Origin: Bacteroidota bacterium
Lineage (GTDB): Bacteria > Bacteroidota > Bacteroidia > CAIKAF01
Assembly: GCA_016866335.1 (NCBI GenBank)
Contig: VGMT01000004.1
Span: 79,294 to 117,822, forward strand
Length of the DNA: 38,529 nt
Direction: 5' to 3'
In this document: positions 1 to 38,529 of the stretch, piece after piece
Layout: the number at the start of each line of letters is the position of its first letter
How positions within the stretch are numbered: position 1 is the stretch's first letter
Made by a program: the position numbers and the translations under genes
Notes under the pieces: model-generated
The model's input: only the letters and a program-made list of their open reading frames with translations
Databases searched by the model: none
What the model was told of the DNA's origin: nothing

Positions 1-1
1 T

Positions 2-946
2 TCTATAAACATTGAGGGAAACTTCCAATCCATTCCTTTCGCCAGGTTTACCGTGGCAGAAGCCGATGAATTTGATCGGTCCTTCCTGACCTTAAAACCC
101 TTCGTTGCGGTTTTCAATAGCTTGGATGCCGACCATTTGGATATTTATGGCACCGAAGAAGAACTTCGCAAGAATTACTTCTATTTTGCTGACACAGTTC
201 GAAAGGATGGATTTATCCTAACGGCACCAGGAATAGAAATTCCTCCGGTCCACCCCAGTATTTTTTCCTTTGGAACCGAAAATAGCCGCTGTTTTGCCCG
301 CAATATTCGATCTGCCGAAGGGAAGACCTACTTTACCCTGATTTATAATCAAGAAACCCAGGGAGATTTTCAATTGCCCATGTTGGGCCGCCATAATGTG
401 AATAATGCATTGGCTGCCTTGGCGGTTTGCTTGAAGTTGGGGGCATCTATATCAGATTTAAAATATGGACTTGCTCAGTTCAAAGGGGTTTTTAGGCGTA
501 TGCAATTGCATGTTTGCAGGCCTGAACACATCTATTATGATGATTATGCACATCATCCAACCGAAATTGATGCCGCTATACTTGCCCTTCGGGAGGCCTA
601 TCCGGGCCGACGTTTACTCGGAGTTTTTCAGCCACATTTGTTCAGCAGAACCCAAGATTTCTGGAGCGATTTTCAAAAAAGCTTGAGCGCTTTTGACGAA
701 CTCATTCTATTGGAAGTTTATCCCGCTCGCGAAAAGGCCATTTCAGGAGTTAGCAGCCTGGAATTGGGAAGAGGAATCTCAGGAATTAAAGTTCATAATG
801 CCACGCATAGTTCGCTAATGCTAACCTTAAAAACCATTTTACAAAAGGGAGATGTGGTTTTAAGTATTGGCGCCGGCGACATCGATAAGCATTGTTCTGA
901 AATGTCAAACCATTTAAACCAAATTCAGTATGCAGAGTTGGCTTAA
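2..946 (+). CDS. murC: UDP-N-acetylmuramate--L-alanine ligase (MurC), 5' end outside window
   Basis: MurC adds L-alanine to UDP-N-acetylmuramate in the cytoplasm, with ATP, as the first peptide step of peptidoglycan synthesis. The reading frame is open from base 2, so the N-terminal nucleotide-binding part lies upstream of the window. Visible are the central-domain stretch with EADEFDRSF and 'NSLDADHLDIYG', the 'GRHNVNNALAALAV' motif, and the C-terminal Mur ligase domain with 'YYDDYAHHPTEI' and 'FQPHLFSRT', which are typical of MurC. The GTG at 53 falls inside the conserved domain and is not the start. The gene overlaps ftsQ by 17 bp, so the two are probably cotranscribed in the division/cell-wall cluster. 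Confidence 0.95.
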   Translation, partial: SINIEGNFQSIPFARFTVAEADEFDRSFLTLKPFVAVFNSLDADHLDIYGTEEELRKNYFYFADTVRKDGFILTAPGIEIPPVHPSIFSFGTENSRCFARNIRSAEGKTYFTLIYNQETQGDFQLPMLGRHNVNNALAALAVCLKLGASISDLKYGLAQFKGVFRRMQLHVCRPEHIYYDDYAHHPTEIDAAILALREAYPGRRLLGVFQPHLFSRTQDFWSDFQKSLSAFDELILLEVYPAREKAISGVSSLELGRGISGIKVHNATHSSLMLTLKTILQKGDVVLSIGAGDIDKHCSEMSNHLNQIQYAELA

Positions 947-1742
947 ATGGGTCCGAATTTCGCTAGGGCTTGGCTCTATGCTGGCTCTTTTGGGACTGGC
1001 ACAATCTCAGTCGATTGCCCTTACAAAGGTGCCTGTGGTTGAATGGAACCAGAACGATACCCTTGAGCTTATCGATTACCCAACGGTGTTGACTTGGACG
1101 GACGGATTTGTGCAAAATGGAAGCCAATGGCCTCAAATTGATTCCATGGAAGAACGACTTCGCCGCCACCCTAGCGTGTACCGGGTCGAGGCATCGGTAG
1201 GAATTAACGGGAAAATTCGAATCCAAATAGACCAGCGAGACCCGCTGCTGCGGCTTATTGATTCGTTAGGTCATCAGCAATATTTAGATAAAACCAAGCA
1301 CTTAATGCCCGCAATGGTTGGAATTCCTGCTCGAATACCTATTGCAACCGGGCTAGGTAACCTTAGTGGTTTAGCCGAAGATTCAGCTTTGTTGGATGAA
1401 CTTATGGAACTTGCAAACCAACTTTATTCTGACCCATTCTGGTGGATTTTTACCGACCAAATTTCATTGCATCCAACCAAGGGCTTTGTGCTAAACCCCA
1501 AAATAGGGAAGCACCAGGTTGTTTTAGGCAAAGCCACTAAGTTGTCAGGTAAGCTGAAAAAACTCAAATTGTTCTATATGCACGGACTTCATCCCGCCGA
1601 TTGGGATGCTTATGCGACCATCGATGCACGATTTAAAGGACAAATTGTTTGTCAACCCTATTCCTTACCCCCTTTGCAAATAACTCAACCCCGCGATTCG
1701 CTTGCTACAGCAGATACAACATCCACAATACCCAATCCTTAA
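930..1742 (+). CDS. ftsQ: Cell division protein FtsQ-like
   Basis: FtsQ is a bitopic inner-membrane protein linking early and late divisome proteins. The 270-residue product has a short cytoplasmic N-terminus, one hydrophobic segment at about residues 8-28, and a periplasmic remainder. A region around residues 70-135 ('MEERLRRHPSVYRVEASVG' followed by 'QRDPLLRLID...YLD', then 'PARIPIATG') resembles the POTRA/FtsQ beta-domain of Bacteroidota FtsQ proteins. Overall similarity to proteobacterial FtsQ is low, as usual in the phylum, so the call also rests on position between murC and ftsA. It starts inside the 3' end of murC and ends 13 bp before ftsA. Confidence 0.85.
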   Translation: MQSWLKWVRISLGLGSMLALLGLAQSQSIALTKVPVVEWNQNDTLELIDYPTVLTWTDGFVQNGSQWPQIDSMEERLRRHPSVYRVEASVGINGKIRIQIDQRDPLLRLIDSLGHQQYLDKTKHLMPAMVGIPARIPIATGLGNLSGLAEDSALLDELMELANQLYSDPFWWIFTDQISLHPTKGFVLNPKIGKHQVVLGKATKLSGKLKKLKLFYMHGLHPADWDAYATIDARFKGQIVCQPYSLPPLQITQPRDSLATADTTSTIPNP

Positions 1743-1755
1743 ATAATTCTATTTT

Positions 1756-3081
1756 ATGAGACCTCAAAAAAATACCACCAATCCCGAACGCCTAACGGTT
1801 GGCCTAGACATAGGTACGACTAAAATTGTCATGATGATTGGCAAACTGAATGAACACAACAAAATTGAAATTGTCGGGTCTGCCACAACCCCATCTACCG
1901 GGGTTCAACAAGGCATGGTTACAAATATCGTACACACCATTCAGGCCATTAAAAAAGCAAAGGAACTTGCCGAAGATGCGGCACAGGTTGAAGTAGAACA
2001 AGTAATTGTAGGTATAGCAGGGCAGCATATTCGGAGTTATCATAACACCAGTGTGAAAATGCGGGGACAAGATGCCGATATTATTACTGAAGCCGATATC
2101 CATGACTTAACCTCGCAAATGCAAAGAATGGCCTTGGCCCCAGGGGAAAGCATCATCGATGTAATACCCCAAAATTTTGTGGTTGATGGACTGCCGGAAA
2201 TCAAAGACCCAATCGGCATGCAAGGAGCCCGCTTGGAAGGCAATTACCATATTATTACAGGGCAAGTTAATCCAGCTAAAAACATTTACCGCTGTGTTGA
2301 AGAGAGTGGAATGAAGGTTCTTGATTTGGTTTTAGAACCCCTCGCTTCATCTGAATCCGTGCTGACAGAAGAAGAAAAGGAGGCCGGGGTCGCTTTGGTT
2401 GATATAGGTGGCGGCACAACCGACATTGCCATTTTTCAAGACGGCATTATTCGACATACGGCCGTTATTCCATTTGGAGGAAACAGCATAACACGTGATA
2501 TTATGACAGGGTGTCAATTGCTTCAACGCTATGCCGAAATCCTTAAAATTAAACATGGCTATGCCATCCCTTCGCAAGAAATGCTAAATAGGGTTATTAC
2601 CATTCCAGGAGTTCAAGGAGGCGCTTCAAAAACCATCAGCATGGCAAATTTGGCAAGCGTCATCAAAGCCAGAATGGAAGAGATTCTGGAGTGTGTTCAT
2701 GTTGAAATACGAAACAGTGGTTTTGCTAGCCATTTAGGCGCTGGAATTGTTCTTACAGGCGGCGGATCCCAACTTCGCCATATTCGCCAGTTAACTTCTT
2801 ATGTAACTGGAATAGATGCCCGAATAGGTTTGCCCAACAGCCATGTCCATGGCGCCTCTGACGATGTGCTGGCACACCCAAAATATGCTACATCGGTGGG
2901 CCTAATGATGATGGGTTTTCGGAAGAAATACCAAATTAATCCAGAACCGGTTTTGACCGAAAAAGTCAAACAAAAATCAAAAGAGAAGGCTCCAGATTCC
3001 ATAAAGCCAAGCTTCCTTGATATCATAAAAAAACAAATCAATTCCATTTTGGAAGACGACACAAACGATACCATGAATTAA
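1756..3081 (+). CDS. ftsA: Cell division protein FtsA
   Basis: FtsA is an actin-like ATPase that tethers FtsZ filaments to the membrane and recruits later division proteins. The 441-residue product has the actin-fold phosphate-1 motif 'VGLDIGTTK' at residues 15-23, the phosphate-2 motif 'VDIGGGTTDIAIF', and the adenosine motif 'LTGGGSQL'. The SHS2 (1C) domain lies between the first two motifs. The C-terminal tail (about residues 390-441) is lysine-rich and ends in a segment that could be the membrane-targeting helix ('FLDIIKKQINSIL'). It lies 13 bp after ftsQ and 42 bp before ftsZ, the standard order of the cluster. Confidence 0.97.
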   Translation: MRPQKNTTNPERLTVGLDIGTTKIVMMIGKLNEHNKIEIVGSATTPSTGVQQGMVTNIVHTIQAIKKAKELAEDAAQVEVEQVIVGIAGQHIRSYHNTSVKMRGQDADIITEADIHDLTSQMQRMALAPGESIIDVIPQNFVVDGLPEIKDPIGMQGARLEGNYHIITGQVNPAKNIYRCVEESGMKVLDLVLEPLASSESVLTEEEKEAGVALVDIGGGTTDIAIFQDGIIRHTAVIPFGGNSITRDIMTGCQLLQRYAEILKIKHGYAIPSQEMLNRVITIPGVQGGASKTISMANLASVIKARMEEILECVHVEIRNSGFASHLGAGIVLTGGGSQLRHIRQLTSYVTGIDARIGLPNSHVHGASDDVLAHPKYATSVGLMMMGFRKKYQINPEPVLTEKVKQKSKEKAPDSIKPSFLDIIKKQINSILEDDTNDTMN

Positions 3082-3123
3082 ATCCATTAATAACCTAAGT
3101 AAAACAAAACAATACCCTATACC

Positions 3124-4629
3124 ATGAATTCAATTAATCAAGACGACATGTTTTCATTCGAAATGCCCCGCAAAGACAACGCCTCCATCATAAAAGTAAT
3201 TGGTGTTGGCGGTGGTGGTTCCAATGCAGTTAACCATATGTTCCGCCAGGGTATCACTGGAGTAGATTTTATGGTCTGCAACACCGACCACCAAGCCCTT
3301 AATACCAGCCCGGTACCCATTAAAATTCCATTAGGTCAAAATCTGACCGAAGGCCGCGGGGCAGGTTCTATCCCCGAAATCGGCCGTAAAGCGGCGATTG
3401 AAAGCATCGACGATATTCGTCAACACCTATCGGATAACACTAAAATGGTTTTTATTACCGCCGGATTGGGAGGGGGCACTGGCACAGGTGCGGCGCCGGT
3501 TATCGCCAAGCTCGCTAAGGAAATGGGTATCCTTACCGTGGGAATTGTAACCATTCCGTTTCAGTTCGAGGGCAAAAAAAGGGGCATGCACGCTACCTCG
3601 GGTCTTGAAGAAATTCGCAACAGTGTCGATACGCTTCTAATTATTTCAAACGACCGCCTGCGCGAGATCTATGGAAATTTGTCGTTAACCAATGCCTTTG
3701 GTAAGGCCGATGATATCTTAACCACCGCCGCCAAAGGAATTGCAGAAATTATTACGGTTCCTGGATACATAAACGTTGATTTTGAAGATGTGAAAACAGT
3801 AATGACCAACGGCGGAGCCGCAATTATGGGGGCTGCGATAACCGAAGGCGAAAACCGCGCTGCACTGGCTGCAGAACAGGTTTTAAACTCACCTTTGCTT
3901 GATGACTCAGACATCCATGGAGCAAAACACATTCTTCTGTATATCTCTTACGGCGAAAATGAACTTACCATGGACGAGGTAACCGAAATCAACGAATACG
4001 TCCAAGAAAAGGCCGGAATGAATGCCAATATGATTTGGGGTACGGGTCAAGATCAAACCTTAGGGCAGTCCATTCGAGTTACCCTAATTGCCACTGGTTT
4101 CAATAAGTCCGACTCAAGCAGTGTTTCTGAAACTCTCAACGTGGAGTTAGATACGAATTTTGAACCAAGTAAACCTCAAAATGAGTTTGAATTAGAACGC
4201 CTAGAAAGCCTTGAAGCTATTCCTGAAGCCCAGTCCAGTTTGGCCAACGAGCCATCTACCATTACCGTGGATTTGCTTGGCGATGAAAGCCCAAGGGAAT
4301 TAAACACATCCGAGTATACTTTGTACCAAAAGGAGGATGCCTTAGAAAAGCCTTTGGCTCCAATTTCTAGAGCCGAATCTCCAACCCCCAATAGCATTAC
4401 TGGAATGGGGCAGCGGCGCGAAATGCTCGAAAACATCACGGCCAAACTTCAAAATCCAGCAAGAATTGCCGAATTGGAGCAAAGCCCGGCCTACATGCGC
4501 AAAAAGGTAGAACTTGAACTTACTCCAACCATGGATGATCGCGTAGCATCAAAGTCAACCCTGTCGATGGATGGCGGTGAAATTCGTTTGCGCGACAACA
4601 ACTCCTTTCTCCACGACAGCGTAGATTAA
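3124..4629 (+). CDS. ftsZ: Cell division protein FtsZ
   Basis: FtsZ is the tubulin-like GTPase that forms the cytokinetic ring. The 501-residue product has the N-terminal glycine motif '[10 protein letters not shown]' (residues 27-36) and the tubulin signature 'GLGGGTGTG' (114-122), followed by the T7-loop region '[11 protein letters not shown]'. After the GTPase core (ending near residue 330) comes a long, acidic, low-complexity linker and a conserved C-terminus with '[11 protein letters not shown]' and a final '[10 protein letters not shown]'. That tail is typical of Bacteroidota FtsZ and probably binds FtsA or other partners. The total length is longer than E. coli FtsZ (383) because of this linker. 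Nothing in the core is missing. Confidence 0.98.
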
Positions 4630-4667
4630 TTGCATTCGATTTAGGATTCAAAATTCGGCAGCAACCT

Positions 4668-4700
4668 TAGCAATTCCAGTATTGTTCATTAGAATTGCTA
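4668..4700 (+). terminator. Possible hairpin terminator after ftsZ
   Basis: A 9-bp perfect inverted repeat, TAGCAATTC (4668-4676) and GAATTGCTA (4692-4700), has a 15-nt loop and lies 39 bp after the ftsZ stop. No clear T-run follows, so it may be a processing or partial termination site. Its right arm overlaps the TATATTTG box in front of the tRNA gene. Confidence 0.35.
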
Positions 4701-4706
4701 TATTTG
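4699..4706 (+). promoter_or_regulatory. -7 promoter box for tRNA-His
   Basis: TATATTTG matches the Bacteroidota -7 consensus TAnnTTTG and lies 27 nt before the tRNA. I see no TTTG about 19 nt upstream, so only the -7 element is supported. A small CCCGA/TCGGG hairpin follows at about 4710-4722. Confidence 0.5.
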
Positions 4707-4733
4707 CTTCCCGATTTTCGGGTTCTTTAACAT

Positions 4734-4808
4734 GGAGGGCATAGTTCAGTCGGTTAGAACGTCAGATTGTGGTTCTGAAGGTCGTGGGTTCGAATCCCAT
4801 TGTCCTCC
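4734..4808 (+). tRNA. tRNA-His (anticodon GTG)
   Basis: The cloverleaf can be drawn in full. The acceptor stem is GAGGGCA (4735-4741) paired with TGTCCTC (4801-4807), with one G-T pair. There is a D-stem GTTC/GAAC, an anticodon stem TCAGA/TCTGA with loop TTGTGGT (anticodon GTG), and a T-arm GTGGG-TTCGAAT-CCCAT. An extra G at 4734 opposite C at 4808 is the G-1:C73 identity pair specific to tRNA-His. The 3' CCA is not encoded (the sequence is CCT), so it must be added by nucleotidyltransferase. Confidence 0.95.
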
Positions 4809-4827
4809 CTACTTTTTACCCAGGCAC

Positions 4828-5715
4828 TTATCCCCTTTTCAGGGTGGTAACTACGCCTAATGGCAAGAGTTTTCCGAATTTGTCCCCTAGGCACAATTCC
4901 GAAGTTTCAACCACGTCCCCCTCTAAGGCATGTTGCCGCATCAAATTGTACATTAATACAGATGAGAACCCCAGGGAATAGGTGTTGACCAGCAAAAATG
5001 CCTCAGAATCATCCAACAAGGCAACCGCTTTTTCGACCAATGCATTAATTTGTTTTTCAAGGACCCAAGATTCCCCATTTGGCCCGTGTCCATAGGCAGG
5101 GGGATCCATCACGATACATTGGTATTTTTTACCCCTTCTAAGTTCTCTACTTAAAAAGGTTGGGGCATCCTCTACCATCCAACGGATACCATCCATTTTT
5201 GATAGTTCTAGGTTGGTGGCTGCCCAGGTTACAACCTGTTTGATGGAATCTAGGTGGGTTACCTGAGCCTTCGAAGCCCGGGCGGCTAAACTTGCACCAC
5301 CTGTATATGCAAAGGCGTTTAAGACGTTTTTTTCAGGCGATTTCATGGCCGACAATTCCTCATCAATCCGCTCCCAGTTCAAGCATTGCTCGGGAAAAAT
5401 CCCCAAATGCTTGAATTTGGTCCTAGCCAATTGAAAGGTTAAGGTTTTTCCCCTTGACAAGGAATACGCTAAGGTCCACCGATCAGGACTTGGTTTTAGT
5501 TCAATCCATTTTCCATCCCGTGGACTACTCCCAATAAATCGAACATGCGCCTGCTTTTCCCATTCAGCCTCCGAAAGATCTTTTTTCCAAATGGCCTGAG
5601 GCTCTGGCCGTATGGTTATTACGCTCCCAAAACGCTCCAACTTCTCAAAGCCTCCTGTGTCTATAAGCTCGTACTCCTTCCAGCCTCTGCTAATCTGTAC
5701 GGGGATATTATTCAT
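4828..5715 (-). CDS. Class I SAM-dependent rRNA/RNA methyltransferase (RlmI/RlmK-like)
   Basis: The 295-residue protein resembles the SAM-dependent methyltransferase family related to the catalytic part of RlmI/RlmK 23S rRNA methylases. The N-terminal third is a small beta-rich domain. A Rossmann methyltransferase domain follows, with motif I 'NAFAYTGGASLAAR', an acidic strand end ('THLDS'), and the catalytic-type 'VMDPPAYGHG'. This last motif is the DPP(A/S) variant seen in m5C and m2G base methyltransferases. The exact RNA target cannot be told from sequence. Its start overlaps the stop of the upstream thioesterase gene by 4 bp (ATGA type), so the two form an operon. The stop lies 19 bp from the convergent tRNA. 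Confidence 0.85.
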   Translation of the reverse strand: MNNIPVQISRGWKEYELIDTGGFEKLERFGSVITIRPEPQAIWKKDLSEAEWEKQAHVRFIGSSPRDGKWIELKPSPDRWTLAYSLSRGKTLTFQLARTKFKHLGIFPEQCLNWERIDEELSAMKSPEKNVLNAFAYTGGASLAARASKAQVTHLDSIKQVVTWAATNLELSKMDGIRWMVEDAPTFLSRELRRGKKYQCIVMDPPAYGHGPNGESWVLEKQINALVEKAVALLDDSEAFLLVNTYSLGFSSVLMYNLMRQHALEGDVVETSELCLGDKFGKLLPLGVVTTLKRG

Positions 5716-6155
5716 GCTTTTTTTAATGCGCGAACGTAAAGTGTTAACCTAGATTCAGCAACAGTTTGCCCGCTTTCCGTTTCCATAGTTATGTTCCATA
5801 CCTGCAAGGTGTTGCCTAACTTAGCAGGACGGGCAATGCCAATTACAGGCCCCCTTCTTTCGGGAATTGCTTTTATGTGGGTAATGTCCAAATTGACACC
5901 TAAGCATGCATGGGTTTCTGGATTTACGGTCAAATAAGCCGCTATACTTCCTAATGATTCTGCCAATGCCGCCGATGCGCCTCCGTGAAGCAATCGAGCA
6001 GGTTGAACGGTGTAATGTTCTACCGGCATCTGACCCCTAAGGTAATCCTCGCCTACCTCAATCACCTCTATTTTTAGATGCTCCATTAGGGTGTTTTTGC
6101 ATAGAGAATTAATATCCTCCAACGAAGGGGTTTTAAACCAAATTTGCATGCCCAA
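5712..6155 (-). CDS. Hotdog-fold thioesterase, PaaI/MenI (YdiI) type
   Basis: The 147-residue protein aligns along its full length with the YdiI/MenI branch of PaaI-like hotdog thioesterases: 'QPARLLHGGASAALAESLGS' is the diagnostic segment, with H57, G58 and the general base E66. Members hydrolyse acyl-CoA thioesters. MenI acts on 1,4-dihydroxy-2-naphthoyl-CoA in menaquinone synthesis, but no menaquinone genes are nearby, so the substrate is not assigned. The start used gives the usual N-terminus ('IWFKTPSLEDIN...'). It is first in a two-gene operon with the methyltransferase and is transcribed divergently from the metal-binding remnant at 6253. Confidence 0.85.
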   Translation of the reverse strand: MGMQIWFKTPSLEDINSLCKNTLMEHLKIEVIEVGEDYLRGQMPVEHYTVQPARLLHGGASAALAESLGSIAAYLTVNPETHACLGVNLDITHIKAIPERRGPVIGIARPAKLGNTLQVWNITMETESGQTVAESRLTLYVRALKKA

Positions 6156-6240
6156 AGGTAGTAAGGAAAAACAGAAGGCCCTCCCAAATATTAAATTTGA
6201 TTTACCTTCTTGTATCTAAATCTTTTGTTTAAATGCCCCG

Positions 6241-6248
6241 TACTTTTG
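6241..6248 (+). promoter_or_regulatory. -7 box 4 nt upstream of the ATG at 6253
   Basis: TACTTTTG matches TAnnTTTG and is followed by only four bases (TGCT) before the ATG. Transcription would begin at or next to the start codon. No -33 TTTG is seen at 19 nt; one lies at 6224-6227 with a 13-nt spacer, which is too short. Confidence 0.45.
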
Positions 6249-6252
6249 TGCT

Positions 6253-6486
6253 ATGGAGTATCAACTAAAAATCAAGGGAATGAACTGTACGGCCTGTGCA
6301 GCTGCTGTTGAAGCTGCTTTATTGAAATGCCAAGGCGTCGAGCAGGTAAATGTATCTTATGCCTTAGAAGAAGCTAGAATTCAGGTCAATACACCAGAGG
6401 CTATTCCCTTAGCTCTTGCCGCCGTTACCATGGCATTAAGTTCTATCTTGGTTGTGTTGAATAGTTTGCGCTTATCCTTTTCTTAA
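6253..6486 (+). pseudogene. Remnant of a CopA-type copper ATPase: N-terminal HMA piece joined to the last membrane helix
   Basis: This 77-codon frame opens like a heavy-metal-associated (HMA) domain, with the metal site GMNCTAC (C12 and C15). After about residue 48 it abruptly becomes 'ALAAVTMALSSILVVLNSLRL', which resembles the final transmembrane helix and C-terminal end of Cu+-translocating P1B-type ATPases. Everything between is absent: the rest of the HMA domain, the TGE, CPC and DKTGT motifs, and five or more membrane helices. The frame is kept across the junction. The simplest reading is an in-frame internal deletion of about 2 kb in a copA gene. A real small membrane-anchored copper-binding protein is the alternative. 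The last 15 bp overlap the convergent DUF983 gene. Confidence 0.7.
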
Positions 6487-6897
6487 ATCCGGGAAATCCG
6501 CATTTTCTCCCAAGGCACGTTCTTCTGGGCTTTTATAGCGAAAGAAGAAATTCATCCATATGGACCTGGACAACCTAAAAACAATAGGGAAACTCAACAC
6601 AATACTGCCACCAATCGCCGTAAAATATATCCATTCCTCCTCCCAACTAAAAAAGGGCAAGAGCATCACGAAAACAGCAATAGCTATAGCCGTGGTTAAA
6701 GCATAACTCACATATCCAGCACCAAAATAAAATCCGGGTTCAGGTTGATAGTTAAACCCACATCTGGAGCAATTTCCATGCATTTAAAGCGCTGCAGATG
6801 GTTTGAATATATTGTTCCCATTGAAAATGGGGCCTTCGTGGCAGCGAGGGCAACGCATATTCACGATGGAGTACATTCGGGAGCCTAGGGTAAACAT
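6472..6897 (-). pseudogene. DUF983 membrane protein gene interrupted by an in-frame TAA
   Basis: DUF983 proteins are small Bacteroidota/Alphaproteobacteria membrane proteins with two zinc-ribbon-like CxxC knuckles and two helices. From the ATG at 6897 the first 37 codons encode the expected N-terminus, including 'GSRMYSIV' and the first knuckle CPRC. Codon 38 (6786-6784) is TAA. In the same frame the rest follows at once with ATG at 6783, the second knuckle CSRC, 'PEPGFYFGAGYVSYAL', and two hydrophobic segments. Family members usually have 'LKMH' at this point, so a single AAA-to-TAA change would explain the break. Reinitiation at the TAAATG is possible and would give a 103-residue product lacking the first knuckle. 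Function unknown. Confidence 0.75.
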
Positions 6898-6901
6898 AGG
6901 G

Positions 6902-6909
6902 CAAAGATA
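6902..6909 (-). promoter_or_regulatory. -7 box 4 nt upstream of the DUF983 ATG at 6897
   Basis: On the minus strand TATCTTTG matches TAnnTTTG and is separated from the ATG by four bases (CCCT), as at 6241, 16786 and 33801. It supports 6897 as the original start of the interrupted DUF983 gene. Confidence 0.45.
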
Positions 6910-6966
6910 CTCAGCCTGACATCATCGGTCGTGATTTTTGTCACGGATTCACATAAAATAATAGGC

Positions 6967-6993
6967 AAAAAAAACCGCGACTTAGCGCGGTTT
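6967..6993 (-). terminator. Rho-independent terminator of gldJ
   Basis: Read on the minus strand this is AAACCGCG-CTAAGT-CGCGGTTT followed directly by a run of T: an 8-bp perfect GC-centred stem with a 6-nt loop and eight Ts. It starts 6 bp after the gldJ stop. Confidence 0.85.
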
Positions 6994-6998
6994 AAAAT

Positions 6999-8552
6999 TT
7001 AGTTGCTTCGCTTGTCTGGTTTAGCATATTGGCTTCCAGCTCGGTGAACATAACGATTGTGTTTTGCTATACCCATCGGAGGGCCAATTCTATCCATTGC
7101 ACAGCGAAAGCCAATCCACTCGGTTGACGATTGTTCATCAAGAAATCTCCGTGTACCAGGAACCATCCAATAGGCAGGGTCTTTCCAAGATCCCCCCTTA
7201 ATTACCCGTGCTTGGTTATTAATTAGAGTTGCGTTGCTGTAATCGTACATGGCATTCGTTCCCGAAACCGAATCGGCATAGCTGGCATCATTGTAATACA
7301 AAGAAGATACAACGTCGCCATCCTCATAATCCAAATAATTGGCGCGCTTATAGTTTCTGCGCATGGCGGCGTCGTCTTTGGTTACGTCCACAAACTGAAT
7401 CCGACCTAAAGAATCTTTTTCAGACAAGAATCCCTCATCATCCAACAATTTCTTTTTAAATACGTTTCCACGGAATGGACGGAACTCGTCAAAATCCATC
7501 AACGACAATGGCCTGTATACGTCCATTACCCATTCAGAAACGTTGCCCGCCATATGGTAAAGGCCAAAATCATTAGGCCAATAATAATAAATTGGTGCCG
7601 TGGCATCGGCCATATCGTTCAAACGCCCAGCGCTTCCCATGTAATCACCGCGTCCACGACGGAAGTTCGCTAAGAAATCTCCTTTAAATTTTTCGTTGGG
7701 GTTGCGAGAAATGTGACCGCTCCAAGGATACAGGCGCCTTTCTTTAATGATTTCACGGTCGGTCGAAGGATCGGTATTTCCTACCAAGGCCAAAGCTGCA
7801 TATTCCCATTCTGCTTCTGTTGGAAGACGGAATTTGGGCAACAGCAATCCGTCTTCAATACGAACCTTACGTTGTTCACCTGTGAATATATCAACAGGTT
7901 GAAATTTCTTTTTGTTGTTCAGCCCCAATTCATACTGACCAGCTAAGTAGGCTTCTGTATTGAAATTCTCTTCTGCCAATTGTTCTTGGGGGTGCCAAAC
8001 CATGATTTTTTCTCGAACCATAATCATTTCATTGGTCCGATCCGTGCGCCATGCACAGTAATCGTTTGCCTGAATCCAACTTACTCCAACTACAGGGTAA
8101 TAATTGTACGCAGGATGACGCAAATAATTCTCCACGTAGTTGTCGAAAAATCCCATCTTTGACCGCCATACTAAGGTGTCAGGCAATGCTTTTTTCAATA
8201 CCTCAGGATAATCTTCTCCAAAAACACGCTGAACCCAATGCAAATATTCCCGGTAGGCAACGTTGGCCACTTCAGCCTCGTCCATATAAAAGGACGAAAC
8301 AGTAACCCGTCGTGGCATGTTGTCGTGCTCAAAAAGCACATCCTGTTCAACCTGACCCATAACGAACGTTCCCCCTTCAATTAAAACCAAGCCAGGCCCA
8401 GTTTCTTGTTCAATATAAGGTGGAACTTCAAAACCTCCGTTTCGGGCATCGTTGTAGGCCCAACCGGTGGTGGAAGAAATTTGTTGGTCTTTGCAAGACG
8501 CAAAAGCCGCAACAAGTACGGCTAAAAATCCAACTTTGGTTATCTTTTTCAT
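6999..8552 (-). CDS. gldJ: Gliding motility lipoprotein GldJ (SUMF1/FGE-like)
   Basis: GldJ is an outer-membrane-associated lipoprotein needed for gliding and for stability of the type IX secretion machinery. The 517-residue product has a lipoprotein signal with lipobox AFASC (C20). The mature N-terminus is 'TTGWAYND..NGGFE', followed by a sulfatase-modifying-factor-like domain ('LIEGGTFVMGQVEQDV', 'VTVSSFYMDEAEVAN', 'RLPTEAEWEYAA', 'MAGNVSEWVMDVY', 'IKGGSWKDPAYWM', 'WIGFRCAMD'). The TGWxYND start distinguishes GldJ from its paralogue GldK/PorK. The domain is probably structural here rather than catalytic. It follows the porP/sprF-like gene on the same strand with its own promoter and a strong terminator. 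In Flavobacteriia gldJ usually neighbours porU and porV, as here. Confidence 0.9.
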   Translation of the reverse strand: MKKITKVGFLAVLVAAFASCKDQQISSTTGWAYNDARNGGFEVPPYIEQETGPGLVLIEGGTFVMGQVEQDVLFEHDNMPRRVTVSSFYMDEAEVANVAYREYLHWVQRVFGEDYPEVLKKALPDTLVWRSKMGFFDNYVENYLRHPAYNYYPVVGVSWIQANDYCAWRTDRTNEMIMVREKIMVWHPQEQLAEENFNTEAYLAGQYELGLNNKKKFQPVDIFTGEQRKVRIEDGLLLPKFRLPTEAEWEYAALALVGNTDPSTDREIIKERRLYPWSGHISRNPNEKFKGDFLANFRRGRGDYMGSAGRLNDMADATAPIYYYWPNDFGLYHMAGNVSEWVMDVYRPLSLMDFDEFRPFRGNVFKKKLLDDEGFLSEKDSLGRIQFVDVTKDDAAMRRNYKRANYLDYEDGDVVSSLYYNDASYADSVSGTNAMYDYSNATLINNQARVIKGGSWKDPAYWMVPGTRRFLDEQSSTEWIGFRCAMDRIGPPMGIAKHNRYVHRAGSQYAKPDKRSN

Positions 8553-8586
8553 GCCAAGGCAGTTTAACGCGAATTTAAAAGTAGAA

Positions 8587-8617
8587 CGAAAGTACGAAAG
8601 ATTATTGTATGTCCAAG
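8587..8617 (-). promoter_or_regulatory. Promoter of gldJ
   Basis: On the minus strand CTTG (8617-8614), a spacer of exactly 19 nt and TACTTTCG (8594-8587) fit the Bacteroidota -33/-7 pattern TTTG-N19-TAnnTTTG with one mismatch in each box. The site lies in the 66-bp gap between the porP-like stop and the gldJ start. Confidence 0.55.
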
Positions 8618-8618
8618 T

Positions 8619-9587
8619 TTAGAATGATGGGCAACGGACAGTGCGGAAACGTCGCATAGGTTGACGGCACGGAATTTTTAAGCCCAATGAAATTTCATGC
8701 GACCCCGCTGTACGGTTTGTAAGGCGAGAAATAGTCACGTCATACGAATATCCAATGCGCCATGTGTCGCGCTGCAATCCGAACAAGGCTATGAACGAAT
8801 CGTTGTTCCTATACCATATACCACCAACCACAGGCCCTTTTCCAGCATACAAACCTATGTTGAGTTGGTAAAACGACTGCTGCAACATGAACAATACGTT
8901 GGGCGAAATAAACAAATCGCCAGAATATTTACGGCGTTTACCCAAGGGAATCATCGCCCCAAAGTGAGTGGTTAACTTAAAGGGCAACGCACTGGCACCC
9001 AAAAAACCCTCATTTGGCTGAGTAATATGATGAATAGCCGCACCACCATAGAAAATTTGATTGTATAGCACCGCTCCAGCTGCAAAATCAATCATAACCT
9101 TCTCATCGTTATCAAATACCTCCTGAGTTGCATAAATAAACCCGTACCGGTCATCAATCTGGTCTCCAAAAGTCAGTTTGCTCACATCCAAACTACGTTG
9201 CAATATTCCAACCTCAGCTGCAATTCGAAGGCTGGCTTTGCGCGACAGCTTGATCAAATAAGAATACGAAACAGCAAAATTATGCGATGTAATGGTATTG
9301 GTACCTGCCTCATCACGCATCATCCGAATTCCAATACCGCCTTGCAATGCATCAAAATGCTGGTCGTACGAAACGGCATACGTCCTGTAATTACCAGATA
9401 TACCTGTCCACTGAAAACGGCTATTCATTGAGATGCGCGGGCACCGTACCGAACCCGCAAACGCAGGGTTTAAATAAATCTGATTGGCATAGAATTGGGT
9501 GAACTGCGGATCTTGAGCCTCAGCCGTAACCACGGTCAACCCCCCGGCCAACATAAACAATATTTTCTTGAAAATGCGATTCACCAT
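8619..9587 (-). CDS. Type IX secretion system membrane protein, PorP/SprF family
   Basis: PorP/SprF proteins are outer-membrane beta-barrels tied to type IX secretion and, in gliding species, to SprB secretion. The 322-residue product has a signal peptide (residues 1 to about 25, ending TAEAQ) and the hallmark 'DPQFTQFYANQIYLNPAFAGS', then alternating amphipathic strands with many aromatic residues, as expected of a barrel. The phylum usually has several paralogues, each paired with a different secreted protein, so the specific partner is unknown. The gene lies upstream of gldJ on the same strand and is divergent from porU. A TATCTTTG box lies 25 nt before its start. Confidence 0.9.
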   Translation of the reverse strand: MVNRIFKKILFMLAGGLTVVTAEAQDPQFTQFYANQIYLNPAFAGSVRCPRISMNSRFQWTGISGNYRTYAVSYDQHFDALQGGIGIRMMRDEAGTNTITSHNFAVSYSYLIKLSRKASLRIAAEVGILQRSLDVSKLTFGDQIDDRYGFIYATQEVFDNDEKVMIDFAAGAVLYNQIFYGGAAIHHITQPNEGFLGASALPFKLTTHFGAMIPLGKRRKYSGDLFISPNVLFMLQQSFYQLNIGLYAGKGPVVGGIWYRNNDSFIALFGLQRDTWRIGYSYDVTISRLTNRTAGSHEISLGLKIPCRQPMRRFRTVRCPSF

Positions 9588-9612
9588 AACTGAAGAATGG
9601 TCATATGAGGTT

Positions 9613-9620
9613 CAAAGATA
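9613..9620 (-). promoter_or_regulatory. -7 box for the porP/sprF-like gene
   Basis: TATCTTTG on the minus strand, 25 nt upstream of the ATG at 9587, matches TAnnTTTG. No convincing -33 element is seen. The 324-bp divergent region up to porU also holds an AT-rich hairpin around 9650-9671 (TTTTAACAT-TTTG-ATGTTGAAA) and no gene I can support. Confidence 0.5.
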
Positions 9621-9911
9621 AGAAAATCGTGTAAAGTTAGAACATATTTTAACATTTTGATGTTGAAATGTGCCACAAACAGCAGACAATTTTGTTTTCC
9701 AAGGGGCTGCATACCGATTTATTTTCATCAATTCCCTTTTTCTACCCAATACTAAACTCCTTGTTTTTGCGTTCAATATCCTCTTTTAATCTTAATTGTA
9801 CCATAAAGATACACGACTTTCTCCATTATGTCAATGGCTCCCCTTCAACTTTTCCTTTTCAATCCCTTTGGGCCTTGCCTTAATGCCGCCCAGGTTGTAC
9901 CTTTACCCCTC

Positions 9912-12900
9912 ATGAAAAACATTGCTGTTTTTTTTCTGTCCTGTTCTTTTTTGACGGCTTTTTCTCAAAAGAGCCTCGAAACGGTTTCATTGGATTTGAC
10001 ACTTGCCTCTACCTTAAATGCTGACGGACATGTTCAATTTCATGGTAAAAACGCTTTTTTTGATTGCGAATACCCTGCTTGGTCTATCGTTTTGTCCGGT
10101 CATCAAACAGCATCGGCCCCCTCGGTTTCTTTTTTGACCTTCGATACCCTCAACTTTCCTTTATTTGTTGAAAACCCTATTCCCGTCCATTCGGCTTTTA
10201 AACAAATTAAATTCTTGCCCTTCTCTATTCGAGGACAATCCTTTTTGCGAATTATTGGCCCAGCTTTTTTGGTTGACGACCATAACAACGTTTTGATTCC
10301 AAAAGAGGTTTTGATGACCCCATCAGCCCAAACTAAATTACCCCAATGTTCAATTCAAACTACGATGGCCGCCAATTCCGCCATAGGTCAAGGTGCTTGG
10401 TTTAAAATTGGAATGTTGAATGAAGGTGTGCACAGATTAGATTATGAACAGCTTTTTCAGTGGCAAATTATTTCGGCCCCTTTGCCTTCATCTCTAATTG
10501 GATTGGTTGGAAATGGAGGATACCGACTCCCCGAAGACCTTAACCAGCCACGCCCAAACGACCTGAATTCTATACCTATTTTTATGGTCGATGGCGGTGA
10601 TGATCAGTTCGGCCCAGGTGATTATTTCTTATATTATACCCACGGATTAAAAAATTGGACTTGGAACGGGCAAGAATATGTCCACGACAACAATATATAC
10701 AGCGACACCATTTATGCCTTCTTAAGCCCAAATCAACCAGGGCCCCGCTTGTCTGTTCAGCCTATGCCCACTGGAATCCCTACTTATGTTTCTACCAAAG
10801 GAGATTTTTTTCAATGGATTGAAGAGGATAAACAAAACTTGATTAAATCCGGTCGAAAATGGTTTGGTGATGTGTTTAGCTTCACCAATTCATACTCTTA
10901 CCCCTTTAACCTATCGGCATTTAATCCTGGCGATTCGGTTGTTTTAAGAGTCGCTACCGCCGCCCGTTGCGTTAGCTGCTCATCAAACTTCAGCTTTTTT
11001 GCAAACGGCAACCTTGTTGGCTCCTCCACTCTAGGTCAGGTTTCAAGCAATTATGCGGGAAATTACATTACAGAAAACACGTTCACTTCTAAGGTTCCTG
11101 TAAACGCTTCAAATTTAACGATTCAGGTCAGCAGAACCGACCCCCAGTCCGGATCCGAAGACCAACGTGCCTGGCTTGATTTTGTTACCATTCACTACCG
11201 CCCAACTCTTCAATTCACCGGTCAACCGTTTGTTTTTCAAGATTACCTGGCACAAGGATTCGCCGAATACCGAATTGCCAATCCCAACATCCCTTTGCAA
11301 GTTTGGAAAGTCGATGATATGGCCAATGTGCAGGTTCTCAGTACGGCATCTGGAACTGCTTTCAATTATGTTCGGGTTCCCAATTCTGAATTTGGAAAAT
11401 ATGCGGTTTTTGGTTCCCCTTCCTCCTTGCCGACACCCCTCTTTTATGGAGCAGTTCCAAACCAAAACCTTCACGCTTTGGTCGCTTCCGACCCAGTCCC
11501 AGATCTGCTCATTGTTACCCACCCTTCCCTACTTGAACCCGCTGAAGAACTTGCCGAAATGCATCAGATTCAAGATGGTATGACCGTCCATTTGCTCACA
11601 ACCACCCAGATTTTTAATGAGTATTCAAGCGGAGCTCAAGATATTACAGCAATCCGTGATTTTGTGCGCAGTTATTTCCAACTGCGTGGCGATTCCATTG
11701 GACCTCGTTACCTCATGCTGTATGGCTCCGGAAGCTTTGATTACCTCCCTCACCGAAACCGCTTGTCAGCCCCCAACCATAACCTTGTCCCATCTTTCCA
11801 AACCTGGGATTCTAGAAGCCGAAGCGGCGGCTCACACCCATCCGATTTTTTCTACGCCTCCTTTAGCCCCAATACCAGCAGCGATGGGGTGGTAAACAGC
11901 AGCACTCCAATTTGGCTGGGAATCGGTCGTGTCCTAGCTGCCACCGCAAACGAAGGCTTTGCCTACAATAGAAAGGTTCTTCACTACCAGGAAAACAACC
12001 AATGCCTTGGGGATTGGCGCAACACCGTCACCCTGTTCTCAGACGACATGGAAGCCTCCTGGGAAAGCAGTTTCCTAACTGATAACGAATGGATTTACAA
12101 TTGGCTTAAATCAAACAAACCCGTTTGGAACGTCGATAAAATTTACATCGATGCTTTTCAACAAAATACCACCGCTGGTCAACGCTACCCCGAAGCCAAC
12201 GATTACCTAAACCGCAGAATCAACAAGGGGACCCTGTTTTTGAACTACATCGGGCACGGAGGCGAATCCGGCCTTACAGCCGAACGCGTACTGCAAATTG
12301 ATGACATTGAAAAGTGGTCCAATTCAAATCAATTCTCCATTTTTTCAACCGCAACCTGCACCTTTACCCGTTTCGATGACCCTACCTTCGAATCGGCAGG
12401 AGTGCGTGTTCTGCAGCGTGAAAATAAAGGAGCTGTTGCCCTTCTAAGTACAGTGCGTGCCATTCCTGTTGTGCCAACTTACCTCAAAAAATGGACGGAA
12501 GTTACCTTTGGCGCATTCGATGCCGACGATACTCGCCTTGGTGATATTCTATTTGAGTCCCGAAAATGCATTCCAAGCTGCGACGGTGGCGAAAACAACA
12601 TCCTGCTGTTTGGAGATCCCGCCCTAAGGCCCGCTTACCCCCGCTATTTGGTCCTTACCGATAGCATCAACGGCCTACCACTAAACCTCCAATCTTTCAA
12701 CGACACCCTTAAAGCCACCGACGTGGTGCGAATCAGCGGCAAAATCACCTCGCGCGATAGCCTTTTGCTGGATTCTTTTAATGGCATCATTTCGGTAACT
12801 GTTTTTGACAAGCCCCAACAACTTAAAACATTAAAAAACGACGCGGCAGGTCTTAATTTTGATTTTGAACTCCAAAATTCGGTTGTTTTCCGAGGACAAG

Positions 12901-13733
12901 CCAGCGTCCAAAATGGACGGTGGAGCCTTCAGTTTAAGGTGCCTCTTGACATAAATTACCTGGTAGGTGAAGGTAAAATTAGCTACTATGCCCACAATGG
13001 GAATGTCGATGCCCATGGTTATGAAGCAAATATTAAGGTCGGAGGGGCCTCTGGAAATTGCCAAGATGACCACCTTGGACCTGACATTAACCTATTTATG
13101 AACGACTCCCTTTTCGTTGATTTAGGTATTACCAACGATTCCCCCATTTTCTACGCCGAACTATTCGACCAAAGTGGAATCAATACCGCAAACGGCGGAA
13201 TCGGCCACGAAATTCAACTTAGTCTTAAGGGACCCGTTAATCAGACCTTTTACCTTAACGATTACTACGAGGCCGCTATCAACAGCTATCAATCCGGTTC
13301 GCTTAAATTTCAACTTAAAAATTTGCCCGAAGGCTTTTACACCGCCGAACTCCTTGTTTGGGATGCCTGCAACCGCGCCAGCCGAAAATCCCTACACTTT
13401 ACCGTGGTCGGAAATCAACCCAATATTATCCGGGTTGAAACTTGGCCAAATCCCTTCGACCAATCCACCTCAATTACCTTTCAACACAACCTGGCAGGCC
13501 GCGAAGTGCAAGTCAAAGCCCGAATTACTACCCCAACCGGCACCCTCGTTAGGGAATTCAACTGGACAGGCAAACCCGACGGCTTTCAAGGCGTAAATTT
13601 AAACTGGGATGGCCGAAACAGCAGCGGATCCCGCGTTAGCCCAGGCATGTATATCGTGTCGGTCGATTTAACAGACGAGTTCAACCAAACCATCTCTGGG
13701 CACGCCCGCGTTATTTATGCCGGACATCCATAA
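9912..13733 (+). CDS. porU: Type IX secretion system sortase PorU (gingipain-like C25 peptidase)
   Basis: PorU sits on the outer surface, removes the C-terminal sorting domain of type IX cargo proteins and attaches them to a glycolipid. I start at 9912, which gives a normal signal peptide (MKNIAVFFLSCSFLTAFSQ) and a protein of 1273 residues, close to other PorU proteins. A start at 9828 would add 28 residues before the signal peptide. The C25 catalytic dyad is visible: H782 in 'YIGHGGESG' and C816 in 'STATCTFTRFD'. The C-terminal ~90 residues ('VETWPNPFDQST...GMYIVSVDLTDEFNQ') form a sorting-type domain, which PorU is known to retain. It lies 55 bp upstream of porV and probably forms an operon with it. 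Confidence 0.93.
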   Translation: MKNIAVFFLSCSFLTAFSQKSLETVSLDLTLASTLNADGHVQFHGKNAFFDCEYPAWSIVLSGHQTASAPSVSFLTFDTLNFPLFVENPIPVHSAFKQIKFLPFSIRGQSFLRIIGPAFLVDDHNNVLIPKEVLMTPSAQTKLPQCSIQTTMAANSAIGQGAWFKIGMLNEGVHRLDYEQLFQWQIISAPLPSSLIGLVGNGGYRLPEDLNQPRPNDLNSIPIFMVDGGDDQFGPGDYFLYYTHGLKNWTWNGQEYVHDNNIYSDTIYAFLSPNQPGPRLSVQPMPTGIPTYVSTKGDFFQWIEEDKQNLIKSGRKWFGDVFSFTNSYSYPFNLSAFNPGDSVVLRVATAARCVSCSSNFSFFANGNLVGSSTLGQVSSNYAGNYITENTFTSKVPVNASNLTIQVSRTDPQSGSEDQRAWLDFVTIHYRPTLQFTGQPFVFQDYLAQGFAEYRIANPNIPLQVWKVDDMANVQVLSTASGTAFNYVRVPNSEFGKYAVFGSPSSLPTPLFYGAVPNQNLHALVASDPVPDLLIVTHPSLLEPAEELAEMHQIQDGMTVHLLTTTQIFNEYSSGAQDITAIRDFVRSYFQLRGDSIGPRYLMLYGSGSFDYLPHRNRLSAPNHNLVPSFQTWDSRSRSGGSHPSDFFYASFSPNTSSDGVVNSSTPIWLGIGRVLAATANEGFAYNRKVLHYQENNQCLGDWRNTVTLFSDDMEASWESSFLTDNEWIYNWLKSNKPVWNVDKIYIDAFQQNTTAGQRYPEANDYLNRRINKGTLFLNYIGHGGESGLTAERVLQIDDIEKWSNSNQFSIFSTATCTFTRFDDPTFESAGVRVLQRENKGAVALLSTVRAIPVVPTYLKKWTEVTFGAFDADDTRLGDILFESRKCIPSCDGGENNILLFGDPALRPAYPRYLVLTDSINGLPLNLQSFNDTLKATDVVRISGKITSRDSLLLDSFNGIISVTVFDKPQQLKTLKNDAAGLNFDFELQNSVVFRGQASVQNGRWSLQFKVPLDINYLVGEGKISYYAHNGNVDAHGYEANIKVGGASGNCQDDHLGPDINLFMNDSLFVDLGITNDSPIFYAELFDQSGINTANGGIGHEIQLSLKGPVNQTFYLNDYYEAAINSYQSGSLKFQLKNLPEGFYTAELLVWDACNRASRKSLHFTVVGNQPNIIRVETWPNPFDQSTSITFQHNLAGREVQVKARITTPTGTLVREFNWTGKPDGFQGVNLNWDGRNSSGSRVSPGMYIVSVDLTDEFNQTISGHARVIYAGHP

Positions 13734-13755
13734 CCAATATTTAAGTAAACTGACC

Positions 13756-13763
13756 TATATTTG
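13756..13763 (+). promoter_or_regulatory. -7 box upstream of porV
   Basis: TATATTTG matches TAnnTTTG 25 nt before the porV ATG, so porV may have its own promoter besides readthrough from porU. No -33 TTTG is seen at the expected spacing. Confidence 0.5.
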
Positions 13764-13788
13764 CACAGCAGGAATCTTATTGTAAATC

Positions 13789-14973
13789 ATGCAAACATCT
13801 AAATATTTAGCCTTGGCCGGCCTGTCATTGGGGCTGCCAATCAATACAATTCAGGCCCAAGGCAACGACCCTACCCGCGTTGTAACTACATCTGTCCCCT
13901 TCCTTGTCATCGGTCCCGATGCCCGCGCCGGTGGAATGGCCGACCAAGGCGTTTCAACCTCAGCCGACGCAAACTCCCTGCATTGGAATGTGGCCAAACT
14001 TGCCTTCGTTGAAAAACCCATGGGAATGTCCGTTTCCTACACTCCCTGGTTACGGAACCTGGTCCCAGACATCAACCTTGCTTACGTTGGCTTTTATGGA
14101 AAAATCAACGAACGCTTCACCGTCGGTGCTGCCCTAAGGTACTTCAATATGGGCGATATTAATTTTACCGACGAAGTGGGCATGTTCATGGGCACATTTA
14201 CCCCCAATGAACTGGCCATTGATGCCGGCGGCTCTTTGCTCTTGTCTGAGTATTGGAGTATGGGTATAACCTTTAAATTCATCAGTTCAAACCTTACCTT
14301 AGGTCAACAAGTGAACGGTCAACCCACCCAACCTGGCTTGGCGGGCGCAGGAGACCTTGGTTTTTATTTTCAAAAACCCGGAGGCAAAATCGGTGGACTC
14401 CCCATGCTTTATCGCTTTGGAACCGCTATTCAAAACATCGGTTCTAAAATCGATTACGGCAGCGCTCGCGGCCCTGAATGGATTCCCGTCAACTTTAGAC
14501 TCGGCGGTGGAGCAGAAGTCAAAATCGACGATTACAACCGCATAGCCCTGAACCTGGAAGTGAGCAAACTGCTGGTACCCACTCCCCCCGAAACCAACCT
14601 GACTGGTGATACCATTATTGCAGGACAAGACCGCGATCGCCCTGTTCTTACCGGTATGTTTACCAGCTTGGGCGATGCGCCTGGCACCGGAATCTACGGT
14701 AGCGTCTTCGAAGAAGAAATGGATGAATTCGTATGGAGCATCGCCGCCGAGTATTGGTACGGCAACGTTCTGGCGGTTCGTTCCGGATTTTTCTACGAAT
14801 CACCCCGCAAAGGCAACCGTCAATACATAACCCTGGGCGCAGGCCTTCGCTACAAAGTCTTCGGCCTAGATTTCGCTTACGTATTGCCCGTCGGCGGTCG
14901 CACAAACCCCCTTTCCAACACCCTGCGCTTTACGCTCAGCTTCGATTTCGCGAAAGGTTTCGGAAAAAATTAA
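13789..14973 (+). CDS. porV: Type IX secretion outer membrane channel protein PorV (LptO)
   Basis: PorV is an outer-membrane beta-barrel that collects cargo from the SprA translocon and delivers it to PorU. The 394-residue product has a signal peptide ending near IQAQG and the family motif 'PFLVIGPDARAGGMADQGVSTSAD', followed by 'SLHWNVAKLAF' and many amphipathic strands. It ends in an aromatic beta-strand ('LRFTLSFDF'), as outer-membrane proteins do. The length and motif order match PorV of Flavobacterium and Porphyromonas. It follows porU in the same direction, and a GC-rich structured repeat begins 44 nt after its stop. Confidence 0.93.
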   Translation: MQTSKYLALAGLSLGLPINTIQAQGNDPTRVVTTSVPFLVIGPDARAGGMADQGVSTSADANSLHWNVAKLAFVEKPMGMSVSYTPWLRNLVPDINLAYVGFYGKINERFTVGAALRYFNMGDINFTDEVGMFMGTFTPNELAIDAGGSLLLSEYWSMGITFKFISSNLTLGQQVNGQPTQPGLAGAGDLGFYFQKPGGKIGGLPMLYRFGTAIQNIGSKIDYGSARGPEWIPVNFRLGGGAEVKIDDYNRIALNLEVSKLLVPTPPETNLTGDTIIAGQDRDRPVLTGMFTSLGDAPGTGIYGSVFEEEMDEFVWSIAAEYWYGNVLAVRSGFFYESPRKGNRQYITLGAGLRYKVFGLDFAYVLPVGGRTNPLSNTLRFTLSFDFAKGFGKN

Positions 14974-15016
14974 GCAAAACTTTCTTGCCAATTCCCCTCA
15001 AAATTAGTTTTTGGGA

Positions 15017-15165
15017 GGGCGGTGGCCGGGCTTTCAGCAGTAGTCCTCGCCAAAAGCAGGGCATGCTGCGTCCTTTGTGTGGCTCCTAAAGTCGCCCACA
15101 AAGGCCTGCGCATTCCGCCGCTTTTGGCTGTGGGCTACTTGCTTCAATCCCTACCGCAGGCCACC
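15017..15165 (+). repeat. GC-rich structured dispersed repeat, copy A
   Basis: About 149 bp, oriented with its CGGGCTTTC motif (15027-15035) at the 5' end and TCAATCCCTACCGC at the 3' end. It folds as one long hairpin. The ends pair as GGTGGCC (15021-15027) with GGCCACC (15159-15165). Then AGCAGTAG pairs with CTAC-T-TGCT (15135-15143), and GCCAAAAGC (15049-15057) with GCTTTTGGC (15120-15128). At the tip TTTGTG-T-GGC pairs with GCC-CACAAA around the loop TCCTAAAGTC (15084-15093). Sense to and 44 nt after porV. Related copies lie at 18605, 31089 and 37367. Confidence 0.8.
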
Positions 15166-15173
15166 TAAAACCT

Positions 15174-15248
15174 AAAAGGGCAATCAATATTTTCATTTGC
15201 AGTTAGAAAGCGTTAAGCAGCAATACTGCATTCAAATCAATCTTTCCT
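15174..15248. repeat. Left 75-bp direct repeat flanking the insertion sequence
   Basis: This stretch, starting AAAAGGGCAATCAATATT, recurs at 16897-16971 immediately outside the other end of the element. The two copies differ only at two adjacent bases (TT here, CG there). It fits a target duplication made on insertion. IS1634-family elements are known for unusually long and variable duplications. Confidence 0.85.
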
Positions 15249-15275
15249 CCTGACTTCCGCACAGGGACACCCAAA

Positions 15276-16781
15276 CTAAAACCCGAACAATTCTTGTAGT
15301 TGTTTTTGCTCTTCGGTAAGTAAAATTGTTTTTTTTATTTCTTGCTGGTCTGGTGTCGTGAAGGTAATTTCATGGATATTTTGGACAATTTCGATTACTT
15401 TTTCAGCGGTCAGGTTGGATTTTTTGACTTTGAGAACTCTTTCCAATTCTTTGTAAACTTTATAGGCAGTAAAATTCAGGCATATATGGGCTTCTATTCT
15501 TTGCTTTTTGTAGTGATAGACTGGCCTAATCTTGAGCTCGTTCTTTGCAATGCGAAAAGCCTTTTCTATTTGCCACAAGTGTCGATAGTTTTCTAGAACA
15601 TCTTCTTTACTCATCTGGGAATTGGTCAGATAGCCTTTCAATCCATCCCATCTTCTGTCTTGATTGATTTTATCCTGATCAACCATGATGGTAACTTCGC
15701 CTTCCATTTTGAGGAATTTATTGTAGCCTTTATTGTTGATGTTGGACTTGGTGAGTCTGCCTGTTTTTAGTAGCTTTTCAAGCCTTCTTATTCCCCTTTC
15801 CCTATTGAACCTGTCCTTTTTTGCGCGGACTTCTGAATAGGCCACAATCAGACTTAAACCATCTTTTCTAATAATTTTGCTTTTGTCTTTTTTCAAGTCA
15901 ATCTTTAAAATCTCTCGTTTTATTGACTCCTTTTCGTTTTTAATTCTTGCTCCAAGGATAAATTCATATCCTCGGCTCATGAGCTCTTCAACGTTTTTGT
16001 TTGACAGTAGTCCTGTATCCGCCACAACAGTGAGTTGATTAAAACAATACTTCTCTCGAAAACCATCTAAAACAGGCAAAAATGTATCTCCTTCGTATTT
16101 ATTGCCTTCAAAAATGTCGTATGCCAGCGGATAAGCATCTTTACTTACTAGCAAACCAAGAATAATTTGAGGGTGTTGGGCTTTGCCATCTTTTGAAAAG
16201 CCTGTTCTGCGAATCTCATCTTCTCGCTCAATCTCAAAATAAATTGTAGTGACGTCATAAAAAACAGCATGTATCGAACCACCCAATATCTGTAAGGTGT
16301 GATTAAAGCTGATTTGTTGAATAGTCTCTTTATATCTGCCATGAAGCTTGTCCATGAATCTGTAAACCTCATCCTCAGTAATGGATTTATGCTCGTAGCG
16401 ATACAGATACTCAGTTGTCTTTAGTTTACTCTTGGGATAAACGAGTCTATAAAGCACTAAATCTTTAAATAAAGAATCGTCAATCGAGTCAAAACCAATT
16501 TGGTTGAATATTTTTCCCAAAACACGTTGAATCCCAACCAACTTGAGCGACGAAATGGATGATAGTACTTCCTCATAAGCCTGCTTATGATCTGTAAAAT
16601 CTAGTTCTTGAAGTCCTGTGTACTTCTGGATATATCGCTTGCCTTCGGCAAATAACCGGTCAATTTCTTCAGCATAGCTACTAGATCCAATGGTCTTCAA
16701 TACCTTGTACTTGCCCTGGCTCTTATCGATTACCTGAATACTGACAACACCACTCTTATTAAGCTTTTTGCAAACAAACAT
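15276..16781 (-). CDS. IS1634-family DDE transposase
   Basis: The 501-residue transposase starts at MFVCKKLNKSGVVSIQV, the usual N-terminus of this family; an upstream ATG at 16805 would add only eight residues. DDE positions are visible: the first Asp in 'VFYDVTTIYFE', the second in 'LTVVADTGLLS', and the Glu in the IS4-type signature 'YRHLWQIEKAFRIAK' (E followed by six residues and K). A downstream 'IRPVYHYKKQRIEAHI' completes the family pattern. No frameshift or stop breaks it, so it is probably active. A TACTTTTG box lies 4 nt before the ATG. Confidence 0.92.
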   Translation of the reverse strand: MFVCKKLNKSGVVSIQVIDKSQGKYKVLKTIGSSSYAEEIDRLFAEGKRYIQKYTGLQELDFTDHKQAYEEVLSSISSLKLVGIQRVLGKIFNQIGFDSIDDSLFKDLVLYRLVYPKSKLKTTEYLYRYEHKSITEDEVYRFMDKLHGRYKETIQQISFNHTLQILGGSIHAVFYDVTTIYFEIEREDEIRRTGFSKDGKAQHPQIILGLLVSKDAYPLAYDIFEGNKYEGDTFLPVLDGFREKYCFNQLTVVADTGLLSNKNVEELMSRGYEFILGARIKNEKESIKREILKIDLKKDKSKIIRKDGLSLIVAYSEVRAKKDRFNRERGIRRLEKLLKTGRLTKSNINNKGYNKFLKMEGEVTIMVDQDKINQDRRWDGLKGYLTNSQMSKEDVLENYRHLWQIEKAFRIAKNELKIRPVYHYKKQRIEAHICLNFTAYKVYKELERVLKVKKSNLTAEKVIEIVQNIHEITFTTPDQQEIKKTILLTEEQKQLQELFGF

Positions 16782-16785
16782 CACC

Positions 16786-16793
16786 CAAAAGTA
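16786..16793 (-). promoter_or_regulatory. -7 box 4 nt upstream of the transposase ATG
   Basis: TACTTTTG on the minus strand, then GGTG, then the ATG at 16781. This suggests a transcript starting at or very near the start codon. Confidence 0.4.
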
Positions 16794-16896
16794 AAACAAA
16801 CACACCTAGGACACCCAAAAACACCCAGGCAACAGAGCTATCTATTTAATATACAGATGATTAAAAAATATTAAGAAAAAGCCTGCGGAAGTCAGG

Positions 16897-16971
16897 AAAA
16901 GGGCAATCAATATTCGCATTTGCAGTTAGAAAGCGTTAAGCAGCAATACTGCATTCAAATCAATCTTTCCT
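16897..16971. repeat. Right 75-bp direct repeat flanking the insertion sequence
   Basis: Second copy of the 75-bp sequence at 15174-15248, abutting the right inverted repeat of the element; 73 of 75 positions match. Confidence 0.85.
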
Positions 16972-17565
16972 AATCCATTAAATTGGCCTTTCCCCTTGAC
17001 ACTTTGAAAATACACGCGTAACTTCGTAGCTCATCGATGAAACGTTAAAAAGAAAACTTCGTCACGTATTGGGGTGGCGAGGAATAGTTAGGGAACTTTT
17101 TGGAGTGAACTACGGGAATTTGGTGAAGCTGAAAAGCTGAACTAGGTTCGCCTTGGGGAGTCTCAGAAAAGCTTTCTGAATCCTGCAAAGGTAACTTTGC
17201 TGGAACAGAAGGCGGGAGCATGGGAATGAGACAGGATGAACTGGCATATTCATCCATTTTAGGTGAGGGTAAATTGAAAGGAGATTTGAGGAGAAGAGGG
17301 AAGAGGATGAGGAGGTCAAATTAAATTTCAAGATTTCTTAATGACGGAAGAAAAGTTCGGCAACCCGAAGGGTGCGTGGCAACCTTTTTTGGGTAAAGCT
17401 AAAGCGCAGCTTCTAGAAATTTGCATTGGCATTAACAGTAAACCCGTAAAGGGACGTTTAACCCCTTAGACCGGTCCCCCCAACTCCTTTAGGAATTCTA
17501 TTTCTAAATTGCATTTAGCCTGCTTTTTTCTATGTACATTTACACCCATAAAAAAATGCGAACCC
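16972..17565. other. Intergenic stretch without a confident gene
   Basis: About 590 bp between the insertion sequence and the DUF1295 gene. The part at 17240-17330 is purine-rich. A 42-codon frame at 17341-17469 (starting MTEEKFGNPKGAW) has a plausible composition, but I recognise no family and see no promoter box close to it. A TAACTTTG box at about 17191-17198 on the plus strand might start a transcript. I see no structured repeat copy here. Confidence 0.4.
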
Positions 17566-18504
17566 ATGGTCAAAACCATTGTACTTCTGCTGTTTACCCT
17601 AATCGTTGTGCCTGTTTTTACGGTGTATTTTGACCAAAACAGCATGAACCCTGAGCAGTTAAACCTACTTATGCAAAGTGGAGGTATTGCTTTGGCGCTG
17701 GCTTTGGCTGCTTTTGTTGTTAGTACCATAACCGGTAATTGCAGTCAGGTCGATAAAATGTGGAGTATTGTGCCCGCCGTTTATGCCTGGCATATTGCCC
17801 TTATTGCCGATTTTGTACCCGACGCCGCCCAACCTCGCCTTATTTTAATGGCCTTGCTCGTTACCGTTTGGTCAATAAGACTCTCGTACAATTTTTCCCG
17901 CCGCGGAGGCTATACCTGGAAATTTTGGACCGGTGAAGAAGACTATCGATGGGAAGTACTTAGAAAGCGCCCTGAACTCAGCGGAAAATGGCAATGGATG
18001 GCCTTCAACCTGTTTTTTATCTCTTTGTACCAAATGGGGCTAATTTGGCTGTTTACTATGCCCATTATGGTTGCCGCAACTGGAACCAATCCCCTGAGTT
18101 GGATCGATTATGCAGCCGTTTTCATTACCATTTTTCTGCTCATTATTGAAACCGTTGCCGACCAACAACAATGGGATTACCAACAAGAAAAATACCGTTT
18201 AAAGAAGGAGGGACAAACCCTCACCGGAAAATACCTCAAAGGGTTTGTTCATACTGGACTTTGGCGAATTTCACGCCACCCCAATTACTTTGCCGAGCAA
18301 TCCATTTGGGTGGTGTTTTATTTCTTTAGTGTTGCCGCCACCGACCGGTGGCTCAATTGGTCGGTTGCTGGCGCTTTGCTGCTTGTTATTTTATTTAAAG
18401 GCTCCGCAGATTTTAGCGAGGGAATTTCATTGGAAAAATATCCAGACTACAAAGATTACGTGAAATCGACCCCTCGATTTATTCCAAACCCATTTAAGAA
18501 GTAA
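17566..18504 (+). CDS. DUF1295 (steroid 5-alpha-reductase C-terminal-like) membrane protein
   Basis: This 312-residue polytopic membrane protein belongs to the DUF1295 group, related to steroid 5-alpha-reductase/ICMT-type membrane enzymes. I chose the ATG at 17566, which gives a normal first helix (MVKTIVLLLFTLIVVPVF); an upstream ATG at 17509 would add a poor extension. About seven hydrophobic segments are visible. The conserved core is 'DQQQWDYQQEKYRLK' followed by 'GLWRISRHPNYFAEQSIWVVFYF' (the SRHPNYF box) and a C-terminal 'EKYPDYKDYVKSTPRFIP'. Related enzymes reduce or methylate lipophilic substrates using NADPH or SAM; the substrate here is unknown. It stands alone between the insertion sequence and repeat copy B. 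Confidence 0.85.
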   Translation: MVKTIVLLLFTLIVVPVFTVYFDQNSMNPEQLNLLMQSGGIALALALAAFVVSTITGNCSQVDKMWSIVPAVYAWHIALIADFVPDAAQPRLILMALLVTVWSIRLSYNFSRRGGYTWKFWTGEEDYRWEVLRKRPELSGKWQWMAFNLFFISLYQMGLIWLFTMPIMVAATGTNPLSWIDYAAVFITIFLLIIETVADQQQWDYQQEKYRLKKEGQTLTGKYLKGFVHTGLWRISRHPNYFAEQSIWVVFYFFSVAATDRWLNWSVAGALLLVILFKGSADFSEGISLEKYPDYKDYVKSTPRFIPNPFKK

Positions 18505-18528
18505 GGGTCAATATCGTCCCTTCATTTT

Positions 18529-18603
18529 ATGGACGATGCCCAACTGCTAAAGGAAATTGCCCGGGGAAACGCAGGCCACAGCCTTTTTAAATTACACCCT
18601 TAG
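18529..18603 (+). pseudogene. Possible N-terminal remnant of an ECF sigma factor gene
   Basis: A 24-codon frame starts MDDAQLLKEIARGNAG, which resembles the first residues of many Bacteroidota ECF sigma factors ('LLKEIAxGNxxAF'). It then loses similarity and stops at 18601, two bases before the paired end of repeat copy B. It could be a sigma factor cut off by rearrangement at the repeat. The match is short and may be chance. Confidence 0.25.
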
Positions 18604-18604
18604 C

Positions 18605-18762
18605 TTTGGGTCGCCCGCGGCAGGGATTGACGAGGCTTGCACGCAAGGGTGCCGAGGCCTGGCCCGCTAGGTGCGGAGGCGACTTTAGGAGCCCCCGCAA
18701 ACCAGCTGGGCCAGCCTTTCGGCAACCGCGGACAAGCCCGGAAAGCCCGTTCGCCGCCCAAA
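18605..18762 (-). repeat. GC-rich structured dispersed repeat, copy B
   Basis: About 158 bp, oriented on the minus strand (GGGCTTTC near 18742, TCAATCCCTGCCGC near 18615-18628). The outer ends pair as TTTGGG (18605-18610) with CCCAAA (18757-18762). The tip is GCGG-A-GGC (18673-18680), loop GACTTTAGGA, GCC-C-CCGC (18691-18698). In the minus-strand reading the A-C mismatch becomes a G-T (G-U) pair, so the stem is fully paired. It begins 16 nt after the stop of the minus-strand gene at 18778. Confidence 0.8.
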
Positions 18763-18777
18763 ACTCCGATCAAACCT

Positions 18778-19158
18778 TTATTTCAAGCGTACTGCACGTG
18801 CAATCCGAAAAGTGGAATCACCAAGCTCTACATACATTCCTGTTGTTTCCGACGGATTTTCCAGAAAATACATGCGCGGCTCATTTCTAGGTTCTGATTT
18901 TGATAGGCGCACCTTCGACGAATCGATCCAAGCATCCAAGTTTGCTGCATTCAGTCCTATGCCGTTTAATTGCGTTAAGCTGTTCACATCGGCGGTAAAT
19001 ATGCGCTCCCGAATGGATTCCCGAATCTTATCTGCGGGCCACAGCGCCGGGCCATCGGTATGGTTTCGCCAAACCAAAGCCCAGGCCAATAGGCTGCCCA
19101 ATCCCAAACCAATGCCGTACAATTTTAGTCGCCGGCCAAACCCTTTCTTCCAACTCAT
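18778..19158 (-). CDS. Small membrane-anchored conserved hypothetical protein
   Basis: 126 residues: a basic N-terminus (MSWKKGFGRRLK), one hydrophobic segment at about residues 14-30 with a WALVW end, and a soluble remainder with 'WPADKIRESIRERI', 'LTQLNGIGL' and 'RMYFLE'. The layout resembles a group of unnamed Bacteroidota proteins often found near alanine dehydrogenase, but I cannot name a family with certainty. It is probably inner-membrane anchored with the bulk in the periplasm. It starts 9 bp after the ald stop and is likely the last gene of the porX-tsaE-ald operon. Repeat copy B follows in the same orientation. Confidence 0.7.
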   Translation of the reverse strand: MSWKKGFGRRLKLYGIGLGLGSLLAWALVWRNHTDGPALWPADKIRESIRERIFTADVNSLTQLNGIGLNAANLDAWIDSSKVRLSKSEPRNEPRMYFLENPSETTGMYVELGDSTFRIARAVRLK

Positions 19159-19167
19159 GCTGCAAAG

Positions 19168-20391
19168 TTACAGGGCAGCCATTATTAAGTCAAGTTCCCG
19201 AAGGGGTAAATCGTACAATCCGGCAAAATATTTATTGGTTACCATGCCGTGAAAAACGTAAATGCCTGATCTTGAGCCGTGATGGTAGCGCAAATAATCC
19301 TCATATCCCCCCGCTTGACCAATGTCAATCAACATGGGCGAAAAAATATTGCTCAAAGCAATGCTGGCCGTTTGGGCAAACCGGCTTGAAATGTTGGGCA
19401 CGCAATAGTGCGTAACTCCATATTTTTTAAAGGTGGGCTTTTGGTGGTTGGTGATTTCCGAGGTTTCAAAGCAGCCCCCCTGGTCAATGCTCACATCAAT
19501 GATAACCGCACCAGGTTTCATGCTTTGCACCATGTCTTCGGTTACCACCATGGGGGTTCTGCCCTCAGGAGCCCGAAGGGCTCCAATAACGACGTCGGCG
19601 GCGGTCAACCTACGGCTTAGCTCATCGCCGCTAATCAGCGAAGTGAAGACTCTTTGACCGCCCAAATGCTGCTGTAAGCGGCTTAGCCGGGTTAGGTTGT
19701 TGTCAAACACCCGAACTTGGGCCCCCAAGCCAATCGCTGTACGCAAGGCGCTTTCGCCCACAATGCCTGCACCAATAATAATGACCTCGACCGGTGGCAC
19801 GCCTGTTACTCCGCCCAGCATAATTCCCCTGCCTTGATTGACGTTCGACAGGTATTCGGCAGCGATCAGTAAACTTGCCGAACCCGCTATTTCACCCATA
19901 GAGCGAACCACTGGATAAAATCCATCGTCGTCTTTCAGGTAATTGTAGGCCAAGGCAGTGGCCTTTTTTTCTACCAGTTTTCGAACAATGTCTCCATATT
20001 GGTTGGTTGATTGCACTGCCGAACAAATGAATTGCTTAGGCCGAATCCATTCAGACTCCTCTAGGGTGGGCGGCGAAATTTTTAAAACAATACCGGCTTC
20101 AAAGGTTTCTTTGGCTTCATATACAATACGGGCTCCAGCATCGGCATATTCTTTATCAAAAAAGTGGGCATTGTCTCCAGCACCAGCTTCAACGGCAATT
20201 TCATGCCCATGTGCGCCCAGCAAGGCTACCGCCGCCGGAGTAAGCGGAATTCGGTTTTCTTGAAAGGTGGTTTCTTTTGGAATGCCTATGGTCAAACGGG
20301 CGGAATTTCTGCATACCTCCAGCATTTCTTCCTGGGGCATTAGGCCTAGATTGCCTTGCATCCGAGAAAAGGGGACCTTGCTTAGATTCAT
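19168..20391 (-). CDS. ald: Alanine dehydrogenase
   Basis: The 407-residue protein belongs to the alanine dehydrogenase/transhydrogenase alpha family, which interconverts L-alanine and pyruvate plus ammonia with NAD(H). Visible are the substrate-binding segment 'IGIPKETTFQENRIPLTPA', 'VLKISPP', the 'SMGEIAGSASLLIAAEYL' helix, the Rossmann nucleotide site 'VIIIGAGIVGESALRTAIGLGAQVRVFD', and 'VIGALRAPEG'. The N-terminal extension of about 30 residues is seen in Bacteroidota members. Its start overlaps the tsaE stop by 4 bp, so it is cotranscribed with tsaE and porX. This gene order recurs in the phylum. Confidence 0.92.
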   Translation of the reverse strand: MNLSKVPFSRMQGNLGLMPQEEMLEVCRNSARLTIGIPKETTFQENRIPLTPAAVALLGAHGHEIAVEAGAGDNAHFFDKEYADAGARIVYEAKETFEAGIVLKISPPTLEESEWIRPKQFICSAVQSTNQYGDIVRKLVEKKATALAYNYLKDDDGFYPVVRSMGEIAGSASLLIAAEYLSNVNQGRGIMLGGVTGVPPVEVIIIGAGIVGESALRTAIGLGAQVRVFDNNLTRLSRLQQHLGGQRVFTSLISGDELSRRLTAADVVIGALRAPEGRTPMVVTEDMVQSMKPGAVIIDVSIDQGGCFETSEITNHQKPTFKKYGVTHYCVPNISSRFAQTASIALSNIFSPMLIDIGQAGGYEDYLRYHHGSRSGIYVFHGMVTNKYFAGLYDLPLRELDLIMAAL

Positions 20392-20831
20392 CTTTCGGGT
20401 AAAATTAAATGAAAACTGCGCTCGTAATCGGGCAGCAAATCGAGGTTTGCGTTGAAGGCCGGCTCATACTGCGCTCGAATGCGCTCGGGAATGCGTTGGG
20501 GCCATTCAACAAAAAAGATGCCCGACGATGCGTCGAGCAAGGGGTAAATTCCAGTATCCCAAAGTTCATCTTCATGTTCAATTCGGTATAAATCTGCATG
20601 GTAAACGATTGTACCCTTACAAAGGTACTGATTCATGATGGCAAATGAGGGGCTTTGTATCGATTCCATACATCCCATAAATTTGCAAATACGCTGAACC
20701 AAGGTGGTTTTTCCAACCCCCATTGAGCCAAAAAGCCACATTAAATCGCCGGGTTTCAGTGCTTGGGCCAGAAATTCAGCGGGAATATCCCAATCTTCTT
20801 CACTTCGTATGGTCCAATCTAGGGTTTTCAT
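20388..20831 (-). CDS. tsaE: tRNA threonylcarbamoyladenosine biosynthesis ATPase TsaE
   Basis: TsaE is the ATPase partner of TsaB and TsaD in making t6A at position 37 of ANN-decoding tRNAs. The 147-residue product has the P-loop 'GSMGVGKT' (residues 35-42), the 'SPSFAIMNQY' segment that follows it in the family, and 'YHADLYRIE' and 'IFFVEWPQRI', both characteristic. The length is normal. It overlaps porX upstream and ald downstream by 4 bp each, a tightly coupled operon. Confidence 0.93.
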   Translation of the reverse strand: MKTLDWTIRSEEDWDIPAEFLAQALKPGDLMWLFGSMGVGKTTLVQRICKFMGCMESIQSPSFAIMNQYLCKGTIVYHADLYRIEHEDELWDTGIYPLLDASSGIFFVEWPQRIPERIRAQYEPAFNANLDLLPDYERSFHLILPER

Positions 20832-22384
20832 TTTGAATCGAGCACAGCCAAAGGTACCAACATTTCTTCAAGCGAAACCCCTCCATGCTGAAAGGTGTTT
20901 CGGTACAAATTCACGTAATAGTTGTAATTGTTGGGGTAGGCAAAAAAGGCGTCGGTGTCGGCAAAAATATACCGGCTGCTCATGTTTGGCTTAGGCAAAC
21001 CAATCGACTCTGGCTTTTCAAATTCAACCACCTCTGCCGGATTATACCTTAGGTTTTTTCCCATTTTATAGCGCAGGTTTGTACTGGTGTTTCTGTCGCC
21101 CACCACTTGAATGGGAGTGTTTACCCGAATGGTTCCATGGTCTGTTGCTATAACCACCACGGCTTTCATTTCTGCGGCTTTACGAAGCATTTCTTGAAGA
21201 GGGCTATTGGCGAACCAACTCCGGGTTACGCTTCGGTATCCTTCTTCATCGGCGGCCAATTCCCGAATCACTTCCATATCGGTACGGGCATGCGACAGCA
21301 TATCAACAAAGTTGTACACAATCACGTTTAAGGCATTTTGGCTTAGATTTGAAAACTGCTCCAACAAACGCTTTCCCGATTGCAGGTTGGTGATTTTATG
21401 GTAAGCCATTTTCAGATTTAAGCCCAAGCTTTTCAGCTGCTCGCGCAGCAAACTTTCTTCGTGGGCATTTTTTGATCCTTCTTCTTCCTCTTCTATCCAC
21501 CACTGTGGGAATTTTCGTTTGATTTGGTCGGGCATCATGCCTGCAAACATGGCATTCCGTGCATACTGAGTCGCGGTGGGTAAAATGGAGCAGGTCATGC
21601 TTTCTTCTTTAATCCGAAACGCATCGTTCATCATGGGCCAAATAATGCGCCATTGGTCCCACCTTAGGTTGTCAATCACAACCCAAAATACGGGGCGTTG
21701 GGAATCGCTGCGCAACAGGGGTTGCACCTTTTCTTTGAAAATCCGATGAGAGGTCAAGGGCGCCCCTTTTCCCCCTAACAGCCAATCTGGGTAATCGCGC
21801 TGAACCGCGCGCACAAACTGCTGGTTGGCCTCCTGCTTTTGAGCGCTTAATATTTCGAGCATGGCCGTGTTTTTCGATTCGGCCAATTCCATTTCCCAAT
21901 ATACCAGCTTTCGGTACACATCGTCCCAATCTGAAAAATCCATACGGCCACCAATACGCATGGCAATATCTCGGAACTCGCGGATGTACTGCTGGGAACT
22001 TTGCTCTTGCACCAGACGTCGGCTGTCCATGATTTTTTTAACCGACATCAACAATTGGTTCGGCCGAACAGGTTTAATCAAGTAATCGGCTATTTTTCCG
22101 CCTATGGCACTCTCCATAATATGTTCTTCCTCGCTTTTGGTTACCATCACCACCGGCAACTCGGGCCGTTGGGCCTTTATCTCGGCCAAGGTGTCCAGCC
22201 CCCCCATTCCGGGCATGTTTTCATCTAAAAACACCAGGTCAATATGGGTGTCGCGCATCAGGTCAAGGGCATCTTGGCCATTTGTGGCGGTATGTACCCG
22301 GTACCCTTTTTCTTGCAAAAAAATCAGGTGTGGCTTCAGCAATTCTATCTCGTCGTCAGCCCATAAAATTGAAACATGTTCCAT
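20828..22384 (-). CDS. porX: Type IX secretion regulator PorX (receiver-PglZ protein)
   Basis: PorX is the response regulator of the PorXY system that controls type IX secretion genes, partly through an ECF sigma factor. The 518-residue product starts with a CheY-like receiver (acidic pair D10-D11, phosphoacceptor D54 in 'VFLDENMPGM', T82, K104). A helical linker follows, then a PglZ/alkaline-phosphatase-like domain with 'VFWVVIDNLRWDQWR', the nucleophile region 'LPTATQYARN' (T272 the likely catalytic residue), and 'VVIATDHGT'. That domain has been shown in homologues to be a phosphodiesterase on oligonucleotides. It is first in the operon with tsaE and ald, and a 15-bp palindrome (22404-22418) lies upstream. 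Confidence 0.93.
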   Translation of the reverse strand: MEHVSILWADDEIELLKPHLIFLQEKGYRVHTATNGQDALDLMRDTHIDLVFLDENMPGMGGLDTLAEIKAQRPELPVVMVTKSEEEHIMESAIGGKIADYLIKPVRPNQLLMSVKKIMDSRRLVQEQSSQQYIREFRDIAMRIGGRMDFSDWDDVYRKLVYWEMELAESKNTAMLEILSAQKQEANQQFVRAVQRDYPDWLLGGKGAPLTSHRIFKEKVQPLLRSDSQRPVFWVVIDNLRWDQWRIIWPMMNDAFRIKEESMTCSILPTATQYARNAMFAGMMPDQIKRKFPQWWIEEEEEGSKNAHEESLLREQLKSLGLNLKMAYHKITNLQSGKRLLEQFSNLSQNALNVIVYNFVDMLSHARTDMEVIRELAADEEGYRSVTRSWFANSPLQEMLRKAAEMKAVVVIATDHGTIRVNTPIQVVGDRNTSTNLRYKMGKNLRYNPAEVVEFEKPESIGLPKPNMSSRYIFADTDAFFAYPNNYNYYVNLYRNTFQHGGVSLEEMLVPLAVLDSK

Positions 22385-22403
22385 GCCGTATCTTCGTTTT
22401 TAA

Positions 22404-22418
22404 TCCTTCGCCGAAGGA
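22404..22418. promoter_or_regulatory. 15-bp palindrome between porX and the HD gene
   Basis: TCCTTCG-C-CGAAGGA is a perfect inverted repeat with 7-bp arms. It is 20 bp upstream of the porX start and 3 bp before the plus-strand TACCTTTG box, a position suited to an operator acting on either divergent gene. No regulator is identified. Confidence 0.3.
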
Positions 22419-22421
22419 ATG

Positions 22422-22429
22422 TACCTTTG
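22422..22429 (+). promoter_or_regulatory. -7 box for the HD-lpxD operon
   Basis: TACCTTTG matches TAnnTTTG; TTTA at 22399-22402 lies exactly 19 nt upstream as a one-mismatch -33 box. The ATG at 22492 gives a leader of about 57 nt. Confidence 0.5.
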
Positions 22430-22491
22430 TGGTGCTTGCCAATGCAGTTTGGTTTTTCCCATAACGCCAAGGTAGGCACAAAATTGCGTTT

Positions 22492-23724
22492 ATGACCACA
22501 GCAGGCTACTCAAAAATTTTCAACGACCCCGTTTACGGTTTTATTACCGTTTCTGACCCTTTGCATCAGCAAATTATAAACCACCCTTGGTTTCAACGGC
22601 TGCGCAGAATTACCCAAGGCGGGTTGTCGCACTTGGTTTACCCAGGCGCTCACCATACCCGCTTTCATCATGCCTTGGGTGCCATGCACCTAATGGAACA
22701 GGCTTTGTTGGTAATTCAACGCAAGGGTACGGCCATTTCTCCCGATGAGATGCAAGCCGGAATGGCCGCGGTCTTGCTGCACGATGTCGGACATGGTCCG
22801 TTTTCGCATACCCTTGAAGGGGTTTTGATTCCGGGGGTGCACCACGAGACCTTGACTGTTGAAATAATGCAAAAGTTGAACGCTGAATTTAACGGAGCTC
22901 TCACCTTGGCCATCCAAATGTTCTTGGGCACCCATCCCCGTCCATTTTTCAATCAACTTATCGCTAGCCAACTCGATGTAGACAGGTTGGATTACTTAAG
23001 GCGCGATAGCTTTTACACCGGGGTTGCTGAAGGTGTAATTGGCTCGGAACGCATCATTAAAATGATGGTGGTGGCACAAGACGAACTTCTGGTCGAAGAA
23101 AAAGGCATTTATTCCGTTGAAAAATTCCTGATAGCCCGACGGCTTATGTATTGGCAGGTATATTTGCACAAAACCGTTTTGGGTGCCGAGGCTCTGATGC
23201 ATCAGATTTTTAGACGCGCTCGGCAATTGGCCGCCAACCAGGTGGACCTGTTCGGAACCCCAGCCCTGATTAGGGTTCTGAATTTTAATGAACACAGCGG
23301 TCTTGAGGTTGATTTAATTCAGGCTTTCGCTCATTTAGACGATTACGATGCCATGGCGGCAATTAAGGTTTGGAGCTCCCATCCCGACCGGGTTTTATCG
23401 CAACTGTGCAGCCGCCTATTAAACCGCCAACTTTTAAAGGTGCGCATTCAATCTGAGCCGCTTTCTCAAAGCCTTGTTGAAACCGCCATAGCCACCGTTT
23501 CTGCTCATTTTTCTTGCTCTTTAGACGAGGCAGGTTTTTTTGTTTCTCAAGGTTCAGTAAGCAATCAAACCTACGATGCCGAAAAGGGCCCCATCCGGTT
23601 TTTCATGAAATCAGGTGAAATTCGAGATTTTTTTTCGGCCTCAGACAACCTTTCGGTTGAAAATGCCCTCAATAAAGTAAGGAAGCATTTTGTTTGCTAT
23701 CCCAAAGAAGTACAGATTGCGTGA
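22492..23724 (+). CDS. HD-domain phosphohydrolase (dNTPase-like)
   Basis: The 410-residue protein is a metal-dependent HD hydrolase of the SAMHD1/dGTPase-like branch. 'NDPVYGFITVSDP' and 'QRLRRITQGGLSHLVYPGAHHTRFHHALG' give the first His (about H60). 'LLHDVGHGPFSHTLEG' gives the HD pair (residues 97-98), and 'QLDVDRLDYLRRDSFYTG' gives the last Asp. Relatives cleave dNTPs or other phosphate esters; the substrate here is not known. In Bacteroidota this gene commonly precedes lpxD, as here. Its stop overlaps the GTG start of lpxD by 3 bp, so it heads a long operon. Confidence 0.88.
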   Translation: MTTAGYSKIFNDPVYGFITVSDPLHQQIINHPWFQRLRRITQGGLSHLVYPGAHHTRFHHALGAMHLMEQALLVIQRKGTAISPDEMQAGMAAVLLHDVGHGPFSHTLEGVLIPGVHHETLTVEIMQKLNAEFNGALTLAIQMFLGTHPRPFFNQLIASQLDVDRLDYLRRDSFYTGVAEGVIGSERIIKMMVVAQDELLVEEKGIYSVEKFLIARRLMYWQVYLHKTVLGAEALMHQIFRRARQLAANQVDLFGTPALIRVLNFNEHSGLEVDLIQAFAHLDDYDAMAAIKVWSSHPDRVLSQLCSRLLNRQLLKVRIQSEPLSQSLVETAIATVSAHFSCSLDEAGFFVSQGSVSNQTYDAEKGPIRFFMKSGEIRDFFSASDNLSVENALNKVRKHFVCYPKEVQIA

Positions 23725-24764
23725 AGACCCCCACTGACTTGCCCTCATTTTCATGGCTTCCCTCCGAAATCGCCACTTGGGTACAAGGTGAATTGGTTGG
23801 CAACCTCAATGGATACATCTCAGGCTTTGCCGCATTGAATCAGGCCCAGAAATTCCAACTCTCTTTCTTAGACGATGAAAAGCTTTTGGGCCAACTCGAT
23901 TCCTGTCAAGCAGGCTTAATATTGGTTTCTTCCCAATTTGACCTTTCAAAATTCAGAGACAGAGCCTTTATTCGAGTTCAAAATCCCCGCGAATCGCTGT
24001 TGCTTTTGCTAAAAAGGGCCACCGAACACCAACAAGTTCATCAAGGAATTGAGCCTGGAGCCTTGGTGTCTGAATCGGCGCAGGTTCATGAAACCGCCTG
24101 GGTTCAAGCTGGGGCTATGGTGCGCGAAGGCGTTGTGCTTGAAGCGGGAGTGCAGGTTCATGCGGGTGCTTTGATTGCCAATGGGGTTAGGGTAGGGGCC
24201 AATACCATAGTTGGTTCAGGAGTTCAATTGCTGGCGGCATGCCAAATCGGTAAGAATTGCATTATTCAAAGCAACACGGTGATTGGCTCAGACGGCTTTG
24301 GCTATATGTTGTCAGCTACGGGTTTGCAAAAAATCCCTCACCTAGGCTCTGTAGTCATTGAAGATCAGGTTGAAATCGGTGCAAATTGCAGCATTGACCA
24401 AGGTATGCTTAGCCCCACCTGCATTCAGCAGGGGGTAAAAATCGACAACCAAGTGCATATTGCCCATAATGTTCTAGTGGGCGCTCACACCGTCATTGCC
24501 GCTCAAACTGGGGTTGCTGGTTCTGTGGTTATCGGACAAGCCTGCAGAATTGGCGGACAAGTGGGCTTTGTTGATGGAATTCAAATTGCCGATAGGGTAG
24601 AAGTGGCTGCCCAATCGGGAATCATGAATTCGATTTTAGAACCCGGAGCCAAGGTTTGGGGCTCTCCCGCCATGCCGGCACAACAATTTCGCAAATCGTT
24701 TGTCTTATTTAGGCGGCTGCCTGAATTGGTTAAAACTTGGACTGCCCATGAAAAACAACCCTGA
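23721..24764 (+). CDS. lpxD: UDP-3-O-acylglucosamine N-acyltransferase LpxD (first copy)
   Basis: LpxD adds the N-linked 3-hydroxyacyl chain in lipid A synthesis, on the cytoplasmic side of the inner membrane. I start at GTG 23721, which overlaps the previous stop as GTGA and gives a normal N-terminus (347 residues); a TTG at 23694 would be less natural. The N-terminal uridine-binding domain (about residues 1-105) precedes left-handed beta-helix hexapeptide repeats. The catalytic His is H249 in 'DNQVHIAHNVLVG', preceded by 'IGSDGFGYM'. A second, clearly different lpxD lies at 27400. The 3' end overlaps lpxC by 17 bp. Confidence 0.9.
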   Translation: MKTPTDLPSFSWLPSEIATWVQGELVGNLNGYISGFAALNQAQKFQLSFLDDEKLLGQLDSCQAGLILVSSQFDLSKFRDRAFIRVQNPRESLLLLLKRATEHQQVHQGIEPGALVSESAQVHETAWVQAGAMVREGVVLEAGVQVHAGALIANGVRVGANTIVGSGVQLLAACQIGKNCIIQSNTVIGSDGFGYMLSATGLQKIPHLGSVVIEDQVEIGANCSIDQGMLSPTCIQQGVKIDNQVHIAHNVLVGAHTVIAAQTGVAGSVVIGQACRIGGQVGFVDGIQIADRVEVAAQSGIMNSILEPGAKVWGSPAMPAQQFRKSFVLFRRLPELVKTWTAHEKQP

Positions 24765-25713
24765 TTTTTCTTTCGATACAGCTTCAATAAACAGCGCTCC
24801 GGTTCTTCAAAAATCGCTAAAAAGGCCTGTTTCTTGCCAAGGAACAGGGCTGCATTCCGGGCAACAGGTGAACCTGCGTTTTTTACCCGCCGAAGCCGGA
24901 ACCGGAATTCGTTTCCGTCGAATTGATCAGCCAGATGCCCTAGATATTCCTGCCTTGGCCGATTATGTTATCCATACCGAGCGCACCACGGTTTTAGGAC
25001 TTGAAGGACAAAGTGTTGCCACCGTTGAACATAGCCTCGCCGCCATTTGGGCCTTAGATTTTGACAATGTTCTGGTTGAAATCGATGGACCTGAAATGCC
25101 CATTTTCGATGGCAGTGCCCAACCTTATGTGGACGTCCTTCGAACTGCTGAGTTTCAACTTCAAAGCCAAGAACGGCAGTTCCTTGATATCGCTGAGCCG
25201 ATTACCGTCATGGATTCAAAACGCAGTTCGGTGGTGGTGGCTACTCCTTCAAACCGATTTGCCTTGGAATGCAGCATTGATTTTCAAAGCAAACAAGTGC
25301 CCGGGGGCACCTTTTCTCTTTCCAGTCCAGAATCTTTTTTGTCCGAACTGGCTCCCGCCCGAACCTTCGTCTTTTTTCATGAATTGGAATACCTTATGGA
25401 CCAAGGCTTAATCAAAGGCGGCGATTTAGATTGTGCCTTGGTGTACGCCGAACACCCCGTTCCCGACTCCAAACTCCAACGGCTGATTCAACGCTTTGGC
25501 CCCAATAAATTAACCGGCAACAATCTGGGGCTCTTAAATACCCTTAACCCACGATTCCCCGACGAACCCTTACGCCATAAAGTGCTCGACGCCTTGGGCG
25601 ATTTGGCTTTGGTGGGCCGACGAATTCGAGGTTTTATTAGCATAGATCGCCCAGGTCATTCTATAAATGTTGCGTTTGCGAGAAAATTGAGAGAACTTTA
25701 CCCCCATGATTGA
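24748..25713 (+). CDS. lpxC: UDP-3-O-acyl-N-acetylglucosamine deacetylase LpxC, stand-alone
   Basis: LpxC is the zinc-dependent committed step of lipid A synthesis. The ATG at 24748 (321 residues) places 'LKRPVSCQGTGLHSG' where the family begins. Zinc ligands are visible: H95 in 'TVEHSLAAIW', and the His and Asp of 'RHKVLDALGD'. The catalytic His is in 'RPGHSIN'. In most Bacteroidota LpxC is fused to FabZ in one protein. Here LpxC stops right after the deacetylase domain (ELYPHD), and the FabZ frame begins 8 bp earlier in another frame beside a CCCCC run at 25701-25705. Removing one C would restore a single fused frame. Confidence 0.93.
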   Translation: MKNNPDFSFDTASINSAPVLQKSLKRPVSCQGTGLHSGQQVNLRFLPAEAGTGIRFRRIDQPDALDIPALADYVIHTERTTVLGLEGQSVATVEHSLAAIWALDFDNVLVEIDGPEMPIFDGSAQPYVDVLRTAEFQLQSQERQFLDIAEPITVMDSKRSSVVVATPSNRFALECSIDFQSKQVPGGTFSLSSPESFLSELAPARTFVFFHELEYLMDQGLIKGGDLDCALVYAEHPVPDSKLQRLIQRFGPNKLTGNNLGLLNTLNPRFPDEPLRHKVLDALGDLALVGRRIRGFISIDRPGHSINVAFARKLRELYPHD

Positions 25714-26185
25714 GCGCAACATTTCTGACATTGATTTAAGTCAAACGGTTCACGATATACATGCCATTATGAGCATGTTGCCCCACCGATACCCTTTTCT
25801 ATTGGTCGATAAAGTGGTTTATTTGGATTCCGATTCTGTGGTTGGAATTAAAAATGTTACCATGAATGAACCTTTTTTTCAAGGCCATTTTCCAGGAAAT
25901 CCCGTTATGCCCGGTGTCATGCAAATTGAAGCCATGGCCCAAGTTGGAGGTATCTTGGTTATGAGTACCCTTGAAGACCCACAAAACTACACCCCTTACT
26001 TTATTAAGATTGAAAAGGTAAAGTTTAAACAAAAGGTGGTTCCCGGCGATACCCTTGTGTTTGATTTGCAGTTGGTTTCGCCCATTCGCAGGGGCATTTG
26101 CCACATGGCAGGGAAAGCCTATGTGAACGGAAAGGTGGTGATGGAAGGCGAAATGATGGCCCAATTGGTTCGAAACGCCCAATGA
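25706..26185 (+). CDS. fabZ: 3-hydroxyacyl-[acyl-carrier-protein] dehydratase FabZ
   Basis: FabZ dehydrates 3-hydroxyacyl-ACP in fatty acid synthesis and so competes with lipid A synthesis for hydroxyacyl-ACP. The 159-residue product has 'MLPHRYPFLLVD' and the hotdog active-site stretch 'FFQGHFPGNPVMPGVMQIEAMAQ' with H61 and E75. The first ~20 residues (NISDIDLSQTVHDIHAIM) look like the linker that joins LpxC to FabZ in the usual fused protein. The ATG at 25706 overlaps the lpxC stop by 8 bp. The stop overlaps the ABC ATPase start as ATGA. Confidence 0.93.
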   Translation: MIERNISDIDLSQTVHDIHAIMSMLPHRYPFLLVDKVVYLDSDSVVGIKNVTMNEPFFQGHFPGNPVMPGVMQIEAMAQVGGILVMSTLEDPQNYTPYFIKIEKVKFKQKVVPGDTLVFDLQLVSPIRRGICHMAGKAYVNGKVVMEGEMMAQLVRNAQ

Positions 26186-26811
26186 CTTCGACCGCCGAAT
26201 TGGTCATTCAACTTGAAAATGTGCATCGCCGATTCGGGCCCAAAATTATTTTTCAAGAAAAAAACATCCTTTTTAAAGGACCAGGCCTTATTGGCATTAC
26301 CGGTGTAAATGGCCGGGGAAAATCAACCTTGCTCAAAATTTTAGCAGGTTTGATGCGCCCCGATCAAGGGCATGTTTCCATTTCGGTTAACGGATTGATC
26401 CTTGCCGAAGACCAATGGCCAAAATCCCTGGTGTTAAGCGGACCCTACATCGATTTGCCAGAACAAATCCGCCTCAAAGAATTGCTCGCCCTCCATAAAC
26501 ATCTGTTGGGGAAGCTCTATAGAACTACGGCCGAATCAAAACTGTTGGATTTGGCAGGCCTGCTCAACGAGCAAAACCAGTTTATTCAAGCTTTTTCATC
26601 GGGAATGAAACAGCGCGTCCGGCTCCTTTTGGCATTTTTGTCCGATGTCCCTTTTTGGCTCCTCGATGAACCGGCTTCCAACCTTGACCAAGCCGGTTTT
26701 GAATTTTATTCCCATATTGTTGGTCAGGAAAAAAATATAAGGTTAATTTTGGTGGCTTCCAATCAACCCGAATCGGAACTGCTGGACGCAAAAGAAATAT
26801 ATGAACTCTAA
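26182..26811 (+). CDS. ABC transporter ATP-binding protein
   Basis: A single nucleotide-binding subunit of 209 residues starting at ATG 26182 (ATGA overlap with fabZ; an in-frame ATG at 26098 lies inside fabZ and is not used). Walker A is 'GVNGRGKST' (residues 41-49), the signature is 'FSSGMKQR', and Walker B with D-loop is 'WLLDEPASNLD'. The signature is the CcmA-like SSGMKQR form rather than LSGGQ. No permease is adjacent, so the exported substrate is unknown and the partner must be encoded elsewhere. Position in the lipid A/efp operon is the only clue to role. Confidence 0.85.
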   Translation: MTSTAELVIQLENVHRRFGPKIIFQEKNILFKGPGLIGITGVNGRGKSTLLKILAGLMRPDQGHVSISVNGLILAEDQWPKSLVLSGPYIDLPEQIRLKELLALHKHLLGKLYRTTAESKLLDLAGLLNEQNQFIQAFSSGMKQRVRLLLAFLSDVPFWLLDEPASNLDQAGFEFYSHIVGQEKNIRLILVASNQPESELLDAKEIYEL

Positions 26812-26820
26812 ATTTTAATC

Positions 26821-27384
26821 ATGGCTACTACCTCTGATTTCCGAAATGGTTTGTGTTTGGAAATGAACAACGACCTTATGATTATTCTCGAATTCCAACG
26901 CTTTCAAACAGGGCGGGGCGCTTCAAACGTCCGCACCAAATTGAAAAGCTTGAACACCGGAAAAATCATCGACCATACGTTCACAGGAGGTGAAAAAATC
27001 GAAACAGCACGTATTGAAACCCGTAGCCATCAGTTTTTATACCGCGACGAAAGCGGCATGTTTGTGATGAACAACGATAACTTTGACCAGTTTTACATTC
27101 AACCCGAATTGGTAGAAAACAACGATCTGCTTAAAGACGGCGATACCATGAACATCGTTTTTCATGCCGAAAAAGAATTGGTTTTGTACGGAGAACTGCC
27201 CGACTTTGTTGAATTGGAGGTTACCTACACCGAACCAGGAATCAAAGGCGATACCGCCACCAATACCTTAAAGCCGGCTACCCTTGAAACCGGTGCCGAA
27301 ATCCGGGTGCCTCTGTTCGTAAACCAAGGCGATCGCATTAAAGTGGATACCCGCAAACGCGCCTACAACGAACGCGTTAAATAA
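26821..27384 (+). CDS. efp: Elongation factor P, with Arg at the modified position
   Basis: EF-P binds stalled ribosomes and promotes peptide bond formation at proline runs. The 187-residue protein has the three domains of EF-P, with 'DFRNGLCLEMNNDLMIILEFQ', 'VRTKLKSLNTGKIID', and the C-terminal 'YTEPGIKGDTATNTLKPATLETGAEIRVPLFV..GDRIKVDTR'. The loop that normally carries the modified Lys (PGKG) reads QTGRGAS, with Arg at position 32. Arg at this site is typical of EF-P rhamnosylated by EarP, but no EarP-like gene is in this window and the rest of the loop differs from that group. It may also be unmodified. It lies 9 bp after the ABC gene. Confidence 0.92.
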   Translation: MATTSDFRNGLCLEMNNDLMIILEFQRFQTGRGASNVRTKLKSLNTGKIIDHTFTGGEKIETARIETRSHQFLYRDESGMFVMNNDNFDQFYIQPELVENNDLLKDGDTMNIVFHAEKELVLYGELPDFVELEVTYTEPGIKGDTATNTLKPATLETGAEIRVPLFVNQGDRIKVDTRKRAYNERVK

Positions 27385-27399
27385 GGCCCTTTTTTTCAA

Positions 27400-28332
27400 A
27401 TGCGTTTCCCAAGCCCAATTACCCCTCAGCACATCTGCTCTACCTTTAAGGCAGATTGCATCGGAAATCCACAGTTCCCCATTTTGGGGCTCAATGAAAT
27501 TCATGTGGTGCAAACGGGCGAAATTACCTTTGTCGATCACCCCAAATACTACCAAAAGGCTTTAAAATCAAATGCCTCGGTTATTATTATTGATAAAGTT
27601 CCGGAAATCTCTCACGAAAAAACCCTGATCGTTTTTCCAGACCCCTTTACCATTTTCAAGGCCTTAATCGAACAATACAGCCCCATGAAGCCCTCTCGGC
27701 AATTGGTGGCCGAATCAGCCGAAATCGGAGAAGGTACCATTCTGCAACCCGGCGTCTTTGTCGGTGAAAACGTTCGAATTGGTAAAAATTGCCTTATCCA
27801 TGCCAATGTCAGTATTTATCAAAATACCGTGATCGGCGACAACGTTATTATTCATGCCAATTCTACCATCGGAGGCGATGCTTTTTATGTGAAGCGCAGA
27901 CCCAATGGCTACGAAAAATTCCCCTCCTGCGGAAGCGTTCTCATCGAAGACGATGTTGAAATTGGTTCAGGATGTACCATTGACCGCGGAGTTACCCACA
28001 TCACTCGGGTGGGACAAGGGACCAAAATCGACAACCAAGTTCATATTGGCCACGATACCATTTTAGGTAAACACTGCCTAATTGCCGCCCAGGTTGGAAT
28101 CAGCGGGGTGGTGGTAATTGAAGATTTTGTCCAAATTTGGGGGCAAGCTGGAATTGCCAAAGACCTGACCATCGGAAAGGGCGCCGTTGTTCTTCCAAAA
28201 TCTGGCGTTATGCGCAGCCTTGCCGGTGGAAAAGCCTATTTGGGAGCCCCCGCCGAAGAAGTGAAAGCCGTCATGCGGCAATGGATTGCCATTCGGAAAT
28301 TGCCCCAAATCATCCGAAAATTAAAGATCTAA
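27400..28332 (+). CDS. LpxD-like UDP-3-O-acylglucosamine N-acyltransferase (second copy)
   Basis: A 310-residue left-handed beta-helix acyltransferase with an LpxD-type N-terminal domain (about residues 1-100, 'GEITFVDHPKYYQKAL'), hexapeptide repeats, and the catalytic motif 'DNQVHIGHDTILG' with H218. It is clearly different from the first copy (for example 'IGGDAFYVKRRPNGYEKF' in place of 'IGSDGFGYML'). Two lpxD-like genes, the second beside efp, are common in Bacteroidota; whether both act on lipid A or one acts on another acyl acceptor is not settled by sequence. It starts 15 bp after efp and ends 3 bp before the next gene. Confidence 0.85.
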   Translation: MRFPSPITPQHICSTFKADCIGNPQFPILGLNEIHVVQTGEITFVDHPKYYQKALKSNASVIIIDKVPEISHEKTLIVFPDPFTIFKALIEQYSPMKPSRQLVAESAEIGEGTILQPGVFVGENVRIGKNCLIHANVSIYQNTVIGDNVIIHANSTIGGDAFYVKRRPNGYEKFPSCGSVLIEDDVEIGSGCTIDRGVTHITRVGQGTKIDNQVHIGHDTILGKHCLIAAQVGISGVVVIEDFVQIWGQAGIAKDLTIGKGAVVLPKSGVMRSLAGGKAYLGAPAEEVKAVMRQWIAIRKLPQIIRKLKI

Positions 28333-28335
28333 GCC

Positions 28336-29532
28336 GTGGTTCGAAACCCACAGCAACGGCTTCAAATCGTTTTACAGGTCACCAAAGCCATACAAGACAA
28401 TTATTCCAGGTCTCAACTGCTCAAGGTGCTTGAAAGCGTTCTGCGAAACCATCTAGGCATCGAAGGCTTCGCTGTGTATTCCCTGCGAAATCAACAACCT
28501 TACTTGGAATACGATACCTGCAACCTTGCCGCCGAACTACAAGGACTCCCTCTGGCCGATTACCTTCGCCGATTGGAACCCGACGAAGACCTGGTCGCCT
28601 TGCTCGGCGAAGACCTTTGGCCCTTCGATTTGGTTATCCCCGTCTTCCACAAAACAACCCTGCTCGCTGCTTTGCTCCTAAAAAACGCCAATGGACTCGA
28701 TGCCGATGATGCCAATTTTATCCTTTCCCTGGCAAACATCCTGTACGTTTCGTTCGAAAATAAATTCATGGCTCGGGAATATGCCCGACAACGTTCTGAA
28801 CAGGCCGCTTTGAGCCGGCAACTCGAAGTAGCCGCTGCCCTTCAAAGGCAACTTTTTCCCGAAGAAATGAGCTCGGGCGGTGGTGTTGAAGTAGATGGAT
28901 TCTTTAGAACTCATGCCGAGGTAGGTGGTGATTACTATGATTTCTTTCAGGCACACCCCCATCAATACATGATGTGCATGGCCGACGTCTCCGGCAAAGG
29001 GGTCGACGCCGCTTTTTTAATGTCAAATTTTCAAGCCAATTTCCGTACCCTGTCGGTGTACGAATCGGACCTGCTTAAATTGGCCACTATTTTAAACACC
29101 AAGGTGAACGACCTAGCCAAAGGCGAAAAATTCATCACCTGTTTCATCGGTCGATACGATACCGCCACCCGAACCTTCGATTACCTAAACTGCGGCCACA
29201 ACGCCCCCATGCTCTTGGTTCAAGGCAAAATGCAACTGCTGCCCGCCAATACCGTCGGCTTGGGAATGTTCGATGAACTGCCCCCTGCAACCCCACAATC
29301 CGCCGTCTTGCCAAGCCAAACGGTTTTGGTTTGCTACACCGACGGAGCCACCGACCTGGAATCGCCCGAAGGCCTTCGATTCGGCGAAGCAGCCCTACAT
29401 GAGTTGATCCAAGACAACCACAACCTGGCTATTAAAGATTTAAACTCCGTGGTGGTTCGAAAATTGGAACAGTTTCGGCAAGATTTTCCCTACCGCGACG
29501 ACATCGCTTTTTTGGCCTGTCGATTCAATTAA
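28336..29532 (+). CDS. SpoIIE-type PP2C serine/threonine phosphatase with N-terminal sensor region
   Basis: 398 residues from a GTG start 3 bp after lpxD2. Residues 1 to about 140 look like a degenerate GAF-type sensor. A short coiled coil follows (about 150-175, 'ARQRSEQAALSRQLEVAAALQRQLFP'), and then a SpoIIE/RsbU phosphatase domain with 'EVGGDYYDFF', 'MADVSGKGVDAAFLM', 'YLNCGHNAPMLL' and 'LVCYTDGATD', which supply the Mn/Mg-binding Asp residues. Such proteins dephosphorylate anti-anti-sigma factors or other phosphoproteins; no partner-switching gene is near. It closes the plus-strand operon, 6 bp from the convergent gene. Confidence 0.88.
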   Translation: MVRNPQQRLQIVLQVTKAIQDNYSRSQLLKVLESVLRNHLGIEGFAVYSLRNQQPYLEYDTCNLAAELQGLPLADYLRRLEPDEDLVALLGEDLWPFDLVIPVFHKTTLLAALLLKNANGLDADDANFILSLANILYVSFENKFMAREYARQRSEQAALSRQLEVAAALQRQLFPEEMSSGGGVEVDGFFRTHAEVGGDYYDFFQAHPHQYMMCMADVSGKGVDAAFLMSNFQANFRTLSVYESDLLKLATILNTKVNDLAKGEKFITCFIGRYDTATRTFDYLNCGHNAPMLLVQGKMQLLPANTVGLGMFDELPPATPQSAVLPSQTVLVCYTDGATDLESPEGLRFGEAALHELIQDNHNLAIKDLNSVVVRKLEQFRQDFPYRDDIAFLACRFN

Positions 29533-29538
29533 ATCTCC

Positions 29539-30363
29539 TCAACGTTCGTTCAACATCACCTGCATCCCGTCATAGGCAACCTCAAACCCAAAAGGTTCTA
29601 CCAACCTGCTCCACTCCTCATGCAAAAAGCCATCGCTGGCCGAAACCTGTGTCATGAGCCAACGGGTTCGCGGACTGCTTATACCCAATTCCTCGGTTTT
29701 TTCTTTAAACCGTTTTAATTCAGGAAACCCCATTCTATACATATCGGCCGAGGGCCTTGCCCCATGCAAACAACCCAGCACCACCGCATCTAAAATACTT
29801 CCGCTTTTTAAGTACCTCCAATTTCGCTCATCATACAAGCCCGTATCGGTGGCATACAATACCGAGGTTCGCCCTTTGCGAACTACATAATTGAAGGGAT
29901 TTAAATCCCCATTGTTGCTCGCCTTCAACGGATGAATTACATATGGCCCTAAGTTCAAAACCTGAAATGGCTGAATTTCATGAAAACTTACCGGATGAAT
30001 GCCCTGAAACACCTGTTTGGCTTTCTGTATGCTCTCTTGGTTTCCAAATATGCGCAAATGCTCTCCGCTTCTTCGTTCTCCAATGTAGGGCAACACACTG
30101 GCCAATTCTTCGGCCGCAAAATTGGGGTACGATGAACGGGTAATAAAAACGTACTTTAAATGCTGCAGTTCCAAACCCTGCGTTACTACCTGGTGAAACG
30201 TGTCGGCCGGAAAATCAATCTTCAAGTGAGAATCTACCATTAAGGCACTGCGGGAACGAATGTCTTTATCCCCCAATTCCAGCGCGCGCTGATGCCCATG
30301 CTTTTGACTGAAAATAGCCGGCACCGTAGTTTCCCCGGCACTTCCCATTACCGTAATTTTCAT
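29539..30363 (-). CDS. Metallo-beta-lactamase-fold protein lacking its metal ligands (probable pseudoenzyme)
   Basis: 274 residues from ATG 30363; an upstream in-frame ATG at 30417 would add 18 residues before the first strand. The fold resembles the phosphodiesterase-like MBL proteins: 'MKITVMGSAG', 'SALMVDSHLKIDFP', 'SVLYATDTGLYDERNWRYL', 'DAVVLGCLHG', and a C-terminal 'HEEW..LVEPFGFEVAYDGMQV'. The HxHxDH zinc motif, expected after 'YVFIT', reads RSSYPN (residues 76-81). The 'THFSHN' stretch reads 'TQVSAS', and the 'KANH' position reads 'KASN'. Almost all ligands are gone while the scaffold and the ATDTG Asp remain, and the frame is intact. It may be a binding or regulatory protein. A 20-bp inverted repeat lies upstream. 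Confidence 0.75.
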   Translation of the reverse strand: MKITVMGSAGETTVPAIFSQKHGHQRALELGDKDIRSRSALMVDSHLKIDFPADTFHQVVTQGLELQHLKYVFITRSSYPNFAAEELASVLPYIGERRSGEHLRIFGNQESIQKAKQVFQGIHPVSFHEIQPFQVLNLGPYVIHPLKASNNGDLNPFNYVVRKGRTSVLYATDTGLYDERNWRYLKSGSILDAVVLGCLHGARPSADMYRMGFPELKRFKEKTEELGISSPRTRWLMTQVSASDGFLHEEWSRLVEPFGFEVAYDGMQVMLNER

Positions 30364-30381
30364 GATTGGGTCTCCAGTTAA

Positions 30382-30401
30382 TTTACCTAAATAAAGGTAA
30401 A
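30382..30401. promoter_or_regulatory. Inverted repeat overlapping the promoter of the MBL-fold gene
   Basis: TTTACCT (30382-30388) and AGGTAAA (30395-30401) form perfect 7-bp arms with a 6-nt loop, 18 bp upstream of the ATG at 30363. The minus-strand reading contains TACCTTTA, a near match to the -7 box, so a regulator bound here would block transcription. Confidence 0.4.
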
Positions 30402-30547
30402 TCAAGCCCATGAACACTAAATTACCCTCGCATTAAATTCTTGCTATGATTTTGCAAAGATTTCAGCACCCATGCTACCTAAAGAACAGATTTTTCACCA
30501 CAAAGATGCTCAAAAATGCGTAGCTTCAAACCGCCGTTTGAACTTCT

Positions 30548-31048
30548 ATGAAACAACAAATACTTAACAACCTGAATTTGCCCACAACCCTCCGTAGAAT
30601 CTCGGTTGAATTGTTGGAATTGCTCGACCCAAATCAACCTGTTTTTTTGCTGGGAATTGAAAAGAACGGCAGCCCCTTGGCCCTTCAACTTCAAGCACAC
30701 CTTGAAGAACAGCAGCCCTCGCTCCGTATTCACTTCGCTTCGGTGCGTTTAAACAAGTCCAATCCAGAATCCGACGCGGCACAGGCCTTGAAACATCTTG
30801 ACTTTAAAGGCTGTCAAGTGGTTGTGGTTGACGATGTACTGAACACCGGCCGTACAGCCATGGCTGTTATTGCCGCTGCTGCGCTAAACCTTCCGGCCGC
30901 TATCCGCTTGCTTGTGCTGGTTGACCGCATGCACAAGGCCTATCCCATTTCTGCCGACATCGCCGGAGCCCGAATTTCTACCCTGAAAGGGCAGTTCGTT
31001 CAGGTCGAAATGCACAACGGCCAGCCCCTGGTTTTTTTAGAGGGCTAA
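30548..31048 (+). CDS. Phosphoribosyltransferase-family protein (PyrR-like)
   Basis: The 166-residue protein has the type I phosphoribosyltransferase core, with the PRPP loop 'VVVVDDVLNTGRTAMA' (residues 91-106) and an upstream 'LLGIEKNGSPLALQL' strand-turn. The best resemblance is to PyrR, the UMP-binding attenuation regulator with weak uracil phosphoribosyltransferase activity, but key PyrR RNA-binding residues cannot be judged by eye. No pyrimidine genes are adjacent. It is a single gene; repeat copy C begins 41 nt after its stop. Confidence 0.8.
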   Translation: MKQQILNNLNLPTTLRRISVELLELLDPNQPVFLLGIEKNGSPLALQLQAHLEEQQPSLRIHFASVRLNKSNPESDAAQALKHLDFKGCQVVVVDDVLNTGRTAMAVIAAAALNLPAAIRLLVLVDRMHKAYPISADIAGARISTLKGQFVQVEMHNGQPLVFLEG

Positions 31049-31088
31049 CTTCCCTTCGCGCTTGCCAGGCAAATTCCATTTATTTTTT

Positions 31089-31238
31089 AGGGCGGCTGCG
31101 GGCTTTCACCGGTTGTCCGCGGTTGCCGGGCTCTGCCCCAGCGGGCTTGCGGTGGCTCCTAAAGTCGCCTCCGCGCCTCGCGGGCCAGGCCCCGCCACCC
31201 TTGCGGGCAACCCGGTTCAATCCCTGCCGCAAGGCCCC
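31089..31238 (+). repeat. GC-rich structured dispersed repeat, copy C
   Basis: About 150 bp, in the plus orientation, with CGGGCTTTC near 31099 and TTCAATCCCTGCCGC ending at 31230. The ends pair as AGGGC..TGCGG with CCGCA..GCCC. An inner stem GGTTGCC pairs with GGCAACC (31206-31212). The tip is GCGG-T-GGC, loop TCCTAAAGTC, GCC-T-CCGC, with a T-T mismatch. It lies 41 nt after the phosphoribosyltransferase stop in the sense orientation, in the 312-bp convergent gap before 31361. Nothing else is seen in that gap. Confidence 0.8.
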
Positions 31239-31360
31239 AATTCGTTGCCCAATCAATCATTCAATAAGTATCCTACTTAAAACCTTGACGTTTTCTTGAT
31301 TGCTAAAATGGGCCTCAAACGCTAAAAAATTGGGGCTATTTCAGAAACCACAAAATCCAA

Positions 31361-32608
31361 TCAATTGTACATGTCCCTCCAAAATGGAATTTCGGCATTG
31401 TACATGTCGCAAAGTTCAATCACATCTTCCTCCTCTGAACCCCTGCACCGAACCTGAAACCGGTGCTCCCCAGGTGCCAAATGGTCAATTCGAATCATGG
31501 CCGAAATCCCTAAATTGTCTAATGATTGATTCCAGGTCGGATACCACTTTACATCGCTATACACGCTGTCGTCTATTCCTACCATAAGAAGGTCACTAAA
31601 GTAAATACTCGAATCGCTACCATGTATTTTTTGCTTTATTAAATCCGCTTTCTTAAAGTACCGAACAAATACATTCAAATAACCCGTGGTAACCACCCTC
31701 GATTCAATCGAAACCACATCTGGAAGTTCTCCCTCCTCTAGATTTTTCCGGTAACTCCTATGGGTTATGTATGGACCTTCTGCCATCTGCCATTTCATTT
31801 CGCGCGTATCAAATACATAGGGCCAATGCATCCTTCGGTAAAGGGTGGAATAGGTCGATACCAAAACCACCACAATCAATACTACAAAGGTTAGGCCCAC
31901 TTTCCACCACCGGGTATTCGATATCAATAGTTTCAATGACCTATGAAACAACAACCTCAGGGTTGTTCTGTCGTACAGCCAGAAAAACGGAAAGACCAAG
32001 TAGGATAGCAGGGGAACCCGCCTTAAAAACCCAAACAGAAAAAAATCAAGTAGGTACACCAAATAGGTTATAAGCAAAAAGCCGGTAAACATGTTGGGCG
32101 CAAAAAACCAAATGTTGCCCATTAAGAATTCCCATAAAAGCATCGGCATAAAGCCCAACAGCAAACCAAATGCAATGATGGCACCCAATATGGTGGTGTA
32201 AATTACCACCCCACAAAAACGGTCAACCATTAAAATTTGTCGGTGCAGGTCGTCCCCCGTTTTAAATGGTGTTGAAAAAGGTTGCCTCGAGGCGCGAATT
32301 CTCCCTTTTATTCCATTCGGGTGCACATAATTTATGCACACCAGCGCCAACCAAAAGGCCCTGGAAATTAAATGCACCGAAAAGCCAAACGTCAATGTTT
32401 TTATAATCGCAACCCCAATGACTATCATTAAAAAAGTGCCTGGAATGCGATTGATGGTGCCCAAGGCATTCATCCATTCTAAAAAAACATCGGTTAACTG
32501 GAACAATGAGAAAATCGCTCCACCCGAAATAAGCAATTCCAACTCCCAAGAGTTTTCTTGCAATTTTTGCAACCATTCGGGCACTTCATGGCCAGGACGT
32601 TGTTCCAT
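31361..32608 (-). CDS. Multi-pass membrane protein of unknown function
   Basis: 415 residues. The first ~255 contain about six hydrophobic segments (near 24-40, 57-78, 80-93, 131-155, 165-192 and 237-255), with the loop 'NYVHPNGIKGRIRASRQPF' between the third and fourth. The C-terminal ~160 residues are soluble, rich in beta-type sequence, and contain 'DSSIYFSDLLMVGIDDSVY' and 'HRFQVRC'. I do not recognise the family; I recall similar large membrane proteins in other Bacteroidota without a known role. A TATCTTTG box lies 18 nt upstream. It stands alone, convergent with the phosphoribosyltransferase and divergent from the glucosaminidase. Confidence 0.75.
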   Translation of the reverse strand: MEQRPGHEVPEWLQKLQENSWELELLISGGAIFSLFQLTDVFLEWMNALGTINRIPGTFLMIVIGVAIIKTLTFGFSVHLISRAFWLALVCINYVHPNGIKGRIRASRQPFSTPFKTGDDLHRQILMVDRFCGVVIYTTILGAIIAFGLLLGFMPMLLWEFLMGNIWFFAPNMFTGFLLITYLVYLLDFFLFGFLRRVPLLSYLVFPFFWLYDRTTLRLLFHRSLKLLISNTRWWKVGLTFVVLIVVVLVSTYSTLYRRMHWPYVFDTREMKWQMAEGPYITHRSYRKNLEEGELPDVVSIESRVVTTGYLNVFVRYFKKADLIKQKIHGSDSSIYFSDLLMVGIDDSVYSDVKWYPTWNQSLDNLGISAMIRIDHLAPGEHRFQVRCRGSEEEDVIELCDMYNAEIPFWRDMYN

Positions 32609-32626
32609 ACCTAGATAGATTTAAAC

Positions 32627-32634
32627 CAAAGATA
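32627..32634 (-). promoter_or_regulatory. -7 box for the 415-residue membrane protein
   Basis: TATCTTTG on the minus strand, 18 nt upstream of the ATG at 32608, matches TAnnTTTG; no -33 box at 19 nt. Confidence 0.5.
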
Positions 32635-32807
32635 TAAAGTTATCAAGCTTCCCTCCTTGGCAAGCCTTTGTTTATTTGTTTAGCTTGTTTTTGCTGCCGC
32701 ATTGCCCAAAAAACTCACCCCGCCCCCTAAACCTGGCCCGCTCTTAATTCACGCCCATGTGTTAAAAATATACCCAAGCAAATACCAAACCGCCCTCAAC
32801 CGAGTTC

Positions 32808-32815
32808 TACCTTTG
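32808..32815 (+). promoter_or_regulatory. -7 box for the glucosaminidase gene
   Basis: TACCTTTG matches TAnnTTTG, 16 nt before the ATG at 32832. The rest of the 223-bp divergent gap shows no gene. Confidence 0.5.
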
Positions 32816-32831
32816 GTAAAATCGGTTTTTT

Positions 32832-33767
32832 ATGCGCCTTCCCTTTCTTTTTTTTCTGCTCCTTTCGGCTTTGCCCCTAACCGCACAAGACCAAGAAAAG
32901 CAAAGCACCGAATCCTACATCGAACAGTATGCCGAGGCCGCCATTGAAAACATGAAAAAATCGGGAGTCCCAGCTTCCATTACCCTGGCGCAAGGTATCT
33001 TGGAAAGCGGCTCGGGCAATTCCGACCTGGCCCGCAGCGCTAAAAACCACTTCGGAATCAAATGCCATGCCGGTTGGACCGGCAAAACCTACCACATGGA
33101 CGACGATGCCCCCAACGAATGCTTTCGCTCCTACGACAAGGTGTTGGATTCCTACCGCGACCATGCCGAATTTCTGCGTACCCGCCCCCGTTACGCCTCC
33201 CTTTTTGAACTGCCTATCACCGATTACAAAGCCTGGGCAAATGGACTCAAAGCCGCTGGGTATGCCACCAATCCCCAATACCCCGAACTTCTTATTGGCC
33301 TGATTGAACGCTATTCCTTACACAAATACGACCAACCAGGCGCTTCTATACCCAAAGCCCCTAAAACCGAAACAGAACTAAAACCTGCTGCAGAACCCAA
33401 ACCCAACCCCCGAGTCAATAAAAGCCAGTCGTATCGGTTGGTGTACATCAATGGATTAAGGGCGGTGGAACTGCTGAGCGACTTTGACCGAGCCCTCTTC
33501 AACCAAGCCTTTGAACTCCCAGAACGAAAATGGATGAAGTACAACGAACGCGGACCCAACGACGCTTTAAAAGCAGGCCAAATTGTCTTTTTGGAACCCC
33601 TACGCAATTCGGCCGCCCTTGGAACAAACGAGCATGCCGTTCAGGCAGGCGATACCTGGCATTCCATTGCCCATAAATACGGCATTAAAACCAAAGCCCT
33701 GCTAAAGAAAAACCGCGCCGGAGCCGGAAGTCCTTTGGAAATCGGAACCAAAATACGACTGCGCTAA
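32832..33767 (+). CDS. Secreted glucosaminidase-domain peptidoglycan hydrolase with C-terminal LysM
   Basis: 311 residues with a signal peptide (MRLPFLFFLLLSALPLTAQ, cut after AQ). Next comes a FlgJ/mannosyl-glycoprotein endo-beta-N-acetylglucosaminidase-like domain (about 25-170) with 'ITLAQGILESGSGNSDLARSAKNHFGIKCH', where E58 is the catalytic Glu, and 'CFRSYDKVLDSYRDHAEFLR'. A proline/lysine-rich linker and an intermediate region follow, and the protein ends in a LysM repeat ('HAVQAGDTWHSIAHKYGIKTKALLKKN') that binds peptidoglycan. It likely cuts glycan strands in the periplasm or outside the cell. Same direction as the oligopeptidase, 45 bp upstream of it, but each has its own -7 box. Confidence 0.9.
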   Translation: MRLPFLFFLLLSALPLTAQDQEKQSTESYIEQYAEAAIENMKKSGVPASITLAQGILESGSGNSDLARSAKNHFGIKCHAGWTGKTYHMDDDAPNECFRSYDKVLDSYRDHAEFLRTRPRYASLFELPITDYKAWANGLKAAGYATNPQYPELLIGLIERYSLHKYDQPGASIPKAPKTETELKPAAEPKPNPRVNKSQSYRLVYINGLRAVELLSDFDRALFNQAFELPERKWMKYNERGPNDALKAGQIVFLEPLRNSAALGTNEHAVQAGDTWHSIAHKYGIKTKALLKKNRAGAGSPLEIGTKIRLR

Positions 33768-33800
33768 TCCTGTTTCTGCTAGCCTTGGTTCTGTTTCAAT

Positions 33801-33808
33801 TACCTTTG
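33801..33808 (+). promoter_or_regulatory. -7 box 4 nt upstream of the S9 oligopeptidase ATG
   Basis: TACCTTTG then TTGC then the ATG at 33813. Either the transcript is leaderless or translation begins at the second ATG (33840, MAKQINH), which would leave a short leader. Confidence 0.45.
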
Positions 33809-33812
33809 TTGC

Positions 33813-35858
33813 ATGCCTGATTCATCCGCCTTGCCTCCAATGGCAAAACAGATAAACCATGTCCATACCGAACATGGCATCGAACGCCCCGATCCCTTTT
33901 TTTGGCTAAGAGAACGCGACCACCCCGATGTTTTGGCCTACCTACAGGCCGAAAACGAATACCTGGAACAGCAAATGAATCCCCTGAACGACCTGCGGGA
34001 AACCCTGTTTCAAGAAATGAAAGGCCGCCTAGCCCCCCGCGACAACAGCGTACCCTACCTTAAAGCTGGCTTCTGGTATTACCACCGTTTTGAAGAGGGC
34101 CTAGAACATGCCAAATACTTCCGAAAAAAGGAGGGCTCTGACCACGAACAACTTTTGCTCGATGTTAACGTCGAAGCATTAAACCAACCCTACATTCAAG
34201 AGGCTGGACTCGCCGTTAGTCCCGATGGCCAATACCTGGCCTACGGGCTTGATTTGGTTGGACGAAGGCAATACCGCCTTTTTATAAAGCACATCGACTC
34301 GGGACAGGTGCTGGAACACAGCATCGACGATACCGATGGCAGCTATGCCTGGGCCGCCAACAACCGGCATTTATTTTTTGAACGAAAAGACCCCGAAACC
34401 CTCCGCACCTGCCAGGTGTTTCGAGTAGATACCGCAAGTTCCAATGCCCCGGTTCAGGTGTATTACGAACCCGACGAGACCTTTTATTGCCAGCTGGAAA
34501 AAAGCCGCGATGCACAGGTTATTTTTATTCACAGCCTAAGCACCCAAACCTCTGAAAGCCGATTTATTCACGCCCTTGAACCTGAAGCCGATTTTAAAGT
34601 TCTTAGCCTCCGAAAAACCGATGTGCTCTATTATCCCTGCCACCGTTTTGATCGGTTTTGGATTCTTACCAACCACCAAGCCCTCAATTTTAGACTTATG
34701 TGGGCCGAAGTCTCCAACCCAGACCTAAGCCAATGGAAAGAGGAAATTCCTCATCGACCTCAGGTGTTGATCGAAGCGGCCGAGGCCTTCGCTGATTTTT
34801 TGGTGGTTCAAGAACGAGACCAAGGACTGCAGCGCCTCCGCATCTATCCCTTGAATTCCAACTCCCTTATTGACCATTGTTTGCCTTTCAACGAACAGGT
34901 GTATTCCCTATGGTTGGACGCTAATCCCGAATTTAAGACCCAGGCCATTCGCTTCGGGTACACTTCCCTTACCCGTCCGGTTTCTACACTTGAATACCAC
35001 CTGTTTACAGGAGAAACCTTTGTGCTAAAAGAACAAGAGGTGCAGGGGGGGCACGATGCCGAAGCCTACCTAAGCGAACGGGTTTGGGCCGAATCCCACG
35101 ACGGAGTTCAGGTGCCCATCAGTTTGGTGTACCGAAAAGACCTGTTTAAACCCGAAAACCAGCCTTGCCTGCTGTACGGATATGGCAGCTATGGTATTTC
35201 TTTAGACCCCTGGTTCAGTTCGGCACGCTTGTCGCTCTTAGACCGAGGTTGGGTTTTTGCCATTGCCCACATTCGCGGCGGCCAAGATTTGGGCCGGCAG
35301 TGGTACGAAACCGGGAAAAAACATCTGAAGAAAAACACCTTTTTAGATTTTATTGCCTGCGCTGAAACCCTAGTAAAAAAAGGCTTTGCCGCATCGGGGA
35401 ATGTGCATGCCATGGGCGGAAGTGCCGGAGGCCTCTTGGTTGGCGCCTGCTTAAATATGCGTCCCGATTTATGGAAATCGGTGGTGGCTCAGGTGCCTTT
35501 TGTTGATGTGGTTACTACCATGCTTGATGATAGCATTCCCCTGACCACCGGTGAATACGACGAATGGGGCAATCCCAACGACCCAGCGTATTTTGCCAGC
35601 ATGCTGGAATATTCTCCTTACGATCAAGTTCGGCAAGCCGCCTACCCACCGGTCTTGGTTACTACTGGCTACCACGATTCTCAGGTTCAGTACTGGGAAC
35701 CCGCCAAATGGGTGGCCCGCCTCCGGCAATTGAACCAGGGCATGCCCCAGTTGCTTTTTTACACCGACCTAAACAGCGGGCACGGCGGTCAAAGCGGTAG
35801 GTTTGAACGCCTAAAGGAATTGGCCTTGGAATACGCGTTTTTGATTGGCCGGGGTTGA
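33813..35858 (+). CDS. Oligopeptidase B-like S9A serine peptidase
   Basis: The 681-residue protein is a prolyl-oligopeptidase-family enzyme of the oligopeptidase B (PtrB) type, which cuts short peptides after basic residues. The N-terminal 'DPFFWLRERDHPDVLAYLQAENEY' and a seven-bladed propeller region precede the alpha/beta hydrolase domain. The triad is visible: S537 in 'AMGGSAGGLL', D622 in 'GYHDSQV', H657 in 'SGHGGQSGR'. 'GYGSYGISLDPWFS' and 'HIRGGQDLGRQWYETGK' are typical of the family. No signal peptide is seen, so a cytoplasmic location is likely. The start may be 33813 or 33840. It ends 19 bp from the convergent ATPase gene. Confidence 0.92.
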   Translation: MPDSSALPPMAKQINHVHTEHGIERPDPFFWLRERDHPDVLAYLQAENEYLEQQMNPLNDLRETLFQEMKGRLAPRDNSVPYLKAGFWYYHRFEEGLEHAKYFRKKEGSDHEQLLLDVNVEALNQPYIQEAGLAVSPDGQYLAYGLDLVGRRQYRLFIKHIDSGQVLEHSIDDTDGSYAWAANNRHLFFERKDPETLRTCQVFRVDTASSNAPVQVYYEPDETFYCQLEKSRDAQVIFIHSLSTQTSESRFIHALEPEADFKVLSLRKTDVLYYPCHRFDRFWILTNHQALNFRLMWAEVSNPDLSQWKEEIPHRPQVLIEAAEAFADFLVVQERDQGLQRLRIYPLNSNSLIDHCLPFNEQVYSLWLDANPEFKTQAIRFGYTSLTRPVSTLEYHLFTGETFVLKEQEVQGGHDAEAYLSERVWAESHDGVQVPISLVYRKDLFKPENQPCLLYGYGSYGISLDPWFSSARLSLLDRGWVFAIAHIRGGQDLGRQWYETGKKHLKKNTFLDFIACAETLVKKGFAASGNVHAMGGSAGGLLVGACLNMRPDLWKSVVAQVPFVDVVTTMLDDSIPLTTGEYDEWGNPNDPAYFASMLEYSPYDQVRQAAYPPVLVTTGYHDSQVQYWEPAKWVARLRQLNQGMPQLLFYTDLNSGHGGQSGRFERLKELALEYAFLIGRG

Positions 35859-35877
35859 GGGGAACGGACGAATTTTT

Positions 35878-37182
35878 TTAATCTTTAGAACCAACAAAAT
35901 AAAAAAGGGCATACAATGGAATGTTTGTTAGCCAATCTTCATTCCTGTAATTTGACATAGAGGTTCGGTAGCATCTGATTTCTGGATGTTTAGCAAAAAA
36001 TGTTCTGAGTGATTTAGATCGTAGATTTTCTGATGCTTTTACTTCTAGGGGAACAATGGAATGCCCATGTTCAAAAAGAACATCTATTTCCGCACTTCCA
36101 TTTTGATTGGTCCAATAATGCAGGTTATCCAAATGAAAGGGAAGCAGTTGCTGAATGGCAAATTGTTCGGTGAGTGCCCCTTTAAACTCTTGAAAAAGAA
36201 CATCGTTTTCTAGGATGGTTTTTTCAGATATACCCCCCATAGCGCCCAACAAACCTACGTCCAAATGATAAATTTTAAAGGTGGACACATCTCGATACGA
36301 CTTTAAAGGTTTGGCTACCTTGTTGACGCAATAAATTTTATGAATCAGCCCATAATTTTGAAGCCAATCTATGGCAATTTCGTAATCCCTGGCACGGGCG
36401 CCTGTTCGAAGTACATTGTAAATAAACTTCTTGTTTTCTTTCGATAGCTGGCTTAATACATTGTTCCAGACCAAGCTGATCTTCTGAATGATTGCCCCAG
36501 GGGCATGCTTCGCAAAATCAAGCTCATACGATTTTAAAATGGAATTCTGAATTTTCCGAACCTCAGGATAGCTAGATTTTTCAGTAAAGGCAGATACGGC
36601 CTCGGGCATGCCCCCAACGAAAAAATACTGTTTCAGCAAGTGTATGAATTCTTCCTTTAAAAATGCAATCGCATCCCAATCGCCAGAATAAACAAGTTCT
36701 GCTAAATCCGTTCGATTTTTGGCTTTTAAAAATTCATCGAAGCTGAGTGGAAAAACAAATTGAAAATCCACTTTGCCCACAGGGAACGATGTTTTTTGAG
36801 AAATGGTGATTCCCATGAGCGAACCCGCCGCAACAATATGCAAATCGGGCATTTCCTCATGGAAATACTTCAAAGAAGTTAAGCCGCCGCCGGCTTCTTG
36901 AATTTCATCTAAAATCAACAATGTTCGCCCCGCTTGAATTTTTTGCTGAGTCTGAATTTCAATGAGTTTAATGATTCGTTCGGGGTTATAATCTCCTTCA
37001 AAAAGCGTGATTAACTTCGCCTCTTTTTCAAAATTCACATACACGTAGTTTTCAAAATGCAATTCCCCCAGCGACTTCATAAGCCAGGTTTTACCCACTT
37101 GCCGGGCTCCGAACAACAACAAAGGTTTCCTATGCGCGGCTTCCTTCCACTGCAGCAGTTTTATCATTAAGTTTCGCTCCAT
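35878..37182 (-). CDS. AAA_14/DUF4143 ATPase
   Basis: The 434-residue protein has an N-terminal AAA-type ATPase with Walker A 'GARQVGKT' (residues 25-32) and Walker B 'LLILDEIQEAG', a sensor-like 'HIVAAGSLMGI', and a C-terminal DUF4143 domain. In that domain 'SAEIDVLFEHGHSIVPLEVKAS' has the D...ExK pattern of the PD-(D/E)XK nuclease fold. Such proteins are numerous and mobile in Bacteroidota and archaea; their role is unknown, with a DNA-related function or a toxin-like role suggested by the fold. It has its own TACATTTG box 19 nt upstream and sits behind a 32-bp tandem repeat array and repeat copy D, consistent with an acquired cassette. Confidence 0.85.
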   Translation of the reverse strand: MERNLMIKLLQWKEAAHRKPLLLFGARQVGKTWLMKSLGELHFENYVYVNFEKEAKLITLFEGDYNPERIIKLIEIQTQQKIQAGRTLLILDEIQEAGGGLTSLKYFHEEMPDLHIVAAGSLMGITISQKTSFPVGKVDFQFVFPLSFDEFLKAKNRTDLAELVYSGDWDAIAFLKEEFIHLLKQYFFVGGMPEAVSAFTEKSSYPEVRKIQNSILKSYELDFAKHAPGAIIQKISLVWNNVLSQLSKENKKFIYNVLRTGARARDYEIAIDWLQNYGLIHKIYCVNKVAKPLKSYRDVSTFKIYHLDVGLLGAMGGISEKTILENDVLFQEFKGALTEQFAIQQLLPFHLDNLHYWTNQNGSAEIDVLFEHGHSIVPLEVKASENLRSKSLRTFFAKHPEIRCYRTSMSNYRNEDWLTNIPLYALFYFVGSKD

Positions 37183-37201
37183 TTGTACGGACTTTGCTTC
37201 T

Positions 37202-37209
37202 CAAATGTA
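37202..37209 (-). promoter_or_regulatory. -7 box for the AAA_14/DUF4143 ATPase
   Basis: TACATTTG on the minus strand, 19 nt before the ATG at 37182, matches TAnnTTTG. It directly abuts the tandem repeat array. Confidence 0.5.
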
Positions 37210-37221
37210 CAAAAGTCCCTC

Positions 37222-37337
37222 GACTTTCTGGCAACCTTGCCATTTTCTCGTACGACTTTTTGGCAATCCTGCCATTTTCTCGTACGACTTTTTGGCAAGC
37301 CCGCCATTTTTCCTCAGGACTTTCCGGCATTTCCGCC
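37222..37337. repeat. 32-bp tandem repeat array, about 3.6 copies
   Basis: Units at 37222-37253, 37254-37285 and 37286-37317 and a partial unit from 37318. Each begins GACTTT and contains an inverted repeat around TGGCAA...TGCCA; the first two end in TTTTCTCGTAC. There are no spacers, so this is not a CRISPR array. It lies between the ATPase promoter and repeat copy D. The unit length is not a multiple of three, which argues against a coding repeat. Confidence 0.85.
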
Positions 37338-37366
37338 CCATTTGAATCCAGTTGCCTTTTAAAACC

Positions 37367-37520
37367 AAGCCGCCCGCGGCAGGGATTGACGAGGCTACCC
37401 CGCAAGGCCTGAAACGGAAGCCGGCCCCCGACCGGCAGAGCGACGCGAGGAGCTACTGCCGGGCAAGGGCTGGCCCGTTTTCAGGCTGCGGAGTTGCCCG
37501 GAAAGCCCGGCTGCCGCCCC
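37367..37520 (-). repeat. GC-rich structured dispersed repeat, copy D
   Basis: About 154 bp in the minus orientation (GGGCTTTC at about 37500-37507, TCAATCCCTGCCGC at about 37376-37389). Plus-strand stems: GCCTGAAACGG (37407-37417) with CCGTTTTCAGGC (37475-37486), and the tip CCGGCAG-AGC (37432-37441), loop GACGCGAGGA, GCT-A-CTGCCGG (37452-37462). Stem sequences differ from the other copies but pairing and the loop pattern GACnnnAGGA persist. Unlike copies A-C it is not behind a sense gene: it lies between the divergent ATPase and aspS genes. Confidence 0.8.
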
Positions 37521-37560
37521 ACACTAACATCTATACAGCACACACATCTGTTCGCTGTAC

Positions 37561-37591
37561 TTTGACATCAACCCGCCCTTGCTTACCTTTG
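37561..37591 (+). promoter_or_regulatory. Promoter of aspS
   Basis: TTTG (37561-37564), a spacer of exactly 19 nt, and TACCTTTG (37584-37591) match the Bacteroidota consensus TTTG-N19-TAnnTTTG without a mismatch; the aspS ATG follows 17 nt later. Confidence 0.75.
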
Positions 37592-37608
37592 TGCCTAACT
37601 TGCCCACC

Positions 37609-38529
37609 ATGTATAGAACACACACCTGCGGAGAATTGCGCCTAGCCAACGTTGGCACAGAAGTTACCCTGAGCGGTTGGGTGCAACGCAACCGAGATCT
37701 GGGCGGAATGACCTTCGTTGACCTGCGCGATCGGTACGGAATTACCCAACTTTCTTTTAACCTCGAGGCCCGCCCCGAACTCACCGAACAAGCCCGAAAA
37801 CTGGGCCGGGAATTTGTGCTGCAAGTCAGCGGTACCGTTACCGAACGCGAAAGCAAAAACCCCGGAATGCCCACCGGCGATATCGAAATTCGGGTTACCC
37901 AGCTGCAAATTCTAAATGCCAGCGAAACACCTCCATTTACCATTGAAGAGCACAGCGATGGCGGTGACGAACTGCGGATGAAGTACCGCTACCTAGACCT
38001 GCGCCGCCCCAGCCTTCAGCGCCAAATTATGCTCAGGCACAACACTGCCCAGGCCGTTCGAAACTACCTGAACTCGGCCAGTTTCATGGAAATTGAAACC
38101 CCATTTTTGATCCGCTCAACCCCCGAAGGCGCTCGCGATTTTGTGGTGCCCAGCCGTATGCAAGCCGGTCAATTTTACGCCCTGCCCCAATCGCCTCAAA
38201 CCTTTAAGCAGCTGCTCATGGTGTCGGGCTACGACCGCTATTACCAAATTGTGCGGTGCTTCCGCGACGAAGATTTACGCTCAGACCGGCAGCCTGAATT
38301 CACTCAAATTGATTGCGAAATGGCTTTCGTGGACCGAGAAGATGTGCTCGCCACCTTCGAAGGTTTGCTGCGCCACGTTTTTAAACAGGTAAAAGGCATT
38401 GAATTGCCCGAGTTCCTGCGCCTGTCGTACGACGAAGCCATGGAACGCTATGGCTCCGACAAACCCGACCTGCGTTTTGGCATGGAAATACACGATGTAA
38501 CTCTGCTTACCCGAAACGGGGCGTTCCCC
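37609..38529 (+). CDS. aspS: Aspartate--tRNA ligase (AspS), 3' end outside window
   Basis: The first 307 residues of AspRS, which charges tRNA-Asp. The N-terminal OB-fold anticodon-binding domain is seen in '[26 protein letters not shown]'. The class II core begins with '[14 protein letters not shown]', motif 2 regions '[12 protein letters not shown]', '[19 protein letters not shown]' and '[26 protein letters not shown]'. Start at 37609 gives the usual [11 protein letters not shown]-terminus. The catalytic C-terminus and GAD domain region run past the window end. Transcribed from a perfect consensus promoter 17 nt upstream. Confidence 0.96.

Follow-up and report, generated by a model that had tools for sequence, protein, structure and literature searches.

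A putative metallo-beta-lactamase-fold pseudoenzyme conserved in two genera of a Flavobacteriales family

The window (the whole 38,529-nt stretch of DNA analysed here) carries an intact gene for a metallo-beta-lactamase (MBL)-fold protein in which nearly all zinc ligands appear to be replaced, and the question is whether it encodes a decaying enzyme, a rebuilt metalloenzyme or a pseudoenzyme kept for another role.

29539..30363, minus strand: MBL-fold pseudoenzyme gene (274 aa, ATG at 30363; based on the ORF, orthologue starts and the model)

The ORF encodes a protein of the PhnP/YhfI type, and the ATG at 30363 was taken as the start because all eight orthologues begin at the same Met. The window protein contains MGSAG (residues 6-10), TRSSYPN (75-81) and ASNNGD (148-153), followed in its C-terminal half by ATDTG (171-175), TQVSA (238-242) and AYDGM (263-267). 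A sequence-only reading of this DNA had called the gene intact with MGSAG, ATDTG and AYDGM kept as scaffold motifs; the motifs, the ORF and its coordinates were found as described, and the gene is intact in all eight species. Scores against family models lie below their cut-offs, at 20.2 bits for Pfam Lactamase_B_2 (PF12706; gathering cut-off 27) and 22.6 bits for NCBIfam PhnP (TIGR03307; curated cut-off 272). PhnP (3g1p) was the single match in a PDB sequence search and again the top PDB match for the A1 profile.

An AlphaFold2 model built from six eligible sequences (pLDDT 66, pTM 0.73) predicts the alpha-beta/beta-alpha sandwich of the MBL fold. The model aligned with VIA-align to RNase Z with Z of 18.9, the highest obtained (3.0-3.1 A over 222-225 residues), and to 6b9v, YhfI and PhnP with Z of 17-18, and Foldseek matched it to the PhnP-family diphosphatase 6b9v with an E value of 3e-12. 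Because the pocket loops fall partly below pLDDT 50 (residues 51-63, 80-86 and 151-155), no pocket geometry is claimed. Structure prediction, proposed earlier as a check for a remaining metal site, thus upholds the MBL fold, while pLDDT at the site is too low to exclude another metal site.

The catalytic ligands of PhnP (His76, His78, Asp80, His81, His143, Asp164 and His222) and its structural zinc ligands (Cys21, Cys23, Cys26 and His225) provide the reference for the window protein. A Brucella homologue has a similar catalytic-site set (His86, His88, Asp90, His170, Asp188 and His241; PMC3169410). Profile-profile alignment of the pseudoenzymes to the nearest intact subfamily using hhalign (E 5e-49, 269 columns) is gap-free at the motifs, and misalignment of the motifs was rejected on this ground. 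T75-N81 pairs without gaps with THTHPDH, N150 with the His of ANH, D173 with the Asp of HDSG, and Q239 with the His of SHISH, in agreement with the earlier proposals that HxHxDH reads RSSYPN, that the HFSHN site reads QVSAS and that the His of KANH is Asn. By this alignment six of the seven catalytic metal ligands are lost and only Asp173 is kept; the losses extend beyond those first proposed to the PhnP His200-type residue (R210) and all four structural-zinc ligands (S19, K21, H24 and A242). Residues C19, C21, C24, H76, H78, D80, H81, H151, D174, H240, H243 and the His200-type H211 are all invariant in the intact relatives (n=5), and their counterparts in the window protein are S19, K21, H24, R76, S78, P80, N81, N150, D173, Q239, A242 and R210, respectively.

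30292..30309, minus strand: S19-Q-K-H-G-H24 region, replacing the structural-zinc CxCxxC (alignments)
30121..30141, minus strand: T75-R-S-S-Y-P-N81, replacing T-H-x-H-x-D-H (orthologues and profile alignment)
29905..29916, minus strand: N150-N-G-D153, site of the metal-ligand His (ANH) in intact relatives (orthologues and profile alignment)
29839..29847, minus strand: D173-T-G175, with the sole retained metal-ligand Asp (orthologues and alignments)
29734..29736, minus strand: R210, replacing the His equivalent to PhnP His200 (alignments)
29638..29652, minus strand: T238-Q-V-S-A242, replacing (T/S)-H-I-S-H, with the catalytic and the structural-zinc His lost (orthologues and alignments)

The protein therefore has neither the full PhnP-type catalytic ligands and structural-zinc CxCxxC nor the superfamily HxHxDH motif, which reads TRSSYxN in 8/8 orthologues. 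These orthologues belong to two genera (g1 and g5) of one Flavobacteriales family and are carried by the window genome, five more g1 members and 2/4 g5 genomes; the carriers are uncultured lake bacteria represented by Flavobacteriales/Bacteroidia MAGs, which include bins from Lake Erken and La Plata. The gene was not found in other genera of the family, the pseudoenzyme profile found no orthologue outside the family in 395 genomes sampled across the class, and the inspected matches outside the family in a phylum-wide search with intact-relative queries were of the paralogue type. Chance is ruled out as the source of the substitutions because all eight orthologues share T-R-S-S-Y-x-N and N-N-G-D at the second His; D173 is also common to all of them. 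None of the eight has full ligands; orthologues in close relatives with full ligands, together with relaxed selection, had been named as counting against a pseudoenzyme. Both g5 orthologues retain the His pair of THFSH (the catalytic ligand His and the structural-zinc His), and two other g1 orthologues retain its second His, which indicates that HxHxDH and the second-site His were lost first and the remaining ligands later, in g1. Judged by sequence, partial metal binding is possible in g5, given its retained last ligand His and HxSH His.

In a tree of 41 proteins, the eight pseudoenzymes form a single clade (100/100) that joins an intact subfamily (100/99), apart from the resident Bacteroidota paralogues (98/99). 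The genera g1 and g5 separate within the clade, suggesting vertical inheritance. The intact homologues that it joins come from E. coli plasmids, Proteus, Enterococcus, a faecal contig and Cetobacterium, and the branching among them is unsure (long branches). In Enterobacterales and Fusobacteria, members of this subfamily form part of transporter operons, and the E. coli and Proteus members adjoin a nucleoside-permease-like gene and an MgtC-type gene. The resident intact-type paralogue (PRK02113-type) is present in 15/16 genomes of the family, including all eight with the pseudoenzyme, and shares about 19% identity with it; both the tree and hhalign speak against a broken copy of this housekeeping paralogue, which was rejected.

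Several of the intact relatives have features of their own. For the intact PhnP-like MBL gene of E. coli plasmids and Proteus mirabilis (L024:8001-8825 and L023:8001-8822), the plasmid form occurs in 48 plasmid records at >=99% identity, and in Proteus a LacI-type/solute-binding fusion regulator lies next to the MBL gene. The Cetobacterium homologue is directly 3' of a PhnD/PhnC/PhnE/PhnE-type transporter and a histidine-type phosphatase (L036:2758-6846), possibly a phosphate-ester uptake cassette. Contig OR846657 (L025), labelled "Enterococcus phage Efs 1-1-1", looks like host chromosome, and gelE/sprE-type metalloprotease and serine-protease genes lie beside its MBL gene. For the pseudoenzyme gene itself, PADLOC gave no defence match, PHROG gave only a weak match and no relatives were found on viral contigs, and a defence or phage gene was rejected on this basis.

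Selection on the gene was estimated by the Nei-Gojobori method in the four closest pairs, giving dN/dS of 0.058, 0.047, 0.033 and 0.085 for the pseudoenzyme (three of these ratios are rough because dS, at 1.2-2.3, is near saturation); the intact paralogue gave 0.117, 0.015, 0.047 and 0.071 in these pairs. The earlier view that the gene is maintained is thus borne out, with purifying selection as strong as on the intact paralogue, and a pseudogene was rejected. Across the orthologues 80/274 positions are invariant, including 14/24 in the former metal-site loops (hypergeometric p = 0.0018) and 5/7 ligand-equivalent positions (p = 0.024), both p-values being indicative because the loops were picked from the ligand motifs. 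These sequence comparisons suggest that selection now acts on the old pocket in a new form. Distant members share 46-50% identity, vs 62-67% for the paralogue, and these longer distances suggest a looser constraint over the long run.

30378..30405 (30378-30388/30395-30405), no strand: 11-nt inverted repeat 5' of the gene, 10/11 pairs

This repeat had been called promoter-like and taken as a sign of maintenance. It exists, but it is not conserved in relatives and a search of the site gave no sigma-70-like promoter, so it offers no evidence for function, and a conserved operator or promoter repeat was rejected.

Two genes flank the pseudoenzyme gene in the window.

28336..29532, plus strand: SpoIIE/RsbU-type phosphatase gene, convergent on the pseudoenzyme gene (genus g1 subgroup only)
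30548..31048, plus strand: PyrR-like phosphoribosyltransferase (PRTase) gene, divergent from the pseudoenzyme gene (kept at 7/7 readable orthologue loci)

The PRTase matches Pfam Pribosyltran, with PyrR NCBIfam matches below cut-off. At all seven readable loci, in both genera, the pseudoenzyme gene is divergent from the PRTase gene or a RimB-PRTase operon; the eighth (G001) lies at a contig end. In g5 and one g1 branch PRTase-RimB-like is divergent from pseudoenzyme-aroC-gltP, and the locus of the window's branch has lost RimB, aroC and gltP and retains the divergent PRTase. The neighbours are thus PRTase, RimB-like, aroC, gltP-like and RsbU-like genes and not a phn C-P lyase operon. PRTase and RimB-like genes do not strictly accompany the pseudoenzyme gene, since both also occur in family members that lack it, so the gene pairing is suggestive only and may be inherited order. 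Elsewhere in the window, the gene at 31364-32608 (minus strand) encodes a 415-aa protein that looks membrane-bound and has no Pfam or NCBIfam match; within the window's subgroup it is conserved (78-79% identity) and keeps its place next to the PRTase gene. Two LpxD-like acyltransferase genes at 23760-24734 and 27400-28332 (plus strand) are about 31% identical to each other, and their arrangement is kept in relatives.

The reading we favour is that the protein is conserved as a metal-free pseudoenzyme and has a binding role (probability about 0.72). Pseudoenzyme status is well supported by sequence and selection, and the original proposal gains from the profile alignment, the dN/dS values and the lack of any orthologue with full ligands: catalytic residues are missing in a gene under purifying selection. 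From this we infer a binding or regulatory role, as well as the absence of metal and catalysis and the ligand class, partner and mechanism that follow. A PhnP/YhfI-type MBL fold would have lost its dinuclear and structural zinc sites, starting in the common ancestor of the two genera, and new residues (R76, S77, S78, Y79, N81 and N150-D153) would have become fixed in the old pocket beside the retained D50 and D173. Arg76, in place of the first metal His, perhaps supplies the positive charge of the former metals and is a candidate phosphate contact. The pocket would bind a small phosphorylated molecule of ribose type, and the target of the protein would be a partner or pathway linked to the adjacent phosphoribosyltransferase. 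Intact relatives have a nucleoside permease or a phosphonate-type ABC transporter as neighbour, which is in line with phospho-ribosyl chemistry; the phosphoribosyl link, taken alone, is less likely than not. A rather unlikely refinement is a sensor role, in which the metal-free protein, with an arginine where the metal pair was, would detect a phosphoribosyl metabolite (e.g. PRPP or a nucleotide) and control the adjacent phosphoribosyltransferase.

The main rival reading is a heterodimer subunit that stabilises or steers a catalytically active MBL partner (the resident PRK02113-type paralogue, for example), as CPSF100 does with CPSF73 and INTS9 with INTS11. Inactive/active MBL pairs are known (PMC4819959), the related MBL phosphodiesterases Apyc1 and YhfI are homodimers (PMC9117128) and the paralogue accompanies the pseudoenzyme in every carrier; the pseudoenzyme, however, is not descended from this distant paralogue, which is also present without it in the rest of the family, and we regard such a partnership as improbable. 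A metalloenzyme with a rebuilt site, holding one metal on D173 and other invariants (D50, H57, D153 or H248), would draw on the invariance of D50, H57, D153, D173 and H248 in 8/8 orthologues and on the ligand His of THFSH retained in g5. The usual His cluster and the structural zinc site are gone, though, the HxHxDH loop has no standard ligand pair left and the model gives no reliable geometry there, which makes this reading quite improbable. Decay of a gene kept for now by chance could account for protein distances longer than those of the intact paralogue, but it is largely refuted by the dN/dS analysis (0.03-0.09) and sits poorly with a gene intact in 8/8 species and new residues fixed in the old active site; we give it very little weight.

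Among known systems, the protein resembles PhnP (phosphoribosyl 1,2-cyclic phosphate phosphodiesterase, 3g1p) and 6b9v, the best PDB sequence match and among the best structural matches, with which it shares fold, length, motif order, DT(A/G) and the C-terminal DGM; it differs in lacking HxHxDH, the second-site His and the CxCxxC structural zinc site, at about 20% identity. The intact transporter-operon subfamily (E. coli plasmid WP_032203560; Proteus, Enterococcus and Cetobacterium) is the nearest tree group and aligns over its full length without gaps at the motifs (21-28% identity), but has all metal ligands and the structural-zinc Cys, and its E. coli, Proteus and Cetobacterium members adjoin transporter genes. 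The resident PRK02113-type MBL hydrolase of Bacteroidota, from the same superfamily branch and the same genomes, has full ligands and forms a separate clade. MBL-fold pseudoenzymes of bacteria are little described, and no description of a PhnP-type bacterial pseudoenzyme clade was found in open-access papers from a single collection. In the clade presented here both the dinuclear and the structural metal sites are lost and a new pocket is fixed. Because its sister subfamily is intact and a sister genus still has some of the ligands, the path by which a metalloenzyme becomes a binding protein can be tested. Precedent for MBL folds without activity comes from CPSF100 and INTS9, inactive MBL-fold subunits conserved for a non-catalytic role, with HxHxDH degraded in CPSF100 (PMC4819959); these are eukaryotic, are paired with active paralogues and have no close kinship to the pseudoenzyme. 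In bacteria, the MBL-fold protein PqsE has a regulatory role (RhlR binding) separable from catalysis (PMC12077149), although PqsE is catalytically active in vitro and belongs to a different subfamily.
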